The translations under genes and the position numbers were made by a program. Positions 1-40,319 of a stretch of 40,319 nucleotides of DNA are shown piece after piece (the stretch's first letter is position 1; each line of letters starts with the position of its first letter). The notes under the pieces were generated by a model that saw nothing but the letters and a program-made list of their open reading frames with translations, did no database searches and had not been told where the DNA came from. The stretch is from contig SVEA01000111.1 of NCBI GenBank assembly GCA_015057615.1, forward strand, positions 1 to 40,319. The letters are read 5' to 3'. The stretch comes from Lachnospiraceae bacterium. Its GTDB lineage: Bacteria > Bacillota > Clostridia > Lachnospirales > Lachnospiraceae.

Positions 1-1011
1 AAAATTCTTTCTTTCATTTCTTCCGGAGCCTCCCCGTTTGTTACCGCCTCTGGAAGAATTATTATTATAGCCGTTATTCGTGTCATCATCTTTATTATAA
101 CCGCTGTTATATCCGCCGGATCTTTGGTACCCGCCGGAAGAACGATCCGGTCTGGAATAATTGCCCTGCTGATTTCTGCGATCCTGTCCCGCAGGTCTTG
201 GTCTGTTTTGATTCATCGGACGATTTCCGCCCTGTCCACCTTGACGATTCCCATCCTGATTATACGATCTTGGACTGCGCTGTCCATACTGTGAGGAGCC
301 TCCCTGGCGCATTCCGCCCTGCGTTCTCTGGCCCTGTCCGTCGGTATTCCGATACCCCTGACGTGCTCCATCCGAAGATCTTTGTCCCTGATTATACTGG
401 GAATAACCTCCCTGACGGTTTCCTCCCTGGCGTGTATCTTCCTGCCGATTTCCGCCCTGCGCTCTTTGTCCCTGTCCACCGGTACCACGATAACCCTGAC
501 GGTCTCTATCCGAGTATCTTGGCCCCTGCTGATTATATTGGGATGTTCTTCGCTGATTCTGATAAGACTGTGTAGATGTGCCCTGGCGCATTCCGCCCTG
601 TGGTCTTTGTCCTGCGGATCCTGCCTGTCTTTGCCCCTGCTGCTCATTACTTCCGGAACGTACTCCGGAAGCAGGCTGCTGTCCTGCATTGCTAACTGAT
701 CTCTGATTGTTCTGAACGGAGGTTCCCTGTCTTACTCTACCTGCCTGTCTTTGACCTGCATTGTTTGCAGGCTTACGATCTGCAGATGCGGTTGGTTTCT
801 GACTGGAAGGCTGCTCTGGTCTGCTTGCCTGAGGAAGAAAATGCTTCTTCACAGCTGCAATCTCACTTTCCTCCAAATTGCTGCTATGTGTCTTCTTTAC
901 TCCCATATTTTTCTCCAGATACTCCTGTATATTTCGGCTTTCTATTTTATCAGCTCCATTTTTTGTATTATTTATTAAATTTTTTAGCTCAAATACTTTC
1001 ATTTTCGCCAT
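1..1011 (-). CDS. infB: translation initiation factor IF-2, N-terminal part (runs off window)
   Basis: Reading down from the ATG at 1011, the frame stays open for 337 codons to the window edge, so the 3' part (GTPase domain) lies outside. IF-2 delivers fMet-tRNA to the 30S subunit and promotes subunit joining. The start MAKMKVFELK followed by a short helical segment matches the N-terminal subdomain of clostridial IF-2. From about residue 75 the chain becomes a long low-complexity linker rich in Gln, Gly, Arg, Asn and Ser, with repeated QGG(N/M)RQG-like units. The identity rests on this start and on the position after nusA, rnpM and ylxQ. The gap to ylxQ is 21 bases, so the genes are very likely co-transcribed. 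Open frames on the other strand across 198-700 are shadows of this repeat-rich linker. Confidence 0.9.
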   Translation of the reverse strand, partial: MAKMKVFELKNLINNTKNGADKIESRNIQEYLEKNMGVKKTHSSNLEESEIAAVKKHFLPQASRPEQPSSQKPTASADRKPANNAGQRQAGRVRQGTSVQNNQRSVSNAGQQPASGVRSGSNEQQGQRQAGSAGQRPQGGMRQGTSTQSYQNQRRTSQYNQQGPRYSDRDRQGYRGTGGQGQRAQGGNRQEDTRQGGNRQGGYSQYNQGQRSSDGARQGYRNTDGQGQRTQGGMRQGGSSQYGQRSPRSYNQDGNRQGGQGGNRPMNQNRPRPAGQDRRNQQGNYSRPDRSSGGYQRSGGYNSGYNKDDDTNNGYNNNSSRGGNKRGGSGRNERKNF

Positions 1012-1032
1012 ACTTACTACCTCCGTTATTTA

Positions 1033-1350
1033 TCACTGTATCATTTTCAGTTGCTTCTCTATCGCATCAGCCAAACCCTTATCAAGCACTGCCAAAGATG
1101 CACGGAATTCTTTACCCATTGCATGACCCAGCTCCCCTTTTTCACCAAAAAAGGAAATCGGCACTTTGTAGTAAGTACACATATTGGTAAACAATTTCTT
1201 TGTATTATCCGATGCGTCCTCTGCTACGATTACTAGGGCTGCTTTTCTTTCTTTCACCGCCTTTTCTGTGGAAAATTCACCGCTTACAACATGTCGGGAT
1301 TTTGTTGCTATACCGATCAGGCTAAATACTTTCTTTTTCTCCGGACTCAA
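1033..1350 (-). CDS. rplGA: L7Ae-family ribosomal/RNA-binding protein YlxQ
   Basis: This 105-residue protein has the length and pattern of the L7Ae/L30e fold seen in Gram-positive YlxQ. It has an early GLATKSR-like segment (here IGIATKSRHVVSG), a central ALVIVAEDASDNTKK strand-helix, and a C-terminal segment ending near GKEFRASLAVLDKGLA. The family binds kink-turn RNA, and its exact role in bacteria is not settled. It lies between rnpM and infB, the usual place, and its start overlaps the end of rnpM by 29 bases, which suggests translational coupling. Confidence 0.9.
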   Translation of the reverse strand: MSPEKKKVFSLIGIATKSRHVVSGEFSTEKAVKERKAALVIVAEDASDNTKKLFTNMCTYYKVPISFFGEKGELGHAMGKEFRASLAVLDKGLADAIEKQLKMIQ

Positions 1351-1609
1351 ATGCTACCATCTCCTTCTCAAGCGTCTCTATCACACTATTCGGAATGCCA
1401 GCCTTCAAAGAACGCTCTAATCCTCTTGTCTTAATTGCTTTCTGCAGACAATCGATGGATTTACAGATATAAGCTCCTCTGCCGTTTTTCTTACCGGTTG
1501 GATCAAGAACGATTTCATCCTCCGGAGTTTTAACGACTCGGATCATTTCCTTTTTATTCTTCGTTTGTCCGCATCCGGCACACATTCTGAAAGGTATCTT
1601 CTTCGCCAT
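1322..1609 (-). CDS. rnpM: YlxR-family RNA-binding protein (RNase P modulator)
   Basis: A 95-residue YlxR-family protein. Visible signatures are the N-terminal CAGCGQTKNKKEMIRVV segment with a Cys-x2-Cys pair, the GKKNGRGAYIC motif, and the following Cys-Leu-x-Lys-Ala helix. The family binds structured RNA, and the Bacillus member has been reported to interact with RNase P RNA. The gene lies 14 bases downstream of nusA and overlaps ylxQ. Upstream of its ATG is TGTGAG rather than a strong Shine-Dalgarno, so it may depend on coupling to nusA. The C-terminal tail beyond residue 80 is acidic and shared with the start of ylxQ. Confidence 0.9.
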   Translation of the reverse strand: MAKKIPFRMCAGCGQTKNKKEMIRVVKTPEDEIVLDPTGKKNGRGAYICKSIDCLQKAIKTRGLERSLKAGIPNSVIETLEKEMVAFESGEKESI

Positions 1610-1623
1610 ATTTTCTCACATCC

Positions 1624-2670
1624 TTAATATCCCATGGTTTGAGCTTCACTCTTAATGTCTATCTTATATCCGGTCAATTTTGCCGCAAGTCTGGCATTTT
1701 GTCCTTCCTTACCAATGGCAAGGGATAATTGATAATCAGGAACGATTACTCTTGCACTCTTCTCCTCTTCGTCAACCTCTACGGAAATCACCTTTGCAGG
1801 ACTTAACGAGTTCTCAATCAACTGCGCCGGATCATCGCTCCAATTGATAATATCTATTTTTTCATCCCGAAGCTCACGAACAATTGCATTTACTCTTGCG
1901 CCGTTTAAGCCGACACAAGCTCCGACCGCATCAACATCGGGATTGTTACTCCATACTGCCATCTTGGTCCTGGAACCCGCTTCTCTGGCAATACTCATAA
2001 TCTCTACAGTACCATCCTGGATCTCTGTAACCTCTGCCTCAAATAAACGCTTCACCAATTCCGGATGCGTTCTGGATACGGTAATTCTCGGTCCTTTCGT
2101 AGTATCCTTCACTTCCAGAACATAGAGCTTCACACGATCCGTCGGGCGGAAAACCTCGCCCCGAACCTGTTCATTTTCGGTCAAAATCGCATCCACTTTC
2201 CCTAAATTAATGCTTATATTATTTCCTACGTAACGCTGTACAATACCTGTTACAATATCTTTCTCCTTGTTGCTGTACTGATTATACAGAACTTTTCTCT
2301 CTTCCTCACGGATTTTCTGAACAACGACCTGTTTCGCCTTCTGAGCAGCAATACGTCCGAAATTCTTCGGTGTCACCTCAACCGGAACAATATCACCGAT
2401 GTCCACCTTACCATCCTTCATTTTTGCCTGCGCAAGGCTGATTTGAAGTACCGGGTCGGTAACGGTCTCAACGACCTCCTTCATCGCATAAACATTAACT
2501 TTACCGGTTTCTCTATCAATATAAACTTTTATATTATCCGCTCTGCCGAAATTATTTTTGCATGCCGCAACCAATGAGTTTTCCAGCGCCTCTAATAAGA
2601 TATCTTTGCTGATATCCTTTTCCTTCTCAATTTGGTTTAAAGCTTCAATAAGCTCCTTGTTCGCATCCAT
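1624..2670 (-). CDS. nusA: transcription termination/antitermination factor NusA
   Basis: A 348-residue NusA of the short Firmicutes form without C-terminal acidic repeats. The N-terminal RNA-polymerase-binding domain spans about 1-125, the S1 domain about 130-200 (DIVTGIVQRYVGNNISINLGKVDAIL), and two KH domains follow, with GxxG-like loops at VGLNGARV and IGKEGQNARL. It modulates pausing, termination and antitermination by RNA polymerase. The start is supported by an AAGGAGGA ribosome site (2681-2688). Upstream, the 275-base gap to rimP contains several extra copies of that site in hairpins (separate entry). Confidence 0.97.
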   Translation of the reverse strand: MDANKELIEALNQIEKEKDISKDILLEALENSLVAACKNNFGRADNIKVYIDRETGKVNVYAMKEVVETVTDPVLQISLAQAKMKDGKVDIGDIVPVEVTPKNFGRIAAQKAKQVVVQKIREEERKVLYNQYSNKEKDIVTGIVQRYVGNNISINLGKVDAILTENEQVRGEVFRPTDRVKLYVLEVKDTTKGPRITVSRTHPELVKRLFEAEVTEIQDGTVEIMSIAREAGSRTKMAVWSNNPDVDAVGACVGLNGARVNAIVRELRDEKIDIINWSDDPAQLIENSLSPAKVISVEVDEEEKSARVIVPDYQLSLAIGKEGQNARLAAKLTGYKIDIKSEAQTMGY

Positions 2671-2748
2671 TTTTTACAAATCCTCCTTCTAAGATTCTAA
2701 TTATTGGCAAACTTTACAATCCTCTAAAAACATCCAAATTTAAATTAA

Positions 2749-2880
2749 CTTTATTAGAGGATTTTCCTCCTTCTAAGAATAATAAATTTTTAACAAACTA
2801 CATCAGGAGGATTTTCCTCCCTTCTAAAAAAAATAATAAATTTCAAACGAACTACATTAGGAGGGATTTATCCTCCTTTT
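2749..2880 (-). repeat. tandem ribosome-site hairpin repeats between rimP and nusA
   Basis: Three imperfect units about 50-55 bases apart lie in the rimP-nusA gap. On the minus strand each unit carries a Shine-Dalgarno-like GGAGG (complements at 2765-2772, 2815-2823, 2871-2878) followed within a few bases by CCTC or CCTCC that can pair with it (2757-2769, 2806-2820, 2859-2877). The genuine nusA ribosome site at 2681-2688 is embedded in the same TTAGAAGGAGGA context. In the two upstream units an ATG is followed at once by TAG (2852-2857 and 2798-2803). In the third unit that ATG is lost. The units look like duplications of the nusA translation start region. A regulatory role is inference. Confidence 0.7.
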
Positions 2881-2945
2881 ACTGTATTTCTTTGAAATAT
2901 ACTATGATTAGCCCGACTTCGCAATAATAGTATTCTATGAAATCA

Positions 2946-3413
2946 TTAAAACTCCAAATACAATCGTACATTAGCGATATCTTTCCTTGGAATATCCATT
3001 ATTTCACCATCTCCCAAGTCAATGGTTAGTTTATCCTGGTCAAAACCTACCAACACGCCGAACCATTCCTTTTTCTTATCAATCGCTTTATAGAGCTTGA
3101 TTTCAATTTCTTCACCAATGCTTTTTTCGAAATGCTTATCCTTCTTTAGCTGCCTGCCAAGTCCGGGGGAACTAACCTCTAAAATATAGGAATCCGTTAT
3201 AAAATCTTCTTTATCGAGTAAATCACTCAATGCCCGGCTTACAAGTTCACAGTCATCAATGGTGATACCGCCCTCTTTGTCGATATAAGCACGAAGATAC
3301 CAGTTACTTCCTTCCTTCACATATTCCACATCATACAGTTCATAATGATTGGCAGTTAATATGGGTTCTAATAATTTTTCCGTTTTCTTTTCATAATCTT
3401 CACGCTTTGCCAT
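2946..3413 (-). CDS. rimP: ribosome maturation factor RimP
   Basis: A 155-residue RimP (YlxS/YhbC), which assists 30S subunit maturation. It shows the N-terminal alpha/beta domain with YDVEYVKEGSNWYLRAYIDKEGGI and the conserved DCELVSRALSDLLD and LEVSSPGLGRQLK segments, then the SH3-like C-terminal domain. It is the first gene of the rimP-nusA-rnpM-ylxQ-infB operon. The ribosome site is weak (TAGGGACG before ATG), in contrast with the strong repeated sites in front of nusA. Confidence 0.96.
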   Translation of the reverse strand: MAKREDYEKKTEKLLEPILTANHYELYDVEYVKEGSNWYLRAYIDKEGGITIDDCELVSRALSDLLDKEDFITDSYILEVSSPGLGRQLKKDKHFEKSIGEEIEIKLYKAIDKKKEWFGVLVGFDQDKLTIDLGDGEIMDIPRKDIANVRLYLEF

Positions 3414-3510
3414 TACGTCCCTACTTTCTTTGATAAGTTAGAATGCTTCTTTCTTACATGTACCCTTGTATTTTGCTGTTTTAAATGAAATATTATGTCT
3501 AACATATAAG

Positions 3511-3534
3511 AAGAGTGGACTTGCGCCCACTCTT
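3511..3534 (-). promoter_or_regulatory. leader hairpin upstream of rimP
   Basis: AAGAGTGG (3511-3518) pairs perfectly with CCACTCTT (3527-3534). The hairpin lies about 30 bases downstream of the predicted promoter and about 100 bases before the rimP ATG, so it would be near the 5' end of the operon transcript. There is no U-run on the minus side, so it is not an obvious terminator. A GAGUGG/CCACUC hairpin ahead of rimP is something I recall from other Firmicutes, but I cannot verify a named family here. Confidence 0.6.
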
Positions 3535-3563
3535 AATAATTCTTATCATTCTGCATCATTGCT

Positions 3564-3592
3564 ATTATATCAAACAGAGTCAAATTTTGCAA
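3564..3592 (-). promoter_or_regulatory. sigma-A promoter of the rimP-infB operon
   Basis: Reading the minus strand, a -35 TTGCAA (3587-3592) and a perfect -10 TATAAT (3564-3569) are separated by 17 bases. It sits about 150 bases upstream of rimP with no gene between. Confidence 0.75.
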
Positions 3593-3645
3593 GTACTATT
3601 TTTTCTTCCATGAACGCTCGAAATCTAGATTTTACTTGACTTTTA

Positions 3646-3675
3646 CTTGAGTTTCCGTAGATTTGTCCACAAAAC
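3646..3675. repeat. direct repeat, left copy, bracketing the peptide-type cassette
   Basis: CTTGAGTTTCCGTAGATT followed by GTCCACA recurs in the same orientation at 9305-9343. There the copy has an extra 10-base tandem CCCGTAGATT. The pair encloses the five-gene cassette. It resembles an insertion boundary or duplicated target, but no integrase or transposase lies between them. The stretch 3676-3864 between this copy and the protease gene is AT-rich and shows no gene. Confidence 0.5.
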
Positions 3676-3864
3676 CTCAAACATATGACTCATTTTGTAA
3701 ACATCTTTTAAAAAATGCTTAAAATATAATAAATCTTTCAATTACAGTTTGCGAAAACTAAAGTAACTAGAATTATCAGCTCTTAATGATAAACTTCTTT
3801 AAAAATGTTATATTATACTTTCCTTTTTCTGCGGATTTCTATCCTTTTTTTAAATTTACTCTTT

Positions 3865-5064
3865 TCAGAAACCGTTTCCTTGAGCATTAAATAAATTAAT
3901 TACCCATTTGAAAATGTTATGGGATGCTAAAGATGTATCTAATAATTTAAGATGATATGAAGGATAATTCCAAAAAATCTCCCTCTCCGAAATGATTGCA
4001 TCAACAGAATCAGATGAAATGATTGAACTGATGTGTTTTTCTTCAATTATAATGATGATAATATTAGAAGTCAAAAAGTGCAAGTAAAAACGCATCCAGT
4101 CTTTTACATTTTTCACTGGTAACTTATACCTATTCTTTTCGAAACAATTAAGTTGAATTATATCACTTATACATGCGCAATTGTATTCATTCAAAACAAA
4201 TTCTTGCTGTAATGCTTTAGCTAAATTTATTATATTACTTTTGTTAGAATGGTGATATTCTATAGCTATTATGGGGATTTGTCTATCCTCTATTTCCTTT
4301 GTTTTTCCTATAGCTTTTAATGGAGGATAATCATAACTATCACTAATAAGTTTAATGCTTTTTTTCTTTGCTAACAGTTCTTTTGTTTTCAATATACTAA
4401 ATATTTTTTCTTCTTGCAAAAAAACATCCGCAATTTGTGCAGTAATAATGGGGGCGATAAGGCTATTGGTCGCATGAAGAAAGTAATCCAAATCTTGTCT
4501 AAGTATTTTTAATAAATTTAAATTAGGTACATTTGCGTTAATGTCTATTCCATCTATTGGATTTTTATGAATACTTTCAGTTTTTAAATCGGTTGTTTTT
4601 ACTCCAATTACAGAAGACAAACATGCAGGATAAGTAATAATTCCATCGTTTGCTCCTGCGGCAACTATAATTATATTTTTACTTTGAGCCCTTTTTGATA
4701 CTTCAATTATTTTTTCGGATGTAATAAACTCTTTTGAGCCAATACTTAAACTAATGAGATTTACCTCATGATCAATCCCCCATTGGATCGCTTCATATAA
4801 TTTTTGAATGTTATATTTTTTATCTTTATCTAAAACAGAGAAGCTAATTATTTCTGTTTTATCAATGCATCCATTATTCTCTAACATCTCCAGCAGTATA
4901 GATGTGCAAATTGTTCCATGGTTAATTTTTTGTAAAGGATCAATATATTGCTTAATACCAGTATAATGATTAATAATGTTGCTATCTTTACCTCGCAACT
5001 TATACAGTAATTTCATATTGACCCCATCATCAATTATTTCAATTTTCAGTTTACTTTTTTTCAT
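3865..5064 (-). CDS. subtilisin-like (S8) serine protease with extra C-terminal domain
   Basis: A 399-residue protein. The S8 triad can be placed: Asp12 in IIDDGV, His49 in NHGT, oxyanion Asn139 in VAAGAND, and Ser201 in ATNSLIAP, in place of the usual GTSMATP. There is no signal peptide or propeptide, so the enzyme is probably cytoplasmic or delivered with the transporter. From about residue 245 to the end is a second alpha/beta domain (IPIIAIEYHHSNKSNIINLAKAL) that recalls a P-loop fold with a degenerate loop. I do not recognise it further. The gene is last in the cassette, 16 bases after the permease. Proteases of this type accompany clostridial peptide natural-product clusters, so leader-peptide cleavage is the likely job, by inference. 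The Shine-Dalgarno is weak (TAGGA). Confidence 0.8.
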   Translation of the reverse strand: MKKSKLKIEIIDDGVNMKLLYKLRGKDSNIINHYTGIKQYIDPLQKINHGTICTSILLEMLENNGCIDKTEIISFSVLDKDKKYNIQKLYEAIQWGIDHEVNLISLSIGSKEFITSEKIIEVSKRAQSKNIIIVAAGANDGIITYPACLSSVIGVKTTDLKTESIHKNPIDGIDINANVPNLNLLKILRQDLDYFLHATNSLIAPIITAQIADVFLQEEKIFSILKTKELLAKKKSIKLISDSYDYPPLKAIGKTKEIEDRQIPIIAIEYHHSNKSNIINLAKALQQEFVLNEYNCACISDIIQLNCFEKNRYKLPVKNVKDWMRFYLHFLTSNIIIIIIEEKHISSIISSDSVDAIISEREIFWNYPSYHLKLLDTSLASHNIFKWVINLFNAQGNGF

Positions 5065-5080
5065 ATTATTGTCCTATAAA

Positions 5081-6949
5081 CTATTCTTCGTTTTTACCTA
5101 AAAGTATAAGTGGCTCTGAATTTAAGTTGTTTTTAATAAAGATTACTGCTATTATTAGGGATACAAAAATTACTACGATACATAGTATGATTGGCGTTAT
5201 CAAATTCACAGTTTCACTTGTTGCATTAAGCGGTGCAGCTTTATCAGAATTGTTAACCCAACTGCTAAACTCTGTGCTGTATCGTTCTGTCCCTGTTCTT
5301 GTCGATTTCGATATAATGACTCTCGTTATTGTATAACCAGCAAAACTTCCGATAATTTCCCCTAAGGATATGATACAAAGAATCCCATACAGCAATGATA
5401 AAATACAGCTTTTCTTGTTCATACCAAGAGAACGTTCAATAGCGGTGCGTTTTTTCTGTTTTGTTATAAATAAGAATAAAAAGAAGAATAAAACAGCTAA
5501 GGTTGTTGCACTGCTTACTGCCATAAGAATGATGGCAACTATTCTGAGATTCCGCATCCCAGAAGCAAGTTTTTCATAACCGCCATCATAAAAATTGATT
5601 TTCAAATTTTTAATGCCTAATGCTTGGAACTTCTCCAGGTATTCCTTTCTTGTCCCATTTGGTATCTGGAAGGATGTAGTATAACTTTTCATGGGACCAT
5701 AGGCAACAATACTGTCCGCATCGCTATTCGTTACAGAATTCGACGGAATGATCACAGCGTTATACCCCATTTCATAGCCAGTCAGATAATTAGTTTTGTC
5801 GGTACCGCTGTAAATTCCAACAATCTCATAATTGCTATTTTCGAATACAGGATAAGCTTTTTGCTTTTCATCTAATAATCCGAAATCCAGTACAAGGCTT
5901 CCGGACGGAAGGTAATTTTGACTTGACGAATTTTCGTAATTAGAAAAATATAATTGTAGATGGATACTATCCCCTATGTTCAGATTATTTCTACTTGCAA
6001 GTTCCTGAGGGAGGATACATACCTTTTCGCCTTTCTCATATTCATTATCCTTAATATCACGGCCATGTATGATTGATACATCTCCCTTGTAAAAATCTAA
6101 GAGAAGATATGTTTTACTTGTTGGAACAACCGGTATCGTACTTTCAAAAAAATGATCATATCCTTTTACTACTGCTTTCCACTTCTGTCCTTCCTTAGTT
6201 TCATAGAAATTGCCGGTCACTTCCGCCCAGTTTTCAAAGGGTCTGGATTTGACTTCACTAACATTTTCGCTCATGTTGCCTTTATGGGTAGAAATAGTAG
6301 GATTACTTGGTGTTGCGTATGGTAAAAATTCGCTGCCTAACTCATCAAATGGGTTGGAAAATGATATTGCTGCAGTCACATATGTTTTTCCCGCTTTTAG
6401 CAATCCGGGATTCGCATTAAATTGATCACAAAACCAGATATCCTCTCCTTCTTTCCTGGAGGTTCCCCAGATAACCTTTGTTACTTTCACTTTTACCGGA
6501 TTCGCCGGAATGCAATCATCATAAGGTACGAATTCTAAAATAGAACCTGCCTGTCTTATCAATCCTTCTTCCAAGTCTAATGGCCAAATTTTAAGGTCGG
6601 GACAATACGATCCATAATACGGTCTCTGTTTCGGTTTGATAATATAATTCGCACCTTCAAAATCAAGGAGGGAATCCGGCAGTATTGAATCGTAAACAGG
6701 TTTGTCCCAATAGGTATATTTTTTCGTTGAAGAATCCCAGTGTTCTGTAACCTCTATAGTGTTTTCTTTTTGATTAACCACGCCTATAGTCTTGAATACT
6801 CTCTCATACTTTTTGAGATTCTCATTACAAGTCAGCCAAAGATTCACTCCAATAGATAGAAATGCGCCTGTCAATATCATAAGAAACAGGAAAGTAAACG
6901 TTTTAGCTTTTATTCTTTTCATTTGTTTTAAACTGTTTTTTAGAAGCAT
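5081..6949 (-). CDS. FtsX/MacB-type ABC transporter permease (long)
   Basis: A 622-residue membrane protein. One N-terminal membrane helix lies around residues 15-37, followed by a very large extracellular region to about residue 465. Three C-terminal helices follow (TTLAVLFFFLFLFI, LLYGILCIISLGEIIGSF and IILCIVVIFVSLIIAVIF), with the FtsX cytoplasmic loop TAIERSLGMNKK between the first two. This is the one-plus-three topology of FtsX/MacB permeases, which move peptides or lipids or act mechanically rather than importing solutes. The ATG at 6949 is chosen because GGAAGG lies 8 bases upstream. A GTG three codons earlier has no better site. The partner ATPase and a second permease are encoded upstream in the same operon. 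Confidence 0.85.
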   Translation of the reverse strand: MLLKNSLKQMKRIKAKTFTFLFLMILTGAFLSIGVNLWLTCNENLKKYERVFKTIGVVNQKENTIEVTEHWDSSTKKYTYWDKPVYDSILPDSLLDFEGANYIIKPKQRPYYGSYCPDLKIWPLDLEEGLIRQAGSILEFVPYDDCIPANPVKVKVTKVIWGTSRKEGEDIWFCDQFNANPGLLKAGKTYVTAAISFSNPFDELGSEFLPYATPSNPTISTHKGNMSENVSEVKSRPFENWAEVTGNFYETKEGQKWKAVVKGYDHFFESTIPVVPTSKTYLLLDFYKGDVSIIHGRDIKDNEYEKGEKVCILPQELASRNNLNIGDSIHLQLYFSNYENSSSQNYLPSGSLVLDFGLLDEKQKAYPVFENSNYEIVGIYSGTDKTNYLTGYEMGYNAVIIPSNSVTNSDADSIVAYGPMKSYTTSFQIPNGTRKEYLEKFQALGIKNLKINFYDGGYEKLASGMRNLRIVAIILMAVSSATTLAVLFFFLFLFITKQKKRTAIERSLGMNKKSCILSLLYGILCIISLGEIIGSFAGYTITRVIISKSTRTGTERYSTEFSSWVNNSDKAAPLNATSETVNLITPIILCIVVIFVSLIIAVIFIKNNLNSEPLILLGKNEE

Positions 6950-6977
6950 ATCTCTCACCTTCCATTTTCTTAATGAA

Positions 6978-7012
6978 CGAGAGTCTATTTACATAAGCGT
7001 AAATGACTCTCG
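6978..7012 (-). promoter_or_regulatory. intercistronic hairpin inside the cassette
   Basis: CGAGAGTC (6978-6985) pairs perfectly with GACTCTCG (7005-7012), and ATTTAC/GTAAAT extends the stem inward past one unpaired base. It lies between the 64-residue gene and the long permease. No U-run follows on either strand, so it is more likely an mRNA processing or stabilising hairpin than a terminator. Confidence 0.6.
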
Positions 7013-7050
7013 CATTTCAATTAATGCATCTCAAAATTATTATCTAATTG

Positions 7051-7245
7051 TCACTGCATAACATTTATAACATCTTTCGTTTGCTGTACTTCCCGTTTAT
7101 TATCCTTCATAACAGCATCAATATATTTATATAGTTGTTCGTTCACAGATACTATTTCATTTTTGTTTGTCTCATAAAAATAAAACCCTAACGGTGTTTT
7201 ATAAAGCAAAATAAGTGGTTTGGATTGATCGATTTCTTGTTTCAA
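7051..7245 (-). CDS. small protein resembling the peptide-recognition N-terminus of radical-SAM maturases
   Basis: A 64-residue protein with a TTG start, supported by GAGGAGG 8 bases upstream. The core (ILLYKTPLGFYFYETNKNE, then IVSVNEQLYKYI) reads like the N-terminal substrate-recognition (RRE/PqqD-like) segment of clostridial Cys-rich-peptide radical-SAM maturases. It has no cysteine, so the CxxxCxxC radical-SAM motif is absent. The DNA after its stop does not continue into such a domain. It is therefore either a stand-alone recognition protein or the leftover of a deleted maturase. It sits between the ATPase and the long permease. The family assignment comes from memory of the pattern and is tentative; the reading frame itself is well supported. 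Confidence 0.55.
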   Translation of the reverse strand: MKQEIDQSKPLILLYKTPLGFYFYETNKNEIVSVNEQLYKYIDAVMKDNKREVQQTKDVINVMQ

Positions 7246-7279
7246 CAGATAAACCTCCTCATATAGTGTTTTCTCTTTA

Positions 7280-7948
7280 TTATGATACCGTCAATTGACC
7301 ATCTTTCATGGTATATACAAAATCTGCTTGGTCAGCAATACTCATATCATGTGTAACAATGATTATGGTATATCCTTGTTTATGAGCCAAGTTTTTTAGT
7401 ATATTTACAACAATGTTTCCATTTATTGAATCAAGATTTCCCGTTGGTTCATCGGCAAGGAGAATTCTACCACCTGATGCAAGTGCTCTTGCAATTGCAA
7501 CTCTCTGTTGTTGGCCACCACTCATCATAAGAGGAAACTGATTACAAATTCTCTTTTCAAGCCCTACGCTTAAAATTAACTTCTTTGCATTTTCCATTGC
7601 TTCTTTTTTAGAAACTCCTCTAAGTTCCATTGGGAAAATCACGTTTTCCAGGGCAGTTAAGAGAGGAAATAGGTTAAATGATTGGTAAACAACGGACACT
7701 GTCTCTCTCCGATATTTATCCCTGTCTAATGTACTCATAGGCATGTTTTCTACATAAATCTCACCCTTTGTTGGTAAATCAAGTCCTGCCAATAATGATA
7801 GAAACGTACTCTTTCCACTGCCTGAATGACCAACTATAGTATACATTTTACCTGTTTCGAATGTACATGAAACATTGGAAACTGCTTCAACTGTCTGATA
7901 TTTGCTTTTATATATGTAATGTACTTTATTAACCCTTAATATACTCAT
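7280..7948 (-). CDS. ABC transporter ATPase, LolD/MacB type
   Basis: A 222-residue ATPase with Walker A GHSGSGKS, Q-loop VYQSFNLFP, signature MSGGQQQR, Walker B ILLADEPTGNLDS and H-loop VTHD. ADEPTGNLD is typical of the LolD/MacB/FtsE group that pairs with FtsX-type permeases, which fits its two neighbours. The start at 7948 (MSILRVNK) is chosen because GGAGGG lies 7 bases upstream. An ATG 21 bases earlier overlaps the end of the preceding permease and has no ribosome site. It powers the transporter made with the two permeases. Confidence 0.9.
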   Translation of the reverse strand: MSILRVNKVHYIYKSKYQTVEAVSNVSCTFETGKMYTIVGHSGSGKSTFLSLLAGLDLPTKGEIYVENMPMSTLDRDKYRRETVSVVYQSFNLFPLLTALENVIFPMELRGVSKKEAMENAKKLILSVGLEKRICNQFPLMMSGGQQQRVAIARALASGGRILLADEPTGNLDSINGNIVVNILKNLAHKQGYTIIIVTHDMSIADQADFVYTMKDGQLTVS

Positions 7949-7961
7949 AATAATCCCTCCA

Positions 7962-9185
7962 TTAATCATTCTTCGATAGGATAGCCATTACACTGAAACG
8001 GTTCAGCAATAGCAAAGCTATTACAGTTCCTAGCATATAGAATAAAACAAATATAGCTGAAACAAGTCCCATAGTCATATGATTAATATTTGTAATAAAG
8101 GCTGCTCCAACAACCTCTAATAAACTGCCTAAAAGTACAAGCAGAATACTTTCTAGAAAGATGATTTGAAAACATTTTTTCTTGCTTGTCCCCAAAGAGC
8201 GCATAATTGCAAATTCATTCTGCCTGCTTTGCATTAGTAAATAGGATGTAATAAAACCAATCATTGCGACAATGATAAAAATTAAAGGTGCCAAACTTTT
8301 CAATAAGATAAGGCTTTCTGTTAATTGTGTAGCTGATAGTATAAAAGTTTCATCATTTATAATCAATGCCTCTCCTACCCGTGAAAAGCCTGCCTGCATA
8401 TCCACTGATAAGAAACCTATCTCTTTCATATTGCGTTTGAATTGATTAAGTTTAAGGGGATCATTTAAGGTAAAACTTCCAGAGCTTGCATAAAACTTTG
8501 TATGCCCTCCTTCATAAATACTTACGATAAAACCAATAGGACTGATAATATCTGGTAATTCATCCGATAAGTCCCTATCATTGGAATTATAGCTTCCAAT
8601 TACTTTCAGTTTTACGATGCCTAGTTTTTGATATGTGAAAGTTTGCCATCCTTTGGCATCGTATTTCGGCGCATATACATTAATTCCAAATTCATCTTTA
8701 AGATTAAGTTTATGCTCTTTCAGGAACTTATCTCTTACAATGCAGACCGCTTCCTCTCCTGATAAAAAAGTGTCATTATAATTCTCAATATAAGTAATAT
8801 CATGAGGCGAAAAAGCAGAAAAAGCAGATATGTCATTGGTACCAATAAAACTGAATTCAGGACGGCGGGATGATACATTCGTATCTGTCAAATTAGCATA
8901 GGCTTGCGTTGTAGTTACTTCGTCAGTTACCATACCACTCTCATGAATTTGCTGTATTTTTTCAAAATCAATTTGCAATCCAACCTCTTGACTGCCATCC
9001 AAATTACAAATTCTTGCAGTAACTGGGAGCGTATCACGAAGATTTATAAGTTGCGTTTCATTCTCTTTAATGTTTTGAAAATACAAGAATAGAAAAAAGA
9101 CGATCAAAATTGTAATTAAGATAGATAATATACTCTTCTTTAAGTGGCGTATAATATTTTTGTGAATTGTACGTATAACAAACAT
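7962..9185 (-). CDS. FtsX/MacB-type ABC transporter permease (short), first gene of the cassette
   Basis: A 407-residue membrane protein with one N-terminal helix (ILSILITILIVFFLFLYF, about 18-36) and an extracellular domain to about residue 285. Three C-terminal helices follow, with the FtsX loop FAIMRSLGTSKKKCFQ. It is about 215 residues shorter than the second permease, mainly in the extracellular domain, so the pair may form a heterodimer over the single ATPase. GGAGGG lies 12 bases before the ATG, which is rather far. A consensus promoter is found 77-105 bases upstream of the start. Confidence 0.85.
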   Translation of the reverse strand: MFVIRTIHKNIIRHLKKSILSILITILIVFFLFLYFQNIKENETQLINLRDTLPVTARICNLDGSQEVGLQIDFEKIQQIHESGMVTDEVTTTQAYANLTDTNVSSRRPEFSFIGTNDISAFSAFSPHDITYIENYNDTFLSGEEAVCIVRDKFLKEHKLNLKDEFGINVYAPKYDAKGWQTFTYQKLGIVKLKVIGSYNSNDRDLSDELPDIISPIGFIVSIYEGGHTKFYASSGSFTLNDPLKLNQFKRNMKEIGFLSVDMQAGFSRVGEALIINDETFILSATQLTESLILLKSLAPLIFIIVAMIGFITSYLLMQSRQNEFAIMRSLGTSKKKCFQIIFLESILLVLLGSLLEVVGAAFITNINHMTMGLVSAIFVLFYMLGTVIALLLLNRFSVMAILSKND

Positions 9186-9261
9186 AGATACCCACTACCC
9201 TCCATCATTTCTTTTGGATTTATGAAGACATTAGTTAATGTATTGTATATCCAATATATGT

Positions 9262-9290
9262 ATTATATTACCTGTAAAGATAGTTGTCAA
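9262..9290 (-). promoter_or_regulatory. perfect consensus promoter of the cassette
   Basis: On the minus strand, TTGACA (9285-9290) and TATAAT (9262-9267) are separated by exactly 17 bases: both hexamers are consensus. Just downstream, TATTG and CAATA flank six bases (a possible operator). It starts inside the right bracket of the direct repeat and drives the first permease gene. Confidence 0.85.
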
Positions 9291-9304
9291 TACTATGTCC
9301 ACTT

Positions 9305-9343
9305 CTTGAGTTTCCGTAGATTCCCGTAGATTGTCCACAGAAC
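9305..9343. repeat. direct repeat, right copy, bracketing the peptide-type cassette
   Basis: This is the same CTTGAGTTTCCGTAGATT plus GTCCACA as at 3646-3675. An internal 10-base tandem CCCGTAGATT lengthens this copy. It lies just upstream of the cassette promoter. The stretch 9344-9615 holds the long inverted repeat below and no credible gene. Confidence 0.5.
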
Positions 9344-9449
9344 GCAGATTTTTCATTTATGATAGGGAAAACGGAAGCCATGCTTTTGTCACGGTACACA
9401 ATCACATGTCTCATGGCATTCGGTGAAGATGTGCTAGAGAAAATCAAAG

Positions 9450-9491
9450 GTAAGGTTACTTCATCCAGCCAGCCCAATGAAGTAACCTTAC
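9450..9491. terminator. 15-bp perfect inverted repeat
   Basis: GTAAGGTTACTTCAT (9450-9464) is perfectly complementary to ATGAAGTAACCTTAC (9477-9491), with a 12-base loop. No U-run follows directly on either strand (the plus side reaches an A-rich run about 20 bases later). It may terminate transcription arriving from 9616 on the minus strand or be a leftover of a mobile element end. The terminator reading is tentative. Confidence 0.45.
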
Positions 9492-9615
9492 GCCCATCCA
9501 CTTCTTAAAAAATAATTTTTAGTTGTAACAAGAGGTATCGCTATTTGCAAGTGAATTTCGTGGATAAAGTTAAAATCTGTCCAAAGTCAACTTATTATAG
9601 TGCTCTTATTAACTA

Positions 9616-10014
9616 TTAGCAGGATAATAAAATTACATTATCCGCTATACTTATATCAACTTTATTATTCGATATCTTCCTTATAAAACCATCTTTATTA
9701 TCCGATGTGTAATAACACAATTCTAGCATTTCACTTGCTGTTAATTTTATCCTGCTTTCATCTGTAGATAATTTTACCGTATATTTTTCAATGATTTCTT
9801 TTGAATCCATCATGTTTACAAAACCTTTTAATTGAAAAAATGTTAGATAACAATCAGAACCAACAACGGTTACATTGTGGTCATTTAACAAATCGGAAAA
9901 TGCATCTATCTTTTGGGTATTAACGGAATCAGTTTTATTCTTGCATATAAATAATACAGAAAATACTACAACAAAAAGTGCTATACCAAATAAACGTCTA
10001 CGAATTTTTTTATA
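9616..10014 (-). pseudogene. small membrane-anchored protein without a usable start codon
   Basis: The frame is open from 10014 to the stop at 9616 (about 132 codons). It encodes a basic N-terminus (KKIRRR), one membrane helix (FGIALFVVVFSVLFIC) and a soluble domain with no family I recognise. An ATG with an AAGGG ribosome site sits in frame at 10021-10023, but it is followed directly by TGA TAA, so normal initiation would stop at once. Remaining options are a rare ATT start at 10005 or an internal TTG at 9891. The simplest reading is a gene disabled at its second and third codons. Its position just upstream of the cassette could fit an accessory or immunity role, but nothing in the sequence proves this. 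Confidence 0.5.
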
Positions 10015-10046
10015 TTATCACATCGATCCCTTCTTATTATATAGGT

Positions 10047-10811
10047 CTATAGCTCGTGGTTTTTAAACCTCCGCAAGAATTCCTTCGTTCTTTGGTTTTC
10101 CGAATTCAGGAACACCTCCTCCGGTGTACCTTCCTCTATAATTATTCCATTATCCATAAAGATAATACGGTCCGCTACATCCCTGGCAAATGCCATCTCA
10201 TGGGTAACAATCACCATTGTCATGTTCTCCTCTGCCAGGCTGCGGATAACCTTAAGGATTTCTCCGGTAAGCTCCGGATCAAGCGCCGAGGTAGGTTCAT
10301 CAAAGAAGAGGATACGCGGATTCAAAGCCAGCGCTCTTGCGATTGCAATACGCTGCTGCTGTCCGCCGGATAGCTCTCCTGGGTAAGCCTGTGCTTTGTC
10401 TTCCAGATTAACCTTAGCAAGAAGCTCTAATGCCTTTCTTTGTGCCTCTGCTTTCTCTATCTTTAATACCTTCACCTGCGGATCAACAATGTTTTTCAGA
10501 ACGGTCCTATGCGGGAAGAGGTTAAAATTCTGAAAGACCAGACCGACATCCAGTATGATTTCGTGAAGGGTCCGATTATCCGCATAGATTGCTTTCTCCC
10601 CATTCATTGTTACCATCTGCTTTCCGCAGATCTCAATTTGCCCCCGATCGATCTTCTCTAATTGGGTCAGGCAGCGAAGCAGGGTTGATTTACCGGAACC
10701 GGAAGGACCGATAATTGCAACGACTTCCCCTTCCTGCATTTCCATGGAGATATCCTTTAATACTTCGGTTACCCCAAAGCCCTTTTCTACATGAGTTGCT
10801 TTTAGCAGCAT
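10047..10811 (-). CDS. polar amino-acid ABC transporter ATPase
   Basis: A 254-residue GlnQ/ArtP-type ATPase. It has Walker [10 protein letters not shown]-loop [10 protein letters not shown], signature LSGGQQQR, Walker [16 protein letters not shown] and H-loop VTHEM. Inside the Q-loop region is a 10-15-residue segment ([15 protein letters not shown]) longer than in most GlnQ. It energises uptake of a polar amino acid by the permease encoded 15 bases upstream. The start is certain: AGGAAGGAGG lies 7 bases before the ATG. The binding protein is encoded separately at 13.8-14.7 kb. Confidence 0.93.
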
Positions 10812-10826
10812 GCAATTACCTCCTTC

Positions 10827-11483
10827 CTAACTTTTATAATAGCCTAATTTCTTTTCCATCAGCTTAAATGACAGTTCCACAATCGTATTCATGACCAAGT
10901 AGAATACCGCTGCCACAACGATCGGAACAGTGGAGAAATATTTGGATCCCGCACTGGTTGCCACGTCGAATAGCTCATTTACAGCAATAACCTGTGCTAA
11001 GGAAGTATCCTTTACCAGAGTCATTAGTTCATTTCCGGTCGCGGGAATCACATGCTTTACCACCTGCGGAAGAATGATTCTCATAAAGGTCTGTACTTTG
11101 GTATATCCAAGAACCTTCGCCGCCTCATACTGCCCCTTCGGAACGGCTCCGATTCCTCCCCGAAAGATCTCACCGAAATAAGCTGCATAATTAATGGCAA
11201 ATGCGGCGATGCAGGCTGTAAAACGTTTAAAGCTAAAGCCAAAGATATAGTAAGGTCCATACATGAAAAAGAACAACTGCAGCATGAGCGGCGTTCCCCG
11301 AAAGATCAGCTGATAGATCTGAATGGGAACCGAGATTATCTTATACCGGCTTCCCCGAAGCAACGCAACAATAAATCCCAGGGGAATCGATAAAAAAAGC
11401 GTATAGAAAAATATCTTCAATGTCTCCACCGAAGCGGATAACATATTGGGTATTAGTAAATCCAAAGGAACATTAATCTGCAT
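10827..11483 (-). CDS. polar amino-acid ABC transporter permease
   Basis: A 218-residue HisM-family permease. It has about five membrane helices and the EAA loop EAAKVLGYTKVQTFMRIILPQ that docks on the ATPase. The open frame runs further upstream, but that part is the repeated L leader, so I start at MQINVPLDLL. Upstream AAAGG is 13 bases from this ATG. An in-frame ATG at 11495 is only one base from it. The permease probably acts as a homodimer with the ATPase downstream. Specificity is not visible from the sequence. Confidence 0.9.
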   Translation of the reverse strand: MQINVPLDLLIPNMLSASVETLKIFFYTLFLSIPLGFIVALLRGSRYKIISVPIQIYQLIFRGTPLMLQLFFFMYGPYYIFGFSFKRFTACIAAFAINYAAYFGEIFRGGIGAVPKGQYEAAKVLGYTKVQTFMRIILPQVVKHVIPATGNELMTLVKDTSLAQVIAVNELFDVATSAGSKYFSTVPIVVAAVFYLVMNTIVELSFKLMEKKLGYYKS

Positions 11484-11562
11484 AATAATAACCATGCCTT
11501 TCTTGACTACCTGCGAACTTTTAGCCGCAGGCCTGGTATTTGCAAAACGAATTAATTCGCTT
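11484..11562 (-). promoter_or_regulatory. L leader, copy B (upstream of amino-acid permease)
   Basis: Minus strand: a palindrome CGAATTAATTCG (11548-11559), then TTTGCAAATACCA, then a perfect CCTGCG...CGCAGG stem, then GTAGTCAAGAAAGG, and the ATG 13 bases after AAAGG. Closely related blocks precede the genes at 27175, 33065 and 14674. The stem is kept while the loop varies, so it probably acts as RNA. Confidence 0.7.
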
Positions 11563-11601
11563 AACCTCACCGAAATACTGTATTTTTTGTTCTTTACTTT
11601 G

Positions 11602-11628
11602 TTAGCACTTTACCATGCTACCATACAG
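11602..11628 (-). promoter_or_regulatory. shared upstream motif, copy 1
   Basis: This 27-base block is nearly identical (26 of 27) to 14815-14841. On the minus strand it contains ATGGTA-GC-ATGGTA followed by AAGTGCTAA. Copy 1 lies upstream of the amino-acid permease/ATPase and copy 2 upstream of the amino-acid binding protein, so it is probably a common operator or promoter element. Confidence 0.65.
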
Positions 11629-11639
11629 GAGCGTTTTAT

Positions 11640-13388
11640 TCAATAATTTTTTTCGCTGTTTATGATATCCTCGTAGCTTACCTCCTCTAGGATCCGCTTA
11701 AATTTGATTCCTTCCGTATTATAATATAGGTCATAGCTTCCCTTATCGTTTTCCTTAGCAAATACAATTCCATAATTCCACTGTCCCAGCCATGCTGCCT
11801 CCCCGCCGTCCTTTACCGGTTTCGGCTCCCCGCCGTGGCTGACGTAATAGAGCTTTCCTATCCTCATATTCGACCTTCCGATGCAGTTTCTTTGAAAGAA
11901 TGCAATATCTCCCTTTGCATTGAGGCAGAGTCCCTCCGCATCCTCCGCCAGCATTATGGCTTCCGCCATATTCTTTTTGTAATATAATTGATTACCCGAC
12001 AGATAGTATACCTTCGATAAATCACCGGAGGTGGCAACTTGATCGGCATGGTTAACGAATCTTTTTGAATCCTCCGTTTCCCCTTGAATCGTAACCTTTT
12101 CGATCTCAAGCTTCCTTGTTCCATACATTAGGGTATTTTCTGTGTCGGATAGAATTGCAAAGTAATGTCCTACATTATTTCCGATTTTTCTAGCTGCAAA
12201 TTTATCGTCAACCCAGACAACGGCATTATCCTGAAATATTAATGCTTTGTTTTTAAAGGAGTTAAAACTCATATATGCGTCGTGTCTAAGACCATTCTTC
12301 GGTCTTATCACATCCCGAATTAGCGAATCATATAGTTTGATCTTATCCTCTCCCTTACTACATAGATAGGTACTTCCCTCCAAGCTGTATAAGAGTTCGG
12401 AACAATCAATATTAACCATTATACCATTCAGGGAGTTCGTCAGATATATGGACTGCCCATCCTTCTTTACATATGCCGCAATTTCATTCTTCTCCTGCAA
12501 TTCATAATAATAGGTATATTCTGCATGATTAGATAGGGCAAAGATTGCTCTCTTCCTCCCGAAGAATTCTGGTTCTCCGCCATCTTGTATTAAATAGCAT
12601 GCAAAATCCTCTCTTTCCGCTCCTGTCTGATTCGAAGTAGCAACATAAGCCATCGTTTTGCCGTCCGGAGAAGTTATGAACAAACCAAACCTCTTTCCCC
12701 GATCAAGCAGTTCTTCCTTCCCCTTCTTTATATCATACCGGTAAAGTATATTCTCCTGTTCGTCTGCTGCATAATACATAAGATATTTGCCATTGGCTGA
12801 CATACACAGCATACCAATATCCTCCCGCAGCCGGATAAGCTTCCCGGCATTTACATAGTACCGGCATTGATTCTCCTGATCAAACAGGATTGCAGCTGTT
12901 TTATCCGGTGTGAAGATAGAGTTGAAAACCCCATCCATTTTAAACAGTTTCCTGCCATCGGTATTCCACACGAAGGTGGTATTTTTATTTGTATCTGCAA
13001 ATATTTCCAGGGCATCCTCCGATAGATAGGAGAAGGCTGTCACATTTCTCTGCCCAATTCCATAGAAAATAGCAACTGTCATTAAAATGACCGCTATTGA
13101 GAATATCGCCGCCAGCAGCTTCTTATCCTTCCAGTGGTGCTCTAGCTCTACTTTTACCTCTTTTCGACTGCTTTGCTGCGCTGCAATTTTTTTCTCGGCG
13201 GAGGATCGGTTTCCCATTTTCTGATCGGGAGATTCCTCCCTATGTAAATTTTCGACCTTTGGCCCGATATACTCGGTATCCGGGCGCGAAAAACCGATAT
13301 CCGCCTCTTCACTAATCAGCGGATACCCGCAGGATCTACAGACCTTGGATTTTGCTTCGTCATCCCTGCCACAATGAAAACAAACCAT
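11640..13388 (-). CDS. zinc-ribbon membrane protein with extracellular beta-propeller-like domain
   Basis: A 582-residue protein. The N-terminus has a zinc ribbon (CFHCGRDDEAKSKVCRSCG, two Cys-x2-Cys pairs), then a charged linker and one membrane helix (LLAAIFSIAVILMTVAIFYGIG, about 94-116). The large outer domain contains recurring units like TSPDGKTMAYVA, MSANGKYLMYYA and GDLSKVYYLSG. These are typical of TolB/WD40-like propeller blades. Similar zinc-ribbon/propeller proteins are common in Lachnospiraceae and their function is unknown. The start at 13388 has GGGAGG 5 bases upstream. The gene interrupts the amino-acid transporter: its stop is 12 bases from the shared motif of the permease unit. 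Confidence 0.75.
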   Translation of the reverse strand: MVCFHCGRDDEAKSKVCRSCGYPLISEEADIGFSRPDTEYIGPKVENLHREESPDQKMGNRSSAEKKIAAQQSSRKEVKVELEHHWKDKKLLAAIFSIAVILMTVAIFYGIGQRNVTAFSYLSEDALEIFADTNKNTTFVWNTDGRKLFKMDGVFNSIFTPDKTAAILFDQENQCRYYVNAGKLIRLREDIGMLCMSANGKYLMYYAADEQENILYRYDIKKGKEELLDRGKRFGLFITSPDGKTMAYVATSNQTGAEREDFACYLIQDGGEPEFFGRKRAIFALSNHAEYTYYYELQEKNEIAAYVKKDGQSIYLTNSLNGIMVNIDCSELLYSLEGSTYLCSKGEDKIKLYDSLIRDVIRPKNGLRHDAYMSFNSFKNKALIFQDNAVVWVDDKFAARKIGNNVGHYFAILSDTENTLMYGTRKLEIEKVTIQGETEDSKRFVNHADQVATSGDLSKVYYLSGNQLYYKKNMAEAIMLAEDAEGLCLNAKGDIAFFQRNCIGRSNMRIGKLYYVSHGGEPKPVKDGGEAAWLGQWNYGIVFAKENDKGSYDLYYNTEGIKFKRILEEVSYEDIINSEKNY

Positions 13389-13517
13389 GTTGACCTCCCA
13401 ACAAATAATTGACAAGCCGGCTTACTTGCCATAAATACATTTTAACAACGAACTTTCCTTGTCACATAGAGAATATTATACTACATTGGTATTTCCTGTC
13501 AAATAAGAAAAAATTTC

Positions 13518-13709
13518 GCTGGCAAAATACAAGACGTGCGAGTGCGCATCCTTAGCGGAGCGTTATTTGTATAGGACGTAATTTCCTATACGGATTAAGG
13601 TGTCAAAAGCACCGAAGGTGATATTCTGGTACAAAATATTGATGTGTAAGCTCGCTTACTAAGCAATATCTTGTATCAGAATAAGTGCTACGCACCTTTT
13701 GACACCTTA
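13518..13709. repeat. R-type palindromic element, copy R13 with flanking modules
   Basis: The core is TAAGGTGTCAAAAG (13596-13609) pairing perfectly with CTTTTGACACCTTA (13696-13709). An inner partial stem (ATATTCTGGTACAAAATATTG against CAATATCTTGTATCAGAATA) and a tip hairpin extend it. Upstream is GTATAGGA...TCCTATAC (about 13569-13591), which also occurs inside R22. The stretch 13518-13550 is a near copy, in reverse, of about 19686-19719. The region fills the gap between the binding-protein gene and the zinc-ribbon gene and shows no coding frame. Confidence 0.65.
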
Positions 13710-13727
13710 CTCCTATACGATGAAAAA

Positions 13728-13755
13728 GGCTGCTGCATTTCTTTCTACAACAGCC
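13728..13755 (-). terminator. rho-independent terminator of the amino-acid binding protein gene
   Basis: On the minus strand GGCTGTTG (13748-13755) pairs with CAGCAGCC (13728-13735) with one G-U pair. TTTTT follows directly. It lies about 40 bases after the stop codon. Confidence 0.8.
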
Positions 13756-13792
13756 CAAATTCATTTACTTGTAGTGTTTGTATATATCTGCG

Positions 13793-14674
13793 TTATTCCT
13801 CAATTTCCTCAATTGTCGTAATATCTGAACCGAACCACTTAGTTGCGATCGTATCCATCGTTTTGTCCGCCTTCAATTCCTTTAATGCGTTATTAACCGC
13901 ATCACACAGAGCTTGATCTCCCTTTCGAAAACCAATCGCATATTCCTCCGCAACTAAGGATTCCTCCAGTACGGCAAAGTCCTTTCCTGCATTGTTAATC
14001 ATATAATTTGCCACTACAGAATCCATTAATACCGCATCCGAATTACCGGTTTCAAGATCCATTAACGCCGTTACATAGGAAGCAAACTCATTGATCTTAC
14101 CAACCGAATCCTTAAACTCTTTGTTTGCCTCACTATCTAGGGCTTCCTGCGCAGAAGATCCACTCTGAACGGCAAGCCGCTTTCCTGCCATATCCTCCAT
14201 AGAAGCAATCTCGCCATTCCTTGCAACAACCAAGGAAATGGTGTTCTCCATATAAGAATCGCTCATGGTAAGATTGGTGATACGTTCCTCTGTTATTGAG
14301 AAGCCATTCCATATCGCATCAATGTTCTTTGTTGCCAGCTCCTGCTCCTTAGCAGTCCAATCAACCGGCTGAAGAACCAGCTCGACCCCAAGCTTGTCAC
14401 AGACTGCCTGTGCAAGATCAATATCAAATCCTACAATATTATTGGCATCGTCCCGAAATCCCATGGGAGGAAATGTGTCATCCAGTCCGAGGATGAACTT
14501 CTCCCTATCTAAAATATATTGGAGGGAGGCATCCTCCTGCACTTCATTATTTGCACTATTCTCCCCGGTCTTACCCGTCGCCTTCTCTCCTTCACTCTTC
14601 GTACCACATGCCGTTAAGCTAAGAACCAAGCTTACGGATAACAAGAAACAAATAACTCTTTTTTTCATAATCAT
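13793..14674 (-). CDS. amino-acid ABC transporter substrate-binding lipoprotein
   Basis: A 293-residue family-3 binding protein. The signal sequence ends in the lipobox LSLTAC, so it is lipid-anchored outside the membrane. Typical features are FILGLDDTFPPMGFRDDANNIVGFDIDLAQAVCDKLG, the Asp-containing GFSITEERI segment and the second-lobe VQSGSSAQEAL. It delivers a polar amino acid to the permease/ATPase at 10.0-11.5 kb, from which it is separated by one gene. ATG at 14674 is favoured (AAAGG 7 bases upstream). The next ATG two codons on is possible. Confidence 0.9.
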   Translation of the reverse strand: MIMKKRVICFLLSVSLVLSLTACGTKSEGEKATGKTGENSANNEVQEDASLQYILDREKFILGLDDTFPPMGFRDDANNIVGFDIDLAQAVCDKLGVELVLQPVDWTAKEQELATKNIDAIWNGFSITEERITNLTMSDSYMENTISLVVARNGEIASMEDMAGKRLAVQSGSSAQEALDSEANKEFKDSVGKINEFASYVTALMDLETGNSDAVLMDSVVANYMINNAGKDFAVLEESLVAEEYAIGFRKGDQALCDAVNNALKELKADKTMDTIATKWFGSDITTIEEIEE

Positions 14675-14755
14675 ACCATTACCTTTCTTAAAAGCCTGCA
14701 AATTTGATGCGTAAAAATTTCTGCTTTTTTTATTCTTTACAGAGCACAAATTTGC
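14675..14755 (-). promoter_or_regulatory. L leader, copy D (upstream of amino-acid binding protein)
   Basis: The 3' half matches the other L leaders (minus strand: TTTGCAGG, then TTAAGAAAGG and a short run to the start codon). The 5' half has diverged. It keeps a stem of its own: CAAATTTGC (14747-14755) against GCAAATTTG (14698-14706). The part further upstream (minus strand ACGTAGCAAATTTGTG) resembles the leader of the glycosyltransferase gene near 21970. Confidence 0.55.
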
Positions 14756-14814
14756 TACGTGAATGTCAATTCATGTGTGAAGCTTATCTTGATTTAATCT
14801 GCAATTTTATCGTA

Positions 14815-14841
14815 TTAGCACTTTACCATGCTACCATGCAG
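14815..14841 (-). promoter_or_regulatory. shared upstream motif, copy 2
   Basis: Same 27-base block as 11602-11628, here about 140 bases upstream of the binding-protein start. A -10-like GATAAAAT follows on the minus strand. Its presence before both transporter units suggests joint regulation. The binding factor is unknown. Confidence 0.65.
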
Positions 14842-14945
14842 AAATATTATCATAGATCACCGAAAAATGCAATTACTTTTTTATCTTTCTTTTTTCTTCC
14901 TTTCTACGCAGCTTTTCCCTTCTTATTTTTAATCGGTTCCTAATT

Positions 14946-15004
14946 TTGATATGAATGTCAAGAACGATTTGTTAGGATAGCTTTGCTTTTGGCACTTATA
15001 TCAA
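14946..15004. repeat. R-type mini palindrome, copy R15
   Basis: TTGATATGAATGTCAAGA (14946-14963) pairs in 14 of 18 positions with the block at 14987-15004. The loop holds ACGATTTGTTAGGA, the reverse complement of the box in R22, R29, R30 and R33. It lies in the divergent gap between the binding-protein gene and the aldo/keto reductase gene. Confidence 0.6.
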
Positions 15005-15040
15005 TTTTGTTTAATAATCAAATTATGCGAAAGCAGTTAG

Positions 15041-15069
15041 TTGTATTTTCCAGCCGCTTATTTTATAAT
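15041..15069 (+). promoter_or_regulatory. promoter of the aldo/keto reductase gene
   Basis: TTGTAT (15041-15046), 17 bases, TATAAT (15064-15069), about 110 bases before the ATG. Confidence 0.7.
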
Positions 15070-15180
15070 AAAGAGGAGAAAACGTTCCTACATAATAAGA
15101 TTTGAGTCATAAGCCTTTTCCTAATCCATTGGCTTTTGAGCTCTAATCTTCATAATGAATGATAAACGGAGGGTATTGAT

Positions 15181-16305
15181 ATGCATTACAGGGAATTTGG
15201 AAGCACTGGGTTAAAGGTATCTGGACTGGGATTTGGGGCTATGCGCTTACCTACCATAGAAAAAGGGGATACTGCTGTAATTGATGAAGAAAAAGCGATC
15301 GCTATGATTCGTCATGCGATTGACAGCGGCGTTAATTATGTGGATACCGCCTACCCTTATCACGATGGGCAAAGCGAAATCCTAGTGGGAAAAGCTTTAA
15401 AAGACGGCTACCGTGAGAAAACCTATCTGGCTACGAAGAGCCCGGTATGGAAGATACAGAAAGAGGAAGACTTCGAGACACTGCTGGATGAGCAGCTAGA
15501 GAAGCTCCAGGTTGATTATATTGATTTTTATCTGCTGCATGCGATCGGGAAAGATCGATTCGAGGATACCATTTTAAAATACAATCTCATTGAGCAGATG
15601 GCGAAGATGAAAACTAAAGGCAAGATAAAATATATGGGTTTCTCCTTCCATGATAATGCTGAGGCCTTCCGGCAGATTATTGATGCTTATGATCATTGGG
15701 ACTTCTGCCAGATTCAATTCAACTATGTCGATACCGACCAGCAGGCTACGGTAGAAGGCTTAGAATATGCCGCAGGCAAAGGAATCCCCGTTATTATTAT
15801 GGAGCCTCTGCGCGGAGGAAAGTTAGCCGTTCCGCCAAAGAATGTAGCTGCCGCACTGGATCAGACGAAAACTCCGGTTGAATGGGCACTTGATTTTGTA
15901 TGGGACCGACCGGAGGTCGCTCTTTTACTCAGTGGCATGAGTACCCCGGAGCAGGTCGAGGACAATCTGCTCTATGCCGACCGTGCTTCGATCGGAATGC
16001 TGACCGAAAAGGATAAGAAAATGCTTGCGAAAGCCAAGAAAATATTTGATACCATGGCGTTGGTCGGCTGTACCAAATGCAGATACTGCATGCCCTGCCC
16101 GAACGGATTACATATCCCGGATATCTTTGAAGCATACAATCAAACGGTATCCGCCGGCATGGAGGAGGCAAAAAAACTATACAGCAGCTTGGAACAAAAT
16201 GCTTCGAATTGCATTCAGTGCAGAACCTGTGAAGAGGAATGCCCACAGCATATAAAAATCAGCCAGCTAATGACGGATGTGGATGCCGTATTTGCAAAGG
16301 CTTAA
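15181..16305 (+). CDS. aldo/keto reductase with C-terminal 4Fe-4S clusters
   Basis: A 374-residue oxidoreductase. The first ~270 residues form an aldo/keto reductase barrel: GFGAMRLPT at the start, Asp/Tyr in VDTAYPYHDGQSE, Lys in ATKSPVW and His in FYLLHAIGKDRF make up the catalytic set. The C-terminus carries ferredoxin-like Cys clusters, CTKCRYCMPCPNG and CIQCRTCEEECPQHI, suited to 4Fe-4S binding. This fused type is common in anaerobic Clostridia. The substrate is not known. GGAGGG lies 7 bases before the ATG. The gene is monocistronic, with its own promoter and terminator. Confidence 0.92.
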   Translation: MHYREFGSTGLKVSGLGFGAMRLPTIEKGDTAVIDEEKAIAMIRHAIDSGVNYVDTAYPYHDGQSEILVGKALKDGYREKTYLATKSPVWKIQKEEDFETLLDEQLEKLQVDYIDFYLLHAIGKDRFEDTILKYNLIEQMAKMKTKGKIKYMGFSFHDNAEAFRQIIDAYDHWDFCQIQFNYVDTDQQATVEGLEYAAGKGIPVIIMEPLRGGKLAVPPKNVAAALDQTKTPVEWALDFVWDRPEVALLLSGMSTPEQVEDNLLYADRASIGMLTEKDKKMLAKAKKIFDTMALVGCTKCRYCMPCPNGLHIPDIFEAYNQTVSAGMEEAKKLYSSLEQNASNCIQCRTCEEECPQHIKISQLMTDVDAVFAKA

Positions 16306-16333
16306 AACAAGAGAAGAAGTATAATATCTGAAT

Positions 16334-16383
16334 AAAGAAAGGGTTGCTCAATGCCAGTCAATAATTGTTCAACCCTTTCTTTT
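16334..16383 (+). terminator. terminator after the aldo/keto reductase gene
   Basis: AAAGAAAGGGTTG (16334-16346) pairs perfectly with CAACCCTTTCTTT (16370-16382), with a 23-base loop, running into a T-rich end. Confidence 0.85.
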
Positions 16384-16522
16384 CTTCATTAACACTTCCT
16401 CTTCTATTTTCTATTGCGAATACAGATAATGTATAACAACTCTTTTATATTATATTTAAGTATTTTCCATAACCAGACGATAAGTAAATCAAACACATTA
16501 TTTTTTAGACAAATCAGTTGTT

Positions 16523-16680
16523 TTGATTTATATAGTAGTTCAGAAAAGTGGAGATGGATTGTTAGGTTTTTATGTCGGTATGCTCGAAACAGAACAAGAA
16601 CGCAAGAAAATGACAGAGATTTATGAAGAACATAAACACGCACTTCTTTTATGCATTAAGAGTCACAGGAAACAATCGTG
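16523..16680 (+). pseudogene. remnant of an ECF-type sigma factor gene
   Basis: The translated stretch FYVGMLETEQERKKMTEIYEEHKHALL resembles the first helix of small sigma-70 family factors of Lachnospiraceae. These typically begin with FYL-x-MLETEEEK-like sequence followed by IYEKYK. After about 30 residues the similarity stops. The remaining frame (HRKQSCLPIKINLIHSK) shows no region 2 or 4 motifs. There is no ribosome site. It is best read as a decayed fragment; the call rests on one short motif. Confidence 0.4.
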
Positions 16681-16780
16681 CCTCCCAATAAAAATTAACC
16701 TCATACACTCAAAATTATGTACTAGATTAGACAATTCAATTATTTTTCCAAATAAATATTTATTAAGATAGGAGTTACCT

Positions 16781-17000
16781 GTGAAACAGGAAGTAGATTT
16801 TAAAAAAGGCATTAATAGCTTTCAATTAAAATATTGGGGTATTTTTTTCATGACTCTTGACCATATTGGTGCATATGTACTTAATCTCACCATGGGCAAT
16901 CACCAGCTTCGAATATTTTTTCTATATCTACTATCCTCTACATATCTTTATTCTTATGTTTATTGGTCAGCAATATTGGTGATATACCTCTCCCCCTCTC
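16781..17000 (+). pseudogene. internally deleted TraX-like membrane protein gene
   Basis: A GTG start with AGGAG 6 bases upstream opens a frame whose first 35 residues (INSFQLKYWGIFFMTLDHIGAYV) match the start of TraX-family acyltransferase-like membrane proteins. Those proteins are around 200-250 residues. Here, shortly after, a different frame (around 16905-16975) reads IFSIYYPLHIFILMFIGQQYW and stop. YYPLH resembles the family's C-terminal helix. So the middle is deleted and the ends are out of frame. The nominal 108-residue frame past this point is not a real protein. Confidence 0.6.
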
Positions 17001-17038
17001 AAAATATTCCAAGAAACCATCTAGGCATTTGTTCTCAT

Positions 17039-17076
17039 GCAGGAACCCTAATTTCAACCAGTTCCTGCTCTTTTTT
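17039..17076 (+). terminator. terminator after the TraX-like remnant
   Basis: GCAGGAAC (17039-17046) pairs perfectly with GTTCCTGC (17061-17068), then TCTTTTTT. A second T-rich/A-rich inverted repeat (17071-17104) could terminate from the other side. Confidence 0.8.
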
Positions 17077-17268
17077 ATGCCTGCGGCACAAAGGCCGTAA
17101 AAAATAAATATGCCTCTCCTTTCTGGATTAAGTGCCTGTAATGAAGGCTTTAGTGGGTGTAATCCAGAACATAAATATTGCCGAAACGCACGCAGTTTTC
17201 ATTTACAGAAAGCAGAATAATCATCCATAAAAAGCCATGAAATTGTCAATATCTTGTATTGATTTTTG

Positions 17269-17297
17269 TTGAAACTAGTCATAATTTGTACTATAAT
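17269..17297 (+). promoter_or_regulatory. promoter of the chemotaxis receptor gene
   Basis: TTGAAA (17269-17274), 17 bases, TATAAT (17292-17297). Transcription would start around 17304, just before the long palindrome. Confidence 0.75.
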
Positions 17298-17315
17298 TTC
17301 ATTAAGAAATAAAAT

Positions 17316-17481
17316 GATAGGGGTTTCATACGTCATAGAAAAGCATGAATATAAATAGGATTGCATATATATTCAGATTGGCTAAGATCGGCTGACGATA
17401 GTAAAAGAAGGAAGGCAGCCAAATGAATATATGCGATCCTATTCAGATTAAAATCTTAAAATGACGTATGACTCTCCTATC
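17316..17481 (+). promoter_or_regulatory. 166-base palindromic 5' leader of the chemotaxis receptor gene
   Basis: The outer arms are 17316-17336 and 17461-17481, sharing CATACGTCAT/ATGACGTATG (10 perfect pairs) and GATAGG/CCTATC. The inner arms are 17354-17383 and 17417-17443, sharing AATAGGAT/ATCCTATT, GCATATATATTC/GAATATATGC and TTGGCT/AGCC. The apical loop is about 33 bases and purine-rich. The whole leader could fold into one rod, ending 28 bases before the ATG and close to the ribosome site. I see no match to c-di-GMP-I or -II riboswitch cores and no terminator. It may be a new leader RNA or an inserted palindromic element. Confidence 0.6.
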
Positions 17482-17509
17482 ACAAAAAAACTACAAAGGA
17501 GAAATAGAC

Positions 17510-19528
17510 ATGAATAAATTACTAAAAAGTGCACTGAGTCAGTTCCATAAAATTCGTTCAAAAATTATTATCATACTAGTCCTCATCAGCTTTGTACCTG
17601 TCTTTATTACCGGAATCAGTTCCTATTTAGAATCGAAAAGTGTCCTATCAAAAAAGCTTGAAACAACAAGCACGCAGACGATTCGTGAAGTAGGACGAGG
17701 CATCGACAATTATTTTGAAGCAATGACTAATTTAGTAAAATTACTATCCAATGATAATAATATAATGGAAGCAGATGAAACGGAACATTTCCAATTAGGA
17801 AAAGATTTGATTGCTAATATGCATGACTCTGATAACAAAATTCTTAACATCTATGTTGGTACCGAATCCGGTATGTTCCATTCTTTTCCGGATGACCTGC
17901 AAGGCTTTGATTACAAAGCAACTGCCTGGTATAAAGATAGTATGGCTCAGCCAGGAAAGGTTTCTTATTCCAGACCTTATCAGGATGCTATAACCGGTCT
18001 GACTGTCGTAAGTATTACAACAACGATTATCAAAAATGATCAGCCGATCGGTGTGGTCGGTATTGATATTAATCTTACCAGCCTGGCAGAGCAGCTCTCA
18101 GATATCCAGATCGGCGATTCCGGATATATCTATATTGTAGATCCAGACGGATATTTTATTACCCATAAGGATGATTCCTATATCGGAACCGATACGATTA
18201 CCGAAACCTCCATCTGGAAAGAGGTAAGTGCAAATAAAGAAGGCTTTACTTCCTATGACTTTGAAGGAGAGCATCGTTTTGGTTCTTATGTTACCAGCGA
18301 GAACACACACTGGAAAATAATCTCTTCCATGAGTCTCTCGGAGTTAACCAATGATACGAAAACAATTAAAAATACCTTTATTGCCATCCTTCTTATCATG
18401 GTATTCATTTCCATCCTTGCTTCAATCCTGTTTACCAAACCGATGCATCGCAATATCGTGGCATTCGTTTCCGGATTCCGCAAGCTCGATGACGGTAACC
18501 TGACCGCACATGTTGCTGTTAAATCAAAGGACGAATTTTCCATGCTGGCAGGCCAGTTTAATAAAATGGTACTGAATATTGCAAATATCGTAAAAAATGT
18601 CAGCTCCTCCTCTGCTAATGTACTTGATTCTGCCGCAGAGCTTGCTAATATCGCAGAAGAAACCAATGTATCGATAAGTGAAGTATCCAGAGCCGTGGAA
18701 GAAGTTGCTCATGGTGCTGCCGAACAGGCACAGTATTCTGCAGACGGAGCTTCTAGTGTATCGGATCTGGCAAGCAAGCTGAATCAGATTGAGGAAGCTA
18801 CCAATGTGATTGATACCCTGTCAAAAGATACGAACCAGCTCACAAAGCAGGGCTTAAGCCGTGTTGAAGAACTTATTCAAAAATCAGACATCACAAAGAC
18901 TTCCACCGCTCAGGTATCGGATCTCGTAATGGAAATGCAGCAGAGCATGGAGAAAATCACTACCATTTCGAATACCATCGATATGATTACCGAGCAGACC
19001 AATCTCCTGTCGCTGAACGCTTCCATCGAAGCTGCACGAACCGGGGAAGCAGGAAAAGGCTTTGCAGTTGTTGCAAATGAAATTAGAAAGCTTGCAGAAC
19101 AGTCCAAGGCATCGACGGTAGAAATCAAAGCAACGATTGATGAAATACAGCAAAAGACTGTATTATCCGTGGAAGCTATGAATCAAACGAACAACAATGT
19201 AAGGGAACAGGGAATCGTCGTAGATCAGACACAGATCGTATTCCATGAGATCATGGATGCTGTAAATAACCTTGCCGAAAGAGTATCGGAAATCAAAGAT
19301 GATACATCCGATATCGCGCAGGAGAAAGAAAATATTGTATCTCAGATCGAGAACATTTCTGCCGTTTCCGAGGAAACTGCTTCCGCATCCGAGGAAGTAA
19401 CCGCATCAACACAGCAGATCGCAGCTACCATGGATGAAATAACAAAATATGCCGAGAATCTAAAGAATCTGGCAGACGATCTTAAAGGAAAGGTGAATCA
19501 GTTCAAGATCATTGAAGACGAAGAATAA
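17510..19528 (+). CDS. methyl-accepting chemotaxis protein with double-Cache sensor
   Basis: A 672-residue receptor. It has a membrane helix around 19-38, an extracellular double-Cache domain to about residue 285 ([26 protein letters not shown], then GVVGIDINL and [15 protein letters not shown]), a second helix ([19 protein letters not shown]), HAMP, and a long cytoplasmic coiled coil. The signalling tip [41 protein letters not shown] is intact. It senses an external ligand and controls CheA; no che genes are in the window. The upstream in-frame ATG at 17468 overlaps the palindromic leader. ATG 17510 has AAAGGAG 8 bases upstream and is preferred. Confidence 0.95.
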
Positions 19529-19591
19529 AGGATGCTTGGCTGATATAAATACAACATTCCACGAAAGATAGAAACCAATTAGAATTGAGTA

Positions 19592-19616
19592 GGAAGGAGG
19601 TCTAAGACCTCCTTCC
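19592..19616 (+). terminator. terminator after the chemotaxis receptor gene
   Basis: GGAAGGAGGTCT (19592-19603) pairs perfectly with AGACCTCCTTCC (19605-19616), followed by TTTCTC. The stem is very GC-rich with a one-base loop, so the actual loop is probably opened to 3-5 bases. Confidence 0.85.
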
Positions 19617-19622
19617 TTTCTC

Positions 19623-19770
19623 ATTGAATAGGAAAGTTCGTCCTATTCAATAAAAAATGCTCCATGCGAACATAGTTCGCATTGGGATGACGCACTCGCA
19701 CGTATTGTATTTTGCCAGCGATGCTGGCCGCGCTCGGCGCTAGAGTTTTGCAAGCGAAACTCTTTCTTGT
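19623..19770. repeat. cluster of hairpins, including one arm of a 33-bp inverted repeat
   Basis: In order: ATTGAATAGGA/TCCTATTCAAT (about 19623-19651); ATGCGAAC-ATA-GTTCGCAT inside 19660-19692; GCCAGC/GCTGGC near 19714-19728; and GAGTTT/AAACTC near 19743-19763. Block 19660-19692 is identical over 33 bases, in reverse complement, to 22263-22295. The next ~33 bases recur, in reverse, at 13518-13550. No gene is present. From 19800 to 20076 I see only a minus-strand Lys/Ser-rich frame of about 70 codons with an internal stop, possibly a decayed gene. Confidence 0.65.
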
Positions 19771-20076
19771 AAATGATAGCTGAACCTTTGCCACCTTTGA
19801 TATTAGGCTTCGTCTCTAATACTTATTAATAAACCATCTTGTGACTTCTTAAAATAACACAATCTTCTCCTTATATTACTTAATTCAATCGAATGATTAT
19901 CAAATTCAAACCACCTGATAGCATAACTCTGATTAGAATTTGTCTACAATTCACTTTTTGCTTTCCAACTATTTGACCTTTTAGATTTGCCAGATGCTTT
20001 TTTCAGATAGGATAATTAAGGTTCACTAACGATTATTACTATGACCATACCTAGACCACGCTAAAACACAGCAGAA

Positions 20077-21888
20077 TCATTCGCCTGACGCCGGTTTTGC
20101 TATCAGATTGTTCATCTGCTTTTTCACAAGCTTCATTCGAATCTCGAGATCCTCCTGCGGATCTATCGCAGCCGGATAAATCGGTTCCCCAATATGGAGC
20201 GTCATGATCGGTTTTCTTCGGTACAGCTTCTTAATCCCCTTGGGCGGCTGAAAGGTAATTGATATCGGAACCACGGGAACACGAGCCTGTGCGGCAAGGT
20301 GGAACGCCCCCTTTTTAAAATCCCGCAGACTCGTATCATAGGGCTTTAAATCCCCTTCCGGGAAAATATGTACAATACGTCTCTTCACTAAAAGGAACTC
20401 CATCTCATCAAAGAATTGCTTTAGCTCCGTCATATTCCCAGGAATTGCAACGCCCCCCAGCAGCCGTACTATTTTTCCGGGCCATATGGACTGTACATTT
20501 TCCGGCAGAGTAGGAAATACGATCTTTCGGGGAAACAAAGCCAGTGCAACAAGAGCACAATCAAGCGTATGTACGTGGTTACATACGGTCATCGCTCCCT
20601 TGATCCCGCGAAGATGCTTTTCACCGATTACCTTTACTCCTAAGATAACCCGGATCCAGATAGACAGGACGGGAACCGCAATAATATAATAAAACAGGGT
20701 CGAGGACAACCGGTAGAGCCTTCCTTTTACATAGTTGTTTTTGCCAGTGGAAAGACTCGCCGAACGGTAGACCTTCTCAATACTTCGTATGCTATGAACA
20801 AGGGAATAGGCCTTCGCATACTCCGCATACATTTTACCGGTCTTCGACAGCTTCTGCGGATCGCTTATCCATGCATCCATCCTTTCCGCCAGAGACGCCG
20901 GACTTCCCGACCGGAACAAACACTCGGGTCCCAGAGCAAATTGTACCGTTGCACTTCTTACACTATCTGAGATAATCGGCACCAGGCCACAGGAAAATGC
21001 CTCAATACAGGAGATACCTTCAATTTCGATATCCGAGGCGTGAACATAGAAGTCACAGCTTCTCATTAGTTCAATTAATCCCTCCTGGTTATAATATCCG
21101 AAGATCGGCGGATGAGGAAGTTTCGCCCCCATTTTTTGAAGGCGATGCAGCTTCGGACCGCGACCAGCAAAATAAAGTTGTATGTTCTGCGCATTCTGTG
21201 ACTTTTGTACGGCTTTGATTAAAACATCCTGTCTTTTTTCGGCGGACAGCCTTCCCACCATCAGTACCTTATACAGCTCCCCATCCTGCCTTTTTCTGGA
21301 TGTACCTGGACAAAACTCCGGAGCCACTCCGTTGGATATCACATGAAGCCTTGCCCGGTAGCCATGGCTGCGAAGCTGTGCGGCGATGAATTTGGAGGGG
21401 CAGTGAATATGCTTAAACTTCCGGTAAAAGGTTAAATTCAACAGATAGTACGCAAGATGGGCAGCGGGAGGAAACCACCCGAGCCCGATATTGTATGTAA
21501 TATTCTCCGGCTGGATATGAAACCCAGCAATGGCAGGAACACCAAGTTTTTTTGCAATGCGCTGGGCGGCATGGCCGATCGGCCAGGGTTGATAAATATG
21601 CACCACGTCGGCACCCTTAATTGCTTTTTGAAGCACCGGACGCACCGGCTTAGCAAAAAGGGTACTCTGCTTGTGTGCTAACCGGCTAGCGATCGGCAAA
21701 ATAAGCTCCGGTACATAAAACATTTCCAAACCATTTTCCGGATCGATCCCGCTCTTCTTTGGATCGCCGCAGGCAACGATTCGTACAGTGTGTCCGCGTT
21801 TACTTAAGGCTTTCGCAAATCGCATGGCAGAGATTGTCGTTCCATTATTATTCGTATTGAAGGTATCATTGATCAAAGTAATAATCAT
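20077..21888 (-). CDS. fused glycosyltransferase (GT4) and PlsC-type acyltransferase
   Basis: A 603-residue two-domain enzyme. Residues 1 to about 375 form a GT4 glycosyltransferase: NTNNNGTTISAMRFAKAL near the start, VLMVGRLSAEKRQDVLIKA for nucleotide-sugar binding, and EIEGISCIEAFSCGLVPI as the E-x7-E region. Residues about 410-590 form a 1-acyl-glycerol-phosphate acyltransferase domain with NHVHTLD (437-443, the H-x4-D catalytic motif) and FPEG (509-512). The enzyme probably builds a glycolipid, glycosylating and acylating one lipid at the inner membrane face. The start at 21888 has GGGGA 5 bases upstream. Longer starts run into a hairpin-rich leader. Confidence 0.88.
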   Translation of the reverse strand: MIITLINDTFNTNNNGTTISAMRFAKALSKRGHTVRIVACGDPKKSGIDPENGLEMFYVPELILPIASRLAHKQSTLFAKPVRPVLQKAIKGADVVHIYQPWPIGHAAQRIAKKLGVPAIAGFHIQPENITYNIGLGWFPPAAHLAYYLLNLTFYRKFKHIHCPSKFIAAQLRSHGYRARLHVISNGVAPEFCPGTSRKRQDGELYKVLMVGRLSAEKRQDVLIKAVQKSQNAQNIQLYFAGRGPKLHRLQKMGAKLPHPPIFGYYNQEGLIELMRSCDFYVHASDIEIEGISCIEAFSCGLVPIISDSVRSATVQFALGPECLFRSGSPASLAERMDAWISDPQKLSKTGKMYAEYAKAYSLVHSIRSIEKVYRSASLSTGKNNYVKGRLYRLSSTLFYYIIAVPVLSIWIRVILGVKVIGEKHLRGIKGAMTVCNHVHTLDCALVALALFPRKIVFPTLPENVQSIWPGKIVRLLGGVAIPGNMTELKQFFDEMEFLLVKRRIVHIFPEGDLKPYDTSLRDFKKGAFHLAAQARVPVVPISITFQPPKGIKKLYRRKPIMTLHIGEPIYPAAIDPQEDLEIRMKLVKKQMNNLIAKPASGE

Positions 21889-21946
21889 ATCTATCCCCAT
21901 TTCTGCGCTGTCTTTGCTGGCTCGTTTACGAGACAATACGCATAAA

Positions 21947-21979
21947 CAAGTTTGTGGATGCAGCACAGACACAAACTTG
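21947..21979 (-). promoter_or_regulatory. leader hairpin upstream of the glycosyltransferase fusion
   Basis: CAAGTTTGTG (21947-21956) pairs perfectly with CACAAACTTG (21970-21979). The flanking minus-strand stretch ACGTGGCAAGTTTGTG resembles that in front of the amino-acid binding protein gene (about 14745-14760). Confidence 0.55.
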
Positions 21980-22062
21980 CCACGTAAATTGACATTCACG
22001 CTGTGAAAGATTTCTTAAATCTTTCGCTCTTCCCCTACTTTTTTCTCGGTTGTTTTCATAAA

Positions 22063-22094
22063 AAGTGGAGAACCTCCTGCGAAGCTCTCCACTT
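22063..22094. terminator. hairpin in the divergent gap
   Basis: AAGTGGAGA (22063-22071) pairs perfectly with TCTCCACTT (22086-22094). On the minus strand it is followed by TTTATGAAAAC. No gene ends here on either strand, so this could be the boundary of the R22 element rather than a terminator. Confidence 0.4.
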
Positions 22095-22104
22095 ATAAGC
22101 TTAA

Positions 22105-22423
22105 AATATTGATTCGATGGTCAAAAGCCTTCCTAACAAATCGTCTTCATCAATTTGTACAAAACAGGAAAAAACTTAAGTAATAGCAAACAATATTTTA
22201 CTGCCGCAGGCAGATAAATACCTTACGAATACATGTTTCAAGTATTCGTTACGTGCTGAGTACGTCATCCCAATGCGAACTATGTTCGCATGGAGGTTTT
22301 TTGTCGCATAGGACGCAATTTCCTATACGATAAAATATGTTTCCTATTACTTATCAATGCATAAATTGTGCAAATTGATGAAGTTCGTTTGATAAATCGG
22401 CTTTTGACCCTCAAATCAATATT
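22105..22423. repeat. R-type long palindromic element, copy R22
   Basis: This 319-base element is self-complementary through most of its length. Outer stem: AATATTGATT/AATCAATATT. Next: GGTCAAAAGCC/GGCTTTTGACC. Then the box CCTAACAAATCGTC opposite a looser strand. Then CTTCATCAATTTG/CAAATTGATGAAG, and an inner AAGTAATAG.../...CTATTACTT stem. The tip contains GAATAC/GTATTC hairpins, the 33-base block 22263-22295 with ATGCGAAC/GTTCGCAT, and ATAGGA/TCCTAT. It lies between divergent genes. Confidence 0.75.
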
Positions 22424-22697
22424 GACGCAGTTACCTGCTCCCCACGTTTCATGCTATTTGCTTTGAATATAACACGGTACAAATGTAAAATCAATACATA
22501 TTTAATAAAAACAACGGGATTGGACTTTTTAAGTCACCAATAGTCACATTTCCAGTTCAGAAGAGGAATATTTCAAAGCTTACTAATCCGAAATCCTCAT
22601 TTCCATCAAGTGGTTTGTATGGTATAATTTTGTAATTAAACAGAGAATTTACAAGAATTTTGTCTACAAAAAAACTTCCTGGAAGAAGGATGATGCT

Positions 22698-23717
22698 ATG
22701 TGGAAACATCTTTTAAAAATGAAGCAATCTTATTTTCTGGCACTGGCTTATGTCCTGTCAATTACAATCTCTATTCTGGTTTATGCCACAGGGGGAACCA
22801 ACAATTCCGTCGTTAATTTTATGAACATCCCTATCATTATCGCTTCTTCTACGAATCGTAAAAGCAAAGGGGTAATTCATGCGGGTATCAGCGGGCTCAT
22901 GGTCGGACCATACATGCCGCTCATCATGATCACCGGTACTCCGCAGAAACCATTCAACTGGATCATTCGTATGGTTTATTTTCTTATTCTATCCTTTGTA
23001 GTTGGATATTTTGCCGATTACTATAAAAAAGAGTTTGAAAAGAACAGCCGGATCGAAAAAGAAATCTCCGAATCACACCTCGCCACCATCTATGCTCTGG
23101 CGAAGTTATCGGAATCAAGGGATGACGAAACCGGCACCCATATTGAACGGGTCTCCGAACTGTGCAGGATCTTAACCGAAAAATTGAGCCATCACCCTAA
23201 GTACTCCGGCTATATCAACAGCAACTACATCGATAATATCTATATTGCAAGTACACTGCATGACATCGGTAAGGTAGGCGTTCCAGACAATATTCTACTA
23301 AAGCCGGGAAGATTGACACCGGAGGAATTTGAAATTATTAAGAAACATACCACGATAGGCTCCAGCATTCTTGCTAAAATACAAGAGAAATACCCCAGTA
23401 ATACCTTCCTTTCCTTAGGCTATAACATCGTTCATTACCATCATGAAAAATGGGATGGTTCCGGATATCCTACCGGTAAATGCAAAGAAGATATCCCCTT
23501 ATCCGCAAGGATCATGGCTCTTGTTGATGTATATGATTCCCTGCGGTCGAAAAGGGTTTATAAAGAGGCTTACAGCCATGAAACAAGCCTTGATATCATA
23601 CTGCAAGGCAGAGGGACCCACTTTGATCCGGATATCGTAGATGTTTTCATAGAGAATGAAGCCCTGTTCGGTGATACCTATGACCGAATTACCGAAAATA
23701 CTAGTATGTTTTTATAG
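22698..23717 (+). CDS. membrane HD-GYP domain protein (probable c-di-GMP phosphodiesterase)
   Basis: A 339-residue protein. About three membrane helices occupy residues 10-110, then a short linker helix. The HD-GYP domain runs from about 130: ESRDDETGTHIERVSELC, HDIGKVGVPDNILLKPG, and HHEKWDGSGYP, the defining GYP motif. Such enzymes hydrolyse cyclic di-GMP, and all metal-binding His/Asp motifs are visible. The N-terminal sensor is of no type I can name. GAAGGATG lies before the ATG, with a TATAAT at 22623-22628. The 3' end overlaps the end of the convergent ABC ATPase gene by 17 bases. Confidence 0.9.
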   Translation: MWKHLLKMKQSYFLALAYVLSITISILVYATGGTNNSVVNFMNIPIIIASSTNRKSKGVIHAGISGLMVGPYMPLIMITGTPQKPFNWIIRMVYFLILSFVVGYFADYYKKEFEKNSRIEKEISESHLATIYALAKLSESRDDETGTHIERVSELCRILTEKLSHHPKYSGYINSNYIDNIYIASTLHDIGKVGVPDNILLKPGRLTPEEFEIIKKHTTIGSSILAKIQEKYPSNTFLSLGYNIVHYHHEKWDGSGYPTGKCKEDIPLSARIMALVDVYDSLRSKRVYKEAYSHETSLDIILQGRGTHFDPDIVDVFIENEALFGDTYDRITENTSMFL

Positions 23718-25347
23718 CACCAAGGGAAATCAGCCTGCCGTTCTTTCTGTGGAACAGCATAATTCCCTTACTCTCAAAATCCAGCTTTACGGTCTGTCCA
23801 ATTTCATACAGGACATCCCCGAATACAACGCCGGTGAACAAATAGTTTCCGATCCGAACCTTAAGCGTAGTCTCCATACCAGCGGGCATCGCACTGTAGA
23901 CTTCTCCACTTAGGGAGCCCTGCGGGCTGATCTTGATAAATTCCGGCCGTACTCCAAGGACAAAATCGTTATCGGTAATCGCCTGCTCATGATCCGGAAT
24001 CTCACTTTCCTCCACCCTCGCAATGCGATACCTAAAGCGGCTGTCTTTGTTTCCTTTTTCTACACTCTTCTTTTGCTTTTGCCGGTCAAACTCTTTCTGC
24101 CGCCTTGCCTCATCCTCCTGATTCTCCGCTTTTATCCAATCGGCAAGGCGAAGTGCTTCATTTGGTTGAAAGCTTACCTTGATCTGATCCAGTATCGTAA
24201 GATCCATGCTGCCGTCCGCTGTCTGCTCTCCCTTTGCCTCAATGAAATTGATCGCCGGGTTTCCGACGAAATCCGCAATAAATAGATTGTTTGGCATGCG
24301 ATATACATCGAGAGGCTTATCATACTGCTGCAGAACCCCATTATCAATCAGACATATCTTCGTTGCCAGTGTCATAGCCTCCATCTGATCATGGGTAACA
24401 TAGACAAAGGTACTTCCGGTATCGATATGAAGCCTTTGAAGCTCGGAACGCATCTCTAGACGCAGCTTGGCATCCAAGTTGGAAAGAGGCTCATCCATAA
24501 AGAGAACCGAGGGTTCCGGAGCTAATGTTCTCGCAATCGCAACACGCTGCTGCTGCCCGCCGGACAACTCCGAAGGATAACGATCCATAAACATACCGAT
24601 CTTCACAATTCTGGATACTCTGCGTACCGCCAGATCAATCTCTTCCTTGTTCATTTTGCGAACTGATTTTTGTACTTTTTTATTCTTAATCACTTCAAAT
24701 TTTTCATTCAGCTCACAGCCGGAAGCCTTCTGTTTGTTGATCCCGCTTTTGATCTCCTTATCCAGCTTTGCACGAAGCTGTGCTGCCTTTTCTTCTGCAT
24801 TATCGGATTCCAACATATTATAACGAAGGATTTCCTTCGCAGTGCTCATCGAGATTTCATAGTAGTCGATCAAGCGAATCTGTGCCTTACTGGCATCCAA
24901 AGCCCCGAACTTATCCAGGCAGTCCTTCAGTATGGTAATTACTTCCGCCGGTTTATTTAATATGCTTCTTAAGGCTACCGCCCTCTTTATGTCAAAATCA
25001 ATTGTCGGCATTTCCTTCTTAATGTTTTTTAACCCGAAGGAAATGTTCTGATATACGGTCATGTTCGGCCACAGCGCATAGTTCTGAAAGAGAAATCCCA
25101 CATTTCTTCGGTTCGCAGGAATATTGATTCCCATCTCACTATCGTAAACCGTAACACCGCCGATTGTAATCTTACCACTTGTCGGTGTCTCCAATCCGGC
25201 AATCATTCGAAGAGTTGTCGTTTTCCCGCAGCCGGACGGACCAAGCAGGGTAACAAAAGCATTATCTTCTATTACAAGGTTGAGGTTATCTACTGCATAG
25301 AACTTCCCCCACCGTTTTGTTACATTTTCTAATACGATTTCTGGCAT
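23701..25347 (-). CDS. ferric/polyamine-type ABC transporter ATPase with large helical insertion
   Basis: A 548-residue FbpC/PotA-class ATPase; the usual length is about 350. Walker A GPSGCGKT is at 36-43, Q-loop Gln at 88, signature LSGGQQQR from 261, Walker B VLFMDEP 281-287 with D-loop SNLDAKLR, and H-loop VTHDQMEAM. The C-terminal TOBE-like region (LGVRPEFIKISPQGSLSG) binds regulators or substrate. Between the Q-loop and signature a charged, helical segment of about 115 residues (roughly 112-228) replaces the normal short linker. A second insertion, rich in Lys/Arg/Glu, splits the C-terminal region. The start at 25347 has GGAGGAAATT upstream. It is last in the transporter operon. Confidence 0.9.
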   Translation of the reverse strand: MPEIVLENVTKRWGKFYAVDNLNLVIEDNAFVTLLGPSGCGKTTTLRMIAGLETPTSGKITIGGVTVYDSEMGINIPANRRNVGFLFQNYALWPNMTVYQNISFGLKNIKKEMPTIDFDIKRAVALRSILNKPAEVITILKDCLDKFGALDASKAQIRLIDYYEISMSTAKEILRYNMLESDNAEEKAAQLRAKLDKEIKSGINKQKASGCELNEKFEVIKNKKVQKSVRKMNKEEIDLAVRRVSRIVKIGMFMDRYPSELSGGQQQRVAIARTLAPEPSVLFMDEPLSNLDAKLRLEMRSELQRLHIDTGSTFVYVTHDQMEAMTLATKICLIDNGVLQQYDKPLDVYRMPNNLFIADFVGNPAINFIEAKGEQTADGSMDLTILDQIKVSFQPNEALRLADWIKAENQEDEARRQKEFDRQKQKKSVEKGNKDSRFRYRIARVEESEIPDHEQAITDNDFVLGVRPEFIKISPQGSLSGEVYSAMPAGMETTLKVRIGNYLFTGVVFGDVLYEIGQTVKLDFESKGIMLFHRKNGRLISLGAIKTY

Positions 25348-25348
25348 A

Positions 25349-27175
25349 TTAATTTCCTCCAATTCCCTTATCCAGGCTTGCACCTGTCACCTTATTCACA
25401 ACTCCGTTACATATAATAATAAACACAATCAAGATCAGATTGATACCGCTGGAAAATGCATACAGACCCATTTCATCAAAATAATCCAGTAAGGTCGTAA
25501 CCAGCTTGTTCTGGGAGCATAAAAGCATGAACAGGGTCAATTCTCTCAGACAAGTCATAAATGGTAATAAATAACCACTGAGAATGGATGATTTCTGTAT
25601 CGGAATGATGATTCGAAACATCCGTTTAAACCATGGAATGTTCTGAATGATTGCTGCCTCTTCAATCTCACCGCTGAGCTGCAGCATCGAGTTTAACGCG
25701 CTTCGGCTGGCAAAAGGGATATATTTTACCGTACCTGCCAGGATCACCAGAAGGTAGGTGTTATAGATTCCTAAGGCGGATCCGAAAATAAAGAAAGATA
25801 CGCCGACTGCAAGGGATGGGATCAGATAGGGCAGAAATGCGATTGCATTTACATAGCCTGCCGCCCTGCTTTTTCTATTTTTGCTGACACTGTAGCCCAC
25901 TAAGGTACCAAGGGTTCCGGCTACCAGCGAGCAGACAACGGCTACAAATAAGGTTCCTTTAAACGCATTCCAGATCGTTGAGTTGTACAGGATACCCAGC
26001 TGTCCATACATTCCGCTCTCCGTAATGTTCTCTGAGGTTATCCACCATTTCAGTGTCAGATTGCTGAAATTTCCTGTGGTAAGGAAGCTGTAATCTCCCG
26101 GATTTGGCAGGAAGGTCTCCAAAGCGAAGGAGATGATCGGATAGATACTGGTAAAGGTCGTCAGGATAATAAAGATCACTGCAATCAGGTACCTTCCTGT
26201 TTTTCCTAAATTCACCTTGCTGGTCTGACCTGATTTACCCGTTACCGTCGTATAGCTTTTACGGCCGCTGGTTGTTGCCTGATTCATCAAAAGAATCGCC
26301 ACGCCGAACACCATCATGATAATCGCAAGAATACTTGCCTGCCCTGCCCGGTTCACGTTCATACCGACATATTTGGTCGATAGGGTCACCAGATTCAGAT
26401 AATGCGGTACCGGATAGCTTCCCATTGCACTTCCGAATACCAGAAGGATGGTCGACAGGATCGCCGGCGTCACCATGGGAAGTGTAATTCTTCCAAAGAT
26501 CTTCCACTTTGATGTGTTAAGGATAACAGCTGCCTCCTCCAGATTGGCATCCATATTGCGGAAGATACCGCCGATCATGATATAGGCAAACGGTGCATAG
26601 TGAAGTGCCAGCACCACGGAGCATGGAAAGAGTCCCTTGCACCACCAGGCGGGCATGTTGATATTAAACAGTGACGCCAGAATCCCATCGGAGCCTCCGG
26701 TTACTGCATGACTGTTAAATAAATTCTGCCATACCACCGCCAGAGTCCACTGCGGCATGATGTATGGAAAAATAAAAATAGAACTGAGATATTTCTTAAA
26801 TTTCATATTGGTTCTTGTAACAAGATAAGCAAAAACTCCTCCGAAAAGGATTGCGCCCAGACAGGTGAACACCGCTAGAAACAGCGTGTTTCTAAGAGGC
26901 CTCCATACATTTTCCCTGCTCAGGGTCCCGGTAAAAAGATCGATCCAGTTCATCAGGGTATATCCGGAGGTTTTACCGCTCAGATGAGCATCAATCGAAC
27001 CAACATGGATGGAAAAGGTATCCGCGAAGATGGAAATGATCGGCGCAATCGTCGTCACAGAAAGAACAATTCCAAGAACAACCAAAATCACATTCTGCGG
27101 CTTGGAAAAGAAAGTCTTTAACCTATTCAGGAACCTTCTCCTATTACACGGTTTATACATTGTTGTTTGTTCCAT
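25349..27175 (-). CDS. ferric/polyamine-type ABC transporter permease (two fused units)
   Basis: A 608-residue FbpB-type permease with two homologous six-helix units. EAA loops are visible in each half: LEEAAVILNTSKWKIFGRITLPMV (about 215-238) and IEEAAIIQNIPWFKRMFRIIIPI (about 515-537). It forms the pathway for the substrate delivered by the lipoprotein encoded upstream. Its stop is only one base from the start of the ATPase, showing tight coupling. The ATG follows an L leader. AAAGG is 14 bases upstream, so the initiation signal is unusual. Confidence 0.92.
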   Translation of the reverse strand: MEQTTMYKPCNRRRFLNRLKTFFSKPQNVILVVLGIVLSVTTIAPIISIFADTFSIHVGSIDAHLSGKTSGYTLMNWIDLFTGTLSRENVWRPLRNTLFLAVFTCLGAILFGGVFAYLVTRTNMKFKKYLSSIFIFPYIMPQWTLAVVWQNLFNSHAVTGGSDGILASLFNINMPAWWCKGLFPCSVVLALHYAPFAYIMIGGIFRNMDANLEEAAVILNTSKWKIFGRITLPMVTPAILSTILLVFGSAMGSYPVPHYLNLVTLSTKYVGMNVNRAGQASILAIIMMVFGVAILLMNQATTSGRKSYTTVTGKSGQTSKVNLGKTGRYLIAVIFIILTTFTSIYPIISFALETFLPNPGDYSFLTTGNFSNLTLKWWITSENITESGMYGQLGILYNSTIWNAFKGTLFVAVVCSLVAGTLGTLVGYSVSKNRKSRAAGYVNAIAFLPYLIPSLAVGVSFFIFGSALGIYNTYLLVILAGTVKYIPFASRSALNSMLQLSGEIEEAAIIQNIPWFKRMFRIIIPIQKSSILSGYLLPFMTCLRELTLFMLLCSQNKLVTTLLDYFDEMGLYAFSSGINLILIVFIIICNGVVNKVTGASLDKGIGGN

Positions 27176-27240
27176 AATAATAACTATGCCCTTTCTTAAC
27201 TACCTGCAAACTTTGTGCCGCAGGCGTGGTATTTGCAAAG
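27176..27240 (-). promoter_or_regulatory. L leader, copy A (upstream of the ferric-type permease)
   Basis: Minus strand: TTTGCAAATACCA, a CCTGCG...TGCAGG stem (one G-U pair where copy B has G-C), GTAGTTAAGAAAGGG, then ATG. It is nearly identical to copy B although the downstream genes are unrelated in sequence. The palindrome seen in copies B and C is missing. Confidence 0.7.
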
Positions 27241-27253
27241 TATAAATTCTGAA

Positions 27254-27323
27254 GAATAGTGCTATTGCTATTCTTTCTAAGTCTTGTATTTAACAAGACT
27301 TTAGGCTCGCAGTTTTTTGCGAG
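27254..27323 (-). promoter_or_regulatory. three consecutive hairpins upstream of the permease gene
   Basis: GAATAG/CTATTC (27254-27273), AAGTCTTG/CAAGACTT (27279-27301) and CTCGCA/TGCGAG (27306-27323) follow one another directly, then the L leader. The first on the transcript (CTCGCA/TGCGAG) has an A-rich loop. They lie in the 288-base gap between binding-protein and permease genes, where expression differences between the two are commonly set. Confidence 0.6.
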
Positions 27324-27401
27324 ACTATTCACACTAACCTCTCTTTATAATACTATTTTGGGTAATTGTGAAGCTCGCAATCACTTCAATTTCTTTCTTT
27401 G

Positions 27402-27430
27402 AAAAGGGGCGCTTAGATAACGCCCCTTTT
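27402..27430. terminator. bidirectional-type terminator after the binding-protein gene
   Basis: AAAAGGGGCG (27402-27411) pairs perfectly with CGCCCCTTTT (27421-27430). It lies about 35 bases after the stop codon at 27464. The U-run on the minus strand is the stem's own TTTT, so it may be leaky, allowing lower expression of the permease and ATPase. Confidence 0.75.
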
Positions 27431-27463
27431 CTGTTTTAAAACGGATGAAGAATCCCATTCGTC

Positions 27464-28801
27464 CTATTTATTTGCTGCCTCTTTATTACCGATAATGACA
27501 TCGATCCAGTCGCTCATATTGAAGGAAACATCCGCACAATACTTTGGATCTTCTACAACCAGCTGTCCACCGTCCTTGCCTACCCACCAGTCAAAGCCTC
27601 GGTCGTTCTTCGCCGGGTAGGTATCTACACCATCCACATAGCCATCCTTGGAATGGTCCTGGTTGATCGTCGGGTTCGCACTATAGCCGCCCATGTCCTT
27701 GCCCCATGCATAGAAGCCATCCTCGGTGGTAACCATGTAAGCGATGAAGGCACATGCAGTCCATGGCAGCGGAGAGGTCTTTACTAGTTGCAAATAATGC
27801 CGGTATGCATAGCCGCCAATTCCCACATAATCATCCTGATATGCAGCTACTGTAACATTATTCACGGAAATGGTTCCCGATTCCTCTACGGAACGAAGCT
27901 TGGAATATACAAGAAGTCCGCTTTCGCCAACCGCTGAGGTAGAAACAAGCTCATTACAGATCGGGCCGTCGTCCGTCTGCTCATTATATTGCTTGCACCA
28001 TAATTTAATCCATGCCAAAGCATATTTTACATTCTCACCGGACAAGCCAAGACCCTCGGCATCCTTTGCTGCCTCTTCGATTACAGGCTGGAAATAAGCT
28101 TGCTTTGTGCTATCCAAAGCATCAAATGCCTCCTTTAAATAGGTTGCATACTCATCCTTCGTAAGCATATATAAGAAGTTCTTACCTACCGGCTCGGAGT
28201 CAACTCCCATAAAGAGCGGGCTTGCGTCTTTATCGACAAAGTCCCAGCAGTTCTTATAGGTTTTATCTCCCAGATTATTGAACAGAAATACCTTGTTCAG
28301 GGTTTGAAGTGTCAACGGATTGCCGGTGTCTTCTGCATTAACCCCTTCTGCCTCCGCCCATTCCTTTGGTATAAAATTAAGAAGATTGCCCGTATCAAGC
28401 ATTTTACTCTGAATTTGATTACCGTCCTGAATTAAGGTCATAGAGTAATTATGACTTGCACTCATAATATCTGCATTTAATAAAGTAAAGATAGAATTAC
28501 TTTTCGGCTGTGACCATTCAATGGTACCGTTATAGGAAGAATCAATTTTCTTTAATTCTTCAATAAATCCTGTTGCTGCGGTTGCTCCCCGGCTCGAATT
28601 ACCGATGCCATACATTATCTTTCCGTTGGATTCTTCAATTGCTTTTTGATAGAGCTCTTGAAGTGTCATTTTCTCTGCCTGCTCAATTACTTTTGCTGTT
28701 TCGCTTTTTTCCTGCGGCTTCTTTGATTGAGACGTTCCGCACCCGATTAGCATAGTTCCAATTAAAGTAATGGTTAGTATAATTGCTACAAGCTTTTTCA
28801 T
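27464..28801 (-). CDS. extracellular solute-binding lipoprotein of the ferric-type transporter
   Basis: A 445-residue binding protein. The signal peptide ends in the lipobox GTMLIGC (Cys about 21). The mature part has the bilobed family-1/6 pattern: KIMYGIGNSSRGATAATGFIEEL, a middle LMSASHNYSMTLIQDGNQIQSKML, and a C-terminal WTACAFIAYMVTTEDGFYAWGKDMGGYSANP. The ligand is not obvious; iron, polyamines or organophosphates fit the transporter class. The ATG at 28801 has GGAGG 6 bases upstream. It heads the operon with the permease and ATPase, after the R29 element. Confidence 0.85.
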   Translation of the reverse strand: MKKLVAIILTITLIGTMLIGCGTSQSKKPQEKSETAKVIEQAEKMTLQELYQKAIEESNGKIMYGIGNSSRGATAATGFIEELKKIDSSYNGTIEWSQPKSNSIFTLLNADIMSASHNYSMTLIQDGNQIQSKMLDTGNLLNFIPKEWAEAEGVNAEDTGNPLTLQTLNKVFLFNNLGDKTYKNCWDFVDKDASPLFMGVDSEPVGKNFLYMLTKDEYATYLKEAFDALDSTKQAYFQPVIEEAAKDAEGLGLSGENVKYALAWIKLWCKQYNEQTDDGPICNELVSTSAVGESGLLVYSKLRSVEESGTISVNNVTVAAYQDDYVGIGGYAYRHYLQLVKTSPLPWTACAFIAYMVTTEDGFYAWGKDMGGYSANPTINQDHSKDGYVDGVDTYPAKNDRGFDWWVGKDGGQLVVEDPKYCADVSFNMSDWIDVIIGNKEAANK

Positions 28802-28985
28802 AATCTTCCTCCATATCATTATTGATTATTTGAAGTCATACAACAGTAGCTGCAAATATTGTATGTTTCATATATAAATAATAGATAAAATCCAGATTTA
28901 TTTATACCTCTTTTTATGCACAATTATCTTGATATTTGAACCATTTCTTAATTTCTTGTTTTCTTTTGTTTCATCAATGCTATTT

Positions 28986-29282
28986 ATGATATGATTAGCC
29001 GCAAAAACCTTCTTAACAAATCGTCTTAATTAATTGCACAAATCAAGGTAAAATTCAAGTAATAGGAATTTTAATTCACAACTGTTTGAAGTCGTTGGCA
29101 CTTAGACCATGTATTTTGTGGTCTTATGTACCACTACGTACTTCAATCCAAGTACTGCGTTTTTTGCAGTACTTTGGGAGCAATGTGTTGCGAATAAAAT
29201 TTTTTCATATTCCGTGTCAACACATATATTATGCAAATTGACGAAGTCGAATTTATAAATTGGCTTTTGTCGTTCATATCAT
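28986..29282. repeat. R-type long palindromic element, copy R29
   Basis: A 297-base element. Outer stem ATGATATGA/TCATATCAT, then a GCAAAAACC strand opposite GGCTTTTGTC, then the box TTAACAAATCGTC, then an inner strand AAGTAATAGGAATTTTAATTC against a complementary block near 29175-29210. The tip has GTACTTCAATCCAAGTAC hairpins. The outer stem sequence differs completely from R22 and R33 but pairs within the copy. It ends 8 bases before the stop of the response-regulator gene. Confidence 0.75.
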
Positions 29283-29289
29283 GATATGG

Positions 29290-30069
29290 TCAAGTTGTTG
29301 ATCCCTTCTGCTTAATAAATTCTGTCGGCGAGGTATTGGTATACCGCTTAAAAACGGTACAGAAATGTTTATAATCCGTAAAGCCTGTCCTGTCGGATAC
29401 CTGGTAGACCTTATAAATCCCTTCATCCAGCAGCTTAATCGCCTGTTGTATACGGTACTGATTTAGAAAATCCAGATAGGTAAGACCCGTTTCCTCCTTG
29501 AACTTCCGGCTCAGATAGCTGACACTGACCTCGATCTCCTCAGAAATGCTCTCCAGACTAAGCTTATCCGCATAGCGGCTCTTAAGAATCTCAATGGTCT
29601 TTCGAACATAGGGATTTTCATAACTTTCACTGCAGGAAAGCAGACCGATATTCATTCCCTGGTTATTCTGCTGGTAGAGCAGTTCCTTTTGGCTGTCCCG
29701 CTCAATCTTCTCATACAGCTTCCGCATGATCTTCTTCAGTGCCTCAACATCCACCGGCTTAAGCAGATAATCATATGCCTGCAATTCGATTGCCTGCCGT
29801 GCAAATTCAAATTCTGTATAGCTTGTTAAAATAATAGACTCAAACTTTACTTTCTCCCTTGCAAGACGTATCATCTCGATCCCATTGACCTTCGGCATCA
29901 TAATATCCGCAATCACTACATCCGGCTTCAATTCAATGATTTTCTCGATACCTTCTTCCCCATTTGCCGCTTCTCCCGCCATAATATAGCCGATACTCAG
30001 CCAATCAATGGTATATGCCAGCCCCTTGCGGATAATATCCTCATCCTCGGCAATTAAAACCTTTCGCAC
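29290..30069 (-). CDS. YesN-type response regulator (receiver plus AraC DNA-binding domain)
   Basis: A 259-residue regulator. The receiver domain has acidic EDEDIIRKG, phospho-acceptor Asp in PDVVIADIMMPKVNG (about 54) and Lys in YDYLLKPVD. The C-terminal AraC-type double helix-turn-helix includes SLESISEEIEVSVSYLSRKFKEETG and the second GFTDYKHFCTVFKRYTNTSP. It is expected to be activated by the kinase encoded upstream and to control the neighbouring ferric-type transporter. I choose the GTG at 30069 (GGAAGG 8 bases upstream). The longer ATG form would translate through the R30 palindrome. Confidence 0.92.
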   Translation of the reverse strand: MRKVLIAEDEDIIRKGLAYTIDWLSIGYIMAGEAANGEEGIEKIIELKPDVVIADIMMPKVNGIEMIRLAREKVKFESIILTSYTEFEFARQAIELQAYDYLLKPVDVEALKKIMRKLYEKIERDSQKELLYQQNNQGMNIGLLSCSESYENPYVRKTIEILKSRYADKLSLESISEEIEVSVSYLSRKFKEETGLTYLDFLNQYRIQQAIKLLDEGIYKVYQVSDRTGFTDYKHFCTVFKRYTNTSPTEFIKQKGSTT

Positions 30070-30115
30070 ATGAAACACCTTCCCCTTTATTTTTCGTGAA
30101 ATTTTTTGCAATCTT

Positions 30116-30177
30116 AAATTTGATTTTAGTGTTATAAGCCTCCTAACAAATCGTCTTTTGACACTCAAATCAAATTT
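30116..30177. repeat. R-type mini palindrome, copy R30
   Basis: Arms 30116-30138 and 30155-30177 pair at 20 of 23 positions. The 16-base loop is CCTCCTAACAAATCGT, carrying the family box. It is a minimal member: stem plus box, without the internal 200 bases. It lies directly upstream of the response-regulator start. Confidence 0.65.
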
Positions 30178-30266
30178 TTCGGCTAATGCAAAATCTCGGT
30201 AAAAACTTTCTAGATACTACGTTGTGCATACATAATTAACTAGCTAGAGCATTTTGCAATTAACTG

Positions 30267-31967
30267 CTAATCCCCTGCCGGTTCTTTTATATTAACCGGT
30301 AAGGTTAGAGTTACAATGGTTCCTTCTCCTTTTTTACTCGTTAAGCTGACGCCGTAATCCCCATGGTACATCAATTGTATTCTTCGGTTAATGTTGTAAA
30401 TCCCATGATGATTGCTTTTATTGACCGGCATCCTCAGGTTATCCCGGATCCTCTGCAAGACCTCGGCGTCCATACCGGCACCGTTATCCTTACAAATAAA
30501 GATTAGCTTTTCATTTTCCTCATAGCCCCGTATGGATACATGAAGGGTTTCTCCGTCGCCGTATCCGTATTTTACTGCATTTTCAATGAGGGACTGCATC
30601 ATCAGCTTTGGAATCCGGCACTGCTTTATCCGGTCTTCGATCGATATCTCATAGGTAAACCGCTTGTTAAACCGTATCTTTAGAATCGTAAGATAGCTCT
30701 TCGTAAATTCCATATCCTCTTCCACCGCAATCTCTTCGCTCGCATCACTGATGCTGTACCGAAGCAGGGAGGATAAGGCTACGATCATTTTGTCCGCTTC
30801 GTCGGAATCGATCTTTGCCATAAATCGGATATTGTCTAAGGTATTGAATAAAAAATGCGGATTAAACTGTGCCTCCAGCTGCTTTACCTGGGCAAATGCC
30901 ACATGCTCCACCAGCTCCTTGTTCTCCTTCAGGTACTTCTTAAGTCCGTCCACCATCACATTGTAAGCATCCCCGATCTGTTTAAACTCCACACTGCTGC
31001 TGATCGACAGATAGCAGTCCAAATTGCCCTGCTCCACCTGCTCAAAAGCGCCGGCAATCTTATCGATGTCCCGGGTACTCTTTTTTGCCACCTTACCGCT
31101 GATGAGATAGGTCATCAATATAATAGCGGCAAAGATAACCAAAACAAACAGTGCCATGATCATAAACATTCTGGACTGCAGCTCATGATCCGTAAAATTA
31201 TAGACATGAAGCATGCCATTCAATATCGAATTATGGGACAGGTAATACCAGCGATTCTGATACTGAATATATCCCTTTGTATTGGCAAGCTCCCGGTCAA
31301 AACGTCCCAGAGAATCCTGAAATACATAATTGTTCGTTAGATAAATCCAGCCCTTTCCATCGGTAATCATGGTCTGTGGGGTCACACGGGACAGCAGACG
31401 TTGAAATTCCTCCGCCGGTATCGTAGCAACCACATACCCAATCAGCTTCCCTTTCTCCTGTATTCCCTTTCCGATGCATAAGATCCGGTTCTCCCCAGAG
31501 GCAAGCTGAAGGGAAAGCTTCTGCGGTTCCTCCTGAATCTCATGAAGGATGCCCCAATCCGAGCAGGAAGTATCCAATACAAATTCCGGTACCAAGTCCG
31601 CATCGGGAAGCACTGACCGAAGCTTGGTATTTAAAATATACAGCTTGGCGGAATACCCTGTTTTTGAAGTGAGCTGATACATCGCTCTGCGGATTTCAAC
31701 CAGCCGGTCGGTGTGAATGCGTTTTGTAATTAAAGAAGCATCCCGGGATAACGTATCTATACGATAAGCATATTCCGTTACCGTTTGCTCGATCTGCTTG
31801 CTTATCTCTTCATTTGCATTGCGGTTGGATGTATAGACCGTATACTGCCAGATGCCAAAAAATAAGGTCAGGCATGCACAGGCAATTACAAAAACGGGAA
31901 TGATCGCATACCTGGTAAACATATGCCGGATATTGTCACTGAAAGTTTTAATCTTCTTTCTCTCCAT
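30267..31967 (-). CDS. YesM-type sensor histidine kinase
   Basis: A 566-residue membrane kinase. It has a membrane helix around 15-38, an extracellular sensor domain to about 270, a second helix (FMIMALFVLVIFAAIILMTYLI), a HAMP domain, and a His_kinase domain with the phospho-acceptor in QFNPHFLFNTLDNIRFM. The ATPase domain has N-box QSLIENAVKYGYG and G-box ICKDNGAGMD. The start at 31967 has GAGG 6 bases upstream. It lies between the binding protein and the response regulator, as part of one regulatory operon. Confidence 0.93.
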   Translation of the reverse strand: MERKKIKTFSDNIRHMFTRYAIIPVFVIACACLTLFFGIWQYTVYTSNRNANEEISKQIEQTVTEYAYRIDTLSRDASLITKRIHTDRLVEIRRAMYQLTSKTGYSAKLYILNTKLRSVLPDADLVPEFVLDTSCSDWGILHEIQEEPQKLSLQLASGENRILCIGKGIQEKGKLIGYVVATIPAEEFQRLLSRVTPQTMITDGKGWIYLTNNYVFQDSLGRFDRELANTKGYIQYQNRWYYLSHNSILNGMLHVYNFTDHELQSRMFMIMALFVLVIFAAIILMTYLISGKVAKKSTRDIDKIAGAFEQVEQGNLDCYLSISSSVEFKQIGDAYNVMVDGLKKYLKENKELVEHVAFAQVKQLEAQFNPHFLFNTLDNIRFMAKIDSDEADKMIVALSSLLRYSISDASEEIAVEEDMEFTKSYLTILKIRFNKRFTYEISIEDRIKQCRIPKLMMQSLIENAVKYGYGDGETLHVSIRGYEENEKLIFICKDNGAGMDAEVLQRIRDNLRMPVNKSNHHGIYNINRRIQLMYHGDYGVSLTSKKGEGTIVTLTLPVNIKEPAGD

Positions 31968-32018
31968 AGTCTTCCTCATTTCTGCGGGGTTTTATGCGCA
32001 TATGGGAATTTCCCCCTT

Positions 32019-33065
32019 CTAGTCCCCGTTACTGTCATAAAAGATTTTTTTAAAATTCGTAATCCATTCTTTCTTCTTCACATTAATTAGCTCCGCATCC
32101 GCATGGATAATCGTCATCTTCTCCTTCTGCTGCAGATACTCCGGAACCGCCACATCCACCCGCACCGACCGCCGGTTCAGCTTCGTTGTGAGCATCGTCT
32201 GCGCCTCATACCCGGTAACAAAGTCAATAAACTTCCGAGCATTCTCCCTATGGGCAGTATTTTTTACGATACAGACGCAATCCGGTGTAGAATTCACGCC
32301 TTCTTCCATATATACGATCTGTATATTGTCTCCGCCTGCCACCAGAGCGGCCGCCGCTTCTTCAAAAGTCAGTCCGACCACATATTCTCCATCTGCAACT
32401 CCCCGGTAAACCTCGGTTGAGCTTGTCAGAAGATTCCCGTCCAAATTCTCACAGAACTTCTTTACAAAATCCCAGCCTGCATCCAAATCCCCGTCTCCCA
32501 TTGCGTAGAGCATATTAATCAGGTGCTCATAGGCGGAGGAGGACACGCCGGGACTGCAAAAGGCGATCTTTCCTTTCAGCTTTTCATTAAGCAGATCCCC
32601 ATATCCCTTTATTGTGATATTTCCGATCAAATCCTTATTCACCATTAAAACACTTGGGACATCTGAGAATCTGGTAAATATCCCTTCGACATTTTTAAAT
32701 TCGTCCTGAATGGCGTCCTCATTTACGGAAGCATACTCTTCAAAAAGATAGCTCTGCGGCCGTAAGGTGGATAAGGATCCGCCCCAGAGAATATCTGCAT
32801 AGGGATTCTCCTGCTCCTGTTCCAGCCTTTCTACAATTTCACCGGTACCACCGTTAATAACGGTAACCCATATGCCCGTTCTTGACTCAAACTCCTTAAT
32901 TAAAGGACGTAAAAAATCGACCGGATGGGAGCTGTAGACAACCAGTTCCTCTCTCTCCTCCTCCGGGGTCTTCTCCTTCTGCTGTTCCTTCCACACCGAA
33001 GTTAAGCATAGAAGAAGCAGAAGCAAAAACAGTAATGCCGCAATCGTAATCTTATGTCTCATCAT
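32019..33065 (-). CDS. ferric-type periplasmic-binding-like protein, probable sensor partner
   Basis: A 348-residue AfuA/PgtC-like binding protein. It begins with a hydrophobic anchor (ITIAALLFLLLLLLCLTSVW) whose Cys is not in a good lipobox, so it may stay as a membrane-anchored protein. The binding fold shows ELVVYSSHPVDFLRPLIKEFESRTGI, NPYADILWGGS and GKIAFCSPGVSSSAYEHL. It precedes the kinase by about 50 bases and is far from the permease genes, which have their own lipoprotein. This makes a sensing role (ligand capture for the kinase, as for PgtC with PgtB) more likely than transport. The start is one of two adjacent ATGs at 33065/33062 after an L leader. Confidence 0.85.
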   Translation of the reverse strand: MMRHKITIAALLFLLLLLLCLTSVWKEQQKEKTPEEEREELVVYSSHPVDFLRPLIKEFESRTGIWVTVINGGTGEIVERLEQEQENPYADILWGGSLSTLRPQSYLFEEYASVNEDAIQDEFKNVEGIFTRFSDVPSVLMVNKDLIGNITIKGYGDLLNEKLKGKIAFCSPGVSSSAYEHLINMLYAMGDGDLDAGWDFVKKFCENLDGNLLTSSTEVYRGVADGEYVVGLTFEEAAAALVAGGDNIQIVYMEEGVNSTPDCVCIVKNTAHRENARKFIDFVTGYEAQTMLTTKLNRRSVRVDVAVPEYLQQKEKMTIIHADAELINVKKKEWITNFKKIFYDSNGD

Positions 33066-33144
33066 AGAAACAACCATGCCTTTCCCAGCTACCTGCAAAC
33101 TTTTGGACGCAGGCTCAAAGTTGCAAAGCGAATTAATTCGCTTG
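33066..33144 (-). promoter_or_regulatory. L leader, copy C (upstream of the sensor binding protein)
   Basis: Minus strand: perfect palindrome GCGAATTAATTCGC (33128-33141), TTTGCAA, CCTGCG...TGCAGG stem, then a divergent GTAGCTGGGAAAGGC, with AAAGG 13 bases before the ATG. It shares palindrome, stem and spacing with copy B. Confidence 0.7.
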
Positions 33145-33297
33145 GTGAAAAATCATAATTTTCCATACTAGCTCCCTCTCCAAAAAAAGATGATCTCCAC
33201 TTTCTGTAGAAATCATCTCGTCTTGTCCCATGTACATATGACTTTCTTACACGTATATCATATGTATCCACAGAGCTTTCTATTTCTGTCCATAATT

Positions 33298-33560
33298 TAA
33301 GAACCAAAAACCTTCCTAATAAATCGTCTTCGTAAATTTGTACAGAGCAGAGAAAATCCAAGTAATAGAAAACATTTAATGCGCAACTGTTTGAAGTCGT
33401 TGGCACGTACCATTACGTACTTCAATCCAAGTATTGCGTTCTTTGCAATGCTTTGTGCAATCACGTGTTGCAAATGAAATAGGTTTTCCTGTTACTTATC
33501 AATATATAAATTGTGCAAATTGACGAAGTTAACTTTATAAACTGGCTTCTGATCTTCTTA
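33298..33560. repeat. R-type long palindromic element, copy R33
   Basis: A 263-base element. Outer stem TAAGAA/TTCTTA, then an AACC strand opposite GGCTTCTG, box CCTAATAAATCGTC, CGTAAATTTG opposite CAAATTGACG, then AAGTAATAGAAAAC with a matching block near 33480-33512. The tip shares TGTTTGAAGTCGTTGGCAC and ACTTCAATCCAAGTA with R29. It lies upstream of the sensor operon. Confidence 0.75.
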
Positions 33561-33921
33561 TCTGTTAGTTATAGTATAGCTCCATTTCAGAGGGTTTTCA
33601 AATTATTTTATTTTTATGCTACCTATAATTATTGGTAATTTATTGTTTCGTTCCCTTTTTCTTATTGGGACCGATACTTCCCAACTTTATTTTCCGAAGC
33701 CTGTATTTTCTAACCCTTTTTTACCGGCATCCCAGTCATTTTCCCTACCAGCTCGACCCAGCGGTCTTCTTATATATTCTTTGCAATTATTATACCAATG
33801 CTTCCGTTTCGTTGAATGCTATTTTATACATGTTAATGGTATCGTCATTTTAGCATTGCATTCCAGCCCCTGTGATTAATCGTCTTTGGTAATTTTCTGC
33901 TATATAGAAACCATGCTATCA
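33561..33921. other. AT-rich gap without a supported gene
   Basis: Two plus-strand frames of 73-87 codons exist here, but they lack ribosome sites, have no recognisable motifs and look like chance. The gap separates the sensor operon (starting left) from galT (ending right). Confidence 0.6.
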
Positions 33922-34012
33922 AGAAGGTCAGTAACCTTCCTTCACACACCGATTGAAAAGACGAATAGCCTGTCTTTCAAACCGTACATTACAGAAAGAT
34001 TACTGACCTTCT
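33922..34012 (-). terminator. nested hairpin structure downstream of galT
   Basis: AGAAGGTCAGTAA (33922-33934) pairs perfectly over 13 bases with TTACTGACCTTCT (34000-34012). Inside it, TTGAAAAGAC pairs with GTCTTTCAA (about 33953-33980). It is 90 bases downstream of the galT stop. There is no U-run, so it may protect the 3' end rather than terminate. Confidence 0.55.
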
Positions 34013-34101
34013 TTGTATTATTTACAATAAATTAAATTCGAATTTATATCATCCAACGGTTGATTTACGATGCGATCTTATTATTGCCAAAAAAGCCGAA
34101 A

Positions 34102-35694
34102 TCAAACATCCATTTCTGATTGCAGTTTATCAATAAAGCACCCAAACGCTGCTCTTCCCTTATCATCCCGCTTGTATACGCCGGCATCTTCCAGCACTTT
34201 TAGGAATACCAAACCGATTTCCTTCTTAAGAATATCGTCGATGTTATTCTCGTTGATCTCCCTGTAGCGCGCTGTAAACTCCATTACCCAATCGGTATGC
34301 TTTGCAATTTGTTCATTGGAGGCAATATCTTTGCTACCAAGGATGTAATCTTTTAGGGTTTCAATTTCTGTCTGTAATCTTGCCGGCAATACGGCAAGAC
34401 CCATAACCTCAATCAGACCAATATTCTCTTTCTTAATATGGTGCAGCTCTTCATGCGGATGGTATAGACCAAGCGGATGCTCCTTGGTGGTAAGATTATT
34501 TCGCAGCACCAGATCCAGCTCATAGGTATCGCCAGCCTTACGAGCGATCGGCGTAATCGTATTATGAGGCTCACATTGCTTTAACTCTTCTGCAGAACAC
34601 TTCGCAGCTGCCTCGCCGGACATCGGTTTGCCTTCCGCATCAGAGAATGCATAGATAGAAGCCGATTCATCGGTATAGCCTCTCCAGCAGTTTAAGATGG
34701 CATCTCCTGCGCCAGTCAGGGACTCTATCTTCTCTGCCTGCAGACGAATCACGGACATCGGCCACTTCACAATACCTGCCTTCACATCCGGATAACCGGG
34801 TATCGCAAAGCTTCTCTCCACCGGTGCTTTTGCCATGGCAAAGGTATAATTTCCACCTTGGAAATGCTCATGGGTAAGAATGGATCCTCCGACAATAGGC
34901 AGATCCGCATTCGAGCCGACAAAATAATGCGGAAATTGTTTGACAAAATCAAACAGCTTTCGAAGTGTTGCCTGATTAATGATCATCGGAATATGCTCAT
35001 AGTTCAACACGATGCAATGCTCATTATAGTATACATAGGGAGAATACTGGAAGCCCCAGGACTCACCGTCAAGCTCCACGGGAATGATCCTGTGATTCTG
35101 TCTGGCAGGATGATTCACCCTTCCCGCATATCCTTCATTTTCACGGCAAAGCTGGCATTTGGGGTAACTGCTCTGCTTAACTAATTTCGCTGCAGCGATC
35201 GCCTTCGGATCCTTCTCCGGCTTCGATAAGTTAATCGTAATATCCAGTCTTCCGTATTCGGTATCAATCGTCCACTTTCTATCCTTCTTAATCCGGTAAC
35301 GTCTTATGTAATCCGTATCCTGGCTAAATTTATAATAGTACTGAGTTGCCTTGATCGGATCAATCTTGTATGATTCCATAAATTTATATACCACTTCCGA
35401 AGGTCTTGGCACCAGAAGCCCCATGATTTTCGTATCAAATAAATCCCGATATACGATACTATTTTCCTGAAGTATTCCATGCTCATAAGCATAATCGGTC
35501 ATGCCATTCAGAATTTCTTCCAGACTTATCTTGTTTCTCTCTGACGGCTGTGCTTCTACCTGTACCGGTTCCTCGTAATGCTCCAGCTGAAATAATTCTA
35601 GCAGGGAATTGATTGTATAGACCCTGTCCTGCTCATGAACCAGCCCCGTGTCAAGTCCGTATTCCACTAATTTCGTAATGTAATAATGAATCAT
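34102..35694 (-). CDS. galT: UDP-glucose--hexose-1-phosphate uridylyltransferase, Firmicutes type
   Basis: A 530-residue GalT of the second (Firmicutes) family. It exchanges UMP between UDP-glucose and galactose-1-phosphate in the Leloir pathway. Recognisable parts are KCQLCRENEGYAGRVNHPARQNHRIIPVELDGESWGFQYSPYVYYNEHCIVL and the active-site GGSILTHEHFQGGNYTF, with the His-x-His-x-Gln catalytic motif. The length is near the family's usual ~500. No galK or galE is adjacent. The start has no strong ribosome site. It appears to be a single-gene unit. Confidence 0.93.
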   Translation of the reverse strand: MIHYYITKLVEYGLDTGLVHEQDRVYTINSLLELFQLEHYEEPVQVEAQPSERNKISLEEILNGMTDYAYEHGILQENSIVYRDLFDTKIMGLLVPRPSEVVYKFMESYKIDPIKATQYYYKFSQDTDYIRRYRIKKDRKWTIDTEYGRLDITINLSKPEKDPKAIAAAKLVKQSSYPKCQLCRENEGYAGRVNHPARQNHRIIPVELDGESWGFQYSPYVYYNEHCIVLNYEHIPMIINQATLRKLFDFVKQFPHYFVGSNADLPIVGGSILTHEHFQGGNYTFAMAKAPVERSFAIPGYPDVKAGIVKWPMSVIRLQAEKIESLTGAGDAILNCWRGYTDESASIYAFSDAEGKPMSGEAAAKCSAEELKQCEPHNTITPIARKAGDTYELDLVLRNNLTTKEHPLGLYHPHEELHHIKKENIGLIEVMGLAVLPARLQTEIETLKDYILGSKDIASNEQIAKHTDWVMEFTARYREINENNIDDILKKEIGLVFLKVLEDAGVYKRDDKGRAAFGCFIDKLQSEMDV

Positions 35695-35871
35695 CTGTCG
35701 TACTGCCCCATTTCTATATATAATTTAATCTCCTTGCAAATATATTAATCTAAATTTTATCACAAATTTCGATAAAATTCTATATAATTCAACGGTTATT
35801 CATTGAAAATATGGCCGTTTTATTTACTCAGCCAAGCTCCACTGTTTCATTCTGCATAAAAAAATCCCACC

Positions 35872-35898
35872 TTTACAAAAAGAGGAATATGGTATAAT
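35872..35898 (+). promoter_or_regulatory. promoter of candidate small RNA
   Basis: TTTACA (35872-35877) and perfect TATAAT (35893-35898) are separated by 15 bases (16 if CTTTAC is used). Transcription would start around 35904-35906, close to the paired 5' end. Confidence 0.5.
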
Positions 35899-36032
35899 GA
35901 AAATAGATTTAAGACGAATTGGCAAGCCAATTTGCCTTAACAAGGAGTAACCGCCCACATAGGTGGTTAGCCTCAGGTTAACAATAAGCTTACCAAGACG
36001 GCCAAGTACAGGGTAGGCTTATATTTATTTTC
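35899..36032 (+). ncRNA. candidate structured small RNA
   Basis: The region between galT and the next gene has no coding frame but rich structure. TTAAGACGAATTGGC (35909-35923) pairs with 35926-35940 at 13 of 15 positions plus G-U. AACCGCC/GGTGGTT follows (35949-35967). ATAAGCTTACC (35984-35994) pairs with GGTAGGCTTAT (36012-36022), and a U-rich ATTTATTTT follows, like a terminator. The 5' end (35899-35915) can alternatively pair with 36016-36032, closing the whole molecule, so two folds compete. No plus-strand gene follows, so it would be a free small RNA antisense to nothing but the gap. I do not match it to 6S, SRP or tmRNA. Confidence 0.5.
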
Positions 36033-36078
36033 GCTTGTTGTTCCTATCTATATAGGCAAGCAGTGCCTCCCCTCTCTC

Positions 36079-36720
36079 CTAGCCTTCTCTCAATTTCCGG
36101 TAATCATATTCCGTAAAGCGGTGGTAATACTTCCCCATTTCATCAAAGGTAAAGCAATAGACAAACGGATCGATGGAAGAATCCGCAAAACGGACTGCAT
36201 ACTCAAATTCCTCATCCTCCGACTTCTCACAGATCACCTGATCGCTATACTTATGAAATACGGCAATTACATTTTCAATGGTTACATCCGGATACCTTAA
36301 CACACCAATTAAGTCCTCCAGGAAATGATTGTCCTTATTTTTTTTATACACATATTCCATACCCTTTGCCGGTACGGTTAATTTATATCGATCTTTCTGT
36401 AATTCACAGAGAATATTCCCCCATTCCGGTTCTTTTTCCCTGGTAAATTGCTCTAATTGCTGTAGGGCATGTTTTTCTAATATTTCTTTCCTGTTGCTTT
36501 GGTTATGGTGATTGGAAAGCTCTTTCTCCTCCATAGAACACTTCTCCAGACCAAGTAAATGGTGCATTAAATCTTTGGTATAGTAGATACCAACCGGCTG
36601 CCCTTTCACATAGCCGATCTTAACCATACTTTCATGAAGCATTGCTTCCAGATTATTTGTTAATTCTTGAAATGTATTATTCATCTGTTCATCCGGCCTC
36701 TCCTTTGCTACTATTTTCAT
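36079..36720 (-). CDS. unrecognised conserved-looking protein
   Basis: A 213-residue soluble protein, predicted helical at the N-terminus (NNTFQELTNNLEAMLHESMVKIGY), with a charged middle and a C-terminal segment rich in aromatic residues (DPFVYCFTFDEMGKYYHRFTEYDYRKL). There is no signal peptide, membrane helix or catalytic motif I can identify. Codon use is like its neighbours. It may belong to one of the Lachnospiraceae domains of unknown function, but I cannot name it with confidence. A second ATG at residue 13 is an alternative start. It is monocistronic, followed by the candidate small RNA on the other strand. Confidence 0.7.
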   Translation of the reverse strand: MKIVAKERPDEQMNNTFQELTNNLEAMLHESMVKIGYVKGQPVGIYYTKDLMHHLLGLEKCSMEEKELSNHHNQSNRKEILEKHALQQLEQFTREKEPEWGNILCELQKDRYKLTVPAKGMEYVYKKNKDNHFLEDLIGVLRYPDVTIENVIAVFHKYSDQVICEKSEDEEFEYAVRFADSSIDPFVYCFTFDEMGKYYHRFTEYDYRKLREG

Positions 36721-36869
36721 TTCTATTTTCCCTGTTCTATGATTTATATCATTTTACCTGCTAAATCTCTTTGTTAATAATCATAGTTTATTTTCTATTA
36801 GGTAGCTCTCTAAAAACTCCAAAGCACTTTCTGCATCGATTTACTTTTGCAATCCTATTCTTATCTCCC

Positions 36870-37050
36870 ATTATATCATGAGTAAAGAACACCCATGATC
36901 TTTAGCTCCGATCGCATATTACAAGCAAGCTTGCATATGCTCACTACGCTTTCATTATATCATGAACAAAAAACATGTTCATGATCTTGGCACTCCACTC
37001 GGAAATCGCAAGTAAACTTGCATTTTCTCATTCCGTTTTTATTATATCAG
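36870..37050. repeat. imperfect tandem repeat of about 84-87 bases
   Basis: ATTATATCATGA recurs at 36870 and 36954, and ATTATATCAG at 37041. Each full unit holds an ATCATG...CATGAT stem and a GCAAG...CTTGC stem in the same order. The two units differ at many positions but keep the stems. The gap 36721-37208 contains no gene. Confidence 0.65.
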
Positions 37051-37208
37051 ACAAGTAATATGGAGTAAATCTTACTGGTATGAAATTGGCGCGAAGAACC
37101 TTTTATTCGAGCGCATGAGAAAATCAACTCATTTACATTAAGAAGAAAAAGCAGTAATCATATCTTTTAGCATGAAAGTCAATAAAAGCAAACAAGTATC
37201 CCACAAAT

Positions 37209-37253
37209 AAAAGAGTGCTGCCATAGACTTCATCTTCTGCGCAACACTCTTTT
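37209..37253 (-). terminator. terminator after the sugar binding-protein pseudogene
   Basis: On the minus strand AAAAGAGTGTTGC (37241-37253) pairs with GCAGCACTCTTTT (37209-37221) with one G-U, followed by ATTT. Confidence 0.8.
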
Positions 37254-37319
37254 TCTTCTTTATCTATTATAAATCGCTTTCACAAGCGTATGGGTGTTTA
37301 TCATAAAGGTATTGTTCTT

Positions 37320-38601
37320 TTACTTGCCGAATTTAGAAGTCAAATCCGATTGAAGTTTATTGATTGTTTCTTGTACGTCTGCATCTTCAAGTAATACCTT
37401 AGTAACCGAGGAGCCAACTGTATCGAGAGCTTCTGCGAAATGCTCTGTATAATTGATTGCCGGGATAACTTTACCGATTTCGATAAATGTCTTATAAACC
37501 TTTTGACCGCCGAAGAATTCATCTCCTTGATCAAAGATTTCATTACTATAAACCGGTATGTAGGAAGGATATAAACCGTAATTTGTAAATCCATCGACTA
37601 ACAGCTGTTCGTCCGTCATAGCAAATTCAACAAATTTCTTTGCCATTTCAGCGTTCTTTGTTTTCGCATTGATTGCCAGTAAGGAACCTCCGTTTGTTGC
37701 ACCCTGGTTTTCACCAGTGGAAAATGCCGGCATATTCATAACGCCCCATTTACCGCTGGTCTGAGGTGCTTTATCTTTGATTGTACCGATCATCCATACA
37801 GCTTCCGGAATCGTCGCTACGCTTTCATTGGCAACCGTGCCTTCGTACTCGTCCCAGCCATTGTAGGATAAAGCGATACCGGAATCAAAAATCTTCTTTT
37901 CCATAGTCAGTGCTTTGATCGATGCATCGGTATTTAAGATGGTTCTTCCTTCCCCATCAAAGAAGCCCTGACCTAATTGTAATAATAGCATACGGTAGAA
38001 ATTCGTTCCTGTCGGTGCAATCGGAAGCATCATGACCGGATCTCCATTCGGAGTGGTACAGGTTGCTGCCACTTTCTCTCCTGCTTCAATGAAATCCTCC
38101 CAGGTGAGAATCTCTTCAACTCTTACACCTGCCTGTTCAAAATAGTCCGTACGGTAAAACATAGCGATTGGGCCGGCATCCCAAGGGAAACCATATATTG
38201 CCATTTACCGAAACTTCACCCATTTTTACCGGAAGAAAATCACCCTTCTTAACAACATCATTTAATTCAAGAAATCCATTTGGATAGTTGGATGCGTAAC
38301 CACTTAACTGCTCACCCTCCAAAGTGATGATATCCCCAAGTCCGTCACCGGTAGCAAGACCGGTAGATAATTTGGTATAGATTTGTTCTGTTCCCATTTC
38401 TTCGAAAACAAATTCAACATTGGGATTGGTTTCTTTAAATTTTTCTGCACTTGCTTCCAGTTGCTTTAGTGCAACGTCCCAGGACCATACGGTCAAGGTT
38501 ACTTTTTCATTTTCTTTGCTGCCTTTGTCTTTGGAACAAGCAACCAAAGAAGTCATACTAACCATTAGCAAAGTGAATACTAACAATAATTTTTTCTTCA
38601 T
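37320..38601 (-). pseudogene. sugar ABC transporter substrate-binding lipoprotein, frameshifted
   Basis: Two overlapping frames make one protein. 38601 down to about 38195 encodes the signal peptide with lipobox TSLVAC and the first lobe (VTLTVWSWDVALKQLEASAEKFKETNPNVEF). From about 38204 a shifted frame encodes the rest (IYGFPWDAGPIAMFYRTDYFEQAGV to the stop at 37320). The break lies in VNG-N/K-IYGFPWD, around 38195-38205, and fits loss of two bases or gain of one. The joined length of about 425 residues is normal for family-1 sugar-binding proteins. It is either a real mutation or an assembly/sequencing error. The adjacent truncated permease supports real decay. The ribosome site before 38601 is AGGAGG. 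Confidence 0.85.
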
Positions 38602-38658
38602 AAATATCCTCCTGTTTCACTTTTTGTTAAAACCAAACTAATAAAATGTTTTATTTCT

Positions 38659-39074
38659 TTATTCTTTGACAGAGCCACCCATGACACCTGCAACGAATTG
38701 TTTTTGAAATATAAGGAATATGATTAAAATCGGTAACGTTGCGATTGACGTTGCCAGCATAATCACCGCATAATTTTTATTGGTAGGATTTCCATCCAGC
38801 ATCGCTAGGGCTACCGGGAAGGTATATTTTGTTTTACTTCCCAGGATAATTAACGGCCACATAAAGTTATTCCACATGGAGGTAAACATATAGATCACGA
38901 GTGCCCCCAATGCGGGCTTTACATTCGGTAAAATAATTTTAAAAAATGTCCTGGTCTCCGTTGAGCCGTCAATCCGTGCCGCCTCGATCAGTGCGGTAGG
39001 AAAGCTTAGCATGTTCTGCCTCATCAAGAATACGCCGAAGGAATTGGCAAGCATCGGAAGGATTACCCCCCAAT
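38659..39074 (-). pseudogene. sugar ABC transporter permease, 5'-truncated (MalG type)
   Basis: Only the C-terminal half (about 137 residues of a normal ~275) remains. It contains the EAA loop IEAARIDGSTETRTFFKIILPNVKPAL and the last membrane helices, ending VAGVMGGSVKE. The open frame begins at WGVILPMLANSFGVFLM, and upstream of the Trp the sequence changes abruptly into unrelated element DNA. The nominal ATG at 39054 is internal. It would have fed the frameshifted binding protein just downstream. The usual partner MalF permease is missing. Confidence 0.85.
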
Positions 39075-39491
39075 GACTGTCCGTCCGGACAGCACCTCCC
39101 GGCTGATACAGCGCTGCTTGATGAGATAGGCAAACACACGGCGCATATCCGTGTGTGCCTGCGGAAGAACAAAGGGCTTTCGCTGCTCCGGTTCGCTGCG
39201 TTTGCTGTGCTGCCGGTATTCCACACCCTGTTCACCGCCAAGCAGCAGGCTGACCGCCTCCGGAAAGGACAGGTTGTAGAGCCGTTTCACAAGGTCGATG
39301 GCATAGCTGCCCTCCTGAGCGGAGTGATCGTACCAGCTATTCCCTCGAACCGTGATGCTGTGATCGCTGGCCAGCCGCTTATCTCTGCCGGAGGGCAGGA
39401 GGCGCTCGCCCTGCCGCTGGAGGAAGTCCACCAAGTCCACCGAGTTGGCTCGTTCCTTTTGTTCGTCTGTAAAGTAGATGTAGCCTGACAT
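39063..39491 (-). CDS. 3'-truncated primase-like (CHC2/DUF3991-type) protein of an integrative element
   Basis: A 142-residue remainder of a protein of roughly 300. Residues 1-125 (MSGYIYFTDEQKERANSVDLVDFLQRQGERLLPSGRDKRLASDHSITVRG, FPEAVSLLLGGEQG, DMRRVFAYLIKQRCISREVLS) follow the pattern of primase-like proteins carried by Firmicutes integrative and conjugative elements. After REVLS the family sequence ends and eight unrelated residues lead to a stop, at the join with the sugar permease. The ATG at 39491 has GGGAGG 7 bases upstream. The base composition is clearly more GC-rich than the rest of the window. Confidence 0.75.
   Translation of the reverse strand: MSGYIYFTDEQKERANSVDLVDFLQRQGERLLPSGRDKRLASDHSITVRGNSWYDHSAQEGSYAIDLVKRLYNLSFPEAVSLLLGGEQGVEYRQHSKRSEPEQRKPFVLPQAHTDMRRVFAYLIKQRCISREVLSGRTVIGG
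39077..39092. other. recombination junction with a small inverted repeat
   Basis: CTGTCC-GTCC-GGACAG sits where the element gene and the sugar permease meet (join placed between about 39074 and 39095). Chromosomal AT-rich DNA lies left and GC-rich element DNA right. It could be an old deletion end, an element end, or an assembly join. Confidence 0.6.
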
Positions 39492-39505
39492 GAGTAAACC
39501 TCCCA

Positions 39506-40319
39506 TCATAAATGAATTTGTGGCGCATGGTCATCCCGCTTGTGACCCTGCGCCTGCTTTTTCTCCTGCAGCTTTCTTCTGCGCTTGCGGTCGATATGAC
39601 CGGCTGCGATTCCTGCGGTTCTGCGATAGTCCTCCCTGAACAGATTTTCCAGCCGGTGCATCAGCCGGGTAGCCGCCAGCAGCACCGAGGGGTTACTATA
39701 GCTGCCGATGTTATCAATCAGATACTGTGCATAAACATTGCCCTGCGCCGCAGACAGCCCCAGCCAGTAAAGGCTCTTTTCCTTGTCACGGGGAACATCA
39801 CCGTCATAGAAAAACAGCTTACCGAGAGCATACTGTGCAAATTGATTTCCCTGTTCAGCGGATACGGTCAACCAGTGAATGGCAGCTTCCACATCCTTTG
39901 GAACATCCTCACCAAGAAGATAGAGCTTGCCGAGTTGGTAAGCGGCATATTCATTTTTCTGTTCTGCCGATAAGGTGAACAGCCGAATAGCCTCACCAAC
40001 ATCCTTGACAACGCCGTCACCGGAAAGATACAGCTTCGCTAAGGCATATTGGGCGTAGGCATTGCCAAGGTCGGAGGAGAGCGTAAGCCACTTAACTGCT
40101 TCCGGAACATTCTTCGGGATATCCGTACCGGTAAGATAGAGCCTGCCGAGCTGATAGGCAGCGTACTCGTTTTTCTGTTCTGCGGCGGCTGTAAACATGG
40201 TAATAGCCTTTTGAATATCTTTCTCCACATGAGTGCCATCCCGATACAGCTTTCCGAGTGCATACTGCGCCCCGGCGTTTCCGGCCTCTGCTGCTTTCGT
40301 CATCCAAGCCACCGCCTGT
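39506..40319 (-). CDS. Sel1-repeat protein, probable C-terminus of an element relaxase (runs off window)
   Basis: The frame is open from the window edge to 39506 (about 270 residues). It is made of at least five Sel1/TPR-like units of about 36 residues, each with AxQYALGKLY or AAYQLGKLYL and a following (A/E)AIxWLTxSAEQG segment. It ends in a basic tail (IDRKRRRKLQEKKQAQGHKRDDHA). This layout (Sel1 repeats plus a Lys/Arg tail beginning RLMHRLENLFRED) recalls the C-terminus of MobP-type relaxases of Firmicutes conjugative elements. The catalytic part would lie beyond the window. The stop overlaps the leader of the primase-like gene. Confidence 0.7.
   Translation of the reverse strand, partial: QAVAWMTKAAEAGNAGAQYALGKLYRDGTHVEKDIQKAITMFTAAAEQKNEYAAYQLGRLYLTGTDIPKNVPEAVKWLTLSSDLGNAYAQYALAKLYLSGDGVVKDVGEAIRLFTLSAEQKNEYAAYQLGKLYLLGEDVPKDVEAAIHWLTVSAEQGNQFAQYALGKLFFYDGDVPRDKEKSLYWLGLSAAQGNVYAQYLIDNIGSYSNPSVLLAATRLMHRLENLFREDYRRTAGIAAGHIDRKRRRKLQEKKQAQGHKRDDHAPQIHL

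Follow-up and report, generated by a model that had tools for sequence, protein, structure and literature searches.

A 40,319-nucleotide contig of a Lachnospiraceae bacterium, the whole of which is called the window here, contains three near-perfect palindromes whose outermost stems differ in sequence yet each pair with their own partner, and the question raised by this locus is whether such palindromes are kept as a fold, regenerate their own arms, or are simply insertions of a mobile element. The palindromes R22 (22105-22423), R29 (28986-29282), and R33 (33298-33560) are present where the initial annotation placed them, and the boxes they were said to share fall in the same order on alignment, with the three-copy families D1 and D4 showing 73-85% identity to the reference copy. 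Folded as single-stranded DNA, R22 reached −71.8 kcal/mol, compared to −27.1 ± 3.6 for 100 shuffles, and R29 folded as RNA reached −78.0, compared to −54.1 ± 5.1 for 200 shuffles; R33 was folded without a shuffle comparison. The placement of all copies at the 5′ side of minus-strand operons holds in part, the gene settings differing among the three: R22 lies between divergent genes, while R33 and R29 lie between tandem minus-strand genes, R29 immediately following the stop of its upstream gene. No reading frame of 100 amino acids or more was found inside R22 or R29, and a mechanical frame of 105 amino acids (33089-33406) overlaps R33. The window also contains two more long inverted repeats of other sequences (17315-17482 and 33921-34013) and a 50-base direct repeat (CCTTTCTTGACTACCTGCGAAC...) at 11497-11546, 27190-27239, and 33079-33128, near the starts of minus-strand frames.

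R22, R29, and R33 proved to be members of one interspersed element, termed family A. In the genome that contains the window (G000; 4,073,244 bases, or 4.07 Mb, in 215 contigs, of which the window is contig 93), searches with R22, R29, and R33, in which 40 of 568, 429, and 390 candidates, respectively, were scored, listed at least 56, 43, and 42 matches. An arm pattern, GCAAATTGANGAAGNNNANTTTNTNA, with up to two mismatches matched the genome 284 times, compared to zero for the reversed control. In 1,228,858 bases sampled, 112 family A elements were counted (approximately 91 per Mb), and the total is estimated at about 370 copies in the 4.07-Mb genome, provided that the sample, which consists of longer contigs, is fair. 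Genes in this 1.229-Mb sample were called by a simple longest-frame script, and 11 of the 112 elements were omitted for want of two flanking gene calls; 63 of 101 elements span the middle of the model, including R22 and R33 with their altered cores. Of 44 elements placed in a 440-kb portion sampled earlier, 43 were intergenic and one was within a called gene.

As a class, MITEs are short, gene-less, and intergenic, with inverted termini, target duplications, and a high copy number. The aligned family A copies have GAT...GNCAAAAGCC as one terminus and GGCTTTTG...ATC as the opposite one, and a 19-base pattern of these inverted terminal repeats was found 81 times, compared to zero matches for the reversed control. 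Target-site duplications, scored with tolerance for one or two mismatches, were detected in 23 of 34 testable copies, compared to 8.5% of shuffled left-right pairs; the 34 were drawn from 75 aligned copies, 41 being left out because both termini were not recognized. The duplications are AT-rich and varied in sequence, and 16 of the 23 are 7 bp long. Because these direct repeats stand directly outside the termini, the family A palindromes are insertions. Consistent with a short element that carries no coding gene, 99 of 119 terminus pairs were spaced 50-350 bases apart, and no long gene was seen inside family A elements. The pairs under 400 bases (99 of 119), which pool loci of this genome and its relatives, fall into size classes near 51, 73, 96, 125, 271, and 298 bases, suggesting repeated loss of the hairpin middle. 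Nineteen of these 99 are shorter than 200 bases and keep the termini without the core described below; thus, the core may be dispensable for movement. The 20 of 119 pairs longer than 400 bases, found with up to three mismatches, were taken as chance on inspection of reading-frame lengths alone. Four queries of phage and plasmid collections gave zero matches; in viral contigs, one core pattern gave no match and another gave two (L366 and L367 of IMG/VR), both of which hold the element and flanks of locus L035 of the present genome, so this locus may sit in a prophage-like region.

The termini allow the three palindromes to be delimited anew. R29 is a complete family A element on the plus strand (28993-29280, by alignment, termini, and fold) between two copies of a target duplication, ATGATAT (28986-28992 and 29281-29287); its core, a three-way junction at 29074-29195 (plus strand; covariance model R1, 76.6 bits), has a long hairpin in place of a GNRA-capped one. 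R33 (33300-33562, plus strand) is a family A element with an eroded left terminus, an approximate start, and no target duplication recognized, and its core (33379-33475, plus strand; covariance model, 47.8 bits) is without the conserved hairpin. R22 (22111-22417, plus strand; by alignment, termini, core model, and fold), with AATATT duplicated at 22105-22110 and 22418-22423, is a hybrid in which both A arms surround a piece of another, multi-hairpin repeat, repeat B, in place of the A core (22201-22334, plus strand). Elsewhere in the genome, this piece has other neighbors, and with such an interior, R22 as a single fixed family from end to end is ruled out.

With these boundaries, the outermost stems, AATATTGATT in R22, ATGATATGA in R29, and TAAGAA in R33, which had been read as copy-specific arms, turn out not to be extra arms at all. 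In R22, AATATT is a 6-base target duplication that equals its own reverse complement and so leaves pairing bases on either side of the element; in R29, the stem consists of the 7-bp duplication ATGATAT plus the terminus, and the TAAGAA/TTCTTA pair of R33, at its eroded left end, looks accidental. Over 34 copies, 3.21 of the 7 positions beyond the termini were paired, compared to 3.03 ± 0.19 when flanks were taken across different copies, and 6 or 7 positions were paired in only four copies, R22 among them. The argument that random insertion cannot give flanks that pair therefore fails, as self-complementary duplications such as AATATT give them. Regeneration of the arms by the element is likewise not needed: target duplications and chance account for the flank pairing, and self-made arms beyond the termini are rejected.

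Of the two possibilities offered by the initial annotation, selection for structure is the one that gained support, and the evidence for it came from comparison between species, not from R22, R29, and R33 themselves. The R29 DNA query matched 10 of 80 genomes (own genome included). All 10 belong to the 34 genomes of the same genus, none of the 46 genomes from other genera being matched, and the best-conserved part of these matches was the tip, query positions 100-173. A core pattern matched 19 stretches in the GTDB collection, with titles naming Anaerocolumna, Herbinix, Lachnoclostridium, Lachnospiraceae bacterium, and Clostridiales bacterium. We aligned 22 whole elements, one of 23 (L152, shortened) being dropped, four others being re-delimited by hand, and three aligned copies of the own genome being left out as lacking the hairpin. 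The 77 pairs counted comprise 60 predicted pairs and 17 terminal-helix pairs added by hand; 2 of 62 predicted pairs, 62-218 (weak) and 131-137 (G-U in all 22), were dropped. In this alignment, 95.1% of cells were paired, compared to 89.5% after shuffling and 32-42% in slid registers. Double changes occurred in 32 of the 77 pairs, compared to 14.1 for shuffles, and in 108 cells, compared to 28.7, with none of 500 shuffles as high. Sequence itself is conserved in the GNCAAAAG portion of the termini and in an inner repeat around AATTTGCAC; the stem that runs from this inner repeat to the tip shows compensatory change, and at the tip the loops are kept. The data show that the inner stem and tip are kept between species as a fold rather than as a sequence.

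The tip forms a three-way-junction core of 96 columns with near-invariant unpaired bases and one GNRA-capped hairpin. A covariance model of the core was trained on the 22 relatives together with two family C copies of the own genome (family C is described below), and the search of Lachnospiraceae relatives that the initial annotation had proposed was run with it, at E values up to 0.001 per genome and without a reversed control. Of 392 genomes searched in the order, 47 (own genome included) had the core, and these represent 23 of 173 genera, all within the family of the window; in the window itself, R29 and R33 were matched and R22 was not. Compensatory changes were again above shuffles. Among 57 distinct sequences of 65 aligned rows, fitted to a model that leans to pairing, 32 of 33 core pairs had double changes, double-change cells numbered 539, compared to 145.6 for shuffles (0 of 500 as high), and 95.5% of cells were paired, compared to 67.2%. 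Further pair types did not exceed the shuffles (83 compared to 80.6; 136 of 500 as high). The side branch is capped by GAAA, GAGA, GGGA, GCGA, GGAA, GCAA, or GTAA, so that 50 of 51 four-base loops are GNRA, the sole exception being a weak reverse match included in the count (L177, minus strand, 23.7 bits). Loops of more than four bases occur in five rows, and one further row has a loop of a single base. At L319:992-1367, two cores stand head to head in a near-palindrome of approximately 370 bases with convergent genes on either side.

When the window and 16 loci were compared to all 4,227 families of Rfam 15, no match reached the gathering score. Group II intron models are part of Rfam, and the catalytic domains of such introns gave no gathering match in the same window and loci. 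The L177 element had no Rfam match at an E value of 5 or less, and at a low threshold, six loci gave three weak matches to microRNA families (E values of 0.08 to 0.44), each under half the gathering score.

Between genera, the arms vary and yet each pairs with itself, and the same core is found between unrelated arms in family C of the own genome and in genomes G345, G405, and G417. Family C palindromes, of which 59 were found in 1.229 Mb (for example, at L122:6926, L116:4820, and L117:19119), have GTTACTGTTCACA as their termini and share the family A core, which here has other stems. In G405, the distance from AGG to CCT is 209 bases in 9 of 15 elements, the termini are TTAGGNNTTTGCGAAAC, and 8 of the 15 are flanked by exact duplications of 9-13 bp, with offsets of up to three bases permitted, compared to 0.6% of shuffled pairs; an automatic duplication search in the mixed genera was not used, because element ends there had been guessed from the fold. 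The terminus sequences of the vehicles include GATNNGNGTGTCAAAAGCC besides those of family C and G405. That one core is common to vehicles with different ends and duplication lengths suggests different mobilizing enzymes and fits a cargo better than a terminus. Because the core outlives a full swap of arms and termini between genera, simple insertion of one fixed-sequence MITE, the outcome that was to overturn the structural reading, is insufficient by itself across genera, even though insertion as such is shown.

Vehicles also combine. At L158, an A arm contains a family C copy, with ACAAATTT on either side of it; this C-in-A element (L158:1185-1662) is immediately followed by a broken UPF0236 (ISLre2-type) fragment below the family cutoff. 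Repeat B consists of several hairpins in succession (GTAGCAAAGAGTTTGCC ... CCTATACGACAAAA); it was found 32 times in 1.229 Mb and, besides its piece in R22, lies in the window at 19623-19765 (minus strand) and 13563-13593; by eye, several B copies directly adjoin terminator-like hairpins. The end hairpin of one B repeat contains a short palindrome with an A-type terminus (GATTAAGGTGTCAAAAGC) at 13593-13712 (coordinates by eye), with CTATACG duplicated at 13586-13592 and 13713-13719. The same end-hairpin motif was hit twice by A-type elements, at 13586-13719 of the window and at L124:15867-16171, both with duplication of CTATACG, a pattern suggestive of a nested hot spot.

A search for the mobilizing enzyme yielded ten matches to UPF0236, Transposase_mut, and DDE_Tnp_1 in the own genome, none of them bracketed by two A or C termini, and the ISLre2-, IS256-, and DDE_Tnp_1-type transposases of this genome were rejected as partners on this ground; single A termini or A/C elements occur near the transposase loci L157, L158, L182, and L185. 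In Anaerocolumna, 19 of 30 loci had a terminus pair 72-273 bases apart and 11 had one terminus only. No transposase was found among eight frames beside inverted core pairs in other genera (L316, L317, L318, L320, and L331); matches were to ThiF, RelB, and DegV, and five frames were matchless.

Within the genome of the window, covariation has another character. Among 75 copies, double complementary changes numbered 213, compared to 133 expected from column frequencies, and they were concentrated on a few pairs that resemble subfamily markers; they were thus probably inherited with the source copies rather than made copy by copy. Single-side changes were balanced (350 G-U and 338 A-C). Since the double changes look like subfamily markers and A-C is as frequent as G-U, resident copies seem not to be individually held to the fold.

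A folded RNA tolerates G-U pairs and tolerates A-C less, and the ratio of the two can therefore point to the strand on which a fold matters. In the 22-sequence alignment, inner pairs read on the R29 strand had 58 G-U and 12 A-C cells (16 versus 4 columns, P = 0.012), while the terminal helix had 17 and 13, so the strand preference is confined to the inner part. When the structure was folded on the other strand, a procedure that favors the opposite result, an inner excess persisted by cells (31 versus 12) and was not significant by columns (12 versus 5, P = 0.14). Three results are at odds with the preference: arms aligned without structure gave A-C versus G-U counts of 217 versus 114 in the own genome, 84 versus 61 in relatives, and 33 versus 29 in family C; single-side changes in the own genome are balanced, as noted above; and the 57-row core alignment gave 68 G-U versus 29 A-C cells, yet only 9 versus 8 columns. 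The GNRA loop is a firmer sign of RNA on the R29 strand than are the G-U and A-C counts.

Orientation in the chromosome is uneven in this genome. Judged by the GC skew of the stretch, 82 of 101 elements are oriented against the leading strand. Between tandem leading-strand genes, 58 of 65 elements have this same orientation, as do 20 of 29 in convergent or divergent gene gaps, and 3 of 7 between lagging-strand tandem genes are opposite to the genes; at these counts, effects of replication and transcription cannot be separated. The orientation was against the leading strand in 25 of the 29 best-scoring and 21 of the 30 other long elements (59 in all), with no clear trend by copy age. No bias was detected in the small samples from Anaerocolumna (3 of 10 tandem cases opposite) or other genera (7 of 19), so the bias may be specific to this genome. 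Orientation as proof of a replication mechanism was rejected, given that transcription is not separable and the bias is not seen elsewhere.

We consider it rather probable that these palindromes are MITE-like, non-autonomous DNA elements that carry, as cargo, a shared RNA-like core selected for its structure. A transposase encoded elsewhere would move the elements, recognizing their ends as duplex DNA, while the core would act as a folded single strand, more likely RNA than single-stranded DNA, in those copies that are still spreading; it might, for example, bind a protein that helps to mobilize, protect, or tolerate the element. Resident copies would afterwards decay free of constraint. The core would be a cargo module, since vehicles whose ends are unrelated carry it and since it can be lost or, as R22 shows, exchanged for other sequence. 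On an unlikely reading, replication would lie with the core: it would be a structured RNA moving through the family either by being copied as RNA or by taking over new DNA vehicles, and the palindromic arms and termini would serve as exchangeable packaging around it.

Other routes of spread would account for parts of these data. The folded strand might itself move as a single-stranded DNA transposon, with the core as the structure recognized by a recombinase, much as hairpins are recognized by the enzymes of IS200/IS605 elements and of integron attC sites. The strand-specific fold would suit such a mechanism, as would the 82 of 101 elements lying against the leading strand, which is expected if the replication strand matters. 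IS200/IS605 elements, however, insert without target duplication, whereas clean duplications of 7 bp and of 9-13 bp are present here, the conserved termini show no strand preference, and the orientation argument is blunted by the unseparated effects of replication and transcription in this genome and by the small samples without bias from Anaerocolumna (3 of 10) and other genera (7 of 19); we regard single-strand transposition as unlikely. Still less likely is a SINE-like retroposon, whose core would bind a reverse transcriptase and whose new copies would be made from RNA: the RNA-like core with its GNRA loop and the variable duplication length in G405 (9 to 13 bp) speak for it, but it accommodates poorly the conserved inverted termini, the dominant 7-bp duplication of family A, and the short core-less copies that also have termini.

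The palindromes could also serve the host as mRNA hairpins that are retained, like ERIC, NEMIS, or BIME, for an effect on message stability or termination, which would agree with the intergenic location of 43 of 44 elements in the 440-kb sample, with the shared orientation of 58 of 65 among tandem leading-strand genes, and with one G345 copy that fills the gap between two convergent genes. We find this improbable, as in this genome the strand that seems to be constrained is antisense, decay is even across individual copies, the sites are target-duplicated insertions, and other genera lack the orientation bias. Finally, an ordinary MITE might owe its complementary arms to template switching within the palindrome, with no selection on folding; complementary change would then be explained without function, and the absence of a strand preference among single changes in the own genome would be expected. 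Such switching leaves unexplained the near-invariant unpaired bases, the GNRA sequence of 50 of 51 four-base loops, and the branched tip kept between genera, and as a full account it is very improbable.

Compared with known systems, the structure-selected cargo element that we favor shares with bacterial MITEs its shortness, lack of a gene, inverted termini, target duplications, high copy number, and intergenic location, and differs in the covarying branched core that is common to vehicles with unrelated termini. No prior description of the element was found in a literature coverage that excludes most subscription journals and supplementary tables, and the portions of main text available from PMC8040213 and PMC8632094 make no mention of Lachnospiraceae; the former reports 250 palindromic candidate RNAs, and none of the four pictured in the available part resembles a family A element (PMC8040213). 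The mobile or repeat sequence candidates described in the available part of another survey include MRSC-65-2, which occurs in multiple copies as one long stem bearing a UYCCGG repeat and is found in diverse phyla (PMC11109978). Like it, the present element is a multi-copy, structured, covarying motif, MRSC-65-2 being thought selfish with its RNA or DNA form undecided (PMC11109978); as far as that account extends, the element described here differs by its branched core with a GNRA loop and by its restriction, among the genomes searched, to the family of the window.

In size and dispersal, the elements resemble bcr1-bcr18 of the Bacillus cereus group, which are interspersed, mobile-like repeats of 100-400 bp whose mobility is tied to a TTTAT motif (PMC6542083), bcr1 having a predicted common stem structure (PMC2267715). 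On the portions of those accounts available, the present repeats differ in host group, in their varied AT-rich duplications, and in a core common to several vehicles; a few of the 7-mers duplicated by family A contain TTTAT and most do not. ERIC, YPAL, and NEMIS are likewise hairpin-forming palindromic repeats, ERIC being predicted to form one long stem-loop, and a branched core common to different repeat families is not described for them in the available part of that account (PMC2267715). In the parts of the accounts compared, folding repeats have so far been described family by family, whereas here one fold with a GNRA-capped branch persists across at least 23 genera while arms, termini, and duplication length change. 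The role that a structured nucleic acid plays in a mobile element devoid of genes thereby becomes accessible to study, and the covariance model provides a means of annotating otherwise unexplained palindromes, of which this genome has hundreds. Kept across many related genera and matching no family in the RNA library searched, the folded, RNA-like core that many of the longer copies carry is a novel type of cargo aboard a well-known type of mobile element.
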